This document shows positions 1 through 54,838 of a stretch of DNA of 54,838 nt, piece by piece. Numbering within the stretch: position 1 is the first letter of the stretch; every line of letters starts with the position of its first letter. The notes beneath the pieces are model-generated. The model was not told the DNA's origin. It ran no database searches and was given only the letters and a program-made list of their open reading frames with translations. The stretch is taken from positions 1 to 54,838 of the IMG/VR virus record IMGVR_UViG_3300032285_003295, one strand, 5' to 3'. Source of the DNA: a virus. Made by a program: the position numbers and the translations under genes.

Positions 1-1
1 A

Positions 2-472
2 GTGGAATATGATTTCACAGATGAGGACAGAGGAAATTTAGAGCCATTCGGTATCAATCCAATTATCAAGAGAAAAGGAATCGGTGTGGTTATATTCGGT
101 AACCAAACTGCTTATCAACAAGTTAATTCAGCTTTTAACCTACTGCACGTTAGAGATCTTCTTATCAGTATAGAAAGCGATGTTAATACAATTCTTGCTA
201 ACTACTTATTTGACTTCAATGACGATTCAATAAGATTAGAAATCAAGACACTTGTTGATAATTACTTAGATGGAGTTAGAGCTGGAGGTGGCATTTATGC
301 TTACCAAACTATAATGGACTCTTCTAATAATACCCCGGCTATCATAGATATGAATATGGGTATTATCGATATCATCGTAGAACCAGCGAGAGGAATACAG
401 AAGTTCATTAACAGAATTACTGTTACAAGAACAGGAGGTATAGCTGCAGGAGGATTTATTCAATTCGTTTAA
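2..472 (+). CDS. Tail sheath protein, C-terminal part (gp18-like)
   Basis: This is the end of a contractile tail sheath protein; the true start lies before the window. The visible 156 residues carry the conserved sheath C-terminus. It has a helical stretch ending in LFDFNDDSIR, then a strand region that opens with NNTPAIIDMN, and finally a PARGIQKFINRITVTRTG segment that in T4 gp18 forms the core contacting the tube. It is followed directly by two tail tube genes, the usual sheath-tube order. The GTG at position 2 should not be taken as the real start, because homologues are several hundred residues long. Family assignment is strong; the missing N-terminus cannot be judged. Confidence 0.85.
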   Translation: MEYDFTDEDRGNLEPFGINPIIKRKGIGVVIFGNQTAYQQVNSAFNLLHVRDLLISIESDVNTILANYLFDFNDDSIRLEIKTLVDNYLDGVRAGGGIYAYQTIMDSSNNTPAIIDMNMGIIDIIVEPARGIQKFINRITVTRTGGIAAGGFIQFV

Positions 473-497
473 TGAATTGGATCCTTTTTAAAGCTTA

Positions 498-513
498 AGA
501 TAAATATAATAAG
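498..513 (+). promoter_or_regulatory. AT-rich upstream element of tail tube gene
   Basis: The element AGATAAATATAATAA lies just upstream of the start at 516. The same 15 bases occur just upstream of the baseplate gene at 50786. It differs from the TATATAA class seen at other late genes. It may be a variant late promoter or an A/T-rich translation enhancer; the sequence alone does not decide. Confidence 0.3.
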
Positions 514-515
514 AT

Positions 516-1070
516 ATGGCAGGATTATCACATTATCAAAACTCACTTTCTGCGATAAACAAGTTTGAACCTGTTTATCTCAATCAGTTTGAGGTTACTA
601 TTTTACCACCAGCAGCAGTTGCAGGCGGTGAAATATTACTTCAGCACGTTACCAAAGTAAGTGGACTTTCTCTAGACAAAAACCCAGGCATTACAACTCA
701 GAAGTACAAATTTGCTAAAAGAAACTATGCCGGTGCTAAGCCAGAGAATACCTATATGGATTTGAATTTAAGTTTCACAGTCAACCTGAATGATGATAAT
801 TCAATGTATGTTTTTAAAACATTAAGACAGTGGAGTGACCTTATTTATAACCCTCTAACCGGTGCAATGGGATTGAAAAGGGATTACACAGGAACTATTG
901 TTATCTCTGTTTTTAACAAATCAGGAGATGTACACAGAAGAGTAACTTGTAGGGACACATACCCATCAAAGCCAATAAATGCCATGAATTTAAATTACGG
1001 ATCTACCGATATTTTTAAAATCAATGACATGACTTGGGCGGTTGATTACTGGGAGGATCTATTCCTATAA
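516..1070 (+). CDS. Tail tube protein, paralogue A (gp19-like)
   Basis: Inner tail tube subunit, 184 residues. The protein has the N-terminal YLNQFEV strand, a central region ending in SFTVNLNDDNSM, the block QWSDLIYNPLTGAMG at about residues 108-122, and a C-terminal DYWEDLFL. These match the gp19 tube family, in which hexameric rings stack inside the sheath. It sits immediately after the sheath gene, as expected. A second copy of the same family follows at 1087, so one of the two may build a specialised ring or the two may mix in the tube. The start context is A-rich, with no clear Shine-Dalgarno sequence. Confidence 0.85.
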   Translation: MAGLSHYQNSLSAINKFEPVYLNQFEVTILPPAAVAGGEILLQHVTKVSGLSLDKNPGITTQKYKFAKRNYAGAKPENTYMDLNLSFTVNLNDDNSMYVFKTLRQWSDLIYNPLTGAMGLKRDYTGTIVISVFNKSGDVHRRVTCRDTYPSKPINAMNLNYGSTDIFKINDMTWAVDYWEDLFL

Positions 1071-1086
1071 AAATATTAAAGAATAA

Positions 1087-1662
1087 ATGGCAGGTTTACC
1101 ACATTTTAAGAATTCAAGGGCAGCAATAAACAACTTTGAACCGGTTTATTTAAACCAGTTTGAAGTTTTAATAAACACACCTGCAGGTATAGCGGATGCT
1201 AATACCACATTTAAAGGTGAGAGTATACTAACCCAACAAGTGAAATCTATTACTGGATTAGCTGTTGATATATTGCCAAACGATTCAGTTAAACAGACCT
1301 ACAAATTCGCGGATAGAAGATATGCCGGGGGTGAACCATCAACAAGTGATATGACTCTAACCATGGAGTTTGAAGTTAACCTTAATGATGCTAACTCAAT
1401 GAGCGTTTATAAGATACTTAGACAGTGGTCAGATCTTATTTATAATCCTTTAACCGGTGCAATGGGAATCAAGAATGACTATGTAGGTTCTATGGTTATT
1501 TCAGTTTTTAATAAGAGAGGGGATGTTTTCAGAAGAATTAGAATCCCATCTTGCTTTATAAGTACAGCGATAAATCCAATGGAGCTTGACTATGAAAATG
1601 CTTCAATTTACACTTTGTCTACAAGTTGGATATGTGATTACTGGGAAGACACATTCCTATAA
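1087..1662 (+). CDS. Tail tube protein, paralogue B (gp19-like)
   Basis: A second tail tube protein of 191 residues, clearly homologous to the preceding gene. It shares YLNQFEV, VNLNDANSM, QWSDLIYNPLTGAMG and the DYWEDTFL end. It differs by an insertion of about 9 residues near residues 36-44 and in the charged surface segments. The duplication lies between the sheath gene and the gp26-like gene, and an intrinsic terminator follows at 1683. T4 has one tube gene, so the extra copy suggests a tube-cap or terminator-like role or a heteromeric tube. The duplication is seen directly; the division of labour is inference. Confidence 0.83.
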   Translation: MAGLPHFKNSRAAINNFEPVYLNQFEVLINTPAGIADANTTFKGESILTQQVKSITGLAVDILPNDSVKQTYKFADRRYAGGEPSTSDMTLTMEFEVNLNDANSMSVYKILRQWSDLIYNPLTGAMGIKNDYVGSMVISVFNKRGDVFRRIRIPSCFISTAINPMELDYENASIYTLSTSWICDYWEDTFL

Positions 1663-1682
1663 TTTAAAATATTTTTTTAATC

Positions 1683-1711
1683 AAAAAGAGGTCATTTTGG
1701 CCTCTTTTTTT
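1683..1711 (+). terminator. Intrinsic terminator after tail tube genes
   Basis: The 8-bp stem AAAAGAGG/CCTCTTTT has a 9-nt loop and runs into a T tract. It closes the sheath-tube transcript before the next late promoter-like element at 1721. Confidence 0.8.
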
Positions 1712-1720
1712 GTCTTTGGT

Positions 1721-1727
1721 TATATAA
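1721..1727 (+). promoter_or_regulatory. Late promoter-like TATATAA
   Basis: TATATAA lies 18 nt before the ATG at 1746 and directly after a terminator. It matches the core repeated before other structural genes of this window. It is assigned to the presumed gp55-type sigma factor by analogy with T4 late promoters. Confidence 0.5.
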
Positions 1728-1745
1728 TGCATAAAATCATTAAGA

Positions 1746-2834
1746 ATGAGCACCATAAATCTTTCACCTGAGGAAATCCTCAAAAGAAGAGAATTAGAAG
1801 GGGGTTTAAGTTACGATGATCCAGTAATGGAGCAATCCCAGATTATCCTAGATACCCCACCCCAGCAGGAGCAGATACAAACTCCAGTTGAGAAAATATC
1901 AGAACCTGTTATTCCTAAACCAATTGAGCCTTCTGTTTATCCCGAAGCAGCTCCTGCTTCTTTAGGTAAAGCCCAGAGTTATTCTAGCGGATTAGCTTCA
2001 GACGAGGGCTGGAAAAATCTACCAGTTTCTATACTTCCTACCGAGGGTCTTTATTACCCTGATGGAACTAGCATGGCTATCCGTGCGGCCGAAGTTAGGG
2101 AGATTAGACACTTCTCTACCATCGACGAAGATGATAGGCTGGATATAGAGGAAAAGCTAAGCTACGTGCTCGATAGGTGTCTAAGAATTGATTTTCCAGG
2201 CGAGGGTGTAGTTTCATATAAGGATCTAAAGCAGGAGGATCGCTTCTTTATTGTGATGGCAATCAGGGATCTTACTTTTGTAAAGGGAGAGAACTCCATA
2301 CTTCTAAAAACAAAGAAAAAATGTAATCAAACTCCTGAGTGTCCTTTTAATAACGGTATAGAGCTTAGAACAGGAGTTTTAAGTGCATATGAAATTGAGG
2401 AGAATGTATTAAAGTATTACAATCCACAAACCAGATCTTTTATTTTTACTATTAAGAAAACTGGAAAAAGAGTGGAGATGTTTATTCCTAGTATAGGTGT
2501 GTCACAGGCTATAGCTTCTTTCATAAGAGAAGCTGCAATAAAGAGCAAAACAATCGACGAGGGATTTCTACAGATTTCTCCTTTTATCTTTGACGAGTGG
2601 AGAACACTCACGTTTGATCAGTTTATCAATAAGATGAGGGAGTGTGATTACTGGACTAAAGAGGAATATAGCGTATATTTTGAACTTTCGGAAAGAATAA
2701 AAGTTGGAACTAAAATGGAGGCTAAACAGAATTGCCCTGTGTGCGGTGGAATGGAGGTCACCGCTGATATCACATTTCCCGGAGGGATACGATCTCTTTT
2801 CCTTATTTCAGATATCTTTGGACAACTTCTTTGA
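1746..2834 (+). CDS. gp26-like baseplate protein with Cys-rich C-terminus
   Basis: A 362-residue protein that probably acts in baseplate hub or tail assembly. Residues 1-90 are Pro/Glu-rich and look disordered. The core begins at LPTEGLYYPDGT and continues into a helical segment with DRLDIEEKLSYVLDRC, resembling the T4 baseplate protein gp26 family, which starts with an LPS-G-YP motif. Cysteines at 193, 199, 330 and 333 (the last pair as CPVC) could bind zinc. T4 gp26 is shorter, at roughly 200 residues. The C-terminus overlaps an ORF in the +1 frame that resumes plausible protein sequence, so a longer frameshifted product is possible. The family call is moderately supported. Confidence 0.55.
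   Translation: MSTINLSPEEILKRRELEGGLSYDDPVMEQSQIILDTPPQQEQIQTPVEKISEPVIPKPIEPSVYPEAAPASLGKAQSYSSGLASDEGWKNLPVSILPTEGLYYPDGTSMAIRAAEVREIRHFSTIDEDDRLDIEEKLSYVLDRCLRIDFPGEGVVSYKDLKQEDRFFIVMAIRDLTFVKGENSILLKTKKKCNQTPECPFNNGIELRTGVLSAYEIEENVLKYYNPQTRSFIFTIKKTGKRVEMFIPSIGVSQAIASFIREAAIKSKTIDEGFLQISPFIFDEWRTLTFDQFINKMRECDYWTKEEYSVYFELSERIKVGTKMEAKQNCPVCGGMEVTADITFPGGIRSLFLISDIFGQLL
2775..2786 (+). other. Candidate +1 frameshift window (TTT CCC GGA GGG)
   Basis: The codons TTT CCC GGA GGG end the shared region of two overlapping frames. Reading on in frame 0 gives a short hydrophobic tail and a stop at 2832. Slipping +1 at CCC-G gives FPEGYDLFSLF and then the whole downstream ORF to 3015. CCC-N is a known kind of +1 shift site in tail assembly genes. 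No experimental support can be seen here. Confidence 0.35.
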
Positions 2835-3015
2835 GATTAAATTTAGACTCTGGAAGGAGCACGGATTAAACCCCGAATGGGTAGAATCTATTCCCTTCTA
2901 TGAATATCAGATCTGGATAGATAAATTGAATGATCTAATAGAGAAACAAAATGCAGAAGCTCTAGAAACAGATGGTAAGAAGCAGGTCTTCAATTTCACA
3001 AAGAATTCCCCGTGA
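2818..3015 (+). CDS. Small protein between gp26-like and tape measure genes
   Basis: An ORF in the +1 frame relative to the upstream gene. The only in-frame start near the overlap is a TTG at 2818, giving about 65 residues. An alternative TTG at 2704 would read through sequence that looks non-coding. The protein is rich in Trp, Tyr and Phe and predicted helical (for example WVESIPFYEYQIWIDKL), then becomes charged. Its place directly before the tape measure is where tail assembly chaperones made by frameshifting are found in many tailed phages. It may therefore be expressed as a C-terminal extension of the gp26-like protein rather than alone. No specific family is recognised. Confidence 0.5.
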   Translation: MDNFFEIKFRLWKEHGLNPEWVESIPFYEYQIWIDKLNDLIEKQNAEALETDGKKQVFNFTKNSP

Positions 3016-3017
3016 AA

Positions 3018-3024
3018 TATATAA
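3018..3024 (+). promoter_or_regulatory. Late promoter-like TATATAA
   Basis: AATATATAAG lies 19 nt upstream of the tape measure start at 3044. It is the same core as at the other late genes, although here the preceding base is A rather than G. Confidence 0.5.
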
Positions 3025-3043
3025 GAAAGAACTAAACACCTAA

Positions 3044-4756
3044 ATGGCAAACGATAACCAAAAACTAACTGCCCAAATGATCGATCTTAACCGTAGCATG
3101 GATAAGCTTGCAGGTGAGATCAAAAAGAATACAACCGCCACACAGGAAATTTCCGAATCCCAACAAGATGCAGACAAAGCTAAATCTCAAGATCTTAAAT
3201 CTTTAATAGACTCTTTAAGCAGTCTAAAAGATTTGAAAGGTCTAACAGACGAGATAAAAAAATTAGATCTTGGAAATCTATCTAAAACATTAGGAGATTT
3301 GCCGGGTGCTCTATCTGGACTCACCAAAGGACCTTTATCCTCTTTAATTGGTAAGGGAACTGGTGAAAAAATAGGAAATATTCTCGGCGGAGCAGGAAAG
3401 GGTTTTAATGTTGGTAAAATTCTAGGTGGATTTCAGGAAGGCGGAGTTGCTAAAAAAGAGGGGCAGTATGTTGTTGGTGAAAACGGACCTGAAGTTGTAA
3501 AGCTTCCAGCGGGAGCTGCAGTTATACCTTTGGATATAAAAGATTTCATTACCGGATTAGCTAAAGTTCCAGAATTGGCAGATCTTGTTAAGAATAAGGA
3601 GATTAATTTTTATGGTGATAGAGATGAGGCTTCTATAGTAAAGGGTGACGGCAAGGATTTAAAGAACAGAATATCTCTAGAAAAATTAAAAGACAAATAT
3701 GAGGATGCTTTAGACGATCAGGAATCTCTAGATAAAGCTAAGCAAGACCCTACTGTTTTAGCAAGTCTTAAAGAGCAGAATAAAATAATAAGGGATCTTA
3801 TCGGTAAAGGAAATTCTAAAGTCCAAGATTCTATCCAGGCTAATGACTCGGAGTACTATAAAATATGGAACTCTAGTATAAAGTGGATGGATAAAGATCA
3901 ACTTAAAACCTTTAATTCAATATGGGACAAGGCAATTGCAAGCTTACCTAAAGAAGCAGTTAATGATTTAACAATATCAAGAACCAAACTTTTAGCGTTA
4001 GAAAGTTTATCCAAGTTAAATAAGCCTTCTGAATCAAAAGAAACCGCTAAAACTGTAGATCTTGCACCAAAAGCGGAGACAAAGAATGTAGATGCTAAGA
4101 AAAAAGAGGCAGGATCGGGTCCAACAGTTGAAGCAAAACCAGAAGTACTTAAGACAGCAACTGAATCAATAAAAGGTGCAGCCACTGAGGGTATCAAGAA
4201 TAATATACCTAAAATAGGTGATATTTTTTCCGCTGTGGGAGGCGATAGTGCATTAGGAAAAAAAGGGTCTGATATAGTTAAAAAAGCAGGTGGATTACTC
4301 AGTAGTGAACTTGGCAAAAATCTAGGCGGAATAGGTGGGGCTGGAAATAAGATAACTGATTTTCTAGGAAAAGGTACAGTACCAGGAGGTACAGAATTTA
4401 AGAAAACAATAACCTCATTGGGATCATTTGCGAAAAATCCACAGACTGGTATAGAGAAGAATATAGAAAAATTCACTTCCGATATATCGGGACTTTTGAA
4501 ATCTAAATCCCCGTTACCTCCTTCTAAAACAGCTGATTCCACATCTGAGCAATCTGGTGGATTAACTCCTGGGGCATCCGAAGGTTCTGTGAAAAAGGAT
4601 GAATCAGGTAAAGACGAGAAAGGAAAGCCAAAAGACATGCAATCTGAGATAGATGCTATTAAGGGACTCTTAGCTAGGGTAGCTTCCGCATTAGAAGGAA
4701 CACTTGATGTGTCAATGATGGAAAATCCATTCAGACCTGATTCAAGAAAGGTCTAA
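3044..4756 (+). CDS. Putative tail tape measure protein
   Basis: A 570-residue, largely helical, Lys/Ser/Gly-rich protein in the expected place between tail assembly genes and the next operon. Residues 1-80 look like coiled coil. A Gly-rich segment follows and leads into EGGVAKKEGQYVVGENGPEVV at about residues 132-152, a motif found in many tape measure proteins. The rest alternates amphipathic helices with low-complexity linkers, and the end (ENPFRPDSRKV) is polar. T4 gp29 has about 590 residues, so the length fits a T4-size tail. The role rests on context, length and the VGENGPE motif; an internal baseplate hub protein is the main alternative. Confidence 0.55.
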   Translation: MANDNQKLTAQMIDLNRSMDKLAGEIKKNTTATQEISESQQDADKAKSQDLKSLIDSLSSLKDLKGLTDEIKKLDLGNLSKTLGDLPGALSGLTKGPLSSLIGKGTGEKIGNILGGAGKGFNVGKILGGFQEGGVAKKEGQYVVGENGPEVVKLPAGAAVIPLDIKDFITGLAKVPELADLVKNKEINFYGDRDEASIVKGDGKDLKNRISLEKLKDKYEDALDDQESLDKAKQDPTVLASLKEQNKIIRDLIGKGNSKVQDSIQANDSEYYKIWNSSIKWMDKDQLKTFNSIWDKAIASLPKEAVNDLTISRTKLLALESLSKLNKPSESKETAKTVDLAPKAETKNVDAKKKEAGSGPTVEAKPEVLKTATESIKGAATEGIKNNIPKIGDIFSAVGGDSALGKKGSDIVKKAGGLLSSELGKNLGGIGGAGNKITDFLGKGTVPGGTEFKKTITSLGSFAKNPQTGIEKNIEKFTSDISGLLKSKSPLPPSKTADSTSEQSGGLTPGASEGSVKKDESGKDEKGKPKDMQSEIDAIKGLLARVASALEGTLDVSMMENPFRPDSRKV

Positions 4757-4777
4757 TCTTATAATAATTTTTTTTAA

Positions 4778-4799
4778 CCGTAGTAATTCTTTATATTTG
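4778..4799 (+). promoter_or_regulatory. Promoter, CCG-N11-TATATTTG
   Basis: CCG at 4778-4780 is followed by 11 bases and TATATTTG at 4792-4799, 14 nt before the ATG of the dCMP deaminase gene. TAnnTTTG is the Bacteroidota -7 element. The CCG at a fixed 11-nt spacing recurs upstream of other metabolic operons in the window. Confidence 0.6.
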
Positions 4800-4813
4800 T
4801 TAAAAATATAGAA

Positions 4814-5407
4814 ATGTGGAATAAATCCATCTCCGGATCTTTAAGGCATCCATTAAAAATATTAGAGGACCCCGAATTTTTAGCAATCCCTAATTGGAGC
4901 ATAATCGAAGATCCTTCTGATCTATTTAGGGTTAACTGGGACTCCGCAGATTCACTAGATCCAAACAATCTCACGATACACTCAGACGAAAAGTCATTAA
5001 GAATGGATCTGATCTATTTAAGAATGGCAAAAACATGGGGCGAGAATTCATATTGTAAAAGAATGCAAGTTGGATGCCTGATGGTTAGGGATAAGCTAAT
5101 CATCTCTGACGGATACAACGGATCACCTTCGGGATTTCCAAATGCCTGTGAGGATGAAGATATGAACACACTCCCGTATGTTCTACATGCTGAAGCCAAT
5201 GCTATTACTAAACTAGCTAAGAGCACTCAAAGTTCGGATGGAGCAACCCTATATGTAACCCTATCGCCCTGTTTTGAATGCTCTAAATTAATCATACAAT
5301 CTGGGATCAGAAGGGTAGTATTTTCAGAAGTTTATAGAAAACCTGAATCCCTCCCATTTCTGGCCGAAGCAGGGGTTGAATTAGTAAAAATAAGTAAACC
5401 ATTATAA
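4814..5407 (+). CDS. Deoxycytidylate (dCMP) deaminase-like enzyme
   Basis: Zinc-dependent cytidine deaminase superfamily member of 197 residues, probably converting dCMP to dUMP for thymidylate supply. The catalytic HAEANA motif puts the zinc His at 125 and the catalytic Glu at 127. The PCFEC motif supplies Cys153 and Cys156. GYNGSPSGFPNACED upstream matches the dCMP-deaminase substrate loop. The first 60 or so residues are an extension not usual for the family, and an internal ATG at 5003 would give a core-size enzyme. The promoter 14 nt upstream supports the longer form. It is the first gene of an operon with the ECF-like sigma factor 2 nt downstream. Confidence 0.85.
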   Translation: MWNKSISGSLRHPLKILEDPEFLAIPNWSIIEDPSDLFRVNWDSADSLDPNNLTIHSDEKSLRMDLIYLRMAKTWGENSYCKRMQVGCLMVRDKLIISDGYNGSPSGFPNACEDEDMNTLPYVLHAEANAITKLAKSTQSSDGATLYVTLSPCFECSKLIIQSGIRRVVFSEVYRKPESLPFLAEAGVELVKISKPL

Positions 5408-5409
5408 TT

Positions 5410-6045
5410 ATGATAGAATTAACGCAGGATTTAAAAAGTAAACAAAAGGAGAAGAACATTCAAAAATTAGCAGAGGAGTTCATTTTAACAAGGAGTGATA
5501 AATCTTTTAAAATGCTATTTGAGAGATTAAGACCGGGGGTATCAAACCATTGCTTTTTGATTCTGAAAGACCAGGAACTTGCTGAGGATGCCTTTCTTAA
5601 CACTATGTCTAAGATTTGGAGTAAGATTGATCAATATGATCTAATCAGAGGTAACTTTTCAACTTGGTGTTATAATATAGCTAGGAATGAATCCCTCCTA
5701 CTTATAAAATCAAGAAAAAGGTATAGTAGCCACCTAGATTCTGATCTAGAGTACCTTTCTTCTAAAAATTCTATAGGTGATCTTGGAGGCCATTATACTT
5801 TAGAAGAAGATCCAAATTATGCTTTTTATGGTGAGGAAAACAAGACAGATGCTGTTTACGAGTCTGTTTTAGATGAGATCAGAACCCTTCCTGAGCTATA
5901 TAGGGATATCATGATAGATCGTGAGATTAATGGGATGAAATACAAGGATATTGCAGAAAAGTATAACATCAAGAAAAGATCAATAGCCACTAGGATAAGA
6001 AGAGCTAGAGGGAGAATACGTAAAAAAATGGACAAGAAACAATAA
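5410..6045 (+). CDS. RNA polymerase sigma factor, ECF-like
   Basis: A 211-residue sigma-70 family protein with only regions 2 and 4. Residues about 35-105 carry a region-2 pattern with LAEDAFLNTMSKIWSKIDQYD and FSTWCYNIARNESL. Residues about 176-205 form the region-4 helix-turn-helix (MKYKDIAEKYNIKKRSIATR) followed by a basic tail. Such a protein would redirect host RNA polymerase to phage promoters. It is distinct from the shorter gp55-like factor at 13137, so the phage carries two different sigma factors. It lies directly behind the deaminase gene under the CCG-N11-TAnnTTTG promoter. Which promoter class it reads is not shown by sequence. Confidence 0.85.
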   Translation: MIELTQDLKSKQKEKNIQKLAEEFILTRSDKSFKMLFERLRPGVSNHCFLILKDQELAEDAFLNTMSKIWSKIDQYDLIRGNFSTWCYNIARNESLLLIKSRKRYSSHLDSDLEYLSSKNSIGDLGGHYTLEEDPNYAFYGEENKTDAVYESVLDEIRTLPELYRDIMIDREINGMKYKDIAEKYNIKKRSIATRIRRARGRIRKKMDKKQ

Positions 6046-6077
6046 TCCTTTCTGGCAGTATAAAAATAAAAGGAGAA

Positions 6078-6506
6078 ATGTTAAGACTTCTTAAAGTTAT
6101 AAAGGAGATAAGACTTTACCGCGAATATCTTAAAACGGTTAAGCAAAAATCTGAAGAATCCCCGTTTTTCACTAGAATGAATTTACGCGTGGATTGGGTA
6201 GGTAGAGTTTATACCGTTGTGAATCTACCCCAACAGGTTATTCAATCTCCGGATCTTCCGAAAGAGGCAAGACCCTCTTTTGTGATGAATGAGATAAAAC
6301 CAATCAATGAGTATTTTAAATCTCTGAACCTAGAGGAGCTAATGACACTTTCGATGGAGTCAGTTAAGGGTACAAACGATGAATCTTATCTGATCGTTTA
6401 TCAATATGTTTTTAGGAATCTTACTATTCTTTGGATCCTTAGATTTTTAGGGGAGTTAGCTATTATTATTTTTGCCCTCGTGAAGTGGGGTCATTTTATT
6501 TTTTAA
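6078..6506 (+). CDS. Small protein with C-terminal membrane segment
   Basis: A 142-residue protein of unknown function. The N-terminal 30 residues are basic and helical. The middle is soluble, with RVDWVGRVYTVVNLP. One hydrophobic helix near residues 115-138 (ILWILRFLGELAIIIFALV) probably anchors it in the inner membrane with most of the protein in the cytoplasm. It sits between the sigma factor and nuclease genes with short spacing, so it is probably co-transcribed. No family is recognised. Confidence 0.6.
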   Translation: MLRLLKVIKEIRLYREYLKTVKQKSEESPFFTRMNLRVDWVGRVYTVVNLPQQVIQSPDLPKEARPSFVMNEIKPINEYFKSLNLEELMTLSMESVKGTNDESYLIVYQYVFRNLTILWILRFLGELAIIIFALVKWGHFIF

Positions 6507-6509
6507 ATT

Positions 6510-7316
6510 ATGGATCAAAGATTACAGTCGGCAAAATCTGATATAGAGAGGAAATTAGAAGTATTTAAAGATAGAAATTTTACTTTTGATGAGCCTACAC
6601 ACACGTACAGGTACGCTGGTAAAAAATTCGATTCTGTAACAACTTTTATCAAAACCTTTAAAGTTCCTTTTGACAGGGAGTATTGGTCAAGAAAAAAAGC
6701 GGATGAAAGAGGTGTAGATCCCTCAGTTATTCTAGAGGAATGGAGTCAGAAGTCAACTAAGGCTATGGGCATAGGGACTAAAGTTCATAAATTTATAGAG
6801 GATTATTTAAGCGGGGATAATCCACCGATGCCCGAAGAGTCTGAAGTAAAAGAGAGGGTTGATAAATTCCTAGAATTTCATAATAGGAAATTAAACGTTT
6901 TCCATCCGTTAAAATCTGAGCTTAAAGTTTTTTCTAAAAGATGGAGATTATCAGGTACGATAGATCAGCCTTTTTTATTCTGGGACGAAAAAAAGAATCT
7001 TCCTTTCCTAGTTATTGGAGATTGGAAAACTAACGGAGAATTTAAAGATGATAATCATCCTAAAGGGAAATATAAAAAACTATTAAGACCTTTTACGCAT
7101 CTGTATGAGAATAACCATAATGAATATTCAATACAGATTAGTTTATACAGATTGATATTAGAGGAAGAGGCAGGGATAGAAACAGAAAGCGGATTTCTAT
7201 GCCATATCGGTCCAGACGGACCCCCTAAATTATACCCAACCAAAGATTTAAGAGAACCACTAAGAGCCTATTTGGAAAATAACAGGACAGAATTTGATAT
7301 TTTTGATATTTCTTAG
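6510..7316 (+). CDS. PD-(D/E)XK nuclease (RecB/Cas4-like exonuclease fold)
   Basis: A 268-residue protein with the core of the PD-(D/E)XK family. SGTIDQPF places an acidic metal ligand at Asp152. DWKTN supplies Asp171 and Lys173. QISLYRLILEE at about residues 212-222 is the RecB-type Gln/Tyr helix that follows the active site. The N-terminal third includes a helical region with GIGTKVHKFIEDYL, also typical of RecB-like nucleases. It probably degrades or trims DNA, in host DNA breakdown or recombination. It is encoded 3 nt after the membrane protein gene. No Cys cluster for an iron-sulphur domain is seen. Confidence 0.75.
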   Translation: MDQRLQSAKSDIERKLEVFKDRNFTFDEPTHTYRYAGKKFDSVTTFIKTFKVPFDREYWSRKKADERGVDPSVILEEWSQKSTKAMGIGTKVHKFIEDYLSGDNPPMPEESEVKERVDKFLEFHNRKLNVFHPLKSELKVFSKRWRLSGTIDQPFLFWDEKKNLPFLVIGDWKTNGEFKDDNHPKGKYKKLLRPFTHLYENNHNEYSIQISLYRLILEEEAGIETESGFLCHIGPDGPPKLYPTKDLREPLRAYLENNRTEFDIFDIS

Positions 7317-7359
7317 AAACAATTTCTTTATTATAAACTAAAAATTAAAAAATAAAAAT

Positions 7360-7902
7360 ATGTCAACGAGTAAAACTGAAATCGAATCAACGATTGGACC
7401 TGGGGGTTCAAATGAAACAGAATTTAAGACAATGGAACAAATGGAGGTTCCCGAAAGTCCATTCCCATCCAATGTTGATGTCAATAAAGTTAATTTATTG
7501 GAGGAGCAAATCGCTTCTAAAAAAGAGGAGATAAAAACAAAGGTTTATGCCATAACCATGACAAAGGAAATCTTTGAAAGATATGCAGATTTTATGGAGA
7601 ATAAAGCTGAATGGGCAGGAACTGAGGCTTTGGGGGTTAGAGAGGTAAATAAGCAGATTCAGAAAATAAAGACAGACGGTGGGGTTAAAAATTCTGTTAT
7701 CTTCTTGAGCGCTTTACCTCTAGAAGCTAGCCATTATTTTATATCTAAATCAAGAGGAAGCGGTTTGAAGGAAGCTGAAGATTTTTTAAGCATTTATAAG
7801 GCGATCGATCAGGCCCTTGGAGATGCTAAAAAGGATGCAACTGCAATAAAGGACTTAGAAAAAGAACTTGCTGCAGCTATGCAAGGAATCGAGCTTGAAT
7901 AA
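7360..7902 (+). CDS. Hypothetical helical protein
   Basis: An unrecognised 180-residue acidic protein. The first 45 residues are Ser/Thr/Glu-rich and probably disordered. From residue 45 it is predicted to be helical or coiled coil (for example LLEEQIASKKEEIKTKVYA). A second helical part ends in LEKELAAAMQGIELE. A strong terminator follows directly, so it closes the transcript begun at the dCMP deaminase promoter. An A-rich region precedes the ATG. Confidence 0.6.
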   Translation: MSTSKTEIESTIGPGGSNETEFKTMEQMEVPESPFPSNVDVNKVNLLEEQIASKKEEIKTKVYAITMTKEIFERYADFMENKAEWAGTEALGVREVNKQIQKIKTDGGVKNSVIFLSALPLEASHYFISKSRGSGLKEAEDFLSIYKAIDQALGDAKKDATAIKDLEKELAAAMQGIELE

Positions 7903-7926
7903 TTCGAAACCCGTCGATATACATTT

Positions 7927-7950
7927 AGCCAGGACCTCCTGGCTTTTTTA
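7927..7950 (+). terminator. Intrinsic terminator
   Basis: The 7-bp stem AGCCAGG/CCTGGCT with loop ACCT is followed by a T run. It separates the early or middle operon from the late element at 7967. Confidence 0.85.
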
Positions 7951-7966
7951 TTGCCCCAAAAGCAAA

Positions 7967-7975
7967 GATATATAA
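7967..7975 (+). promoter_or_regulatory. Late promoter-like GATATATAA
   Basis: A full GATATATAA lies 15 nt before the ATG at 7991 and directly behind a terminator. Together with the sites at 26205 and 29725 it gives the clearest form of the late motif. Confidence 0.6.
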
Positions 7976-7990
7976 ACAAAAAGTAAAAAT

Positions 7991-8299
7991 ATGAAAGCTT
8001 TAGAAAAAATTAAAAACAATTCTTTAACTATTGTATTGGTCCTTTCCCTGATTCTATTCCTTAGACAATGCGGGATAAACAGGAACCTTGACAAAATGGC
8101 CAAGGATTTAAAGGAAATGAACCAGAAAATGGATTCAATCCCAAACACGGTTGAGATTAACAAGATGATTCAAATAGAGGGTCTTAAATCTTCTAAAAGA
8201 GTTCTTTACGATTGGAACTCTGTTGTGAGAACAGCAGTTAGACCCGACGATAGAATGAATCAATATGATAAAGAGATTGAATTATTAGAGAAAAAATGA
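7991..8299 (+). CDS. Small membrane-anchored coiled-coil protein
   Basis: A 102-residue protein with an N-terminal hydrophobic helix at residues 11-25 (SLTIVLVLSLILFLR) after a basic start, which should anchor it. A charged helical domain follows, with NLDKMAKDLKEMNQKMDSI. The stop overlaps the start of the next, multi-spanning membrane protein by 4 nt (ATGA), so the two are translationally coupled and likely work together. The pattern resembles spanin-like or membrane-scaffold partners, but no family motif is seen and the function is unknown. Confidence 0.6.
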   Translation: MKALEKIKNNSLTIVLVLSLILFLRQCGINRNLDKMAKDLKEMNQKMDSIPNTVEINKMIQIEGLKSSKRVLYDWNSVVRTAVRPDDRMNQYDKEIELLEKK

Positions 8300-9024
8300 A
8301 AAATAAATTAATACATTGGTTTATAATATCTACGTTTGTTAGTCTGTATTTGATCGTTTCGGTCATTTCAACTATCCACGTGATAGAATTTTTCGAGCTA
8401 TCTAATCCCAAGTGGTTAGCGGTTTCACTTGCTCTAGCATTCGAGGTTGGCGCTGCAGCTTCGCTATCCTCTCTAATTATTATGGAGAAGATGAATAAAT
8501 TTATGGTGTGGTCTCTATTTATAATACTCACAGCTATGCAGGCTATGGGCAATACATATTATGCGTATACACATTTGACCCATTTTCAATCCTGGATCGA
8601 ACTTTTTGGTCTGGTTGATGAAGACCTCATTTACCAAAAAAGGATGCTATCTATTATAAGCGGTGCTATACTTCCACTAGTTTCCCTTGGGTTTATCAAA
8701 TCGCTTGTTGATTATATCAAGCCTAGCAAACCCAGTGATAGCCCATCCGACCCTGAAGTAAAACACGAGACTGATGAGCCTATAGAAGTTAATGAAATAC
8801 CTACTAGTGAATCTTTATCGGGGAATTCAGAGATGCTAGAAGATGGAAATACTGAGGGATCCGATATGGAGTCCCTGCCGGAGGAGCCACAGCCAGAACC
8901 TGAATCAGTTAGCACGAATATACAGGAGCAAGCTACCACGGAGAACATTATTGTAAATGCTAACTCAAATAGAATCGTTAGTCAGGATCCAATCTCTGAT
9001 TATAGGAGAAGATTAAATGGGTAA
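8296..9024 (+). CDS. Multi-pass membrane protein with acidic tail
   Basis: A 242-residue protein with about four hydrophobic segments in the first 140 residues. One is near 8-28, one near 38-60 (LAVSLALAFEVGAAASLSSL), one near 70-90 and one near 115-138. The last 100 residues are Pro/Glu/Ser-rich, very acidic and probably disordered. It is coupled to the preceding small membrane protein by an ATGA overlap and stands under a late promoter-like element. A role at the envelope late in infection is plausible (lysis, exclusion or virion entry), but no holin family is recognised. Confidence 0.6.
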   Translation: MKNKLIHWFIISTFVSLYLIVSVISTIHVIEFFELSNPKWLAVSLALAFEVGAAASLSSLIIMEKMNKFMVWSLFIILTAMQAMGNTYYAYTHLTHFQSWIELFGLVDEDLIYQKRMLSIISGAILPLVSLGFIKSLVDYIKPSKPSDSPSDPEVKHETDEPIEVNEIPTSESLSGNSEMLEDGNTEGSDMESLPEEPQPEPESVSTNIQEQATTENIIVNANSNRIVSQDPISDYRRRLNG

Positions 9025-9043
9025 TAAAAATAATTTGTAAAAA

Positions 9044-9721
9044 TTGGCAGATCAAGACATAACATCGATACCTGATTATGACGGTGGATCCTCCGGCGGA
9101 GGTGGATTAGACTTTTCAGGTGGTAGTTCATTCTATCCCTCGTCTCCGATTCAGGGAGCTTCAGGGGCAACATTCACTACAAGATATAGAAACGTTGCAT
9201 TAACTAGAGATCAATTCTCGATAATAAACGCAACCTTTAAAGATTTTAATGATCCATCTGAGCTCAGATTTATAGGAGACTCCCTGAGAGTCACCAAAAA
9301 AGCCGATACTTTAGATTTTCTTAGTTTGGCTGAGTTCTTCCATCCTCTCCAAGATTTTTCCGACTATCAAAAACAAACCTTTGTAATAAGTCCAAGAACA
9401 ACTGTTAATTTGGATCCTGCGGGGTTTCCTAATACTAATGGCGAGGTCTCTATGATAATTGCCAGAGCCTATTATTTGCCAGAATCTTCTAAGGATCAAA
9501 GAATTATTTTCTGGGAGTATGAGGGTTCAGGGAGAAACCCAATGGGACAATTTATGGTTTTAACAGGTGCGGTTAAAAATGGTTATTCGTGGCAGGGGTG
9601 GGATTTAAACCCATTCTCAACGGTGGACAATTCAGATCCTGCAAATATTTCCATGGGTGGAATTTTCTTTACCAATCCTGGTGATATGGATGTAAAAATC
9701 ACAATAATAACAGCGAACTAA
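9044..9721 (+). CDS. Putative virion protein, tandem family member 1
   Basis: A 225-residue protein starting at TTG (context AAATTGGCAGAT, comparable to the AAATGGCA starts of neighbours). A Gly/Ser-rich N-terminus is followed by a mostly beta domain. Its last 70 residues resemble those of the next gene: both have MG-x2-MVL(T/S)G, a Trp-rich or aromatic turn, GGI(F/L)F-x-NP and a strand ending in a D(V/I)K-x-(T/E)I pattern. No known family was recognised. The context between late membrane genes and a large virion protein suggests a structural or surface role. The TTG start is the only start that keeps the N-terminus compact. Confidence 0.55.
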   Translation: MADQDITSIPDYDGGSSGGGGLDFSGGSSFYPSSPIQGASGATFTTRYRNVALTRDQFSIINATFKDFNDPSELRFIGDSLRVTKKADTLDFLSLAEFFHPLQDFSDYQKQTFVISPRTTVNLDPAGFPNTNGEVSMIIARAYYLPESSKDQRIIFWEYEGSGRNPMGQFMVLTGAVKNGYSWQGWDLNPFSTVDNSDPANISMGGIFFTNPGDMDVKITIITAN

Positions 9722-9722
9722 A

Positions 9723-10208
9723 ATGGCAACACAACCGATAACATGTCCATATACACAGCCAGCTGGATTTAACTTCTTTAGAGGTAATCTAGTTTTGGAT
9801 GATGGATCTAAATCTACTCCTCCTATTTACATGGAGCTTTCTGATATTTTAGAGGAGGTTCAGGCTTTCTCTAAGAGCAGATCAAGTATTAGATCTGGAC
9901 AATGCTATATCTTAACCCAAACCGATATAGGGGATGAGCTAGGCTACGTCTCTTTTATTGCGGTTAAAGCAACATTTCCTGCAGGAACTTTAGAAAGCAA
10001 AAAGTATTTAAACTGGACATATCAGGGAAATACTTATACGATGGGGACATTAATGGTTCTGTCTGGCAAAAGACTATCTGCTGTAAGCTCTATTTATGAG
10101 GGCTGGCTTCTATCTAAACCGGGAGCATATTCCCAGAATGGTGGCATACTTTTTTGCAATCCACACCTAGATATTGATATAAAATTGGAAATATTGGTGG
10201 CTAGGTGA
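9723..10208 (+). CDS. Putative virion protein, tandem family member 2
   Basis: A 161-residue homologue of the preceding gene, starting 1 nt after its stop codon. The shared C-terminal half includes MGTLMVLSGK, then EGWLLSKPG, then GGILFCNPHLDIDIKLEI. The N-terminus is shorter and has lost the Gly/Ser-rich lead seen in member 1. The pair looks like a local duplication followed by divergence. The function is unknown; beta-rich composition and location fit a small capsid or tail decoration protein. Confidence 0.55.
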   Translation: MATQPITCPYTQPAGFNFFRGNLVLDDGSKSTPPIYMELSDILEEVQAFSKSRSSIRSGQCYILTQTDIGDELGYVSFIAVKATFPAGTLESKKYLNWTYQGNTYTMGTLMVLSGKRLSAVSSIYEGWLLSKPGAYSQNGGILFCNPHLDIDIKLEILVAR

Positions 10209-10227
10209 TAAAACCATCACATTTTTA

Positions 10228-10268
10228 AATATATACTAAAAAGTTTCCGTCTCTATTCGGATATATAA
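10228..10268 (+). promoter_or_regulatory. Two late promoter-like elements
   Basis: AATATATAC ends at 10236, and GGATATATAA ends at 10268. The second one overlaps the in-frame ATG at 10268, which makes that codon an unlikely start and favours the ATG at 10292, 23 nt downstream. Confidence 0.55.
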
Positions 10269-10291
10269 TGAGATCAAAAAAAATAAAAACT

Positions 10292-12865
10292 ATGGACTTT
10301 ATAAACCAAGTTAAACAACTAAAAGAGCAAACTAAATCTCCTGAGGTTAGACAAATATGCGAAAACTACCTTAATGGTGGAAGCAATGCTTCTAAAGAAG
10401 CTATTACAGATGCAATCAATGAGCATTTTTCTAAGGCTCCTGAGAGTTTGAATGTCCAGAACTACAGGGACGTTATTAAAAATGAAGAGATGCAAACAGC
10501 TAAAAGAATGGCTGATTCTTTAATGGAATCATGGGGTTCTACCTCAAAGTCTTCTTTGAATAACTCAGGCTCGTACATTTCTAATGTGAATGATGACAAT
10601 GCTCAAAGAATGTTAACTGAAAGCATGGAGAGTCTTTCTAACGAGGATCCTACAGCAAAAGCTTTCGTTGAAGCTCAGGGTTTAAATAATATGGGTGTAA
10701 TGGAAGCAATTTCAACAATTAGAAATTCTTCTATCTACGATCATCCTGGTGTTAAAATAGTTTGTGAAAAATACGCTGGACTTATACAGGCTAAGAGAGT
10801 CCCAGAATTTTCTTTGATCAATAATTTCGTAGCAGAGACTGCACCTTTCAAATGGGATACTACCATCGGATCTGTTGTAGAAGAGCTTAGCGAGAAAGCA
10901 AGTAAATATTCTAGAGAAATAGAAGTTTCTATAGTTTTAGAAAGAATCAAATCTAGTGGAAGCTATGGATTCTATTCAGAGCTTACAGAGTCATTAAACT
11001 CTTGGTTAGTTTCTGAAAACAGATCATCTGGTCTTTTAGCTAAAAATATATCTAAATGGTCTTTTAATCCGGTTGTTAGAAATCTAATTAACTACTTAAA
11101 TGTTAACGAGGCTAAATCTACTAATAAATTAGAAATCCCTATGAATGCTCAGGGAGAATCTACTGTTTCTAGAGTATACTCTCCAGTATTGGTAGAAAGT
11201 GAAAGAACACTATTCGCTATAGGTTCAACAATATTTGAGATGACAGAAGATACTTTTGAAAAAGTTTCTCCTAAGTCTTTTTCTAAAATTCCTGCTGATT
11301 ATTTACAACTTGTTTCTATAGCAAATGATAAATCTGTTAAAATCAACGAAAGCGGAATATCGGTTAGATTCGGTAAAAAATCAGTTAGATTGATAGAAGA
11401 AAACTCAGATATTTCAGTTTATTTGGATAGATCTAAATTGAAATTCAGATCTCTTGGCGAATTAGGAAAATTGCTAAGCTTAGAAACAGGATCTTATCTA
11501 GGAGTTAATGAGAGTCAAACTATAAACAATATTATCTCTCTTTACAGAGGATATAACGATATTGTAGAATTAGATTTTGCTAAATCTATAACTTCTAACA
11601 TCTATGAGGGATTAGGAATTAATCTTATCAAAGCTAACGGTAAAATATATTTACACCGTATAAATGAGGCAATGAGAGAAAATTCTCTATTCCAAGTTAA
11701 TGGAACACAGGCTGTTAAAGCTGTTAAGGATGTACTAAGATATGACATATCTGAAGGATTAACTGAATTCTTAGAAGGCGAGCAAAAGGTTAAATCTGTA
11801 ATGGTAAACGATAGAACTAAAGTTCTTGAAAACATTTCAAAGGTTGAATCCGAAATTAACAAATTGGAGACATTAATGGAAAGCAATCCTCTTTACTCTA
11901 ATTCTAAAGAGATAAAATCAGCTCACTCCCTTTTGAATAACGAACTATCAGTTCTTAAAGAAAAATGGAATCAAATAAATCTAGAATTATCTAAGATAGA
12001 ATCTGAGCCTCAGGCAGAAGCGGATCTTTTAGAGGATAGCGCATTTAATATCGGATCTTATATCAAAGTAAAGGAATCGGGTGAAACTGGAAAGATCATA
12101 TCTGTAGATGGAACATCTGGAAGATACACAGTTCTTTTAGATAACGGAAAAACCACAGATTTATTGGTTAATGAAATAGTTGATCTAGAGCAGGCTTTAA
12201 ATCAAGCATCTGAGGAAAATCCAGAAACGAATGATGCAGATGAAGACGGTCAAGAAGAAATGAAGGAGTCTAACAATTTCAATAAGTCAAATTTAAAAAT
12301 ATCAGAGCAAAAGAAAATATTAAAAACACTTGCTACAAATCATGGATTTGCAAAAGCACCAGGAGAGAATAAAGACGAAATAGAAATGGGAATGGATAGC
12401 GTTCATGGCTACAACATTACAATGAATGAAGCTAAAGCAAAGGCAGAAAAACCAGTCTTAGCTAAAGCACCTGGGGATAGCAAACTTAATAAAGGTAAAG
12501 AGGGTAATCCAAAAGGATCATTAGAAACTGCTCCTGGAAATGATAAAATGGCTAAAGGAAAAGTAGCGGGAGCGAAAGATCTAGAAGAAGCTCCTGGGGC
12601 TAAAGGAAAAACAGACTTTGATGGACACGATGGAGCTGAAAATGGATATGAAATAGGATACAACCTAAGAGAGCAAGAGAATGGCAAATTAGCAGAAGCA
12701 CCAGAAAACGGGAAGGGAGCTAAAGAAACTAAATCAACATCATCAGCATTAGTATCTAAACAAAATTTAGCTAAAGCACCCGGTAAAGGTAAAGAAGTTG
12801 ATTTTGAAGCTAATGATGACAATGGATATAATTTGGCCGAATCTGAGGATTTAAAAAAAAACTAA
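10292..12865 (+). CDS. Large putative virion protein with APG-repeat tail
   Basis: A protein of about 857 residues from the ATG at 10292. The upstream in-frame ATG at 10268 lies inside a late promoter-like element. The first 600 residues are helical and contain many (L/I/M)xE triplets, the recognition type of T4-like prohead proteases, for example near residues 10-12. A KOW-like beta segment (SYIKVKESGETGKIISVDG) lies near residues 590-608. The last 180 residues are low complexity, with repeated (K/E)APG-x-x-K blocks. The frame stops right after the slippery AAAAAAC at 12856-12862, and the APG blocks continue in the -1 frame. It is probably a head or inner-virion component; no named family. 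Confidence 0.6.
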   Translation: MDFINQVKQLKEQTKSPEVRQICENYLNGGSNASKEAITDAINEHFSKAPESLNVQNYRDVIKNEEMQTAKRMADSLMESWGSTSKSSLNNSGSYISNVNDDNAQRMLTESMESLSNEDPTAKAFVEAQGLNNMGVMEAISTIRNSSIYDHPGVKIVCEKYAGLIQAKRVPEFSLINNFVAETAPFKWDTTIGSVVEELSEKASKYSREIEVSIVLERIKSSGSYGFYSELTESLNSWLVSENRSSGLLAKNISKWSFNPVVRNLINYLNVNEAKSTNKLEIPMNAQGESTVSRVYSPVLVESERTLFAIGSTIFEMTEDTFEKVSPKSFSKIPADYLQLVSIANDKSVKINESGISVRFGKKSVRLIEENSDISVYLDRSKLKFRSLGELGKLLSLETGSYLGVNESQTINNIISLYRGYNDIVELDFAKSITSNIYEGLGINLIKANGKIYLHRINEAMRENSLFQVNGTQAVKAVKDVLRYDISEGLTEFLEGEQKVKSVMVNDRTKVLENISKVESEINKLETLMESNPLYSNSKEIKSAHSLLNNELSVLKEKWNQINLELSKIESEPQAEADLLEDSAFNIGSYIKVKESGETGKIISVDGTSGRYTVLLDNGKTTDLLVNEIVDLEQALNQASEENPETNDADEDGQEEMKESNNFNKSNLKISEQKKILKTLATNHGFAKAPGENKDEIEMGMDSVHGYNITMNEAKAKAEKPVLAKAPGDSKLNKGKEGNPKGSLETAPGNDKMAKGKVAGAKDLEEAPGAKGKTDFDGHDGAENGYEIGYNLREQENGKLAEAPENGKGAKETKSTSSALVSKQNLAKAPGKGKEVDFEANDDNGYNLAESEDLKKN
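12856..12862 (+). other. -1 frameshift heptamer A AAA AAC
   Basis: The zero-frame codons are TTA AAA AAA AAC TAA, so A-AAA-AAC is in the correct register for tandem -1 slippage and the stop codon follows at once. It lies in a run of nine A residues. The small hairpin CTTTG/CAAAG at 12879-12891 is farther away than the usual stimulator. The -1 frame stays open to 13023 and continues the APG repeats. Transcriptional slippage or a homopolymer length error would give the same picture. Confidence 0.65.
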
Positions 12866-13023
12866 GTCGTAACTTTTACTTTGCACCAAAGGGTGAAAAT
12901 CAAAATGCGCCAGGCAAAAAGTTCGTAGATTCTCTAGAGGGTAAACTTAGTAAAGCCCCTACAGGTAAAGAAAATAAACCTGAAGATACAGAGGATTCAG
13001 AAGGACACGAAGATTCTAAATAA
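12862..13023 (+). CDS. -1 frame extension of the APG-repeat protein
   Basis: About 53 codons in the -1 frame, without a usable start codon of their own. The translation contains FAPKGEN, NAPGKK and KAPTGKEN, which are further copies of the APG blocks of the upstream gene, and ends in a very acidic tail (EDTEDSEGHEDSK). Continuity of the repeat argues that this is real coding sequence joined to the upstream frame by frameshifting, transcript slippage or an uncorrected homopolymer indel. A terminator follows shortly after the stop. Confidence 0.6.
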   Translation, partial: LSRNFYFAPKGENQNAPGKKFVDSLEGKLSKAPTGKENKPEDTEDSEGHEDSK

Positions 13024-13039
13024 TAGCATCATAAAATAT

Positions 13040-13071
13040 AAAGAGAACACAAATTAAGTGTTCTCTTTTTT
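13040..13071 (+). terminator. Intrinsic terminator
   Basis: The 11-bp stem AAAGAGAACAC/GTGTTCTCTTT with a 7-nt loop is followed by a T run. It ends the late transcript before the gp55 operon. Confidence 0.85.
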
Positions 13072-13072
13072 A

Positions 13073-13094
13073 TTGAAATTTTTTGATGTGTTTG
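13073..13094 (+). promoter_or_regulatory. Promoter, variant TTG-N11-TGTGTTTG
   Basis: TTG at 13073-13075, 11 bases and TGTGTTTG at 13087-13094 match the CCG-N11-TAnnTTTG class with two changes. The intervening AAATTTT...GATG resembles that of the 38574 site. It would drive the late sigma factor gene, leaving a 42-nt leader. Confidence 0.45.
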
Positions 13095-13136
13095 AACTAA
13101 AATAGAACAGTAATCTCTAAATAATAAAAAACTTTA

Positions 13137-13496
13137 ATGGCAAAAGACTATGTTAAAAACAGTGACCTCATGGCAGCTGTTGTAGAATCCAAAAAGCAAG
13201 GAAAGCTAACCCCTGAAACTATTGCAATGTTTACCCTAATGATACAGGGGATTTCCAAAAAAATGGCCTACAAGGATCCTGATGATAAAGATGACTGCAT
13301 GGCTTTTGCTATGGAGGATTTGTGCAAGTATTGGGATAGATTCAATCCTGCAAAATCAAATAACCCATTTGCATACTTTACCCAGATTGCAAAGAATGGA
13401 TTTGCCAAAGGATGGAAAAAACTACATCCACCTAAAAGTCCTAAAACTATTCCGTTTAGCCATATAACTGGAGACGATAACACATACAATGTTTAA
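13137..13496 (+). CDS. Late transcription sigma factor, gp55-like
   Basis: A 119-residue homologue of T4 gp55, the factor that directs RNA polymerase to late promoters. Similar features in order are YVKNSDLMAAVVE (T4 has YVNNKELLQAI), then MLIQ-type GISKKMAY, the acidic helix before YWDRFNP, and the core NPFAYFTQIAKNGFAKGWKK, which corresponds to the region-2-like helix of gp55. T4 gp55 has 185 residues and ends in a hydrophobic tail that binds the sliding clamp; no such tail is seen here, and the protein ends in GDDNTYNV. It is followed with a 1-nt overlap by the gp4-like gene. Confidence 0.8.
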   Translation: MAKDYVKNSDLMAAVVESKKQGKLTPETIAMFTLMIQGISKKMAYKDPDDKDDCMAFAMEDLCKYWDRFNPAKSNNPFAYFTQIAKNGFAKGWKKLHPPKSPKTIPFSHITGDDNTYNV

Positions 13497-13978
13497 TGAC
13501 TGATATCAAAAAAATAAAGCCTAATGGCGAGTATAAATCAGGTTTATATGAGCCCACCAATTCCGATAAGTATATAGGTGATATTCATAACATTATATAC
13601 AGATCTTCATGGGAGTATAGGTTTTGTATGTATTGCGATAATAATGATTCTATAGTAAAATGGTCATCTGAGCCAATCACGATAAAATATTATAATCCTT
13701 TAGATAAGAAAGAACATGATTATCATGTAGATTTTTATATCAAGGTTCAAAACGGTGATGAGTTTCAGGAGTGGATAATAGAGATAAAACCAGAGAAGCA
13801 AACTAAAAAGCCTTTATATGAGGGCAATATGACACTATCAAAGCTAAAGTCATACAATAGAAATATGCAGATTTGGATTACAAACCAGGCTAAATTTAAA
13901 GCGGCTAGGGAATGGGCAGAAAAAAGAGATTTTAAATTTGGTGTGGTTGATGAGAATTTTTTATTTAAAAGCCGATGA
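13496..13978 (+). CDS. Head completion protein, gp4-like (TnsA-type nuclease fold)
   Basis: A 160-residue homologue of T4 head completion protein gp4. The N-terminal KYIGD...IIYRSSWEYRFCMYCD block and the IVKWSSEP block are typical. A PD-(D/E)XK-like site is visible, with Glu40, Asp79 in YHVDFYI, Glu96 and Lys98 in IIEIKPEK. The family is needed to finish DNA-filled heads before tail joining and is related to the TnsA nuclease fold. The C-terminus (ITNQAKFKAAREWAEKRDF) is also conserved. The start overlaps the gp55 stop by one base, and the end overlaps the next gene by 4 nt. Confidence 0.8.
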   Translation: MTDIKKIKPNGEYKSGLYEPTNSDKYIGDIHNIIYRSSWEYRFCMYCDNNDSIVKWSSEPITIKYYNPLDKKEHDYHVDFYIKVQNGDEFQEWIIEIKPEKQTKKPLYEGNMTLSKLKSYNRNMQIWITNQAKFKAAREWAEKRDFKFGVVDENFLFKSR

Positions 13979-14586
13979 AAAAGTACTCTGAATCTGTTTT
14001 AGAATATAAAAATAGTTTTAAAAATACTGCTGACCTAGTTTCTAATACAGATAAAATATTTAAGGAAAAGTACTTCCCACAGGGATCTTCTAATAAAAAA
14101 TTTACCCCTCCGTTCATACCCGGACAAATCTACTCGTTCTACTACAGCACCGAATCTAAATTAGGAAAGGATCGACTTTTTATAAATAGAAATCCTATAG
14201 TTCTTTGCACGGATGTTTTTAAAAACCAAGATTCAGGGACAATTTTAAAGGGGATAGACATAATAACTATACCTCCCGCATATAGAGTTCAGATAATAGC
14301 TAAGATTTTTGATAGCTTCTCTAATACAATAGAGAAAAACGATACATCCTATGATAAAGGAGGAAAAATAGAACCTATATTGCTGAAAGATCAATTTCTG
14401 GAGAGAGCTTTAGCTGGAACTGGGTATAAGAAATCCCTTTTTGGATTTAAAGCTATTTTTATGGAAAAAATAAAGATTCTGGATCTAGAGGATTGGTATA
14501 AACTACCATATCTAAAAGAGTCCTTGATAGAGGGCTTAGATCAGGAGGGGATATATAAGGAATACAAGTCGAAATTAATCGCCTAG
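13975..14586 (+). CDS. Conserved phage structural-type protein
   Basis: A 203-residue protein, translationally coupled to the gp4-like gene by ATGA. It contains FIPGQIYSFYYSTESK, then NPIVLCTDVF, then GIDIITIPPAYRVQII. This arrangement recalls a family of small T4-like virion proteins with a GxxYxFxY strand and a following NP-hydrophobic strand. Its position between head completion and portal genes suggests a role in head or neck assembly. No precise homologue can be named from sequence alone. Confidence 0.5.
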   Translation: MKKYSESVLEYKNSFKNTADLVSNTDKIFKEKYFPQGSSNKKFTPPFIPGQIYSFYYSTESKLGKDRLFINRNPIVLCTDVFKNQDSGTILKGIDIITIPPAYRVQIIAKIFDSFSNTIEKNDTSYDKGGKIEPILLKDQFLERALAGTGYKKSLFGFKAIFMEKIKILDLEDWYKLPYLKESLIEGLDQEGIYKEYKSKLIA

Positions 14587-14616
14587 AAAATACTAAAATA
14601 ATTCAAAGAGAAGTAA

Positions 14617-16227
14617 ATGGCAGGTTTTACAGATAGTACCCCGTCGGGTTCACCGGTAGTTCAGAGAATCAGAGATTCCCTGAAAAAACTGAGCACATTC
14701 GGGATGAAGTATGATGACATGGTTATCAGAAACTCTCAGGCTGTGGGTGTATCTGAAGCTGCTTTTTTGAATAAGAATAAATCGAATGTTGAGGACGAGA
14801 CGATGCTTTGGACCCTAGCCAAGCAGGACATCACCACTAAACAATTCATATCTTATTTTGATAAAGATTACAAGGGAAAAAGAGATTACCTTAGGAAATT
14901 CTCACTAAATCCAGAGGTTGAATGGGTTCTTGATACAATCTGCGATGAATCTATTTCGTATGATCCGTCTAATTTCTTTGCTTATCCTGATTTCCTTGAC
15001 CTAACTGATATTAACGAGAAGGTTAAAGACGAGCTTTATGATATCTATAAAAAGCTATATGATATTTGGGGCTTCTGTGACGATATCACTGCATGGCAAT
15101 ACTTCCGCCAGCTCTTGGTTGATGGATTTCTTTGTTTTGAGATCATATACGATAACACAGGAAAGGAAATAATAGGATTCAAGGAATTGGATCCTGTTAC
15201 AATAATACCTAGCGTTGAAAAGCAAGTAGATGGGTCTTTTTTAAACACATGGATGCAATTCCCCCAAGATCCTAAAAGAAGAAGAATTCTTTATGATCCA
15301 CAAGTAATCTATATTTCTTATGCTAAGGGTAATGCCATATCAAGAGTAAGCTATGTTGAGAGATTAATTAGACCTTATAATATACTTAGAATAATCGAGC
15401 ACACTAGGGTTATTTGGTCCGTAATGAATGCTTCCTTTAGGTTAAAGATGACCGTTCCTATAGGAACTAAATCCCAGCAGAAAGGGATGCAGACGCTTGG
15501 AGAGCTTATGAGTGTGTACAAGGAGGATATGCAACTTAATGATGACACTGGTGAACTCCTTGTAGATGGAAGACCCAAAATTCAATTTTACAAGAACTAT
15601 CTAATGCCTTCCGGTGTTAATGGTACCCCTAGAATAGAGCCTATAACCAATGAAGGACCAAATCTGAATGACACTACCCCTTTAAATTACTTCTTCGATA
15701 AATTTGTTCAGGAATCAAAAGTACCTTCCTCTAGATTCCATGGACCTGATGGCGGAACATCATCCACATATGCTAATGCTGCAGAGGGATTAGATAAAGA
15801 AGAGATTAGATTTTTTAAATTTATATCTAGGCTTAGATCTCTATTTCAAGAGATCCTAACTAAGCCTATGTGGATTCAGATGGTTAAGAAATATCCAAAT
15901 CTGGAAAAAGACTTTATGTTTAAAAGCCAACTTGGTCTTGATTATTTTTCAGATAATCCATTCCGTGTTAATCAGGAGATGGATATTATAAACAAAAGAA
16001 AAGAATCGGTTACCTCTATGCAAGCATTAGTTGGTGATGACGAAAAACCTTTTTTCTCTACTGCTTTTCTTATTGAAAATTTTCTAGGTCTTTCTAATCA
16101 GGATATACAGGCAAACAAAGAAGCAATTAAGAGGAAGGAAGAAGAAAAGAAAAAGGAAGAAAAGAAAGCAGGTAAAGAAGGTGGTGAAGAAGGAGGAGAA
16201 GCAGCAGGGGGAGGAGTAACATTATAA
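14617..16227 (+). CDS. Portal protein, paralogue A (gp20-like)
   Basis: A 536-residue portal vertex protein, the likely subunit of the dodecameric DNA entry ring. The gp20 signatures are YLRKFSLNPEVEWVLDTICDE near residue 90, LVDGFLCFEIIYD near residue 167, YISYAKGNAISRVSYVERLIRPYNILRIIE near residues 230-260, and RVIWSVMNASFRLKM. The C-terminal 40 residues are a Lys/Glu-rich helix ending in GGEAAGGG. T4 gp20 has about 524 residues. A second portal gene follows after 9 nt. Both copies keep the core motifs, so neither looks like a pseudogene. Confidence 0.88.
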   Translation: MAGFTDSTPSGSPVVQRIRDSLKKLSTFGMKYDDMVIRNSQAVGVSEAAFLNKNKSNVEDETMLWTLAKQDITTKQFISYFDKDYKGKRDYLRKFSLNPEVEWVLDTICDESISYDPSNFFAYPDFLDLTDINEKVKDELYDIYKKLYDIWGFCDDITAWQYFRQLLVDGFLCFEIIYDNTGKEIIGFKELDPVTIIPSVEKQVDGSFLNTWMQFPQDPKRRRILYDPQVIYISYAKGNAISRVSYVERLIRPYNILRIIEHTRVIWSVMNASFRLKMTVPIGTKSQQKGMQTLGELMSVYKEDMQLNDDTGELLVDGRPKIQFYKNYLMPSGVNGTPRIEPITNEGPNLNDTTPLNYFFDKFVQESKVPSSRFHGPDGGTSSTYANAAEGLDKEEIRFFKFISRLRSLFQEILTKPMWIQMVKKYPNLEKDFMFKSQLGLDYFSDNPFRVNQEMDIINKRKESVTSMQALVGDDEKPFFSTAFLIENFLGLSNQDIQANKEAIKRKEEEKKKEEKKAGKEGGEEGGEAAGGGVTL

Positions 16228-16236
16228 AAATTAAAA

Positions 16237-17904
16237 ATGGCAGGATTTTTAGACGCATTTAAACCAAACCAGTCCGCTCTTGGAAACATAATCCGGAATA
16301 TTGGAAAAATTTCTAAGTTTGGGATGGAATATGATGATATGGTTGTGAGAAACTCACAAGCAATCGGAAAAACAGAATCTGCTTTTTTTAATCAGCAAGG
16401 AACTGGCTTTACTGAGAATGATGCTTTCTACTGGACTCTTTCATATCAAGACACTAGGGTTAGAAAATACATTGCATACTTTGATAAAGACTATATAGAG
16501 AAAAGAAACTTTCTAAGAAAGTTTTCCCTTAATGGTGAAATAGAATTTATACTAGATACCATAACTGATGAATGTATCTCTTATAACGATAGAAACTTCT
16601 TTGCCACACCTTCTTTTGCCAACCTTAATGATATAAAGGATAAAGTTAAAAACAAAATTACGGACCACTATAATCGTTTATATAACGTCTTTGGATTTCA
16701 GAATGGTGTTTTAGCTTGGCAGTTTTTCAAGCAGTTTTTAGTTGATGGATTTCTTTGCTTTGAGATAATATACGATAACAAGGGTAAGGAGATTATAGGT
16801 TTTAAAGAGCTAGATCCAACCTCAGTGCAACCTGCCGTTGAAAAAATCAGCGAGAGCGAATATGCACAATTTTGGATTCAATATCCAAAGAATCCCCAGA
16901 TGACACGAAAGCTTACCAACGAGCAGATTGTCTATATTTCTTATGCTAAGGGTAATTCAATATCAAGAGTAAGCTACCTGGAAAGACTGGTTAGGTCTTA
17001 TAACATTCTAAGAATAATGGAGAACTCCAGAGTTATTTGGAATGTGATGAATGCCTCTTATAGGCTTAAATTTGTTATTCCAACCGGTAGTCAATCCCAA
17101 CAAAAAGCTTTGCAAACGTTGGGACAATTGATGTCTAATTATAAGGAGGAATATTCACTTAATGATAATTCGGGAGAATTAACGGTTAACGGTAAACCTA
17201 AAGTCCAATTCTATAAAAATTATCTCTTTCCAGAACAAAACGGACAAGCTCCTGATATATCATCTCTAAATCCTGCAGGTCCTGACTTCAATGTAATGGA
17301 CAACGTTCTTTACTTCTTCAATAAATTGAAGATGGATTCTAAAATACCTTATGCTAGATTTGCTTCAAGAGGATCAACTCCTGTAAACTATCAAGCAGGG
17401 ATAGATGCATTAGAAAGAGATGAGGTTAGATTTGAAAAATTCTTAAGAAGACTGAGATCTGTTTTTCAGGAAATCTTAGTTAAACCACTCTATATACAAA
17501 TGTGTTTAGATTTCCCTGAGCTTTCTAAAGATAGAGCATTCAAGGCAAATCTTGGTCTTAATTTCCATAAAGACAGTGAACTTGAGTCTATGATAGAGCT
17601 TGCGAATTATAAAAAGAGAGGAGAATTTATAGCGGGTCTCTTGGAGCTAAAGGTTAAAGTTGGGGAGGAAGAGAAATCTTATTTTGACAATAATTTTTTA
17701 ATTCAGAGATATCTTGGTCTAAATCCAGAACAGACCAGAATTAACGAGGAGTACAAGAAAAGAGAGGCAAAAGAAGCTGAAAAGGCTGGTGCAGCTGGTG
17801 GGGAAGCAGCCGCTGGTGGAGAATCAGCTGCGGGCGGAGAAGCAGCTCCTGCCGCAGGAGAAGCAGCTGCTGGGGGTGGAACAGAAGAAGCTCCTGCCGT
17901 ATAA
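16237..17904 (+). CDS. Portal protein, paralogue B (gp20-like)
   Basis: A 555-residue homologue of the upstream portal protein that retains all core blocks (FLRKFSLNGEIEFILDTITDE, LVDGFLCFEIIYDN, YISYAKGNSISRVSYLERL, RVIWNVMNASYRLK). Some nucleotide blocks are nearly identical to paralogue A. The crown or barrel region and the C-terminus differ: this copy ends in about 45 residues of Ala/Gly/Glu repeats. Tandem portal genes are unusual, because the ring is normally a homododecamer. A mixed ring, two head types or a second-site function are possible; none can be read from sequence. Confidence 0.87.
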   Translation: MAGFLDAFKPNQSALGNIIRNIGKISKFGMEYDDMVVRNSQAIGKTESAFFNQQGTGFTENDAFYWTLSYQDTRVRKYIAYFDKDYIEKRNFLRKFSLNGEIEFILDTITDECISYNDRNFFATPSFANLNDIKDKVKNKITDHYNRLYNVFGFQNGVLAWQFFKQFLVDGFLCFEIIYDNKGKEIIGFKELDPTSVQPAVEKISESEYAQFWIQYPKNPQMTRKLTNEQIVYISYAKGNSISRVSYLERLVRSYNILRIMENSRVIWNVMNASYRLKFVIPTGSQSQQKALQTLGQLMSNYKEEYSLNDNSGELTVNGKPKVQFYKNYLFPEQNGQAPDISSLNPAGPDFNVMDNVLYFFNKLKMDSKIPYARFASRGSTPVNYQAGIDALERDEVRFEKFLRRLRSVFQEILVKPLYIQMCLDFPELSKDRAFKANLGLNFHKDSELESMIELANYKKRGEFIAGLLELKVKVGEEEKSYFDNNFLIQRYLGLNPEQTRINEEYKKREAKEAEKAGAAGGEAAAGGESAAGGEAAPAAGEAAAGGGTEEAPAV

Positions 17905-17929
17905 AGATTAACATCTAAAATGTATAGTC

Positions 17930-18970
17930 TTGAATAAAATCTACAAATCCCTCAGAAACTTCGGGGGTAAAAAATTTAAACAGTTTAAAGACATAAAGAT
18001 CTTAGTGATAGGCGATGTTATGCTAGATCATTATGTCTATGGATCTGTAACAAGAATATCACCAGAGGCTCCGGTTCCTGTTGTTTTAAAGAGTGATGAC
18101 AAATTTTATCTAGGAGGAGCAGGTAACGTGTTCTCTAATATAATATCACTTGGTGGAGATTCCAATTTATTATCTGTAGTTGGGGAGGATTCTAACGGAG
18201 AGACGATTCATTCTCTTATTAAAAATCAGATTAGCGATAAACGAGATTTACTTTTCAGAACAACAACTAGAAAAACAACTACAAAAACGAGAATTATGTC
18301 GGGTCATCATCAGATGCTTAGAATAGATGATGAAACCACAGATCCAATAGAATGTGAAATTGAATCTGGTGTAATATCCGAAATAGATGCTATCATATCC
18401 CAATATGACTGTGTTATTCTTGAGGATTACAATAAAGGATTTTTAACCCCTTTAGTTATAAAGCACGCAATAGAAAAATGTAGGTCACTTTCAATCCCTG
18501 TTATAGTTGATCCTAAAAAGAATAATATAGAATACTATGCTGGGGCAACTATAATAAAACCCAATTTTTCTGAGTTCTGTTCTTTAGTTCAAAAGAGCAT
18601 AGATCCTTCTGATTTTAAATCAATAACAAAATGTGCGAATGAATTTAGAAAAAAATTCAATATCGAAGCCCTTGTAATCACAATGTCTGAAAATGGAATA
18701 TATTTTTCAAGCGATGATATTGACATGCATAGCGAAGGTTTTAAGATTAATGTATCCGATGTATCGGGTGCAGGAGATACTGTTTTAGCAATACTTTCTC
18801 TTTGTTATACAGCTAACACACCAATAGAGAGTATGCTTGAAATCTGTAATCTTGCAGGTTCTATAGCTTGCAGTAAAATAGGTGCGGTCTCTGTCACTTT
18901 AGATGAAATTATAAATCATCCTGTTATGGTCGAAAAAACAAATCCGATAAAAAGATTTATAACCTATTGA
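17930..18970 (+). CDS. PfkB-type sugar kinase, HldE/RfaE kinase-like
   Basis: A 346-residue protein resembling the kinase domain of HldE (RfaE1), which phosphorylates D-glycero-beta-D-manno-heptose 7-phosphate in LPS core synthesis. Features seen are the N-terminal VIGDVMLDHYVYGSV with RISPEAPVPV, the GGAGNV loop near residue 63, and the PfkB anion-hole motif DVSGAGDT with catalytic Asp283. The nucleotidyltransferase domain of bifunctional HldE is absent. Translation appears to begin at TTG 17930. Lying between portal and DNA ligase genes, it is an unexpected metabolic gene. Ribokinase-type specificity for another sugar cannot be excluded. Confidence 0.78.
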   Translation: MNKIYKSLRNFGGKKFKQFKDIKILVIGDVMLDHYVYGSVTRISPEAPVPVVLKSDDKFYLGGAGNVFSNIISLGGDSNLLSVVGEDSNGETIHSLIKNQISDKRDLLFRTTTRKTTTKTRIMSGHHQMLRIDDETTDPIECEIESGVISEIDAIISQYDCVILEDYNKGFLTPLVIKHAIEKCRSLSIPVIVDPKKNNIEYYAGATIIKPNFSEFCSLVQKSIDPSDFKSITKCANEFRKKFNIEALVITMSENGIYFSSDDIDMHSEGFKINVSDVSGAGDTVLAILSLCYTANTPIESMLEICNLAGSIACSKIGAVSVTLDEIINHPVMVEKTNPIKRFITY

Positions 18971-18980
18971 TTTTTAATCT

Positions 18981-19002
18981 CCGTATTTTTTGTTTATCTT
19001 TG
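18981..19002 (+). promoter_or_regulatory. Promoter, CCG-N11-TATCTTTG
   Basis: CCG at 18981-18983, 11 bases and TATCTTTG at 18995-19002, 15 nt before the ligase ATG. The downstream TAAAAATA is shared with the 4778 promoter (TTTGT(T)AAAAATA). It probably drives the whole replication gene run from 19018. Confidence 0.65.
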
Positions 19003-19017
19003 TAAAAATAAAGATAA

Positions 19018-20349
19018 ATGATTCAAGAAATTAAAATCCTAAAAAAACTAGAAGATCTAACGGGAGAAGGGTCTCAAAAATCAAAACAGAATCTAATCAA
19101 AGATTCTCTAACTCCGTGCATGGAGTATATCCTTGATATTTGTTTTAATCCCTTCGTTACAACAAAACTCCACAAAATAAATTTCAAAGAATCTCCGGAT
19201 CCCCAAAATCCTGATCTTTGGAAGGACTTCCAAAATTTAATTGAAGATTTAAAAAAAGCCCCAGCAGCAAATGATTTTTTGAGAGGAAGAGGGGAGAAGC
19301 TTATCTCAAGCCGTTTATCGGAAGATACTGCAGAGGATACTGAGCTAAGGAAATTTTTAATGAAAATCCTGACCAAGAGAATGAATATCGGAATAGGAGC
19401 AAAATTAATTAATAAAGCAATAGGTAAAGAATTGATCCCCGATCCGTCTTTAATGCTTGCAACAGATGACCATGAGACTATAGAGAAATGGAATAAAATC
19501 TACTGCGAGGAAAAATATGACGGAGTGAGGGTGATAGCTCTTTATAAAAACGGAGAATTCTCATACTTTACAAGAGCTTTCAATGAATTGGATGCAACTT
19601 GCTTCCCAAAAATTACCTTCGACCTTAAGACATGCATGATTAACAGCGGATTAAAAGGTGATTGGTTTTTTGATGGTGAATTAACCGATCTAAACCGTAA
19701 ATCAGTAAGCGGAAAGGTTACCCAGATCTTAAAAGGTAAAGTTGATGAGAAGATAGAATCAGGAATGCTATTTAATGTTTTTGATTTCGAGGAAGCCGCT
19801 ACCTTAGATAGAGGTGTTGGTGTTCTTGATTATGTAACAAGAAGACACACATTGGAAAAAGTGCTAAGTCCAATATCAGCAGATTCACCGGTTAAGCTTG
19901 CTCAAATGTGGGAACTTTCAGATGCTTCTGAGGTTCCAAGCATATACAAGAAATTAGTAGAAGTGGGCGGGGAAGGAGTTATATGTAAAGATAATGCTTT
20001 CTATGAGTGTAAAAGATCTAAATCTTGGGTTAAGTTTAAAGAGGTTAGCGATTGTGATTTGGAAATAGTTGGATGGTACCCGGGTGAGGGTAAGAGGGAA
20101 GGCTTTATAGGGGGTTTTATCTGCACAGATTCTTCTAAAACTCTTAATGTAAAGATTGGTGCTGGTTTTAGTGATAATGACTTAAAAACATTAAGTGCAG
20201 ATCCTAACTCACACATAGGAAAAATAGCTGCAATACAGTATAATGTACCAATTACGGACAAACACGGGAACAGATCGCTATTTTTACCTAGATTTATAGA
20301 GGTAAGAAATGATAAGGATTCAGCGGACGATCTTTCCAAATTATTTTAA
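19018..20349 (+). CDS. ATP-dependent DNA ligase
   Basis: A 443-residue ligase that seals nicks through a lysyl-AMP intermediate. The nucleotidyl motif EEKYDGVR has the active-site Lys at 166, with motif Ia-like RAFNELD following. WFFDGEL (motif III), GGEGVICKD (motif IV) and SWVKFKE (motif V) come in the right order. The N-terminal 150 residues form a helical DNA-binding-type domain, and the last 100 residues an OB-fold. Length and order resemble T4 gp30 (487 residues). It is the first gene of the replication operon, before the clamp loader. Confidence 0.88.
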   Translation: MIQEIKILKKLEDLTGEGSQKSKQNLIKDSLTPCMEYILDICFNPFVTTKLHKINFKESPDPQNPDLWKDFQNLIEDLKKAPAANDFLRGRGEKLISSRLSEDTAEDTELRKFLMKILTKRMNIGIGAKLINKAIGKELIPDPSLMLATDDHETIEKWNKIYCEEKYDGVRVIALYKNGEFSYFTRAFNELDATCFPKITFDLKTCMINSGLKGDWFFDGELTDLNRKSVSGKVTQILKGKVDEKIESGMLFNVFDFEEAATLDRGVGVLDYVTRRHTLEKVLSPISADSPVKLAQMWELSDASEVPSIYKKLVEVGGEGVICKDNAFYECKRSKSWVKFKEVSDCDLEIVGWYPGEGKREGFIGGFICTDSSKTLNVKIGAGFSDNDLKTLSADPNSHIGKIAAIQYNVPITDKHGNRSLFLPRFIEVRNDKDSADDLSKLF

Positions 20350-20383
20350 GAAACAACCTTTAAAAATATCTCTAAAAGCTATT

Positions 20384-21328
20384 ATGATACAAGAATTATT
20401 AACGGAAAAGCTAAGACCAAAAGAGCTAAAACATATGATACTCCCCTCCAGGATATCTAAGCTATTTGAATCTGGATTAAACCATAATGTTTTATTAAGT
20501 GGATCTCCAGGTTGTGGAAAAACAACACTTGCTAAAATCCTAGCATCCCCATTTCCCCATATTTTCATAAATGTTTCGGATGAGAGCTCGGTTGAAACCA
20601 TTAGGGTGAAAATAAATGATTTCTGTTCAACGATATCAGTTTTGGACGGGAAATCTTCTAAGAAGATTGTGGTTCTGGATGAGTTTGACGGTGCTTCCGA
20701 TCAGTTTTATAAAGCATTACGTGGAACCATAGAGAAATTTGCTGGAAATGCTAGATTCATTGCAACATGTAATTACATCAATAAAGTTCCGGACGCTATA
20801 CAAAGCAGATTCGAGGTTATAGATTTCAATCCTGTTAGTTCAGATGAAGAGGATTCTTTAAAGACAGAATGGAATAAGAGGGTTAATCTTATTTTAACAA
20901 AACTGAATATCCAGATTAACGAGGAAGCGTTAAATGAATTTCAAAAAGCATATTATCCAGATTTTAGATCCGCCCTGAATAAAATACAAACCTGGATGAT
21001 AGAGGGTGTTCAGCTAGTTGATTCTAATAAAATAAAAGAGCTTGGATGGTCTTATGAATCTCTCTATAATTTAATTACCACCTCGAAAGATCCTGTTAAA
21101 AACTACGAAGAAATTGCGGGGGAATATCAGGGTAAGGTTGACGAAGTTATGTCAGCTCTGGGCGATGAGTTTATTAAATGGATTATAAAGAATAAACCTG
21201 AACTAAAAAAGATAATTCCCGGTACTATAGTTCTCGTTGCTGACCACCAGTCTCAAAGAACCCAAGTTATAGATCCAATGGTATCTTTGCTTTCTTTAGT
21301 TTTTCAAATTCAAAAAATGATCGAATAG
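20384..21328 (+). CDS. Clamp loader ATPase subunit, gp44-like
   Basis: AAA+ ATPase of 314 residues from the ATG at 20384. The frame is open upstream, but that part lies inside the ligase end and looks non-coding. Walker A GSPGCGKT is at residues 40-47, Walker B VVLDEFD at 96-102, a sensor Asn at 130 and the SRF arginine finger at 141-143. The SRC/SRF motif and size match T4 gp44, whose tetramer loads the sliding clamp with gp62. A candidate small subunit is encoded at 22985. Confidence 0.85.
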   Translation: MIQELLTEKLRPKELKHMILPSRISKLFESGLNHNVLLSGSPGCGKTTLAKILASPFPHIFINVSDESSVETIRVKINDFCSTISVLDGKSSKKIVVLDEFDGASDQFYKALRGTIEKFAGNARFIATCNYINKVPDAIQSRFEVIDFNPVSSDEEDSLKTEWNKRVNLILTKLNIQINEEALNEFQKAYYPDFRSALNKIQTWMIEGVQLVDSNKIKELGWSYESLYNLITTSKDPVKNYEEIAGEYQGKVDEVMSALGDEFIKWIIKNKPELKKIIPGTIVLVADHQSQRTQVIDPMVSLLSLVFQIQKMIE

Positions 21329-21332
21329 TATA

Positions 21333-21851
21333 ATGTCAGCAAATTACAAAAGAATAATATTAATGGGGAAGGGTGGATCTGGCAAGGATTTTTTAAGAAA
21401 ATCTATGGTTAAATCCGGATTTAGATATTGTGCTTCCCACACAACACGTCCTATGAGAGCAGGGGAGATAAATGGGGAGGATTATTATTTTGTTAACGGC
21501 AAGGAGATCTTTATGGATGATTTCAAGGAGCACGTTTATTTTAATGGCTGGTTTTACGGAACATCAAAGGATGAGTTTAATAAGTCTAATTTATTTATAA
21601 TGACACCGTCGGGAATTAAAAAATTAGATACGAGAGACAGAAGAGAGTCTTTTGTTGTTTATCTTGATATAGACGAGGAGACAAGGAGATCCAGATTGAG
21701 CGAAAGAAGGGATGCTGATGATGTGGAGAGAAGATTATCTGCTGATGATTTGGATTTTTCTGATTTTTATGGCTATGATGTTAAAATTACAGACCCTAAT
21801 TTTAAAACAGAGTACGATTGGACAGATTTAAATTTCATAAAAAATGATTAA
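21333..21851 (+). CDS. Guanylate kinase-like nucleotide kinase
   Basis: A 172-residue P-loop kinase. The P-loop GKGGSGKD is at residues 12-19, with Asp in place of the usual Ser/Thr after the Lys. The GMP-binding block ASHTTRPMRAGEINGEDYYF is at residues 34-53, and a lid-like RLSERR lies near residue 125. It would phosphorylate (d)GMP for nucleotide supply during replication. T4 uses an unrelated dNMP kinase, so this is a replacement. The stop overlaps the flap nuclease start by 8 nt. Confidence 0.78.
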   Translation: MSANYKRIILMGKGGSGKDFLRKSMVKSGFRYCASHTTRPMRAGEINGEDYYFVNGKEIFMDDFKEHVYFNGWFYGTSKDEFNKSNLFIMTPSGIKKLDTRDRRESFVVYLDIDEETRRSRLSERRDADDVERRLSADDLDFSDFYGYDVKITDPNFKTEYDWTDLNFIKND

Positions 21852-22983
21852 TATACTAATTGATGGTAATTACATTTTCCATAAAACATTCGGGATTTTT
21901 GCAGGATATGGGAATGTCGATCCGGGGAAGATCTTAAGGGAAAAAAAAGATCAATCCGCTTTTGTTCGTAAGATCACAACAGATCTATGCTCTTCTTTAA
22001 AAATGTTACCTACTGGCGGAAGATTAATATTTACGTCAGATAGCAGAAGTTGGAGAAAGGAGGTTGAAATAGAGAATGGCGGATATAAATCAGGAAGAGT
22101 TAAGGATGAGAATGTTGACTGGTCAATATTTTTCGAACTACTCCAATCTTTGGGACATCATTTGGAAAAAATGGGATTTATTTTTTCAAAAGTGGAGGGA
22201 GCAGAGGGAGATGATTTACTTCTTTTTTGGTCTGAAAAATTTAATAAAAATAGAGAAAGCTGTATTATAATAACAGGGGATAAAGACCTTCACCAATTAG
22301 CTAGAATCGAAAATGGAGCATGGACAGGAATTTGGAGCAGTAATTCTAAAAAAAATATATTGACAGTTCCCGATAATTGGTCTTCTGAGTGGATGAATGA
22401 ACCGGAGGAGGTTAGCATATTTAATATGGGTTTTTCAATTTCTCCAGAGAAGGAAAAACTGAAATCGTTTTTGAAGAAAGTTGAGATTGAGCCGATTGAC
22501 AGCAGACCTTTCTTATTCAAAAAGATATTAATAGGGGATAAGGGAGATTCAGTCCCTAGCGTTTGGGAATTTGAATCAGCTGGGAAAATAAACAGATTCA
22601 CAGAGAAGAAAGCAGAAACTGTATATGAGCATTTTTTAAATACCGAATGGAAAGATATGTCATTTTCAGACCTCATAAAGAACGATGGTTTTTTAAATTG
22701 GATTAGTAGTTTGATTTTAAAGATCGCTAAAGGGGTGGATAGCTCTGAAAATAGAGTAAAAGCAAAATCTAATCTTTTAAGAAATTTTAAGCTTATGTGG
22801 TTAGATCCCGAGGTTATTCCAGATGGGATTAGAAGAAATTGCTATTCTGAAATCGATAGAGGATTTAAACTTGAAAGAAAATCAATTACCCTCGATAGAA
22901 TAAAAATATTAGAAGGAACAGAATGGATAACCCAGGGATACCACCCAAAAGGAATGGATCCATTTGAAAATTTATTAGGATAA
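21844..22983 (+). CDS. 5'-3' flap nuclease, T4 RNase H-like
   Basis: A 379-residue FEN-type nuclease that should remove RNA primers and 5' flaps. Metal-binding acids are seen in order: Asp7 (IDGNY), Asp66 (DSRSWRK), Glu118/Glu121/Asp123/Asp124 (EGAEGDDLL), Asp146/Asp148 (TGDKDLHQL) and Asp232/Asp235 (GDKGDSVPS, the helix-hairpin-helix entry). T4 RNase H has 305 residues, so this one has a longer C-terminal region, ending in DPFENLLG. That end could be a protein-binding tail, perhaps for a sliding clamp, but this is inference. Confidence 0.8.
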   Translation: MINILIDGNYIFHKTFGIFAGYGNVDPGKILREKKDQSAFVRKITTDLCSSLKMLPTGGRLIFTSDSRSWRKEVEIENGGYKSGRVKDENVDWSIFFELLQSLGHHLEKMGFIFSKVEGAEGDDLLLFWSEKFNKNRESCIIITGDKDLHQLARIENGAWTGIWSSNSKKNILTVPDNWSSEWMNEPEEVSIFNMGFSISPEKEKLKSFLKKVEIEPIDSRPFLFKKILIGDKGDSVPSVWEFESAGKINRFTEKKAETVYEHFLNTEWKDMSFSDLIKNDGFLNWISSLILKIAKGVDSSENRVKAKSNLLRNFKLMWLDPEVIPDGIRRNCYSEIDRGFKLERKSITLDRIKILEGTEWITQGYHPKGMDPFENLLG

Positions 22984-22984
22984 T

Positions 22985-23413
22985 ATGCAACTTTTCGATA
23001 TACTAAAACTTTTATTTTCCAATAAGCAGAAGGATTGGGATTCTGTGGGTAATAATGATAAGAACAGGAATTTCTTCATGATTAATAGGATTATGAGCAT
23101 CCAGTTTCCAGTTCAGGCCAATCAATTTAATAAATTGAAAGTTACTCCAACCCCAGTTATTGATTGGTGGCGCGATACCCTCTCTCACAGATTTAATCGA
23201 CCCCCTAAGTGGCTTTATACGAAAGCCAATAAAAAAAGCAAAGATGAAAAGAAGGAAACTAAGGATTTGGAAGAAATAGAAAATTTCATAAGAGATAAAT
23301 ATAGAGTCTCGAAAAGGGATCTCTCCGATTTAAAAAAATTCTATCCCGAAAAATACCTATCCTGGGTTAGCGATGTTTCTGAACAGATAGGTATAAAAAC
23401 TAAGAATATATAG
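22985..23413 (+). CDS. Putative clamp loader small subunit (gp62-like)
   Basis: A 142-residue protein that starts 1 nt after the flap nuclease. It has FDILKLLFSNK at the start, MINRIMSIQFPVQANQFN near residue 31, IDWWRDTLSHRF and PPKWLYTK in the middle, then a Lys-rich linker and a helical end with FIRDKYRVSKRDLSDLKKFY. The aromatic and PxWxYTK patterns recall the small clamp loader subunit family of T4-like phages. Its place in an operon with a gp44-like ATPase supports this. Assignment is tentative. Confidence 0.45.
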   Translation: MQLFDILKLLFSNKQKDWDSVGNNDKNRNFFMINRIMSIQFPVQANQFNKLKVTPTPVIDWWRDTLSHRFNRPPKWLYTKANKKSKDEKKETKDLEEIENFIRDKYRVSKRDLSDLKKFYPEKYLSWVSDVSEQIGIKTKNI

Positions 23414-23416
23414 TAA

Positions 23417-23974
23417 ATGGAAAAGAAAAATACCAAACTAATAGACAAAGTAATCTCAGGGCTGGACTGGGATTCTATATTTGAAGTTAATAAATGCTTC
23501 AAGATAGGAGTGGGTGAGGGTACAACTGCTATTGCGGGGGTGAAGAGGAAAGTTTTCAGTGACGAGTTAACCAAAGCTGATATAAAATCTGAATTGAAAG
23601 CCCTGCTTAAATATGTTATAGAGAACGATCTTGCTGAGTTATATTATGGTACTTGGATGATTTTTTGGGTTAATTCAGAGTGGATAGAGATCGAAACAGA
23701 TTCGGATGACCCTGAGAATGATCCCGATAAGGAGGTTCAAATTTCATTAGAAATAGATTCTACATTAGAGGTAATCTACTCGCCCCAAAGAATATGTGTT
23801 GTCGGAGGTGCAGGTAGTAATCCAAAAGATTCAAATAGTGCTAACGAAGACTCTGACATTAATCGTCTAGAATCTATGCTCAAAAAAGCACTAGACTCGG
23901 AAAAATACGAGTTAGCATCAAAAATAAGAGATATCCTCCGTCTACAAAAAGGGGACCCCTCAGAGGATAAATAG
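23417..23974 (+). CDS. Hypothetical protein with C-terminal UVR-type motif
   Basis: A 185-residue protein. The first 130 residues are of unknown fold and include a Trp-rich YYGTWMIFWVNSEWIEIET strand pair. The last 35 residues match the UVR motif pattern found at the end of UvrB and in UvrC and McsA: LESMLKKALDSEKYELASKI. In UvrB this helical hairpin mediates contact with UvrC. It may recruit a host repair protein or serve as a dimerisation helix. It lies in the replication-repair operon, 4 nt after the preceding gene. Confidence 0.6.
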   Translation: MEKKNTKLIDKVISGLDWDSIFEVNKCFKIGVGEGTTAIAGVKRKVFSDELTKADIKSELKALLKYVIENDLAELYYGTWMIFWVNSEWIEIETDSDDPENDPDKEVQISLEIDSTLEVIYSPQRICVVGGAGSNPKDSNSANEDSDINRLESMLKKALDSEKYELASKIRDILRLQKGDPSEDK

Positions 23975-23978
23975 ATCG

Positions 23979-24461
23979 ATGAAGCACATTAAAACCCTAA
24001 ACGAGTATTTTGACACTGGCATCTTCGGTGATACCTATGGATACGGAGGAGCCAATGGCGTCCTTAAAATAAACTACAAGCCTTTTAGTGACCTATCGGT
24101 TTCTGTGGGACAAGACCCTAATCTAGAAACAACCGTAAAGGGATCAGAGTTTCAATTAGGAGATGTTGTTATAGCTGCCCCTTTAGATTCTAAAGAAAAA
24201 GTAATCGGTGTCGTTGTTAGAGCTTTTAGAGAGCCAGACAATAAGCAGTATAGATATTTTATTCAAGTTTACAATAAAGGAAAGAAAACAGAGAGGGTTA
24301 TAGAGGTTAAAGGCGACTCTATTGAATTTGCAGAGGGTGGAGATCATGGAAACATGGAAACAAAAGCTAAAGCTAAATTCAATCAAACCCCTGATGATTC
24401 TTATAATTCTAAGACAGTTTACAACGCTTCAGAACTTGGCCTAGAAACAACAGGAGGCTAA
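23979..24461 (+). CDS. Putative internal head protein with N-terminal protease site
   Basis: A 160-residue protein. It begins MKHIKTLNEYF, giving a Leu-Asn-Glu triplet at residues 7-9 that fits the (L/I)xE cut site of T4-like prohead proteases and resembles T4 internal-protein targeting peptides. The rest is mostly beta and Gly-rich, with FQLGDVVIAAPLDSKEKVIGVV resembling a small SH3/KOW-like barrel. It lies at the end of the repair run, before the UvdE-like gene. Capsid packaging is inference from the N-terminus only. Confidence 0.45.
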   Translation: MKHIKTLNEYFDTGIFGDTYGYGGANGVLKINYKPFSDLSVSVGQDPNLETTVKGSEFQLGDVVIAAPLDSKEKVIGVVVRAFREPDNKQYRYFIQVYNKGKKTERVIEVKGDSIEFAEGGDHGNMETKAKAKFNQTPDDSYNSKTVYNASELGLETTGG

Positions 24462-24508
24462 TACCTCGGAACATTTTATTCCTTGAAGCTAAAATAAAAA
24501 AAGGAATA

Positions 24509-25414
24509 ATGCTTTTCGGTCACAATCCCCCAGAAATAACGTATTTAGGACTACCCAATGAGGTGGTTTCAAAAGGAAAGATCGAGATTAATTCCTATAT
24601 TGATCTTATCACTATTTTTGTGGATACCTGCAAATTTAATTTACCCTTAGATATAAAGACAGTTTGTATAGACACTTCAGAACTGACATTCACCCCTAAT
24701 TTTTTTAAAACTAAGATAGAAGAAGAATCTCCTGAAGCATCTAGTTTGATTTATGAAGCAAATCAAATGATAGCTAAAAACGGAATTAGAATTTGTGTCT
24801 TTATAGGAAAGGATTATTTTTTAGGTAGCCAATTAGAGGATGTAAAAAATTCATCGGTCTCGCTTCTCGATTCTATTTCGGGAGTTCTAGATGCTCTTGG
24901 AATTAATTATCCTTCTATTATGGTGAGAATTGGATCGGCATATGGAAACAGAAAGAACACAATGTCTGAATTTTGTAAAAGACTTAAACTTCTTGACCCT
25001 TCTACTGTTTCTAAATTGTGTGTTGTTAACGACGATAAACCTAGCTTATTTTCTATTACAGATCTTTTAACCGGTGTTTATTATAAATCTGGGATTCCTA
25101 TATCTTTTAGATTACTTCCTCATCAATTTAACGATGGTGGTTTATCAATTAGAGAAGCCTTATTTCTGTCTTGTTCTAGCTGGACTAATGGTAAAAAGCC
25201 TATATTTTTCTATTCAGAATCTAAAGAATATGATCCAAATGGTATACCCTTGACCTCACAGCCCTCTGATTATCTAACCAGAAGGATACCAACATTTGGC
25301 TTATATGCTGACGTTGTTATAGAATCTCCATGCAAAGAAGACGTTTGTCTTAAATATCGGATGGATTATAAATCTCTTCCCCCTATAGTGATAAACAGAA
25401 TAGGTCAGAAGTAA
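24509..25414 (+). CDS. UV damage endonuclease-like protein (UvdE family)
   Basis: A 301-residue predicted TIM-barrel protein. The segment with CVVNDDKPSLFSITDLLTG and GIPISFRLLPHQFNDGG follows the UvdE plan, in which LENDD is followed by a helix, then GIPxxxDxHH. The N-terminus starts directly with a YLGLP segment, and the metal-ligand His/Glu pattern is only partly conserved, so activity may have diverged. UvdE enzymes nick DNA 5' of UV photoproducts. It stands between replication-repair genes and an exonuclease gene, which fits repair. An AP endonuclease 2-type fold is the nearest alternative. Confidence 0.6.
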   Translation: MLFGHNPPEITYLGLPNEVVSKGKIEINSYIDLITIFVDTCKFNLPLDIKTVCIDTSELTFTPNFFKTKIEEESPEASSLIYEANQMIAKNGIRICVFIGKDYFLGSQLEDVKNSSVSLLDSISGVLDALGINYPSIMVRIGSAYGNRKNTMSEFCKRLKLLDPSTVSKLCVVNDDKPSLFSITDLLTGVYYKSGIPISFRLLPHQFNDGGLSIREALFLSCSSWTNGKKPIFFYSESKEYDPNGIPLTSQPSDYLTRRIPTFGLYADVVIESPCKEDVCLKYRMDYKSLPPIVINRIGQK

Positions 25415-25424
25415 TTTTTTTATT

Positions 25425-25446
25425 CCGTAATTTTATTTTATTTTTA
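25425..25446 (+). promoter_or_regulatory. Promoter, CCG-N11-TATTTTTA
   Basis: CCG at 25425-25427, 11 bases and TATTTTTA at 25439-25446, 13 nt before the exonuclease ATG. One base differs from TAnnTTTG. The CCGTAATTTT block is strongly like the other sites of this class. Confidence 0.5.
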
Positions 25447-25459
25447 TAAAAAATTAAGA

Positions 25460-26167
25460 ATGTTTAATAAAGAAGAAGTACAGAAGTATTTATATTTTGA
25501 TGTGGAAACTGCTTGTTCTTACCGCTCTCTTTCAGAGTTAAAGGCAGCTGATGAAAGATTATATCACTTGTGGAAGAAAAGGGAGCTTTACTATAAGGGT
25601 GCTTACGAAGAAATGAAAAGCGCATCGGAGGATGAGATCTATTTAGCTAAAGCTGGTCTGGAGCCAGAATTTTCAAGAATAGTTTGCGTTTCATTTGGTT
25701 CTTTTACTGAATCGGGAGAAAAAAGATTTATCTCTTTTTACGGTGATGACGAATCTGATATCTTAAACAAATCATTCAAAGTTTTATCTAATGCTGCTTC
25801 GAAGAACTGGAAACTTTGTGGCCATAACATAAAAGGATTTGATGTCCCTTGCTTAGGTAAAAGAATGATCTATAATGGCATATCACTACCTTCAAATCTA
25901 AATATTTGGAACAAAAAACCATGGGATCTCCCATATATGGACACATCTGAAATATTTGCTTTTGGTAGTTGGATTCAACAAAAATATCTAAGTCTTGATC
26001 TTTTATCCTGCTCCCTTGGTATACAATCTCCCAAGGAGAGTATGGATGGATCATTAGTTACCTCGGCTTATTGGGATAATAAAGATTATGATGGGATAAA
26101 AGAATATTGTGAAGCTGATGTCGATACGGTGATGTCTATTATGTCTAAAATGTGTTTTAGTAGCTAA
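25460..26167 (+). CDS. 3'-5' exonuclease (DnaQ/PolB exonuclease-like)
   Basis: A 235-residue RNase H-fold exonuclease. Exo I is YFDVETA with Asp14 and Glu16. Exo II is CGHNIKGFDVP with Asp128. Exo III-like YCEADVDTV has Asp220. A helical insertion of about 50 residues follows Exo I. The pattern resembles the stand-alone exonucleases related to the PolB proofreading domain. It may edit or degrade DNA during replication. It has its own CCG-N11 promoter, and a terminator follows at 26192. Confidence 0.78.
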   Translation: MFNKEEVQKYLYFDVETACSYRSLSELKAADERLYHLWKKRELYYKGAYEEMKSASEDEIYLAKAGLEPEFSRIVCVSFGSFTESGEKRFISFYGDDESDILNKSFKVLSNAASKNWKLCGHNIKGFDVPCLGKRMIYNGISLPSNLNIWNKKPWDLPYMDTSEIFAFGSWIQQKYLSLDLLSCSLGIQSPKESMDGSLVTSAYWDNKDYDGIKEYCEADVDTVMSIMSKMCFSS

Positions 26168-26191
26168 TTAACAAGTTCTAACAATATAACT

Positions 26192-26226
26192 AAAGCTTTT
26201 CTTTGATATATAAAGAAAAGCTTTTT
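26192..26226 (+). terminator. Perfect 13-bp terminator hairpin
   Basis: AAAGCTTTTCTTT at 26192-26204 pairs perfectly with AAAGAAAAGCTTT at 26212-26224. The loop is GATATAT, and a short T run follows. It ends the exonuclease transcript. The loop contains most of the late promoter-like element of the next gene. Confidence 0.8.
26205..26213 (+). promoter_or_regulatory. Late promoter-like GATATATAA inside a terminator loop
   Basis: GATATATAA starts at the first loop base of the hairpin and extends into its 3' arm, 15 nt upstream of the GTG at 26229. Transcription from it would start beyond the hairpin, so terminator and promoter can share the same DNA. Confidence 0.5.
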
Positions 26227-26228
26227 TT

Positions 26229-27035
26229 GTGGGCATAGTTTTACCTTATTCTGAGTATTTTAACCCGAGTCAGCCTTTAAATGAGGCCCAAATAGGACCT
26301 TTCTATAACGAGGAGCTATCTCCAATTTTCTGGACTAAGAAAATAAAAGACGGCAAGGAAACGTGGGTTTTTGATGAGAGAGTGAGAAAGAAGCTTCTCA
26401 GAATAGCTGATGACTTCTTTTCCAAGTTTGATGATATACTGAAGGAAAAAAATCTGATTGACGTTCAGCTCACAGGTTCTCTAGCTAATTTCAACTATAC
26501 CCCATTATCAGATCTTGATGTCCATTTAATAGTTAATCTTGATGGTGTGGATGACGACAACCCTAAGATTCTTAAAAGTGCTTTGGACGGTATAAGATTC
26601 ATCTGGAATCTGAGACACAATATAAGAATAAGGGGATATGACGTTGAGCTTTATATACAAGACAGAAAAGAACCACATTCAGCTTCTGGTCTATTCTCCC
26701 TGATGAACAACGAATGGATAAAATCTCCAGTCTTCGATCCTCCTGAAATTGATGAGAATGACGTGAATAAAAAAGCAGAGTCTCTATCATACGAAATAGA
26801 AGAACTTCACACTAGGTTATTAACATCAAGTCTTCCATCGAATGCTAAAGCCCTGTATAAAAGGTGTGTCTCCTTAAAGGAGAAGATCCAAAAAATGAGA
26901 AAGGAATCCCTATCAAAAGGTGGTGAATTCTCTGTTGGTAATCTTGCCTTTAAAAAGCTTAGAAATGAAGGATATATAGAAAAGCTGATAGATACAGCTT
27001 CTGAATCTTACGATAAAATTTATAACGAACAATAA
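26229..27035 (+). CDS. Nucleotidyltransferase-fold protein (Pol beta superfamily)
   Basis: A 268-residue protein with the signature of the Pol beta-type nucleotidyltransferase fold. LTGSLANF supplies Gly83-Ser84, SDLDVHL has Asp95 and Asp97, and a third acid in GYDVELYIQD (Asp138 or Glu140) completes the metal triad. It could transfer NMP to a protein, an RNA or a small molecule; the target is not visible. It has a GTG start, 15 nt after a late promoter-like element, and it precedes a large virion protein gene by 3 nt. It is probably made late and possibly packaged. Confidence 0.65.
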   Translation: MGIVLPYSEYFNPSQPLNEAQIGPFYNEELSPIFWTKKIKDGKETWVFDERVRKKLLRIADDFFSKFDDILKEKNLIDVQLTGSLANFNYTPLSDLDVHLIVNLDGVDDDNPKILKSALDGIRFIWNLRHNIRIRGYDVELYIQDRKEPHSASGLFSLMNNEWIKSPVFDPPEIDENDVNKKAESLSYEIEELHTRLLTSSLPSNAKALYKRCVSLKEKIQKMRKESLSKGGEFSVGNLAFKKLRNEGYIEKLIDTASESYDKIYNEQ

Positions 27036-27038
27036 GAT

Positions 27039-29699
27039 ATGCTAGTATTATACCCAACCGCCGGAGATTATAAAAAAGGTGGTGAGATACCTATAATCAC
27101 ACTACCCACCTCATTACCAGGGGGTAAGAATGTTGAGTTGAATGATTTTCAATGGTGGGCTTACTCTAAAGATTTCGATCAATGGCTAAAGGCAAATCCT
27201 AGAAGCTGGCAAGCCGAATCTGTTGATTATTCTAAATTTCCTGACTGGGTTCAGCTTTTAAAGGAGAGCCAAAATTCAAGACTTCTTGGATCACTTAAGT
27301 CTAAGGGAAGGGTTTCCAGTTTTAATGATTATCTTAACGAGGAAACAAAACAGGGGGATGATCCTAATCACTTAGGAGCGGATGCCCTTAAGCTTCACTA
27401 TGCATATCAGAAATTAATTGCGGATAAGAAGATAGCGGAGGAGTTTAAGGTTAGTGTTGCTAACGAGGGAGATGACAAAGCTATATTCACAGTAATAAAA
27501 GATCCTAAAACCGGAAACGATTTAGACCCCAGCCTTTATGCTTTAAGGTTAAAATCGGTATCCACTCCAGAAAGTGCAAAGGTTAGAATTTTCACTATTG
27601 ATGAGACATTGCCTGGCGGTAATCTTCCAGATAACGCAAACGGAGAGTCTCTTTTTAAATCAATGGCAGAGACAGGAGCTCAGGTCCTTAAATATGGAGC
27701 AGCTGGAGCAGCAGTATGGGGTGGACTTAAAGCAGTGGAGTATGTAGGAGGAGGTATTTTTGCTCTTAGAACACTTAACAAAACTGTTAAAGGTTTTATG
27801 ACAAGAGGCGCTGCTAATCAGATCGCAAAGAAAGTGACTGTTAGCGGATTTGGTGGTTCAACTGAAGAAGTTGTAGCAGCAGAATCTGGAATTTTCAGTA
27901 AACTTCTGGCTAGTCCGACCGGTGTTTTTGTTAAAAGCGCAATTGGATGGCCTTATTATGTGGGCAAAGGACTTTATATGGGGGTTAAAGCTGCTACCTT
28001 TGCAGGTGAGGCTGCCGAGGGAGCTAGTATATTCTCAAGATTCTCCGGAGGATTTGCTGGCGCTTTAGAGGGAACCAATCCTATAGGTATTATTATAGGT
28101 GCAGTTACTTCCATTGAGAAATTATGGAATTGGTTTAGCAGCAATCAAGCACCAAGATTGGGAGAGGTTGATTCTTTCGCTTTTGGAAACTTCAGACCCA
28201 AAGATATAAAAATAGGTATTCCCATAACAGTATGCTGGACTCAGGAAGCTGGCGGTGTATGGGGGGTTTTAAGTTTTGTTGGACTGAGCAATGACACAAG
28301 AACCACGATGGAGATAATGAAAATTGCGGACGAAGGTGGCAATAGCCTTTTTATACTACTCCAGGTAAATTCTAAACAAATGCAGAAAGAACTTCAGGAT
28401 CACGAGCTGACCCTAATATCTTTTGCTGATAGCGAGAATTTCGAGAGAGGATTTTTTGATAATGATGATCTTGAGCTAACAATGCAATCTATAGACCATT
28501 TGGATAAGCTCGGAGCTGTTTATGGCTTCAAAGGAATGTGCGATTGGAATGAACTCGTAACTGCATACCAGGCATCTTCTAGTCAATATTTAGTTACTGA
28601 CGATGCTGCTCCTAAAACTTATGATTTCCATTTTACAGATTCTGAGGATAATGTTATCAACGTTTCAGGTAATATAGTTACGTCAGAGGATCTTGCTAAG
28701 TTTAGCGATTCGGATATGGAGGACATTTTTCACATGAAGGATGTTAAATCTGCTTTTACCCCATCTAAGGCTTCTTCGGATGGCGGGGGGACAGAAGTTG
28801 CTGACTCTGATGTTGATGTTTCTACAGAATTAACAGGTGCTGGTGTTAGTGAATCCCATAATTTTAAATTCTCAGGTAATCTTCTTGAGGGTGGATCTAT
28901 AGTTTCTTTTGATTCGTTTAACTCTATTAATGAGGAAGACGTTGATGCTACCATTAAATCCTCTAATGCTGAACTTGCTCCAAAAGCATCGACGGAAGCC
29001 GAAAATTCGAAGGAGATAGAATTAAGCCCAGAGCAGAAAAGCGGACCTGCTAAAATAGCGGTCTATTTGGTTCAGAGCAAGGAATACGCAGATTCTAAAC
29101 TCAGAGGAAAATTTTCAACAGGTAAATTTACTAATTTTACTGTTCCAACTGTTGCTTATACTGCAGAGCCTGAAACCCCAATCGATGTTCAGCCTAACAC
29201 AGTAGAACAGCTAGATAATGCTAAAGCTGGAATCTTCACATTCAAGGAAGAACAGGATGCCCCAGTGGTAGATAAACCAAAAGAGGAGCCAAAGAAGGAT
29301 GACGATACAGACAAAAAAGAGACTGGTAAAGACGATAAAACAGACAAAAAAGAGATTGATAAGGACTACTACGTTTCTGTTAAACCTGATGACGTAAACA
29401 TTAAGAATAAAAGGCATTCCACAAATATTATAGATAATTCAGAGGAGGGTGGTGTTAATCTTTTTGATAAGTTTTTAACCAATGTTCAAAAGGAGACCCT
29501 AAAAATAGAGAATTGGAAGTCTATCACATCTGCAAAAGCCTTCTATGATAACAAGGGGGATGTAATAGAGGTTAAGCTAATGAACAGATATGCACCATGG
29601 GGTGATAGGAAAAGACGCTATAAAGTGACCGACGGAGAGTCTTTCCAGGTGGCTAAACAGTTCATAGAAGACACTAAAGACAGGATAAAATACGAGTAA
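27039..29699 (+). CDS. Large putative internal virion protein
   Basis: An 886-residue protein, unrecognised as a family. Residues 1-110 are soluble and contain FNDYLNE near residue 96, a prohead-protease-type site. Residues about 205-365 are Ala/Gly-rich with several weakly hydrophobic stretches (for example YGAAGAAVWGGLKAVEYVGGG and FAGALEGTNPIGIIIGAVTS), which could insert into membrane. The centre is mixed alpha/beta. A second INE site lies near residue 633. A Lys/Asp-rich linker (DKKETGKDDKTDKK) precedes a C-terminal beta domain. Head-block position and cut sites suggest an ejected internal protein; this is inference. Confidence 0.5.
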   Translation: MLVLYPTAGDYKKGGEIPIITLPTSLPGGKNVELNDFQWWAYSKDFDQWLKANPRSWQAESVDYSKFPDWVQLLKESQNSRLLGSLKSKGRVSSFNDYLNEETKQGDDPNHLGADALKLHYAYQKLIADKKIAEEFKVSVANEGDDKAIFTVIKDPKTGNDLDPSLYALRLKSVSTPESAKVRIFTIDETLPGGNLPDNANGESLFKSMAETGAQVLKYGAAGAAVWGGLKAVEYVGGGIFALRTLNKTVKGFMTRGAANQIAKKVTVSGFGGSTEEVVAAESGIFSKLLASPTGVFVKSAIGWPYYVGKGLYMGVKAATFAGEAAEGASIFSRFSGGFAGALEGTNPIGIIIGAVTSIEKLWNWFSSNQAPRLGEVDSFAFGNFRPKDIKIGIPITVCWTQEAGGVWGVLSFVGLSNDTRTTMEIMKIADEGGNSLFILLQVNSKQMQKELQDHELTLISFADSENFERGFFDNDDLELTMQSIDHLDKLGAVYGFKGMCDWNELVTAYQASSSQYLVTDDAAPKTYDFHFTDSEDNVINVSGNIVTSEDLAKFSDSDMEDIFHMKDVKSAFTPSKASSDGGGTEVADSDVDVSTELTGAGVSESHNFKFSGNLLEGGSIVSFDSFNSINEEDVDATIKSSNAELAPKASTEAENSKEIELSPEQKSGPAKIAVYLVQSKEYADSKLRGKFSTGKFTNFTVPTVAYTAEPETPIDVQPNTVEQLDNAKAGIFTFKEEQDAPVVDKPKEEPKKDDDTDKKETGKDDKTDKKEIDKDYYVSVKPDDVNIKNKRHSTNIIDNSEEGGVNLFDKFLTNVQKETLKIENWKSITSAKAFYDNKGDVIEVKLMNRYAPWGDRKRRYKVTDGESFQVAKQFIEDTKDRIKYE

Positions 29700-29724
29700 A
29701 ACTAAAAAAATAAAAAATCTTTTC

Positions 29725-29733
29725 GATATATAA
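29725..29733 (+). promoter_or_regulatory. Late promoter-like GATATATAA before the head genes
   Basis: GATATATAA lies 26 nt before the ATG of the protease-scaffold gene. It probably drives the protease and capsid transcript up to the terminator at 33548. Confidence 0.6.
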
Positions 29734-29759
29734 GAAATAGATAAAACTATTAAAGAAAA

Positions 29760-31742
29760 ATGCCAAGTAATTTACAGAATACTACCCTTAACGAGCAAAT
29801 GGTTTTCATCCTAGAAAAGCAAGACTTTGTTTTAGAATCAAAGAAGAGCGACAATGGAAACTATATCCTAGAGGGTATAGCTGCTGTCTTCGGTAAAGAG
29901 AACAACAATCACAGAATCTATGAGGAAGCAGAATATCTTCCGCATCTTGATTATCTGAAAGATAAGATCTCTCAAAACAGACTTTTAGGTGAATTAGATC
30001 ACCCTGAGAAATTTGATGTTTCACTTAAGAACATCTCTCACATGATTACCGATCTAAACTACGATAAGTCAGGAAGAAAGCTAGGTATAAAGGTTCAGAT
30101 CTTAGATACCCCAGCAGGTCAAATAGCTAAAAATCTAATCGACGCTGGAATTCCACTTTCTATATCTTCAAGAGCAGCTGGATCTGTGGGATCAGACAAG
30201 AAGGTACAGATCAAAAAAATCTTTACCTATGATCTAGTAGCTGATCCTGGATTTCAGGATGCTCAGCTTAAAAGAGTCTATGAGTCTGCAGGTTTCACCG
30301 AAGAAGAATTCACAATCTATAAGAATAACAGCGTAACAAGCGGTCTTGAGTGTGTAAATGAATCATTTGGTTTAGAAAATGAATCTTCACTGAAGATATA
30401 TAAGATAGAAAACAACGAAGAGTTTAACAACATCATAAACAAAAACGACAACAAAAATAAGAAATTCCTTATGGAGAATAAAGAATTTGTTACTTCAGAC
30501 GAGCTTAATCAATATTCCATCTTCTTGAAGAAAGAGATGGATGCTATGAGAGCTGCAATCACAGAAGTCAAAGAAGAAAAAGCCGCATTAAGTGAGTCTA
30601 ATGAAATTTCAAGCTCATATTCTGCAAAGCTAGAAGAAAGAGTTGCTAAGTTAGAGAAATACACAGAGTATCTAGCTGAGAATCTTGAAAACAGTATCTC
30701 TTATGGAGAATACTTAGCAGAGAATTTAGATCAAAGCATCAGCTACAGTAAATACTTAGCTGAGAACCTTGATAAGAACATCTCTTACTCTAAGTACATA
30801 GCAGAGAACGTTGACAAGTCAATCTCTTATTCTGAGTATGTAGCAGAGAGCGTAGATAAGAATATCGAATACTCTAAGTATCTAGCTGAGAAATTGGATG
30901 ACAATATCCAATATTCAGAATACATAGCTGAAAACTTAGACAAAGGTATTTCTTATGCTGAGTATCTTGGTGAGAACCTAGATAAAGGAATTGCTTACAC
31001 TGAATATGTTGCCGAAAAACTAAATGATGGTATTGAATATACAGAATATGTTGCTGAAAGCCTAAATAAAGGAATTGAATATTCTGACTACTTAGCAGAA
31101 AGCATCAATAAAGGTATAGACTACTCTGAATATCTTGCAGAGAAATTAACAAGATCAATTTCTTACAGCGAATATATAGCAGAGTCTATGCAATCGAAAT
31201 TAACAAACTCAAATCCAGCGAAAGAAGAATCATTAAGAGAAAGTGCAGAGCTTAGTGCAAGTGCTAATCTAAATGAATCAGGATTTGCAGGTAACTATGA
31301 TGATCTTTCATCAAAAATCAATTCACTAATTGAATCAGTTAACACACAAAAAACTGAGTCGAATATAAACGAAGCAGCTAAGAAATTTGCAGCTCCGGCC
31401 GAAACACAAAAGGCAGAAGAAGTTCTTAACGAGTCTGAGAACACCAACAAAACAGGTCTTAAATTCATCGACGAAATTCCTGAAGAATATGCTCAGGTTT
31501 GGGAATCACTGAACGAAGGTCACAAGCAATCAATTATTGCTCAGTCAAACTTCTACAGATTGGATACACCTTACCAGATCAAAAATTTCTGGTCAACACG
31601 TCAACTTGGAGCTAAACCAGTTGGATTACAGAAACTTGAAGAGAACGAAAACATTTCAGAAAGCTCAAACACACAGGGTTATTCAAATGATTATATGAAT
31701 CACATAGCTTCAATGTTAGAGCAGAAATTCACAAAAAGATAA
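29760..31742 (+). CDS. Prohead protease fused to scaffold-like domain (gp21-gp22 type)
   Basis: A 660-residue protein. Residues about 15-185 are a gp21-type serine protease (S80/herpes-assemblin fold): LLGELDHPE carries His81, and IPLSISSRAAGSV carries the catalytic Ser of the SSR motif (136 or 137). Residues 238-660 look like a scaffold: acidic, helical, with 13 tandem 14-residue repeats and many (L/I)xE sites for later digestion. In T4 protease and scaffold are separate genes. An in-frame ATG at 30471 (residue 238, MENKEFVTSDEL) could yield scaffold alone, as in the nested lambda C/Nu3 arrangement. The capsid gene follows directly. The N-terminal LNE at residues 10-12 may be a self-cut site. 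Confidence 0.8.
   Translation: MPSNLQNTTLNEQMVFILEKQDFVLESKKSDNGNYILEGIAAVFGKENNNHRIYEEAEYLPHLDYLKDKISQNRLLGELDHPEKFDVSLKNISHMITDLNYDKSGRKLGIKVQILDTPAGQIAKNLIDAGIPLSISSRAAGSVGSDKKVQIKKIFTYDLVADPGFQDAQLKRVYESAGFTEEEFTIYKNNSVTSGLECVNESFGLENESSLKIYKIENNEEFNNIINKNDNKNKKFLMENKEFVTSDELNQYSIFLKKEMDAMRAAITEVKEEKAALSESNEISSSYSAKLEERVAKLEKYTEYLAENLENSISYGEYLAENLDQSISYSKYLAENLDKNISYSKYIAENVDKSISYSEYVAESVDKNIEYSKYLAEKLDDNIQYSEYIAENLDKGISYAEYLGENLDKGIAYTEYVAEKLNDGIEYTEYVAESLNKGIEYSDYLAESINKGIDYSEYLAEKLTRSISYSEYIAESMQSKLTNSNPAKEESLRESAELSASANLNESGFAGNYDDLSSKINSLIESVNTQKTESNINEAAKKFAAPAETQKAEEVLNESENTNKTGLKFIDEIPEEYAQVWESLNEGHKQSIIAQSNFYRLDTPYQIKNFWSTRQLGAKPVGLQKLEENENISESSNTQGYSNDYMNHIASMLEQKFTKR
30660..31205 (+). 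repeat. 13 tandem 42-bp (14-residue) coding repeats in the scaffold region
   Basis: The consensus is YSEYLAENLDKSIS, repeated 13 times without gaps. Tyr at positions 1 and 4, Ala-Glu at 6-7 and Leu/Ile/Val at 5, 9 and 13 are nearly constant. A 14-residue period is two heptads, so a long parallel coiled coil is likely. DNA copies have diverged at third codon positions, so the array is old or under protein-level selection. Confidence 0.92.
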
Positions 31743-31766
31743 AAACAAAAAAAATAACAAACAATC

Positions 31767-33527
31767 ATGAAATTGATTAACGAACAAGAAATCTATAATA
31801 CTTGGGCGCCTCTAATCGAGAGCAAGGCTGGTATTACAGATGAAAGCAAAAAAGGATGGTTGACTAAATATTGTCACTACCATTCATTAAATGAATCTGC
31901 TGGTGCTTACAACTCACTAGGTGTAGTAAACGGTATGGGTGCTGTACAAGCTCCTTTATTCCCAGGTGCTAGCTATGCTGGTGCTTTAACTGGTACTGCT
32001 TCTACAAGCGCTAACGCAAACTTCTACAACACTGGATATCAAGGTTCAGGCGATAAATTCCCTTCATTACTTCCTTTAGCTATTCAGGTAGCTGCGAAGA
32101 CTGTTGGTTTTGATATCGTTCCTGTTATCCCAATGTCTGGTCCTACTGGTATCTTGTCTTACTTAGACTATGTATACGCTGGTGGTAAAATCTCTGGTGC
32201 TACTTCAGGTACTTCTGGTGCTGATCTAGCTGATGCTCCTACAATGATTAAATTCGGAGCTGGTTTAACTGGTTCTACTACTACACCAGTTGGTGGTGGT
32301 ACTGCAGGATTTGGTAGCACAAACGTAGGTACACTTTACTACATCGGTGCTACTGGAACTGTTACAACAGGATCTGGCCACATCACTGCTAAGTTTGTAG
32401 GTCTTTCAAGAATCGATGGTAGCCCAATCTACCAAATCACAAACATCGGTGATGGTTGGAACGTTGCTTCTATCGTTGCTGCTGGTGCCCTTATCTCTAC
32501 AAGCACTACAGTAAGTACAGCTAACGCAGTTGGTACTGTTACTACTACAGCTTCATTGGTTAAAGGTCTTGAAGATCATATCCAAGGTTTCTCTGGTGCT
32601 GGTTTTAACAATGATAAAGATTGGCAAGGACCATTCGTTGATGGTACTAAAACTTACAACCCAATGTTAAGAGCGGTTGGAGAGTCTACATACTACAATT
32701 CAATGGGTCTTTCTACCTTCACTAAATTCGTTGAAGCTGAAACTTTCCAAGTTGCTGCTTCTGTGACAACTGAGCAAATTCAAGATTTGAACAAACAATT
32801 CGGTATCGATGTTATTTCAATGATCGAAAACGCTCTTGTTAACGAGGTTTCTCAATCTATCAACAAGCACATCCTTTCTAGAGCATTTGCTTTAGGCTGG
32901 TCAAACCATCTTCAATTCTACAACGTTGAAAATCAAAACTTAAACCTTAACTTAAACATTAATGGTTCTGTAGGTACAACTTCAGCTTACGTAGGTAAGG
33001 ATGACGTGGGTGCAACTATGCCAATTCCTCAAGGTCCAACTAGCACTAGCTTCGAGAACTTGTCAACTCTACAAAGAAGACTATTCTCAAGAATTCTTGC
33101 TGCTGCTAACGTGGTTGCTAACAGAGGTAGAAGAGGTCCTGCTAACTTCATCGTTACTAATGCTAACGTTGCAAGTGCTTTGCAAGATATTTCTCAATTC
33201 ACTTTTGCTCCATTCTCTAACACCTTAACTCAAAACAACGGAACACTTTATCCAGTAGGTTCACTTGCTGGTATGACAGTATACGTTGACCAAAACATGG
33301 CTTTCAGTGATACTAGAATCTGTGTTGGTAGAAAAGGTGGTGACGACGAACCAGGTCTTAAGTTCATGCCTTACATGATGGCTGAGTCAATCCAGACTAT
33401 CTCAGAAGGTACAATGTCTCCTAAAATCGCGGTTAAATCTAGATATGCTCTAGTAGAAGCTGGTTTCTTACCAGAAACTTTGTATCTTACATTCTATGTA
33501 AGTGTACCTGCTGGCGGTATCGCTTAA
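31767..33527 (+). CDS. Major capsid protein (gp23-like)
   Basis: A 586-residue HK97-fold capsid protein. The N-terminus MKLINEQEIYNTWAPLIE resembles the gp23 delta domain, and HSLNESA at residues 39-45 offers a maturation site after Glu43. FDIVPVIPMSGPTGILSYLDYVY matches the gp23 block in which QPM(N/S)SPTG is conserved. SINKHILSRAFALGW and RGRRGPANFIVTNANVASAL are also conserved. The end GFLPETLYLTFYVS is typical. Residues about 150-230 are a Gly/Thr-rich insertion. Codon use is strongly biased to GCT, GGT and AAC-type codons compared with neighbours, as expected for the most abundant virion protein. A terminator follows. Confidence 0.9.
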   Translation: MKLINEQEIYNTWAPLIESKAGITDESKKGWLTKYCHYHSLNESAGAYNSLGVVNGMGAVQAPLFPGASYAGALTGTASTSANANFYNTGYQGSGDKFPSLLPLAIQVAAKTVGFDIVPVIPMSGPTGILSYLDYVYAGGKISGATSGTSGADLADAPTMIKFGAGLTGSTTTPVGGGTAGFGSTNVGTLYYIGATGTVTTGSGHITAKFVGLSRIDGSPIYQITNIGDGWNVASIVAAGALISTSTTVSTANAVGTVTTTASLVKGLEDHIQGFSGAGFNNDKDWQGPFVDGTKTYNPMLRAVGESTYYNSMGLSTFTKFVEAETFQVAASVTTEQIQDLNKQFGIDVISMIENALVNEVSQSINKHILSRAFALGWSNHLQFYNVENQNLNLNLNINGSVGTTSAYVGKDDVGATMPIPQGPTSTSFENLSTLQRRLFSRILAAANVVANRGRRGPANFIVTNANVASALQDISQFTFAPFSNTLTQNNGTLYPVGSLAGMTVYVDQNMAFSDTRICVGRKGGDDEPGLKFMPYMMAESIQTISEGTMSPKIAVKSRYALVEAGFLPETLYLTFYVSVPAGGIA

Positions 33528-33547
33528 TCGTAACGATTAATAATCTT

Positions 33548-33574
33548 AAAACCCCTGAAACTCAGGGGTTTTTT
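33548..33574 (+). terminator. Strong intrinsic terminator after capsid gene
   Basis: The 11-bp stem AAAACCCCTGA/TCAGGGGTTTT has a 3-nt loop and a T run. It lies about 20 nt after the capsid stop. Confidence 0.9.
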
Positions 33575-33608
33575 GTTGCTCCTTGCTAAGGATATAATTT
33601 GCTCCGAG

Positions 33609-33617
33609 GATATATAC
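33609..33617 (+). promoter_or_regulatory. Late promoter-like GATATATAC
   Basis: GATATATAC lies 23 nt before the ATG at 33641 and just behind the capsid terminator. It restarts transcription for the internal-protein cluster to 38519. Confidence 0.55.
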
Positions 33618-33640
33618 AAAGTAAAATAGAATAGTATAGC

Positions 33641-34786
33641 ATGAAAAATCTACCAAGCTTTAATGAATTCAGAAAATATGATTCTCTTATGGAATCGGTA
33701 GATCCTGAATTGATTAACGAGTTTAAAAGTCTAGAACAAGCCGATCCTTACCACACGGTAAATGAGGGCCAATTTTTAAATGATGTAAAAAATACTCTTT
33801 CTAAGTTTTTCTTAGGAGCTTTTTCTAGAGTTGGAATGATTGACGAGGCTAGAAAAGTACTTGTTAATCTAGAAATAGATCTAATCGAGGCCAAGCATAA
33901 GTTTGAGAATGCTATGGACGATATGGACGCTCAGGTAAGAAAACTTAGTGGACCAGACGACAAAGAAAAGGCCATTGCTTTAAGAAGAGACATGGACTCT
34001 AAGATAAAAGAATACCAAACCTATGTTAAAACTCAGAAACTTAAAATTAAAAAAGCGGAAGAGTTTGTAGAAAAGGTGATAGACGGTAGCGAGAGAAGAA
34101 AAGAATATTATGAAGTTGGAAGATCTGAAGATGAAATAGCTCTAGCTGAACTCGAGTATAAATTAGCTAAGGATAAAGCTGACTCTTCAGAACTTAAAAA
34201 ATATGAAGATAAGATAGCCCAAGCTAAGGAAGATGCAAAAGAAAAAGCAGAGAAGGTTGAGAACAAGCTAGAGGATGAAGCTAAAGAGGAAGGTGACGAT
34301 AAAAAATTAGACACTTCTATAGATCCGGAGAAGGAGAAGAAAAAAATATCAGGCAGAAGGGGAAAGGATATCATACATAGAAAGAATTCTTTGGCAAAAG
34401 AAATAGCAGATCTTAAATCTGAATTGGAAAGAAAATTGAAATCTCTTCAGAGTAAATCAGAGAAGGGTAAGCTAACTGAGAAAGCAATTAAGTCTTATAT
34501 GATAGAGCTTTTAGATCTTAGTTCTGCTTTAGATGCCAAAAAGAATCTTCTTAAAAATCTAAATGATTTAGGCCAATCAGAATCTGACATTTCAAGTAAG
34601 GTTAGAAAGGAAAGTGAATTTACACAATTGACTAATAAAATAAACCAAAGCATTACTGATGGTCAGGATGCTAATACCGGAACTAAAAAAGTTGTTTCTG
34701 ACATATTCTCATCTGTTGCTAAAGGAGCAAAGGGAGAAATAAAGCCAGAGAAAATAAAAGATGCTATTAAAAAAATAAACAAATAA
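33641..34786 (+). CDS. Putative internal head protein, coiled coil
   Basis: A 381-residue, Lys/Glu-rich, almost entirely helical protein. The N-terminus MKNLPSFNEFRKYDSLMES includes LME at residues 16-18, a prohead protease-type site, so about 18 residues may act as a removable capsid-targeting peptide as in T4 internal proteins. Long heptad stretches occur at residues about 75-220. It heads a run of four genes with similar N-termini placed right after the capsid gene. Its function after ejection is unknown; a core or scaffold component is the alternative. Confidence 0.5.
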   Translation: MKNLPSFNEFRKYDSLMESVDPELINEFKSLEQADPYHTVNEGQFLNDVKNTLSKFFLGAFSRVGMIDEARKVLVNLEIDLIEAKHKFENAMDDMDAQVRKLSGPDDKEKAIALRRDMDSKIKEYQTYVKTQKLKIKKAEEFVEKVIDGSERRKEYYEVGRSEDEIALAELEYKLAKDKADSSELKKYEDKIAQAKEDAKEKAEKVENKLEDEAKEEGDDKKLDTSIDPEKEKKKISGRRGKDIIHRKNSLAKEIADLKSELERKLKSLQSKSEKGKLTEKAIKSYMIELLDLSSALDAKKNLLKNLNDLGQSESDISSKVRKESEFTQLTNKINQSITDGQDANTGTKKVVSDIFSSVAKGAKGEIKPEKIKDAIKKINK

Positions 34787-34788
34787 GA

Positions 34789-35712
34789 ATGTCTTTACTT
34801 AAATTCCAAGAGTGGGAGCATCTCAACGAAGAGAATATATTTAGCAAAATCCAGAATTGGCTTAGCCGTAACTTTGGTGGAGCTCTAGAGAAGCTTGATG
34901 GATTGCTTGGTGCTTATAAAAAACTGGAGATGAGATTTGTTGATGAGTGGGAGGAGATAAAAGTGGATAATGACAAGTTAGAAATCCAGAGAGGACAAGT
35001 TAAAAACGATCCCGCTGAGTTAAAGAAGATAGACAGAATGCTTGAAAGAAATCAATCTTTAATATCTGCAGCAGCTAAGGTTCATGAGAAGAACACAGAT
35101 GAGCTTTTTATGAAGGTTAAGAAATTAATAGAGAGCAATAAGAAGCTACAAACATATTGGGAGACTAATAAAGTAAAGATTGATGCAGAGATATCTGAGG
35201 ATATGTATAAGATAGCTAAGAAGCTTACTGATTCAAAAGAGGCTGATGATTTATACAGCAAGTACAAGAAAACCGCTTTGGCTGCTAGAAAGAAGGATGA
35301 GGAGTTTAGAGAGCTATACGGAAATCTTATTGGCGATAGAGTTCCACCCCCACCTAAATCCACGCACGCAACGGTATCTTCGAAAGGACTTAGCGTTAAG
35401 TCTGTTGGTGGCATGGAGTCTAGCTTTGAATTGCTTTCAAGTGTCTCTTTATTGGAATTTGCAGATGCTGTTAAAGAATTTCCTAGCGATCAAGCTAAGA
35501 AGCTTGTATCGTATTTAACAAGTAAAAGAAACGATCTTTATGTTGCCATGGACATGGAAAGAGATCTTTTAAATACTGAAATAGAAAAAATGCCAAGAGA
35601 TCATGAAACTCGTGATTATGCATCAGCAAAGATCAAAGAGATTAGAGAGAAGTATATGAACCAAATAAGAGATCTAAGATCTAAAATAACAGTTGCTAAG
35701 AAATATGCTTAA
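34789..35712 (+). CDS. Putative internal head protein, coiled coil
   Basis: A 307-residue, charged helical protein starting 2 nt after the preceding stop. The N-terminal MSLLKFQEWEHLNEEN ends in LNE at residues 12-14, the same arrangement as in the neighbouring genes. Residues about 45-165 are heptad-rich. A short Pro-rich hinge (RVPPPPKSTH) separates a second helical domain. No enzymatic motif is seen. Its end overlaps the next gene by 8 nt. Confidence 0.5.
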   Translation: MSLLKFQEWEHLNEENIFSKIQNWLSRNFGGALEKLDGLLGAYKKLEMRFVDEWEEIKVDNDKLEIQRGQVKNDPAELKKIDRMLERNQSLISAAAKVHEKNTDELFMKVKKLIESNKKLQTYWETNKVKIDAEISEDMYKIAKKLTDSKEADDLYSKYKKTALAARKKDEEFRELYGNLIGDRVPPPPKSTHATVSSKGLSVKSVGGMESSFELLSSVSLLEFADAVKEFPSDQAKKLVSYLTSKRNDLYVAMDMERDLLNTEIEKMPRDHETRDYASAKIKEIREKYMNQIRDLRSKITVAKKYA

Positions 35713-35980
35713 GTTTAAAGAATTTGTCCTTAATGAGGCTGCGCCAGGAAAGGGAACTCAACTTGAAACAATCAAATTGAATTTAGCCAAAAGCTTTGAC
35801 GATATTAAGACAGCTAAGATGTCTAAAAAACCCGGGGATATAAACTCTGAGATTCTTAGCATTAATACTCAAGCAGCAATCTATACTAAGATATCAACTC
35901 TTTTGAAATCACTAGCTGTTGAGTTGAAAAAACCAGTAGCAGTGGACAAGACTAAACCACCAACTAACACTTTATACTAA
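35705..35980 (+). CDS. Small putative internal head protein
   Basis: A 91-residue protein from the ATG at 35705; an ATG at 35693 in the same frame would overlap the previous gene more and adds only MLRN. The sequence MLKFKEFVLNEAAPGKG is very like the targeting peptide of T4 internal proteins, in which cleavage follows a hydrophobic-x-Glu triplet and precedes Ala. Cleavage after Glu11 would leave a basic helical protein of about 80 residues, a typical size for an injected internal protein. Confidence 0.55.
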   Translation: MLKFKEFVLNEAAPGKGTQLETIKLNLAKSFDDIKTAKMSKKPGDINSEILSINTQAAIYTKISTLLKSLAVELKKPVAVDKTKPPTNTLY

Positions 35981-35993
35981 AAAAGAGAATTAA

Positions 35994-38519
35994 ATGAATA
36001 TGAAGAATCCTTATCTTTACAATCCAGTAGCTAAATCGCTATTGGAACAGTATGAACAGAAAATTTTTGAAAACGAGAATGTTGATGGACTATTGGCTAA
36101 GATATCCGATAATGCCTTAAATATTTTCAAGGTATTAACTTTCGATCTTGCACCGAAAAGAGATAGAAATCCTGATGTCATCAGAGTTAAATTATCTCAC
36201 ATCTCAGATTCTCAGAGCGTTAAATCTCTAACTGCTAAACTTCTGGATTATGCGGATGATAATGACGTTTCTAATTCTAAATTTGCTGAAGTTAAAAGGC
36301 TGTATTTAGAAAGTCTTAAAAAATACTGTGAGGCTTTAAACAGAGCAGTCGAAATAGGAAAGGATAAAGAGCAGAACATTGTTAAGATCTTTAACATGGG
36401 TGCTATGAAAGCTCAGAGCACGATAGATTTTATAGCTAAAGAAGCAGATGCGGAGGATAAGAGAAAGAAAGAATCCCTTAATGAGTCATTTGCAATAAAT
36501 GAGAACATATTTGAGGGATATAGAGGAAGAGTAAACGATTTGAGAAAAACGTTAACCAATCTTATAACATCAGCGGAGGGGAAAGATCAGAAAAGTGGAT
36601 ACGGCAGAAACTGGAAACAAGTTTTTATAGATCTAGATCAGAAAAGGCAAGCTTTAGATATCACTGAGAATGGAACAGCAAGAAAGAAGGATAAGGATGC
36701 TTTAGAAAAATTGGAGAAAGACGTTCATAAGTTTCAAGATGAATTCAACACTGCTTTAATTAATGCTTCTAATAAATCTATCCAACAGGTTGAGAGCGAT
36801 GATGAGGTGAATACCAAATATCAAGATGTTACTGAATTAACGGATCAGGCCATAATATACCAAACTAAAGCTAAAACCCAATACCTTTTAGCAATGGAAG
36901 AAATCAGGGATGAGATCAAGGCTAAGGAGGATAACGTGAGCAAGGTTTTATTCCCGCTCAAAAGAGGAGACACAGACTCAGATCCTAAGATCAAAGGAAC
37001 AGGACTTATTTTTGCTATCCAAACTGCAATGGCAAATGGCATAACTGCTTTTGGTAAATTGATTAAACAGAAGAAAGGGCCAAATGGCAAATTTGGACCT
37101 GCTACACAATCTGGCGTAATGGCAATCCAAAAGATCAGTGGAAATAAAAATGCTAACGGTGAAATAGATAAAAATCTTTTGCATGATATAATGATCTCAG
37201 ATTGGGTTTCTGATAAAGACAGGAAAACAATACAGAAGGCTTTAGATACCATAAAGGATAAAATGAACGAAGGATTCGGTTCTGGAAATTACGTTTCTAG
37301 AATGAGTGAATTCGTTGGAGCTTTAAATGAAGATAAAATTGTAATTAATCAATCAGAATTCGAGAAGGAATTAAACACCCAATACAAAAGCATAGCGGGG
37401 GATAAAGAAAAATCTTCGGATGAGACAGTTGATCATAGCCACAAGAGCTCTAAAGACGTTCCATCTCTAGCAAAGAGATTAAGAACAGAGTATGGTCTAA
37501 AGGTAGAGGAAGACACTTTCCTTAAATCAGATGGAGCTCTTAAATCTGCTTACACTCACGAGTTCATTAAATCATGGGATAAAGCCATCGATGAAACAAA
37601 TAAATCTGGAAAAAAAGAAGAGACGTCTTATTTTTATTCTAAAGGCGGACTTTATAATATTAATGTTGCATCCTCATCTTTAAGAACACCCTGTAACGCT
37701 CACGCTTGGATGGAGAGCAGAAAGATCAAATCATTCTCTGAAGAAGACACTTTAGATTTTATATCTAATTATCTAAAAGGATGGAAAACATTTGGTATGA
37801 TTAGACCTGAATGGAGATACGAGGGGATAAAAGAATTGATGGGAAAAATAGAGAAGGATGGAGAGTATTCAAAAGAGCATAAGAATGCTTATGATTCTAT
37901 GAGTTCAGCAATTAAAAATAAATCAGTTCCTTTTATAGATTACAGTGATCTTAAAGGTCCAATAGCTATGGCATTTAAGATGGTCTCACAAGCTAATGAG
38001 AAAGATCCAGATCTCACTATGGGAGATGCTATTGCTATTAATAACTTTTTTGTTATAATAGCTAATGCAATTAGTTGCACAGATGAGGGTAAGTTTATAA
38101 GCTGTATTAAATGGATCCATGATAATGCTTTAGGTGAAAAGTCATCAAGAGGGTTTAAGTTTAGAAGCGGATGGCTTGAGGATATTACAGGTAAATCATC
38201 AGGGGAAGGCTCGATCCTCACTTTTGAAAGTAGCAGAATTCCGATTAAGGAAGCTTCTAAAATACAGAGAGTCGATCTTGAATCAATTGATGCGGAGAGA
38301 ATGTCTAAAGAACTTTCTGCATACGCTCAGATAGTAAAAGATCTTCAGAAAGAAGATCCATCTAATAAAGCAATTGCACTTTTTGGCAAAAATCTTTATC
38401 ACATTTTATCCGACATTTATCCAAGTATAAGCTCGCATGTTCAAAGAATGAACGCTAAAACATTTAGTGACGTTCCTCAGAAACCACCTTTCTTATGCGT
38501 TGATATGGACGGTAAATAA
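35994..38519 (+). CDS. Large putative internal head protein with peptidoglycan-binding-like domain
   Basis: An 841-residue, mostly helical protein. The N-terminus has LLE at residues 16-18, and internal sites SLNESFAINEN lie near residues 163-173. Residues about 330-400 contain GPNGKFGPATQSGVMAIQ, then NANGEIDKNLL, the DG-x-FG-x-x-T plus DG-x-(I/V)-D repeat plan of peptidoglycan-binding domain 1. The C-terminal half has no recognised fold. A packaged protein with a cell-wall binding module could help genome entry. The final DVPQKPPFLCVDMDGK ends just before a terminator. Confidence 0.55.
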   Translation: MNMKNPYLYNPVAKSLLEQYEQKIFENENVDGLLAKISDNALNIFKVLTFDLAPKRDRNPDVIRVKLSHISDSQSVKSLTAKLLDYADDNDVSNSKFAEVKRLYLESLKKYCEALNRAVEIGKDKEQNIVKIFNMGAMKAQSTIDFIAKEADAEDKRKKESLNESFAINENIFEGYRGRVNDLRKTLTNLITSAEGKDQKSGYGRNWKQVFIDLDQKRQALDITENGTARKKDKDALEKLEKDVHKFQDEFNTALINASNKSIQQVESDDEVNTKYQDVTELTDQAIIYQTKAKTQYLLAMEEIRDEIKAKEDNVSKVLFPLKRGDTDSDPKIKGTGLIFAIQTAMANGITAFGKLIKQKKGPNGKFGPATQSGVMAIQKISGNKNANGEIDKNLLHDIMISDWVSDKDRKTIQKALDTIKDKMNEGFGSGNYVSRMSEFVGALNEDKIVINQSEFEKELNTQYKSIAGDKEKSSDETVDHSHKSSKDVPSLAKRLRTEYGLKVEEDTFLKSDGALKSAYTHEFIKSWDKAIDETNKSGKKEETSYFYSKGGLYNINVASSSLRTPCNAHAWMESRKIKSFSEEDTLDFISNYLKGWKTFGMIRPEWRYEGIKELMGKIEKDGEYSKEHKNAYDSMSSAIKNKSVPFIDYSDLKGPIAMAFKMVSQANEKDPDLTMGDAIAINNFFVIIANAISCTDEGKFISCIKWIHDNALGEKSSRGFKFRSGWLEDITGKSSGEGSILTFESSRIPIKEASKIQRVDLESIDAERMSKELSAYAQIVKDLQKEDPSNKAIALFGKNLYHILSDIYPSISSHVQRMNAKTFSDVPQKPPFLCVDMDGK

Positions 38520-38539
38520 TAAATAATTAGTAAAAATTT

Positions 38540-38565
38540 AAGGGAGGCTTTGTCCTCCCTTTTTT
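38540..38565 (+). terminator. Intrinsic terminator
   Basis: The 8-bp stem AAGGGAGG/CCTCCCTT has a 6-nt loop and a T run. It ends the internal-protein transcript. Confidence 0.88.
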
Positions 38566-38573
38566 ATTAATTG

Positions 38574-38595
38574 CCGAAATTTTGATGTACTTTTG
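38574..38595 (+). promoter_or_regulatory. Promoter, CCG-N11-TACTTTTG
   Basis: CCG at 38574-38576, 11 bases and TACTTTTG at 38588-38595, a full match to TAnnTTTG. It lies 23 nt before the kinase ATG and drives the kinase-asparagine synthetase pair. Confidence 0.65.
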
Positions 38596-38618
38596 GGATA
38601 TAACCTAATAAATGTATT

Positions 38619-39185
38619 ATGGTCTATATTTTCGAAGGTGCTAGAAATTCAGGAAAGACCTATCTTTCTAACCACATTTCTTCTAAATTTAATACCCCAA
38701 GATTTCAGTTTGATTTTGGAAATCATTTCAATCTTTTAGGTCTGGAAAGCAAGGGCAATAGGGAAGCACATTCATTCTCTATGGGTAAAGAGCTCATGCT
38801 AATGCAGCTTAGTAAGGATCTTTCTAAAAGTTTAGATCACTTTATACACGATAGAGGTATCCTAACCGTTTTAGCTTGGGGTCTTTCCGAGAATAGAATA
38901 TCTAAAAATGATGTGATTGAACAAATAGACTACATAAAATCCAAAAGACTTTTGGATAATTGCATAATCATTTATATTGAAGGGCACAACCCAGATCAAT
39001 CTGATAGAAACAAGGATCAATGGGATTATGCAGATCGAAGCAACTCTGAAAAAGAAGCTTTTGATTTCGTGATCTCTAAATTCAAAGAAGCTGGGTTGAA
39101 TAAGGTTTATGCGTTCGAGAATGGATTTAACGAATCGTCTTTATCTAATATTGAAACACTTTTTGAACATATACTTTTTATATAA
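38619..39185 (+). CDS. P-loop nucleotide or small-molecule kinase
   Basis: A 188-residue P-loop protein. Walker A is GARNSGKT near residues 7-14. HDRGILTVLAWG near residue 75 resembles the DR(Y/G) motif of thymidylate and deoxynucleoside kinases, and a lid-like basic DRNKDQWDYADR lies near residue 130. Substrate is not evident; dTMP-like or other small phosphorylated substrates are possible. Its stop overlaps the start of the asparagine synthetase gene, so the two are co-translated and may act in one pathway. Confidence 0.6.
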   Translation: MVYIFEGARNSGKTYLSNHISSKFNTPRFQFDFGNHFNLLGLESKGNREAHSFSMGKELMLMQLSKDLSKSLDHFIHDRGILTVLAWGLSENRISKNDVIEQIDYIKSKRLLDNCIIIYIEGHNPDQSDRNKDQWDYADRSNSEKEAFDFVISKFKEAGLNKVYAFENGFNESSLSNIETLFEHILFI

Positions 39186-40603
39186 TGTGCGGAATACTAC
39201 TTACAACTAGGGCCAATGAAATGCCCGAGCTACTTGACTCTATAAAGCATAGAGGAATTGAAATGACCAAAGTTGACCTGGATAATGGAGTTACTCTTTG
39301 TCACCATAGGCTTCCTATTCAAACATTGGATGGTGATGAATGGGCTCAACCTCTAGAGGTTTCACTCGGGGTGTACATGATGTTTAATGGTGAGATCTTT
39401 AATTACGATCAAACCCAATTCTCATCTGATACAGAATATCTCTTTGATCTTTTTTCCAAATGCAAGAGTGTCAATCTTGAATTGTTTTCGGCCCTATATA
39501 CTCCCCACATACAAACATGGGATGGATTTTGGGCAATAGTTCTATATGATTCCAATACTGGATCTGTTATTGCCTTTACCGATCCATTGGGTAAGAAGTG
39601 TTTATATAAAAATGAGCTTGGAGAACTTTGCTCCGAGATTAAAGGTCTAGTAACAGGCCAGAGCGAGTTTGATCAGACTTATATTAGCTCCGTTAGAAAA
39701 TGGGGGTATAATACAGATGATAGAACACCCTACGTTAACGTTAAGAGATTACTCCCGAATAACATATATTCTTACAATATGGGATCACCCCTATTCAATC
39801 AGGTATTCCCCAAATATTATAGAACTTGGGAATCCCCCATTAGAGAGCTAATAGGAGCTGATTACGAGGCTCATATGGAATGGCTTTGGGATAAAATGTT
39901 TGAGAGTGTAAAGCTTCGCCTTGTGTCTAAAAACTATCCAATATCGCTTTTAATCTCAGGTGGACTTGATTCATCTATTATAGCTGCAATTCTAAAGCAA
40001 AGTAACTCAAAAGTGACCTGGTTTAGTATAGAAAACGGGGAGGCAGAATATGTTAAGACCCTTGGCGAACATCTAGGAATCGTTCCCAATTTTCTTGAGT
40101 ATAATATGGATCCAAGCAAGCTCTCTGAAATATATGCAGACTGGAACGAGGGACCTATAGATTTAGGCTCAGTTGTACCGCAGTATCATCTTTTTGAGGC
40201 TGTTAAAAATAACAGCGGATATCGCATAGTCCTAAGCGGTGATGGCTCTGATGAACTTTTCGGGGGATATTCAAGGATTCATGAGTATGACTCCCAACAA
40301 TCTGATGTTTTTGAGGAACTAACTTTCTACCATTTACCTCGTCTGGATAAGATGTCGATGGCACACACTTTAGAACTAAGAAATCCTTTCCTAAATCTAG
40401 ATATTGTTAGATTTGCTCTTCATCTCCCGATAGAGTGGAGAACTGATAAAAAGATTCTCAAGGACACTTTTGGTCCACTTCTTCCTGATAGCATAGTTAA
40501 CCGTAAGAAAGAAGCCTTAAAAAACCCAGAAATCAAGGAGGATAAGCTCAAATATCGTCAAAAAGCTGTGGATTTATTCCTCAGCTCATTCCAGCAAAAT
40601 TAA
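39185..40603 (+). CDS. Glutamine-dependent asparagine synthetase-like amidotransferase (AsnB family)
   Basis: A 472-residue class II glutamine amidotransferase. The N-terminal nucleophile is Cys2 (MCGI). HRGIEMT, HHRLPI and FNGEIFNY mark the glutaminase site. The synthetase domain has the PP-loop SGGLDSS at residues 258-264 and the conserved SGDGSDELFGGY. It ends about 80 residues earlier than E. coli AsnB (554). It could make asparagine, or amidate another carboxylate such as a sugar acid or nucleotide precursor, as several AsnB relatives do. Coupling to a P-loop kinase gene is notable. All catalytic landmarks appear intact. Confidence 0.82.
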   Translation: MCGILLTTRANEMPELLDSIKHRGIEMTKVDLDNGVTLCHHRLPIQTLDGDEWAQPLEVSLGVYMMFNGEIFNYDQTQFSSDTEYLFDLFSKCKSVNLELFSALYTPHIQTWDGFWAIVLYDSNTGSVIAFTDPLGKKCLYKNELGELCSEIKGLVTGQSEFDQTYISSVRKWGYNTDDRTPYVNVKRLLPNNIYSYNMGSPLFNQVFPKYYRTWESPIRELIGADYEAHMEWLWDKMFESVKLRLVSKNYPISLLISGGLDSSIIAAILKQSNSKVTWFSIENGEAEYVKTLGEHLGIVPNFLEYNMDPSKLSEIYADWNEGPIDLGSVVPQYHLFEAVKNNSGYRIVLSGDGSDELFGGYSRIHEYDSQQSDVFEELTFYHLPRLDKMSMAHTLELRNPFLNLDIVRFALHLPIEWRTDKKILKDTFGPLLPDSIVNRKKEALKNPEIKEDKLKYRQKAVDLFLSSFQQN

Positions 40604-40622
40604 GAATAATCGGAAAGACTAC

Positions 40623-40631
40623 GATATATAG
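40623..40631 (+). promoter_or_regulatory. Late promoter-like GATATATAG
   Basis: GATATATAG lies 17 nt before the ATG at 40649, upstream of two small presumed virion genes. Confidence 0.5.
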
Positions 40632-40648
40632 ATAAAAAAGTAGAGGAC

Positions 40649-41317
40649 ATGTCTAAGATTAAAAAACTTGAAGAATTCCAACTGAATGAGGATTTCAGCT
40701 TATCAAATATAGGCAACAGTCTTATGGGCTTAGTAGGAAAGGTTATTCCTGTTCTAGGCGGTGGATTTGTTAAAACCATTAAACAAAAGATAACTGCTAT
40801 CATACTAGAAAAAGTTGGTATCAAAGAGAAATCAACCCTTTCTGTGCTTGTTCAAGAATTTGTAGATCAAATTCCTCCATCGGATCTCCCTGGAATACTA
40901 ACAGGTGAAAAAGCAAATGCTGAATATCTAGCCCCTAAAATGGCTGCTTTCCTACAGGAGTTTATCCAAAGGAAAGGCCTTGATAGTTTGGCTGAGCAGA
41001 TGGGAATAGAAACCACTGGCTGGCTTTACTCAACAATAAGAGAATCTATACAGGGTGAAATTGGTAAGGAAAAATTAACTAAACTTTTCTTAAATCTTTT
41101 TGGCTCTATGCCGCATGTCGGTGGAACTGCAATAAACAGTTTAGATCCTGCGGATAAAAGCAAATTTGAAGACGCTTTGAATCAAAGACTTACCACCTCA
41201 CAAACTGTAGCACCGACATCTAGTGCTTCTCCAAGTACTGGAAATACTACGCAAAGTCCATTCTCTAGCTTCTTTAGTGGTTTGCTTACCGGTGCTAAAG
41301 GTGATCAAAACCAATAA
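40649..41317 (+). CDS. Putative internal head protein
   Basis: A 222-residue protein. The N-terminus MSKIKKLEEFQLNEDF has LNE at residues 12-14, matching the presumed capsid-targeting peptides elsewhere. A Gly/Val-rich amphipathic region (IGNSLMGLVGKVIPVLGGGFV) follows and could interact with membrane. The middle is helical, and the last 45 residues are Ser/Thr-rich low complexity. It stands alone with the next small gene under a late promoter-like element. The function is unknown. Confidence 0.5.
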   Translation: MSKIKKLEEFQLNEDFSLSNIGNSLMGLVGKVIPVLGGGFVKTIKQKITAIILEKVGIKEKSTLSVLVQEFVDQIPPSDLPGILTGEKANAEYLAPKMAAFLQEFIQRKGLDSLAEQMGIETTGWLYSTIRESIQGEIGKEKLTKLFLNLFGSMPHVGGTAINSLDPADKSKFEDALNQRLTTSQTVAPTSSASPSTGNTTQSPFSSFFSGLLTGAKGDQNQ

Positions 41318-41335
41318 AATTAAAATCATTCTAAT

Positions 41336-41680
41336 ATGAATTTACAAAACGTATCACAGAGGGAAGTTTTAGCATTTGACCAATTTCTAAAAAAGGTTCA
41401 TGATAATAACTATAAACCATTAGCCCCTTCAAATCAGTCTCAGGGTGGATTGGAAAAATCAGGTCTCTCCCCTATTAAAAGAGAGCCTGCATACGATCAC
41501 GTTGGATATGCTGATGCCTATTTTGCAGGAACATCTAAGATAAATGTTCCAGGTGTGAGAGTTAATTTTGACGGAAAACAAGGTATGGCAGACTCTTCCA
41601 GTTTTGGAACTACCACCATGACCCAAACTTCTGAATCTGTTGAATCCCCTAAAGGATTAAAGAGACTATGCGATTTTTAA
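41336..41680 (+). CDS. Small hypothetical late protein
   Basis: A 114-residue protein with no recognised family. It begins with a helical MNLQNVSQREVLAFDQFLKKVH. An extended Ser/Gly/Pro-rich part follows, and the end is short and basic (GLKRLCDF). It is the last gene of its transcript before a terminator that can work in both directions. A virion role is suggested only by the late-type promoter upstream. Confidence 0.5.
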   Translation: MNLQNVSQREVLAFDQFLKKVHDNNYKPLAPSNQSQGGLEKSGLSPIKREPAYDHVGYADAYFAGTSKINVPGVRVNFDGKQGMADSSSFGTTTMTQTSESVESPKGLKRLCDF

Positions 41681-41700
41681 AATATTTTAAATCTAAATAG

Positions 41701-41725
41701 AAAAGGTCCAATAGGACCTTTTTTT
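41701..41725. terminator. Bidirectional terminator between convergent genes
   Basis: The 9-bp stem AAAAGGTCC/GGACCTTTT with loop AATA has a T run on the plus side and, because of the A run at the other end, also on the minus side. It separates the plus-strand gene ending at 41680 from the minus-strand oxygenase ending at 41724. Confidence 0.85.
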
Positions 41726-42299
41726 ATTGTATAAGAACTCTATCTGTCCAAGTTCTCTCTCGTATAAAAATTATTGCTACATACTTAATCCCTGATATAA
41801 CTGGCATTCCCTCGTGTATACTTGTGTGATCTAGCATTCCACTTTCTGTCATATTATCCCATGTTACTAGTTTTCCTCTCTCCGGTTCTACTCTAATCCC
41901 CAGCTGTGGAAAATCTGTTTCCCCACCTTCGAAATCGTCATTTAAGTAAACTAGGGTTGACATCCTTCTGTTACCGCCCTTTGATAGTTGCTCCTGCGTG
42001 TACGATTGCCCTTCATGGAAGAAGTCGTGATGCGGTTTGTATCTTCCCCCTACTGGGTATCTAACTATGGTCAAATCCTCCATGTTAGTGATGGGAGTCT
42101 TTGTTAATTCAGAAATTGCATTAACTATTTTCTTTACTGTGCCGTGGGCCTCATCTAGCCTAATAAAAGCATTTTCTGCTATTCTATAATCTGAGTCTCC
42201 ATCGCCAAGTGTTGTTGCTATTTGATATTTCGGATCTGCCAGATCTATTAACTCTTGACAATCCTCAGGGGTCAAAACGTCACGATATTGATTTACCAT
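41724..42299 (-). CDS. 2-oxoglutarate/Fe(II) dioxygenase, prolyl 4-hydroxylase type
   Basis: A 191-residue P4Hc-type oxygenase. Iron ligands are His90 and Asp92 (KPHHDFF) and a distal His162 (IHEGMPV). Lys172 (GIKYVAI) is placed to bind 2-oxoglutarate. YLNDDFEGGETDFPQ and RGKLVTWDN are typical of the double-stranded beta helix. It could hydroxylate proline or another residue of a phage or host protein. It is one of only two minus-strand genes in the window, 10 nt behind the other. Confidence 0.85.
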   Translation of the reverse strand: MVNQYRDVLTPEDCQELIDLADPKYQIATTLGDGDSDYRIAENAFIRLDEAHGTVKKIVNAISELTKTPITNMEDLTIVRYPVGGRYKPHHDFFHEGQSYTQEQLSKGGNRRMSTLVYLNDDFEGGETDFPQLGIRVEPERGKLVTWDNMTESGMLDHTSIHEGMPVISGIKYVAIIFIRERTWTDRVLIQ

Positions 42300-42309
42300 T
42301 TGCTAAATT

Positions 42310-43053
42310 TTAGGGTGATTGCAATTTATTTATCTCTTCTATAAATCTCTCTTTAGAAAGTTTATAAATCTCTGATTCCTCATCAAAATTCTCATATATC
42401 TCAATAACATAGAGACTAGGAAAATGCCCACTATTGGGATTGAACTCTTCTAGAATCTCGTGGTATATGTACTCGTAGCTAAGAGAAAAGAATGGATTTT
42501 TTAGATGTATTTTTTTCATCATAATCATCTCTTTTGACTTCTCTCCTGTTTTTATTTTAATGTTTGCTTTGAAGAAGTAGTTCAATAGCTTATCCGTAAT
42601 CATGTTCCTTATTATTAAAATACCTGATCCTTCTTCTTTACTGTGTGATTCGAATTTTGATTGAATTTTAAAGATCTTTATTTTAGACTCTTCCTCTTTT
42701 AGCATCTCTAGACATATCTCGGAGTATCCATACAGTGTTTCTAGAGATTGCTCAACGATGGCATCCAGTGAATCTTTCTCCTCTTTAGTTATTCTTTTAG
42801 CGCTAAACTTCTCAAAAAATGACTTTTCACTTTTTGTTAGGTATTGGTATATTGGATCCCACTTAGTCATACCATTTTCTTTATAGAGATTCAGTGATTT
42901 TACCAGTCTTGATATGTCCTTAAGGATTGAGAAGCAGGTGTCAGAGTTTAGTCCCTTGCTAGCACTTTTTAAATAGTCTAATAAAATGTACTCCTTTTGC
43001 TCCGAATCTAGGGGATCTTTTAGAAACCACAGGGGGCTCAATTTCTTTTTCAT
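42310..43053 (-). CDS. Conserved hypothetical phage protein
   Basis: A protein of about 247 residues beginning MKKKLSPLWFLKDPLDSEQK. The longer in-frame ATG at 43110 lies across the promoter region of the divergent gene, so the start at 43053 is preferred. The rest is helical with a beta-rich last third, ending near ERFIEEINKLQSP. No catalytic motif is recognised. It is divergent from the 43126 gene and shares a compact intergenic region of about 70 bases holding late elements for both strands. Confidence 0.6.
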   Translation of the reverse strand: MKKKLSPLWFLKDPLDSEQKEYILLDYLKSASKGLNSDTCFSILKDISRLVKSLNLYKENGMTKWDPIYQYLTKSEKSFFEKFSAKRITKEEKDSLDAIVEQSLETLYGYSEICLEMLKEEESKIKIFKIQSKFESHSKEEGSGILIIRNMITDKLLNYFFKANIKIKTGEKSKEMIMMKKIHLKNPFFSLSYEYIYHEILEEFNPNSGHFPSLYVIEIYENFDEESEIYKLSKERFIEEINKLQSP

Positions 43054-43063
43054 TGCCCAAATT

Positions 43064-43079
43064 TTATATAATCTATATA
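43064..43079 (-). promoter_or_regulatory. Late promoter-like elements, minus strand
   Basis: On the minus strand TATATAG (43079-43073) and TATATAA (43070-43064) lie 19 and 10 nt before the ATG at 43053. They face away from the plus-strand element at 43100. Confidence 0.45.
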
Positions 43080-43099
43080 TTTTAACTCGTTGGATAAGG

Positions 43100-43108
43100 G
43101 ATATATAC
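43100..43108 (+). promoter_or_regulatory. Late promoter-like GATATATAC
   Basis: GATATATAC lies 17 nt before the ATG at 43126. Its position rules out the in-frame TTG at 43090 as a start for the downstream gene. Confidence 0.55.
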
Positions 43109-43125
43109 AAGAAAAAGAACTCAGA

Positions 43126-43557
43126 ATGCCAAGAATTTACGACTATAGCTCATTTTCCTCATCAAATACTGGATCTAGTAGAGGCGAATATTCATTCGGT
43201 CTTCCTTTGAAATATGTTGATATCGACATTTACAATAGACCTGAGGAATATGCAAATATAGAGGATGCTAAGGTTTTTATAGAATACTCTGTTAGTCTTG
43301 ATGTTGAAAAAGATGGTATATCTGGAGTAAATTTCTTAGTGAATAGTGTGGAAGTTGAATTCTCTGTGGATGATTATCCAAATCCAGTTAAGCAATTTGA
43401 TATCGACCTAATTCCTGGCAAAACTATAGATATAGGTCAGATGAAATCTGATGTTGGCGAAAATCCAATTCCGACAAATCCAACGGGGATAAAGATAAAC
43501 ATGAACATGTCAACTGACCCCAAGAAATTTGATGTCATCGTTTCATTCGGTTCCTAA
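43126..43557 (+). CDS. Small beta-rich hypothetical late protein
   Basis: A 143-residue protein starting MPRIYDYSSF. The composition (alternating polar and hydrophobic residues, many Asp, Val, Ile) suggests a beta sandwich, for example YVDIDIYNRPEEYANIEDAKV and later FDIDLIPGKTIDIG. No family is recognised. It is the first gene after a late promoter-like element and is followed after 14 nt by a gene with a targeting-type N-terminus. A virion role is plausible. Confidence 0.55.
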   Translation: MPRIYDYSSFSSSNTGSSRGEYSFGLPLKYVDIDIYNRPEEYANIEDAKVFIEYSVSLDVEKDGISGVNFLVNSVEVEFSVDDYPNPVKQFDIDLIPGKTIDIGQMKSDVGENPIPTNPTGIKINMNMSTDPKKFDVIVSFGS

Positions 43558-43571
43558 TATTTAATATTAAA

Positions 43572-44534
43572 ATGTCAATACTAAACTTTTCCGATTTTTC
43601 CAGAATAAATGAGTCAGAGGACCATTACAATATCCCTGGGGTTATTTCCACTGATGAGGGTGGATACGAATTTCATGTTTGTGATTCAACGTCCGGTGGT
43701 GCTGACGATGATAAGATAGTTGTATCTAAGATTAATGGAAATTCAATCTGTCTTACGTATTTAAAAGACGATGGTGAAGATGCGGATTCTTTATGGATCC
43801 CTTTAGATGCAATGGATATACAGAAAGATTCGGATAATAAGATAACTAAAATTGTTTTAAGCCCTTATAATCGTTGGTTCTCAGATCCTTCTAATTCTGT
43901 AAAGGTAGATGACTTTATTGAGTCATTTGCAGATAGCATAGAAACCACTAAAATGAGACAAGATCCTTCTATGGGTGATTTTGCCAAAGATGATGTTGAA
44001 ATGGTTTTAGATATTCTAGATCTTCCCCTGAAGGTGGCTGAATTTTCTAAAACCGATGATAATACTTGGGAAGCTGTTTTAGATAATGGATCTTTAATAG
44101 AAATAAAGAAGAGAAGCAAGGATGATCTAATGGGATCTTTTAAAATCTACACTAATAAATCTGATTACCTTCCATCTATTTTTATAAAGAATAATTCAGG
44201 TAAAAAATCAACAACCTTTAATTTGGGTGATGCGGAAATCCCTGAGATGGAGGAGGAGATAGGATTTTCAGATTTAAAGAACGGTTCACCATATCATAAA
44301 TATCTTATCAAGAAGTGCTTCGGCATAGGTTCTGAAGGGGATAAAGACAACTTGGTTAATTACTTTAAAGATGTTGTAGGTACACACAGTAATGACTATA
44401 AAAATTCAGAAGACGCTAATATCAAAAAATCAGGCGAACAAAAATCTGAATACATTAAAAGAATGGCTAAGGTTCTCACCACATTTTTGCCATTTAATGA
44501 TGTCCAGGAGATGTCAAGGGTTGAATTAAAGTAG
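43572..44534 (+). CDS. Putative internal head protein
   Basis: A 320-residue acidic protein. The N-terminus MSILNFSDFSRINESED has INE at residues 12-14, again the prohead protease-type site near residue 14 seen in other candidates. The body is beta-rich at first (GGYEFHVCDSTSGG, IVVSKINGNSICLTYL), with a helical C-terminus. No enzyme motif is recognised. The gene shares the transcript of the preceding small beta-rich protein. Confidence 0.5.
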   Translation: MSILNFSDFSRINESEDHYNIPGVISTDEGGYEFHVCDSTSGGADDDKIVVSKINGNSICLTYLKDDGEDADSLWIPLDAMDIQKDSDNKITKIVLSPYNRWFSDPSNSVKVDDFIESFADSIETTKMRQDPSMGDFAKDDVEMVLDILDLPLKVAEFSKTDDNTWEAVLDNGSLIEIKKRSKDDLMGSFKIYTNKSDYLPSIFIKNNSGKKSTTFNLGDAEIPEMEEEIGFSDLKNGSPYHKYLIKKCFGIGSEGDKDNLVNYFKDVVGTHSNDYKNSEDANIKKSGEQKSEYIKRMAKVLTTFLPFNDVQEMSRVELK

Positions 44535-44538
44535 GCAT

Positions 44539-44560
44539 CCGAAACAATTCCGTATAATTT
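44539..44560 (+). promoter_or_regulatory. Weak promoter, CCG-N11-TATAATTT
   Basis: CCG at 44539-44541, 11 bases and TATAATTT at 44553-44560, 15 nt before the ATG at 44576. Two of the six fixed positions of TAnnTTTG differ. A second CCG at 44550 does not give a good -7 element. Confidence 0.35.
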
Positions 44561-44575
44561 TTTCTACAATCCATA

Positions 44576-44851
44576 ATGGAGATGCACAAAGATTTTTGTT
44601 TGGAGGTGGGTAGTTCTATCATAATTAAGAAGAATAGTGGTAATAAGTGCATGGAGTTTTCTAGACACACTGATCCGGTTTTAGATAACATAGTGGAAAT
44701 GTGGACCTATGACATAAAGAAGGGTAAATCGGGAAAGCCTACATGGTTAATATTAAAAGATCTTCCAGTTTTCTTGAATTCATATTTAGCTTATGGTGAA
44801 TATACAATAGTTGAACCTGGAACAAAACCTATTAAAAAGAGTAAAAAATAA
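44576..44851 (+). CDS. Small hypothetical protein
   Basis: A 91-residue basic protein, unrecognised. It has an N-terminal beta-type stretch (FCLEVGSSIIIKKNSG), a central WTYDIKKGKSGKPTWLILKDL, and a Lys-rich tail. An alternative Met at residue 3 exists. It is the first gene of a small run of non-structural-looking genes that includes the Nudix hydrolase, with a weak promoter of the metabolic class upstream. Confidence 0.5.
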   Translation: MEMHKDFCLEVGSSIIIKKNSGNKCMEFSRHTDPVLDNIVEMWTYDIKKGKSGKPTWLILKDLPVFLNSYLAYGEYTIVEPGTKPIKKSKK

Positions 44852-44856
44852 ATAGA

Positions 44857-45507
44857 ATGGGGAATTTACTAAAGTCCCTATTTGGGACAAAAAAAGATAA
44901 AAAAATGACATCCAACGAACAATCCACTCAAGATCTTCATAGTAAATACTCAAATCTAGATTTCCAGTGGATTAAAGGGGAAAATCTATCTGCAAATGAA
45001 GTCTTTAAAGGGGTAAGCACAAATGGTGATTTTACTTTTATAGAGTTTCAAAGTGGAAGAAGAATTAATATAGATTTGCTTGATGAATACATGGTGAGTT
45101 TTCCAGCTCTACCTCCGGAGCAGCCTAAGAATCTTCCCGCTCCCAATAAGGAAATCCCAGTATCTAAACCAGACTCTTCAGTAACTGATATAGTTTATGA
45201 AGATGCTAAATCCCCACAAAATGACTCTCCGATATATAAGTTACTAAAGAAGCAGAAAAAGAACATGGTAGAGGTTTCAATTAAGATAAAATTGAATCTT
45301 CCTCCGAAGGATCTTTATAGTGTTCTCCTGAGTTCTTTTGAAGATGCGGAAAGGGAAATAACTGAGTTTGTGTTAGACGGTGTTGATATAGAAAATATTA
45401 AAAATTCTTTGGCTGAGTCTGTGAAAAAATCATATTATACAGATTCACCAAAGCCTTCCTCCGATAAAACTTCTTCTAAGAAAATTAATAAAATAGAAAC
45501 CCCTTAA
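44857..45507 (+). CDS. Hypothetical protein
   Basis: A 216-residue protein, unrecognised. The start MGNLLKSLFGTKKDKK is a basic amphipathic helix. A small domain with FQWIKGENLSANEVFKG and FIEFQSGRRINIDLL follows. A Pro-rich linker at residues about 85-125 leads to a helical domain and a Lys/Ser-rich tail. It sits 5 nt after the preceding gene and 1 nt before the Nudix gene, so it is co-transcribed with both. Confidence 0.5.
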   Translation: MGNLLKSLFGTKKDKKMTSNEQSTQDLHSKYSNLDFQWIKGENLSANEVFKGVSTNGDFTFIEFQSGRRINIDLLDEYMVSFPALPPEQPKNLPAPNKEIPVSKPDSSVTDIVYEDAKSPQNDSPIYKLLKKQKKNMVEVSIKIKLNLPPKDLYSVLLSSFEDAEREITEFVLDGVDIENIKNSLAESVKKSYYTDSPKPSSDKTSSKKINKIETP

Positions 45508-45508
45508 G

Positions 45509-46093
45509 ATGAGCGAAAAAGATAAAGTAGTATCTTCAAACCAATGGTTTGATGTAATTGAAAGAAATGGTATTATTGGGGTTAAACCAAATTCTGATTC
45601 TGTTATTATACTTCCTTTTATATGTGACGATCAGGGATTACCCTTAATGATTGGTGTCCTAAAGGAGAGGAATCAATTCAGAGAAGGCGGATATTCGCTA
45701 AGTCTTATATCAGGAACTTGCGAAGATACAGATTCGAGTTTTTTAGAAACCGCCAAGAGAGAATTAAAGGAGGAATCAGGATTTACTGTTGATGATAATG
45801 ACAAATGGTTCTTTTTAGGAACAGTAACAGCTTCTAAGTTTGTTGATAATGAACACCCCTGTTTTGCAGTTAATGTAACAGGAATAGAGAAAGGAGAAGC
45901 AACAACAGACGGATCTGAGCATGAAAGACTTTCACAGTTTATGTTCATTCCAGCAAATGATGTAGTTAAATCTAAAGATGTTTTTATCCCGGCTTTATTT
46001 TTAAAGCTTTTTAAATATGTTGTTGGAATGGATCTCTATAATAGAGAGGATTCTGTTTTTGGCAAACCCAAGGGATTTACTAGTGAAATTTAA
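45509..46093 (+). CDS. Nudix hydrolase
   Basis: A 194-residue protein with a Nudix box. TAKRELKEESGF carries Arg84, Glu85, Glu88, Glu89 and Gly91, which bind the metal of the nucleotide diphosphate. The preceding Gly-rich part of the box (SGTCEDTDSSF) is slightly irregular. It would cleave a nucleoside diphosphate linked to another group, such as ADP-ribose, a sugar nucleotide, NADH or a capped RNA end. Phage T4 NudE has a similar general role, but orthology cannot be claimed. It is followed by small unknown genes. Confidence 0.8.
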   Translation: MSEKDKVVSSNQWFDVIERNGIIGVKPNSDSVIILPFICDDQGLPLMIGVLKERNQFREGGYSLSLISGTCEDTDSSFLETAKRELKEESGFTVDDNDKWFFLGTVTASKFVDNEHPCFAVNVTGIEKGEATTDGSEHERLSQFMFIPANDVVKSKDVFIPALFLKLFKYVVGMDLYNREDSVFGKPKGFTSEI

Positions 46094-46105
46094 AATTGAA
46101 ATATA

Positions 46106-46408
46106 ATGGCTAGAAATTCTATGACGAAGAAGGAAGAGGCTAAGATGTTAAATGATCTAGGTCTTCCTACAGATTTTCTTAAAAAACAAGGCGACTTAGA
46201 CTCTAGAATTGAACAGGGTAAAAATAAGCACAGAACTTTTGTGCAGGAAATGAAAAATCAAGAAATCAAGGCAAAGCTATCAAAAAATCCTTTCTCTGTT
46301 GATAGACCAGAGATTTTTTTCTACCGAGGTCAAGAAAATTCTGAATATTCAAACCTTAGCTCCCTACTTATGAATAGGAAATGGGAGGACGATGAAAACG
46401 ACATGTAA
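46106..46408 (+). CDS. Small hypothetical protein
   Basis: A 100-residue charged, mostly helical protein, with MTKKEEAKMLNDLGLPTDFLKKQG at the start and an acidic end (WEDDENDM). No family is recognised. It lies 12 nt after the Nudix gene in the same run. The stop is close to or overlaps the next start, depending on which ATG is used there. Confidence 0.5.
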   Translation: MARNSMTKKEEAKMLNDLGLPTDFLKKQGDLDSRIEQGKNKHRTFVQEMKNQEIKAKLSKNPFSVDRPEIFFYRGQENSEYSNLSSLLMNRKWEDDENDM

Positions 46409-46415
46409 ACCTGAA

Positions 46416-46745
46416 ATGGGAAAAAATACCATTGCTAATATCTATATCTCCAAATACTCCCCCAAGGAGGCTAAAAAGAGGTCCTGTCTGGACTGTGATT
46501 TTTATATTGTAGACATCTCCAAAATTATAAGAGATCTGGGCTATGAAATAGACGATCTGACCAGTGAATCTGAGTTTATCCTTAATTACACCATTCGCAA
46601 GAAAATTATACATGGAATATATAGTACGAAGTGTGATAGCATACTCGTTTGCTATAGAAATGCAACCCCGGAATTTGTTGAAAATTTGGACAATTTCCTA
46701 GGAGAACTTTCCGGATCTGTCGAGTACACTATCCACGAATTGTAA
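46416..46745 (+). CDS. Small hypothetical protein
   Basis: About 109 residues from the ATG at 46416 (MGKNTIANIYISKYS). An in-frame ATG at 46392 would add 8 residues and overlap the preceding gene by 17 nt. Cys residues in RSCLDCDFY form a CxxC pair. Beta-rich parts alternate with a helical EFVENLDNFLGELSG. No family is recognised. It is the last gene before the baseplate block. Confidence 0.5.
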   Translation: MGKNTIANIYISKYSPKEAKKRSCLDCDFYIVDISKIIRDLGYEIDDLTSESEFILNYTIRKKIIHGIYSTKCDSILVCYRNATPEFVENLDNFLGELSGSVEYTIHEL

Positions 46746-46761
46746 AAATTAGGATAGTTTA

Positions 46762-48594
46762 ATGCCAGGATTTGATAGACCCTCTACGGGATTACTCCAG
46801 GAAGCTTTATTTCAGAGTAACGCAAATAGTATAGTTTCTAGATATAGCAATCTCGGGGCCAATAACCCAAACAAAGGTCCTACTGCTAGGTCCCTCTTCT
46901 ATGAGGCTGCTAAGAGAATTCCTAGCAAATATGGGCAGTTTCTATTTTACTCTTTAGGCAGTTATCAGAATGATTTTATAGACGCATACTACCGTTCAGA
47001 ATCTAGAGATTATAACCTCGCTGTTTCATCTTTGGCTTCTAAGAACCCATCTGCCGGATTTTTAGTAAGGGAAACACTGAATAATGAGATGGCTTCATCC
47101 AATGGTATTCTTGGTGGAATTCAGGCTTCATATACTGGTAATATAGTTGGTGGTCTCTCCGCTCCGTACTATTGGAAAGATTTTTTATATTGTAAATATT
47201 ACGGAACAATTCCTAATAACTATATGATTACTCTAAGGAGATTTCCAACACCTGTTTTAGATAACCTTAGCGTGCCTTCAGCTATTACAAGCTCAGAGTC
47301 TTACCATAAAGAGGGTGTTGGACGTCCTGTTGCCCAAGCAGTAACGTGGTACGGTGGTAACACATCAAATACCTTAAATACTCTCTTAACTTTTACAACC
47401 GGAATAGAGTGGGAATCTAAACCTCAAGATATAACCAAAACCCAACAGGCTTTCTCGCAAGGATTCTTCCAGGATGGTCCTATTAGTTTTTTAACACGAG
47501 CATTAGGCGCAGGATCCAATGGAACCGCTGATGGTGTGCTTGCACTCATAGATGGTACTGCAAATGCATCGGACGTTAGATCTGCAAATACAAATGCAAT
47601 TAGAGCCGCCAAACTTAGAGATAGAGCTAAAGATCCAAATGGTCTTGGATTGCTGAGCGAGTACATTTGGGTGCCTGTTGATTTTGTTAAGAGTACACAG
47701 ATAAGAGCACCGGGCTTGAGTTTCACTTGGTCTGACCTTAGTGTTGTTTTTGAATATGAGCTTTCTTCTGTTGGTGAAGTGAATACCAAAGCTGCTATGC
47801 TAGATATATTAGGTAATCTTTTATCAATAGGAACAAACTATGGCAATTTCCTAACCCCTGATATCAGATATGACTCCAGATTTCCACCCATTGGATTTCC
47901 CGGAGGCGACTCTGGACTTGAGATGTACTACAAAGATCCTCTAGGATGGATTATACAATACGCCGATGAAATCTCTGGAATTGCGAATTTTTCCGACGGA
48001 AAGGGAAGTAGCGGGGATAGTGGAGAATCGACAAGTACACTAGAATCAGTAAGAGCTAAATTAGCACAGCTTCTTAATGGAGGTGGATCCACTTCAGCTG
48101 ACCTTATTAAAATGGCTAAAGATTTGGGAAAGGAACTCGGAGCAGCTGGAGGAAGGCTTTTCAGGCAAGCTGTAACCGCGGAGTTTATTGAAAAATTTCA
48201 AGCCCCCATATCTTTGCTAACAGGAGCTCCTGTAGGCGAGTGGCATCTTACCATAGGAAATCCATGTAATCCTATAGCTATGATAGGAAATCTAGTTTGC
48301 ACAGGGGTGAGCATATCTTTTTCTGAAAAATTAGGACCTGATGATTTTCCCACCGGTATAAAAGCAACTTTCACTCTAAGACACGGAAGAGAAAGAGAAA
48401 GAGGTGAGATTGAAAGTATATTTAATAGGGGTGATGGAAGATTGTATCAATCTTCTCTTTCAACTTCTGCATCTTCTCAGTCATTTGCTTCTACTGCAGA
48501 TATCAACGGTCAGATATTAAGCGAGAATACCCCGACTAATTTCAATAACCAATCAGTCTGGACAAATGATATAGGAGCCCAAATACCAAGATAA
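46762..48594 (+). CDS. Baseplate structural protein
   Basis: A 610-residue protein at the start of the baseplate block. The N-terminal third is of unknown fold with a Tyr/Phe-rich part (YYWKDFLYCKYYGTIPNNY). The last 110 residues carry the pattern GEWHLTIGNPCNPIAMIGN, FSEKLGPDDFPTGIKATFTL, RHGRERERGEIESIFN, a conserved C-terminal module of large myophage baseplate or tail-tube cap proteins. Putative role: tube initiation at the hub (gp48/gp54 type) or wedge component. Family is clear as phage structural; the exact T4 equivalent is not. Confidence 0.6.
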   Translation: MPGFDRPSTGLLQEALFQSNANSIVSRYSNLGANNPNKGPTARSLFYEAAKRIPSKYGQFLFYSLGSYQNDFIDAYYRSESRDYNLAVSSLASKNPSAGFLVRETLNNEMASSNGILGGIQASYTGNIVGGLSAPYYWKDFLYCKYYGTIPNNYMITLRRFPTPVLDNLSVPSAITSSESYHKEGVGRPVAQAVTWYGGNTSNTLNTLLTFTTGIEWESKPQDITKTQQAFSQGFFQDGPISFLTRALGAGSNGTADGVLALIDGTANASDVRSANTNAIRAAKLRDRAKDPNGLGLLSEYIWVPVDFVKSTQIRAPGLSFTWSDLSVVFEYELSSVGEVNTKAAMLDILGNLLSIGTNYGNFLTPDIRYDSRFPPIGFPGGDSGLEMYYKDPLGWIIQYADEISGIANFSDGKGSSGDSGESTSTLESVRAKLAQLLNGGGSTSADLIKMAKDLGKELGAAGGRLFRQAVTAEFIEKFQAPISLLTGAPVGEWHLTIGNPCNPIAMIGNLVCTGVSISFSEKLGPDDFPTGIKATFTLRHGRERERGEIESIFNRGDGRLYQSSLSTSASSQSFASTADINGQILSENTPTNFNNQSVWTNDIGAQIPR

Positions 48595-48603
48595 TTTAAA
48601 CAA

Positions 48604-49191
48604 ATGGCACTACTAATAGACACAATATCGAAAAATAAATCAGTCTTCAATCCATCGCCGGATTTGAATTCATCAAGATATGGAATATGGGATTTAACAA
48701 AGGCTTCAGTCTCTTTTAATGGTGTTGATCCACAGATTAGTAGTTTTGCTATAGTTCCTGATTATTTTGCAATGAGACCTGATTTGGTGGCAACTCTTAA
48801 AATGGGTGATCAAAATAGAATGGGTGGTCTTTTAAAGTTCAACGGAATAAGCAATCCTTTTGCTGTGGCTCCTGGACAGATCTTAGCCATTCCCACTAAT
48901 CAAACGATTGATGAGATTTTTAGAGCTAAGAAAATAGATGAGCAGAAAGCTCCTGCCTCTAATACTAACACAAATCCTCTTCAGGCTTTCAAGAAAAATC
49001 AAGAGCAGAAGAAGTTTCAGGTTAGTCCTGGTAGAAAAAAATTCTTAGAGGACAAGATTAAAAACAAACCTGATTTAAGTTTGCCTCCTAACGTAGCACA
49101 GCCGAACGATAAACCCGTTCTCAAGAAAGAAGGATTTATTGTCTTTGCTCCTAACTCAGGTGGTGGAGGATTTAATGTACCAATTCAATAA
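48604..49191 (+). CDS. Baseplate wedge protein, gp53-like with LysM-type segment
   Basis: A 195-residue protein. The N-terminal part has SSRYGIWDLTKA and later VPDYFAMRPDLVATLKMGD. The segment FNGISNPFAVAPGQILAIPT at residues about 80-99 reads as a LysM-like fold, as described in T4 gp53 (196 residues). The second half is Lys/Asn/Gln-rich and probably disordered. In T4, gp53 links neighbouring baseplate wedges. Location between two baseplate genes and the near-identical length support the call. Confidence 0.55.
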   Translation: MALLIDTISKNKSVFNPSPDLNSSRYGIWDLTKASVSFNGVDPQISSFAIVPDYFAMRPDLVATLKMGDQNRMGGLLKFNGISNPFAVAPGQILAIPTNQTIDEIFRAKKIDEQKAPASNTNTNPLQAFKKNQEQKKFQVSPGRKKFLEDKIKNKPDLSLPPNVAQPNDKPVLKKEGFIVFAPNSGGGGFNVPIQ

Positions 49192-49199
49192 TCTGATCT

Positions 49200-50759
49200 A
49201 TGGCAATTGATAAAATACAAATAGTTTCTTCTGCTTTAAATAACATTAAACTTGATGAACTAGTTCAGGTTGATAGAGCTAATGGTTCTTCTGATGTTGA
49301 AACACTTAGGGATAAGGGGGAAACGAGTGAAAAATCTACTGGTCTTTACGTTCCTTTTATTGTTGTAAATGGCTATAATATTACTAAATATTTAACTAAA
49401 TTTTATTTAGACCTTAGTGGGTTTCTTCCCACCGTTAGATTTTCTTTTATAGCGGCAGAGAGTGTTTTCATTTCTGTTAACTACCCAAAAGATGGCGATA
49501 TAGTTTCTGTTTATCTTAGAGCACCTGGTGATTTTTACAAACCATTCCGAATGGATTTTAATGTACTTAGCGTAGCTAGTGAGCCAACCAGTAGATACGC
49601 AGAAGGAGGTGTAGATCATAAAGCTAAAGGAATTAATTTAAGATTCACGATAACTGGGGAATGTAGAATTCCTGGTCTATATACGCAAAGGATTAAATCA
49701 TTCAGCAACCTGTCCTCGAATGATTGCTTGCTGGAGGTTTCACAAGATCTCAATTTAGGATTTGCCTCTAACGAAAAGACAACAGATGATAAAATGACAT
49801 GGATTTGTCCATCTTACTCCTATTATGACTTTATTCAGGAAGTTGCTATCAGAGCTTATAAGGATGATCATTCAAGCTTCTTCGATTGCTGGATAGATTC
49901 ATATTACACTTTAAATTTTGTGAATCTGGGTAACCAATTTTCATATACCAAATCACCTGATCAGAAGGCGGTCTTCCTTCCTGGAAACAGCCAAGCAGGT
50001 CTTAGCGTTAGTAATGCGATACCAGGAACACCCGACACCGACCCTGTAGAAATGTCACTATTGATAACAAATCTAACTGGATATGGTACAGTACCATATT
50101 TTCCAATCGGATATACTCTAACATCAAGAGCGGGGAATAACACTAATAGGATGGGGTACGTTAACGAGATTGGATTTTACGATGAAACATCAGATAAAAA
50201 AGATCCATCCCAAAAATATGTAAAGTATGACGTAGAGACTCAAACTCCTGAAAGTGTTTCAACAGGTATGATACTTCAGAAAGGAAGAGCTAGAGAAAAC
50301 AACTACAAGGACGAGAAGAGAATAGAATGGCACGGAGTTTTAAACACGAGAACATCGGATACCTCCGGGGGAGTTCACGAAAACTTTCTTCATGCTAAAG
50401 TTCAAAATCTAATCAATGTAAATGATGTTACTAAGATGACCCTAGAAGTTGAGCTTATGAATTATTTTCCTGGGATCTATAGAGGACAAGTTCTTCCTGT
50501 CCAACTCTATGCTTTTGATAACGATGTGAGAGCTCAGAATGTTGGAGCTCAGGGAAACAAGCAGACCAACACTAGCGGACAGCCAACGCTTGATGTTTTT
50601 CTTTCTGGAAATTACGTGGTAATGGGAATGAGCGTTTATTGGAGCTATGGAGGAGTAATGAGGCAGAGTTTAACTCTCGCTAAAAGAGAATGGACCGCTA
50701 ATTCATCCGGATCTCTTCCGAAAGCTTTCCCCGTTTCTTTAACCAAGGGGATATTCTAA
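49200..50759 (+). CDS. Baseplate hub protein (gp27/gpD-like)
   Basis: A 519-residue protein beginning with an extended polar part, then a beta domain with YVPFIVVNGYNITKYLTKFYL and IVSVYLRAPGD. The centre has SSNDCLLEVSQDLNLGFA and WICPSYSYYDFIQEVAIRAY, the two-helix arrangement of tail hub proteins of the gpD/gp27 kind. The C-terminal part has GRARENNYKDEKRIEWHG, typical of the hub domain joining the tube. The OB-fold spike gene two ORFs later fits this role. Fold-level assignment only. Confidence 0.5.
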   Translation: MAIDKIQIVSSALNNIKLDELVQVDRANGSSDVETLRDKGETSEKSTGLYVPFIVVNGYNITKYLTKFYLDLSGFLPTVRFSFIAAESVFISVNYPKDGDIVSVYLRAPGDFYKPFRMDFNVLSVASEPTSRYAEGGVDHKAKGINLRFTITGECRIPGLYTQRIKSFSNLSSNDCLLEVSQDLNLGFASNEKTTDDKMTWICPSYSYYDFIQEVAIRAYKDDHSSFFDCWIDSYYTLNFVNLGNQFSYTKSPDQKAVFLPGNSQAGLSVSNAIPGTPDTDPVEMSLLITNLTGYGTVPYFPIGYTLTSRAGNNTNRMGYVNEIGFYDETSDKKDPSQKYVKYDVETQTPESVSTGMILQKGRARENNYKDEKRIEWHGVLNTRTSDTSGGVHENFLHAKVQNLINVNDVTKMTLEVELMNYFPGIYRGQVLPVQLYAFDNDVRAQNVGAQGNKQTNTSGQPTLDVFLSGNYVVMGMSVYWSYGGVMRQSLTLAKREWTANSSGSLPKAFPVSLTKGIF

Positions 50760-50763
50760 AAGA

Positions 50764-50778
50764 GATAAATATAATAAA
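50764..50778 (+). promoter_or_regulatory. AT-rich upstream element of repeat-tailed baseplate gene
   Basis: AGATAAATATAATAA also occurs before the tail tube gene at 516. It ends 7 nt upstream of the ATG at 50786. Confidence 0.3.
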
Positions 50779-50785
50779 TTTTTAA

Positions 50786-53194
50786 ATGGGATTAGGAGCA
50801 ACAGATCAGCAAAGGAGTCTCTTCCTAAAGGGATTTAAACTTTCCAAACAAGGAAACTTCGAGGATCCAACTTATCTTGGGTTTAAGGTTGTTTTTGATT
50901 TTGGAACTCTCCCACTTGGTACTGAGGATGGATTACCCCCTAGCCCTCTTTTAAAGCAACAGAATTACGCCTCCGATACCGGATTTAACACTTTAGTTGG
51001 TACCAATCCATTCGGACAGGCCCAGTATGATTACAAGAAGCCAAATCCTGACGGTCCTGTTGCTTTCTACTCTGCAGCCGGGTATTTAAGGGAAAGAGAA
51101 GCACAATATGCTCTAGGCGGAAAAAGAGCAGATATGCTTCTTCAATTTCAAAACACCCTTAAAGATGTAGTGAACAATTCCCCTTGGTTTTTTCAATCAA
51201 TTACCGGACTTGACGCTCTGTCAAAAGTTGCAAGAGGCGATTATCCTGATACTTCAGACTCAACTTTCAGTCCACAGAGAACACAGGGAAAGGTTTTAGA
51301 GTTTAAAACACTTGAAGCTCTGAATCTGAGAATGACAGCTTTAGCAACTTTGTACAACCAGGCAACTTTTGATTATGATAACATGCGTGAACTTGTTCCT
51401 AGGAATTTAAGAAGATTCACAATGTATATTTTTGTTTCGGAGATCAGAAATTTCTTTAAAACATCGAGACTTGTTGGTGCATCAACTGCTTTACAAACAA
51501 TAGATAACCTATCAGCAATGTTAGGCTCTGGAAATAATCCAGGATCTAATATAGGGGTAGCATCAACTGTGGCTGGTGAACAGAATAAGGAATATAGTTC
51601 TGAAAGTTCAAACACAAATCCTGCGAGTGGATTTAACTCATTTGTTGGGAATGTTCTAAACCAATCCGGATTGGATAACGATTTCTCTCTTTTAAGAAAT
51701 CAGCAAGATCAATCTGGTATTAAACCTGTTATAGTATTCGAATGTAAAAATTGTGAATTTGATTTTTCAGACAGCACACCAATTCAAAACACAATCTCCC
51801 AGGGTTCCGAAACCCCTTCCATAACAACACAAGGATTTAAGATCCATGTTGGCAAGGTGAGAATGAGGTCTCAGTTTCCTAATATCAGACAGGACGGTAA
51901 ACCACTAATACTTGCAGATAGTTGGGATGGAGCAAGATCCTCTGTTCAGGCTAATCCCAGAAGTACTGATGATATATTATCGATTGGTGGGGAACTTCTA
52001 ACAAACTTTATCAGCAACTCTTTAAATGATCTGATCAACGAGGGTGTATCAAATCTTACCAATAATATAAAAGGAATAGATCAAGCTATTTTGGGTAATG
52101 CTTATAGCTTTAATCCAAGTCAGGTTCTAAGTAATCTCTCATATAATAGCGCTCAGAGTTTTCTGGATGGTCTAGGTAATGTGAATATAAGCGCAGGTAA
52201 AGCAAATCTACCTAATCCGCAAACCGCTGGATTAGGAGGACCTCCTCAGAGAGTTTATACACAGCCTAAGGGAGACGCTTATGTTAAAGTTCCAGGTAGC
52301 GATCTCGGTGTTCCTCAAAGGGTTTATCCTGCACCGAGTGGAGATGCTTATGCGGAAGTTCCAGGAACTGATCTTGGTGTTCCTCAGAGGGTTTATAATG
52401 CTCCTAATGGGGATGCCTATGATCAAGTTCCAGGAGCAGATCTTGGTGTTCCTCAGAGAGTTTACGCTCAGCCAAACGGTGACGCATACGCGGATGTTCC
52501 GGGAGCAGATCTTGGCGTTCCCCAGAGGGTTTATCCAGCTCCAACTGGAGATGAGTACGCACAAGTTCCAGGTAGTGATTTAGGTGTTCCCCAAAGAGTT
52601 TATCCTGGTATAGCTGATGATGTTTATGCTAAAGTACCTGGCGAAGATTTGGGTGTTCCTCAAAGAGTTTATCCTGGGATAGCTGATGATGTTTACAATA
52701 AAGTTCCAGGTGAGGATCTAGGAGTACCGCAAAGAGCTTATAAAGGAGTGAAGGATGATGTTTACAAGAAAGTTCCAGGCGAAGATTTAGGAGTGCCTGA
52801 AAGAAAATATCCTCCGAGTCAGGGAAAGGTCTACTCTGAAAAGGATCTTAAGTCACATCCAGCAGCAGAGAATTTTCAAAAGGTTTACCCCGAACATCAA
52901 TCAGCAGATGGAATGAAGCTTGATTCCAAAAGTGTTTATCCAGAATCTCAGAAAGTCAATGTCAACGGAGAGGTTAGAGATTCGTCTAATGCGTTCTCTC
53001 AAAAGCCAACCCCCGTTTATCCGGTGGACCTTTTGAGTCAAAGTAAATCTAGAGGTGATATTGGGAAAGTTTATCCAACAACTAATGGTGATTTTATTGT
53101 GGAAAAACCTCTAAATCTTGGAAATCTGAAGCCTCCAGATAAGTATAATATAAGTGTAGGAGGATTTAATACACCTCAATCTAATTTTAAATAA
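50786..53194 (+). CDS. Baseplate-associated protein with 23-residue tandem repeats
   Basis: An 802-residue protein. The N-terminal 230 residues form a structured domain with DPTYLGFKVVFDFG, REREAQYALGGKRADML, SPWFFQSITGLDALSKV and RNLRRFTMYIFVSEIRNFF, which looks like a conserved baseplate component. A middle beta domain includes VIVFECKNCEFDF. Residues about 485-688 are eight 23-residue repeats plus a partial copy, with the pattern GVPQRVYP-x-x-x-GD-x-Y-x-x-VPG-x-DL. Isolated VYP motifs continue to the end. The repeats may form an extended linear tail or a binding array around the baseplate. Confidence 0.6.
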   Translation: MGLGATDQQRSLFLKGFKLSKQGNFEDPTYLGFKVVFDFGTLPLGTEDGLPPSPLLKQQNYASDTGFNTLVGTNPFGQAQYDYKKPNPDGPVAFYSAAGYLREREAQYALGGKRADMLLQFQNTLKDVVNNSPWFFQSITGLDALSKVARGDYPDTSDSTFSPQRTQGKVLEFKTLEALNLRMTALATLYNQATFDYDNMRELVPRNLRRFTMYIFVSEIRNFFKTSRLVGASTALQTIDNLSAMLGSGNNPGSNIGVASTVAGEQNKEYSSESSNTNPASGFNSFVGNVLNQSGLDNDFSLLRNQQDQSGIKPVIVFECKNCEFDFSDSTPIQNTISQGSETPSITTQGFKIHVGKVRMRSQFPNIRQDGKPLILADSWDGARSSVQANPRSTDDILSIGGELLTNFISNSLNDLINEGVSNLTNNIKGIDQAILGNAYSFNPSQVLSNLSYNSAQSFLDGLGNVNISAGKANLPNPQTAGLGGPPQRVYTQPKGDAYVKVPGSDLGVPQRVYPAPSGDAYAEVPGTDLGVPQRVYNAPNGDAYDQVPGADLGVPQRVYAQPNGDAYADVPGADLGVPQRVYPAPTGDEYAQVPGSDLGVPQRVYPGIADDVYAKVPGEDLGVPQRVYPGIADDVYNKVPGEDLGVPQRAYKGVKDDVYKKVPGEDLGVPERKYPPSQGKVYSEKDLKSHPAAENFQKVYPEHQSADGMKLDSKSVYPESQKVNVNGEVRDSSNAFSQKPTPVYPVDLLSQSKSRGDIGKVYPTTNGDFIVEKPLNLGNLKPPDKYNISVGGFNTPQSNFK
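52238..52849 (+). repeat. 69-bp (23-residue) tandem coding repeats, eight full copies and one partial
   Basis: The unit is GVPQRVYPAPSGDAYAEVPG plus about three residues ending in DL. Copies 1-5 have an APxGDxY centre, while copies 6-8 carry a (GIA/GVK)DDVY centre. This indicates two amplification events or drift from one end to the other. The array is in one frame without interruption, so it is protein-coding and not a DNA-level regulatory array. Confidence 0.92.
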
Positions 53195-53196
53195 CC

Positions 53197-53898
53197 ATGC
53201 CAAGTGAAAAAACGTACCTTGGTAAAGTGGTAGATAATAAAGATCCCCTTTATCAAGGAAGAGCAAAAATAGAAGTGTTTGGAGTTTTAGATAAAATTCC
53301 GGTTGAAGATCTTCCATGGGCCGAACAAATATCAGGTCTTTCTTTTGGTGGAACATTTGGAAGTGGAAACCTTTCCATTCCCAGAATAGGTACTGTTGTG
53401 GGGGTTCATTTCGAGGAGAGCAATTACTATAAGATGAACTTCCAATCCATCAAAGAGATATCTGAGGACTTGCTTAAGGAGCTCAAGGAGGAGAATTCGT
53501 ACGAAGGCACACAAGCTTTAATCTATGACTCTGAAGCTCAGCCAGGCACGCTTAAAATGATCTATACGAGGAAAAATGGACTTGTATTCCAGCTTGGTGA
53601 TGCTACTATACAATTAGACACACAGAATGGAGGAACTGACAAGGAGAAGCTCAGGGTTAAGATAAAAATGAATGATGATGAGTTCAGGATGGAGAAGAGC
53701 GGGGGAAAACAAAAGGTTATTATAAAATCTCAAAATATAGAGTTAGGTGAAGGTGCAGTTGAAAAAGTAATATTTGGAAATAAATTTTTACAACTGTATA
53801 ATCAACATACACATCCGACAGGAGTTGGTCCTTCTGGTGTCCCAGTTGTTCCGATGGTTGATCAACAGCACTTAAGTCAAGTATCTAAAACTAAATAA
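53197..53898 (+). CDS. Tail spike OB-fold protein (gp5/gpV-type), no lysozyme domain
   Basis: A 233-residue puncturing device protein. Residues about 5-80 are the gp5 N-terminal OB-fold (YLGKVVDNKDPLYQGRAKIE, then DLPWAE, then IPRIGTVVGVHF). A helical linker follows. Residues 110-200 form the triple-stranded beta-helix type region (IKMNDDEFRMEKSGGKQKVII, INIELGEGA-like strands). The end NQHTHPTGVGPSG is a common spike or PAAR-adjacent tail motif. T4 gp5 carries a lysozyme domain after the OB-fold; none is present, so wall digestion must come from another protein. Confidence 0.72.
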   Translation: MPSEKTYLGKVVDNKDPLYQGRAKIEVFGVLDKIPVEDLPWAEQISGLSFGGTFGSGNLSIPRIGTVVGVHFEESNYYKMNFQSIKEISEDLLKELKEENSYEGTQALIYDSEAQPGTLKMIYTRKNGLVFQLGDATIQLDTQNGGTDKEKLRVKIKMNDDEFRMEKSGGKQKVIIKSQNIELGEGAVEKVIFGNKFLQLYNQHTHPTGVGPSGVPVVPMVDQQHLSQVSKTK

Positions 53899-53900
53899 CT

Positions 53901-54838
53901 ATGCCAGCGAAGTGGGACAATTTCATAGATGCTGTTGCAACCAAACTTGCTAGCCAGACAATAAAGAGCAATCAGGAGCTAGCAGATCTTATAGCGGATC
54001 AATACTATCTTGCAACTGTGGGGAAGGCACAGAATCCCTTCGGTGATTTCCACCAGGCGGGAAATAAACAAAAAATATCTCAGGCTTTTAAGGAAGGATT
54101 TGATAAACTTTTTAATGGACCACATCCAACATTCTCTGAAAAGGAGACGAATCCTTTATTTAGAGATCTTACCGGGGATCTTCCTTCAGCTCCAGCTAGC
54201 GACTATGACACGGTAGCTGAATTTCTTAAGTGGGCGAATAAGAATTCTAGCACAACCCCAAATTACACTTACTTTCAGCTATTCGAGGATTATAAGAACT
54301 ATCCGAAAAACATGAAAGATGCTATCCCCTTTTTAGCTAAGAGACTCCTTTTCATGCATGAGAACACGGAGCAATTTAGGGATTGGACAGAATCTTTAGC
54401 ATATGGGCCATATTCAGGTATAGGAAAAAAAGTTTATGATCTTTATTATAATGAAGTTACCTACGGTAATCCTATACCAAAAAATGGAGCTTATGTTAGA
54501 GGGGTCGCTTTGCATAACAATGCTAATCCTGGATTAAACTCAAGGAATTCAACTTATGCAGATCGCGGGGATTATAACTATTCTTTTGGTAGAGTTTCGG
54601 CTGATTCTATAAACCTAGATTCTAAGTACACCTCATGGGACTATAGAGCTAAACCTGAAACCATAGAGGGCAGACTTATTATTAAAAACTATAATAAGTC
54701 ATCTGCTGAGTATTATAAACCACAATATGGTTGGTTCGGAAAGCAGCTTCCATATGACCCTAAGACATATGATCCCAAATATGATCAATATTATTATTTC
54801 ATTCAGTATGTTCAGAATGGCGCCAGAGTAAATAGGGA
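53901..54838 (+). CDS. Putative baseplate or tail protein, 3' end outside window
   Basis: The frame is open from the ATG at 53901 (MPAKWDNFIDAVATKLASQ) to the window edge, at least 312 residues, starting 2 nt after the spike gene. The N-terminal 60 residues are helical. A central part is rich in Tyr, Asn and Pro (YFQLFEDYKNYPKNMKDAIP) and then highly Tyr-rich, for example KTYDPKYDQYYYF near the end. Location right behind the spike suggests a baseplate wedge or spike-tip associated protein. No family is recognised from the visible part. Confidence 0.6.
   Translation, partial: MPAKWDNFIDAVATKLASQTIKSNQELADLIADQYYLATVGKAQNPFGDFHQAGNKQKISQAFKEGFDKLFNGPHPTFSEKETNPLFRDLTGDLPSAPASDYDTVAEFLKWANKNSSTTPNYTYFQLFEDYKNYPKNMKDAIPFLAKRLLFMHENTEQFRDWTESLAYGPYSGIGKKVYDLYYNEVTYGNPIPKNGAYVRGVALHNNANPGLNSRNSTYADRGDYNYSFGRVSADSINLDSKYTSWDYRAKPETIEGRLIIKNYNKSSAEYYKPQYGWFGKQLPYDPKTYDPKYDQYYYFIQYVQNGARVNR

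Follow-up and report, generated by a model that had tools for sequence, protein, structure and literature searches.

The gene at positions 10292 to 12865 of the window (the whole stretch of viral DNA analysed here, IMG/VR record IMGVR_UViG_3300032285_003295, 54,838 nucleotides) very probably makes two proteins, a short form of 857 amino acids (94.5 kDa) and a long form of 910 amino acids (100.4 kDa), which carries a C-terminal extension encoded in the -1 frame. As the source of the two proteins we favour programmed -1 ribosomal frameshifting alone, to which we assign a probability of about 0.66. The gene lies on the plus strand, as do the promoter-like motif before it, its repeat tail, slip site, stop codon and extension, and the hairpin that follows.

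Slip site, extension and their conservation

The zero-frame ORF encodes the short form, which is composed of an ordered body and a disordered C-terminal tail of LAKAPG-x-K type repeat blocks (12346 to 12862), the length of which varies among relatives from 0 to 8 AP blocks. The longest ORF begins at 10268; however, the true start is probably the ATG at 10292, since relatives begin with MDFINQV and the earlier ATG shares nucleotides with a TATATAAT motif. The ORF ends with the codons TTA AAA AAA AAC TAA (12851 to 12865), in which a run of nine A (12853 to 12861), the slip site, provides two overlapping heptamers, A-AAA-AAA (12853 to 12859) and A-AAA-AAC (12856 to 12862). The latter is a slippery X-XXY-YYZ sequence in exact -1 register and is directly followed by the stop codon TAA (12863 to 12865), as an earlier sequence-only reading of this DNA had described; TAA or TAG is present at this position in nearly all relatives. 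The same reading had proposed a -1 frame that stays open for about 53 codons without a start codon, and the frame is indeed open from 12862 to 13020, comprises 53 codons and is closed by a TAA at 13021 to 13023, while the complete -1 ORF (12847 to 13023) contains no ATG, GTG, TTG, CTG or ATH codon. Lacking a start codon, the extension encoded at 12862 to 13023, LSRNFYFAPKGENQNAPGKKFVDSLEGKLSKAPTGKENKPEDTEDSEGHEDSK, will escape ordinary gene callers. Behind it lies a terminator-like hairpin of 11 pairs with a loop of 7 and a T run in its T-rich tail (13040 to 13072).

The extension was thought to continue the APG-x-K repeats of the upstream protein, which is true for one block, GKLSKAPTGK, but not for the remainder, which comprises a distinct FYFAPK...NQN motif, itself conserved, and an acidic terminus. 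Similarly, its proposed acidic character is confined to the last 19 residues (pI 4.3), whereas the extension as a whole, with 11 acidic and 9 basic residues, is only mildly acidic (pI 5.3). The 54.8 kb window contains one A9 run, counting either strand, compared to 9.4 expected from dinucleotide shuffles; such runs are therefore avoided elsewhere in the window. Furthermore, no other window ORF of at least 100 amino acids has an in-frame slippery heptamer at most 8 codons from its stop with 25 or more open codons behind it in the -1 frame.

Relatives were sought in IMG/VR with the protein, with its alignments and with the extension alone, and their sites were located via the protein or the extension, independently of the A run. 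They fall into clade A, whose members are 47-64% identical to the zero-frame protein of the window, and clade B, with about 30% identity; several of them are contigs of 200-434 kb. No homologue was confirmed in the bacterial and archaeal genomes of GTDB, and neither extension type was found in named phages. Of 56 distinct sites, 55 share a run of exactly nine A, the other having ten A, and two further relatives (L150 and L159) each add an A9 site, raising the count to 57 of 58. Eight or ten A in the window, which would make one continuous frame, or a -1 frame that relatives do not share had been named as results that would speak against a shift; the run is nine A long, and both the heptamer, as A-AAA-AA(C/G) or A-AAA-AAA, and the -1 frame are conserved. 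The extension lies in the -1 frame in 54 of the 58 distinct sites, and on the tree all four exceptions belong to one subclade: in L100-L104, it is joined in frame within one continuous ORF, and in L089-L091, it forms a separate ORF with its own ATG. L097 and L086, which belong to the same subclade, still require a -1 shift, via A-AAA-AAA. This subclade has converted the arrangement, either to an in-frame fusion or to a separate ORF.

The -1 frame is also under selection. When 33 clade A members are compared over the initial 36 codons of the extension, pN/pS amounts to 0.32 in the -1 frame, 1.15 in the zero frame and 1.53 in the +1 frame. Stop codons are absent from the -1 frame and frequent in the other two, and variability is highest at the third codon position. 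Purifying selection on the clade A extension is restricted to the -1 frame. The second, C-terminally extended form proposed by the sequence-only reading is thereby borne out as a prediction: the -1 transition is real, kept in most distinct sites and followed by a selected frame.

Behind the same site, clade B carries a different conserved extension of 80-86 amino acids. Homology of the two extension types was considered and rejected, the profiles, both of them shallow, being unrelated in a direct comparison. At its end, the clade B extension often overlaps the first codon of the late sigma gene, in the form TAATGG or TGATGG. Translation of the sigma gene would then be coupled to the long frame, and frameshifting could feed ribosomes to it.

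Slippage of the ribosome or of RNA polymerase

We infer a translational event of the following kind. Most ribosomes would read TTA AAA AAA AAC and terminate at the TAA, thereby producing the 857-residue protein with its disordered repeat tail. Some ribosomes, their P site occupied by Lys-tRNA and their A site by Asn- or Lys-tRNA, would move back a single base on the A run, continue with CTA AGT CGT and add 53 residues, which gives the 910-residue form. The long form, probably the minority of copies, would bring the conserved FYFAPK-NQN-SKAPTGK module and the acidic end to the particle or to an assembly intermediate.

A 3' RNA structure or a 5' Shine-Dalgarno-like element is usual, though not obligatory, for -1 programmed ribosomal frameshifting. 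In clade A, RNAalifold predicts no pairs 3' of the site and hence no conserved RNA structure, and no conserved Shine-Dalgarno-like stimulator was seen upstream of it. A hairpin of 13 pairs is present about 25 nucleotides 3' of the slip site in clade B (L050, L054, L109-L119, L122-L123), with 98% of cells paired, both sides changed in 3 pairs and a T run behind it in some members; however, it is too distant to be a classical stimulator and resembles a terminator within the coding sequence of the extension. The overlapping slippery heptamers together with the stop codon directly 3' would substitute for a stimulatory RNA structure.

The strongest competing explanation, which we regard as less likely, is programmed transcriptional slippage, in which RNA polymerase adds one A to the run (or drops two) in a share of the mRNAs and the long form is produced by ordinary translation. 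Avoidance of slippage-prone runs is common in bacterial genomes at a length of nine A, which is also the length used by Thermus dnaX and by IS genes (PMC1088944), and with exactly nine A in 57 of 58 sites, the run has the length of about nine or more A or T at which such slippage is expected. The codon before the two Lys codons has changed 11 times among TTA, CTA, GTA, TCA, ACA and GCA, as counted on a quick tree whose rows are not independent, and its final A was always kept; GTA was retained although it accounts for only 31% of Val codons. Comparable motifs elsewhere in the loci of relatives contain A9 in 0 of 46 cases, and the lack of a 3' stimulator in clade A would also suit the polymerase. 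That nine A rather than the seven of a heptamer were kept through these codon changes argues against the ribosomal view, and the invariant length can be explained by transcriptional slippage as well; yet the eighth and ninth A can also serve the ribosome as the second overlapping heptamer, A-AAA-AAA.

What transcriptional slippage leaves unexplained is the base that follows the run. This base is C or G in every member that needs the shift, with 6 C/G changes on the same quick tree of non-independent rows, and never T, which is found only in L089-L091, where no shift is required. A change from C to T would be silent in both frames (AAC and AAT encode Asn, CTA and TTA encode Leu) and would not run against codon usage, since AAT makes up 70% of the Asn codons, and TTA and CTA make up 39% and 15% of the Leu codons, respectively. 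The absence of T suggests, indirectly, that the codon in the A site matters and thus points to the ribosome. A-AAA-AAG and A-AAA-AAC are known -1 shift sites, the latter of which shifts more weakly in E. coli (PMC5009743). Slippage of the ribosome on A-AAA-AA(C/G) is therefore favoured over slippage of the polymerase, and the C-or-G rule and the exactly-nine-A rule make the choice between the two directly testable.

The long form could also be the sum of polymerase and ribosome slippage on one run, the site obeying the sequence rules of both; we consider this quite improbable, as no observation made here demands two mechanisms. A sequencing or assembly error, which the sequence-only reading had kept in view, or a decaying gene that recently went out of frame can be dismissed, even though homopolymers are error-prone and the zero-frame ORF of L002/L017 is broken well upstream of the slip site (open from 3710, match begins 2936), because register and run length are common to 54 distinct sequences from two clades and many metagenomes, with the same nine A in dozens of independent assemblies, and the -1 frame is selected. 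Equally negligible is the reading of the extension as a small gene of its own, started inside or upstream of the extension and never joined to the long protein: L089-L091 have an ATG for it and some clade B members an internal one, but the latter is not conserved, no start codon exists in the -1 ORF of the window or near the extension start of any clade A frameshift member, and L100-L104, in which the two parts are joined in frame, provide the joined product as a working protein sequence.

With programmed ribosomal frameshifting as the preferred reading, it is tempting to speculate further, albeit tentatively, that A9(C/G)-stop is an old, conserved recoding port at the end of the repeat tail, which works without an RNA stimulator, has unrelated C-terminal modules behind it (FYFAPK in clade A and a probably helical one in clade B) and may become, through small changes, an in-frame fusion or a separate gene. 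In Bacteroidota, the likely hosts, Shine-Dalgarno signals are hardly in use, and a stimulator-free site of this type might be suited to their phages.

Genome context and predicted role of the protein

The extension is followed by genes for a late sigma factor (13137), a head-closure protein gp4 (13496) and a protein that weakly matches DNA end protectors (13975), and by two consecutive gp20-like portal genes (14617 to 16227 and 16237 to 17904; Portal_T4, 2.4e-59 and 2.4e-67). A second portal-like protein is unusual in a T4-like phage; two portal-like ORFs are likewise present in L054. Another pair of consecutive genes in the window (516 to 1070 and 1087 to 1662) has its PHROG and tail tube family matches in common. 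The major head protein (31767) has its best named matches in phages of Prevotella, Tenacibaculum, Chryseobacterium, Flavobacterium and Sphingomonas, apart from uncultured huge phages, and 6 of 47 genes have a Shine-Dalgarno sequence, which is no bias over the background of 13%. Based on the neighbouring genes, the head protein matches and the lack of a Shine-Dalgarno bias, the phage is T4-like and of the Bacteroidota type, and its host is probably one of the Bacteroidota. These phages may be related to the 'moraphage' lineage of aquatic jumbo phages with Bacteroidota hosts, in the description of which the word 'frameshift' does not occur (PMC12619734).

A putative promoter-like motif, GGATATATAA, is located upstream of the gene (10259 to 10268) and is kept in the leaders of clade A relatives; an exact match is also found at 14549, upstream of a portal gene. 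Across the window, similar motifs with at most one mismatch occur 16 times compared to 8.7 expected, 15 of them on the plus strand. The motif is perhaps a late promoter. In the leaders of L020, L027, L028, L030, L044, L066, L098 and L100, TATATAAT is followed by A9-A10 directly before the start codon of the gene, which possibly reflects either an A-rich region for initiation or slippage as transcription begins.

The protein has no useful match in Pfam, PHROGs, or PDB by sequence or fold. AlphaFold predicts a body that is ordered to about residue 650 and a tail (residues 693-865 in the 865-amino acid numbering) with pLDDT below 50, at a mean pLDDT of 64.6 and a pTM of 0.36 overall. An SH3-like domain (MSSS) is weakly matched by 21 of 43 members. 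Moreover, the protein of L100/L101 (3517 to 6144) contains a peptidoglycan-binding domain (PF01471, 3.9e-13) inserted near its N-terminus, at about residues 122-172, as would be fitting for a virion protein in contact with the cell wall. The position of the gene in the genome, like the promoter-like motif, is consistent with its being a late structural gene, and we infer virion membership from the location among structural genes. The conserved, partly acidic extension forms the very end of the tail in the long form. Sites resembling those of a prohead protease (LxE and then A, G, S or N) occur three times in the repeat tail of the window protein compared to 1.0 expected (p 0.07), are about twofold enriched in many relatives and are absent from several, which is no more than suggestive.

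The closest counterparts lack the recoding module. LR756500.1 encodes a 25% identical homologue before a late-sigma-like gene, and ORF-242 of Tenacibaculum phage PTm1 is a structural match (BFVD, E 3.6e-15; the ORF was assigned by its length of 442 amino acids) followed by a gene that, judged by eye, resembles a late sigma factor; both are devoid of repeat tail, A9 site and extension. The genes that precede the end-protector and portal genes of PTm1 and pT24 are unrelated to the protein by profile search.

Relation to known recoded genes

C-terminal extensions of phage structural proteins that derive from frameshifting are already known (PMC5009743). In T7 and T3 (gp10A/10B), Lactobacillus phage A2 and the Listeria phages A118, A500 and PSA, a frameshift at the end of a structural gene likewise leads to a second, C-terminally extended form (PMC5009743). 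Two forms of one virion protein are thus not a new case beyond tail chaperones and capsids, as had been suggested, since the major tail protein of Listeria phages precedes it (PMC5009743). What was not found in open-licence full texts is the protein family itself, how widely it occurs in large Bacteroidota-type phages, the A9(C/G)-stop site that works without a stimulator and the pair of unrelated extensions that share this site.

In contrast to the frameshifted capsid and tail proteins, the present family has no detectable relation to capsid or tail tube and is a putative member of the virion; its site consists of A9(C/G) with the stop directly 3' and no conserved structure, and two unrelated extensions are found in two clades. 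It also differs from the tail assembly chaperones gpG/gpGT of phage Lambda (PMC5009743), as the protein has 857 amino acids and is not a small chaperone, and late sigma, gp4 and portal genes follow instead of a tape measure gene. The same type of A-run site is used by the dnaX genes of E. coli (A-AAA-AAG) and Thermus (A9, transcriptional), one for each level of slippage (PMC5009743, PMC1088944); however, slippage yields a shorter product in both dnaX genes and a longer one here, and clade A has no hairpin just 3' of the site. The relatives, with frameshift, in-frame fusion, separate gene and two unrelated extensions, constitute a natural series for probing the purpose of the long form. Taken together, a widespread, previously undescribed gene family would join the few genes of phage structural regions that are recoded into two protein forms.
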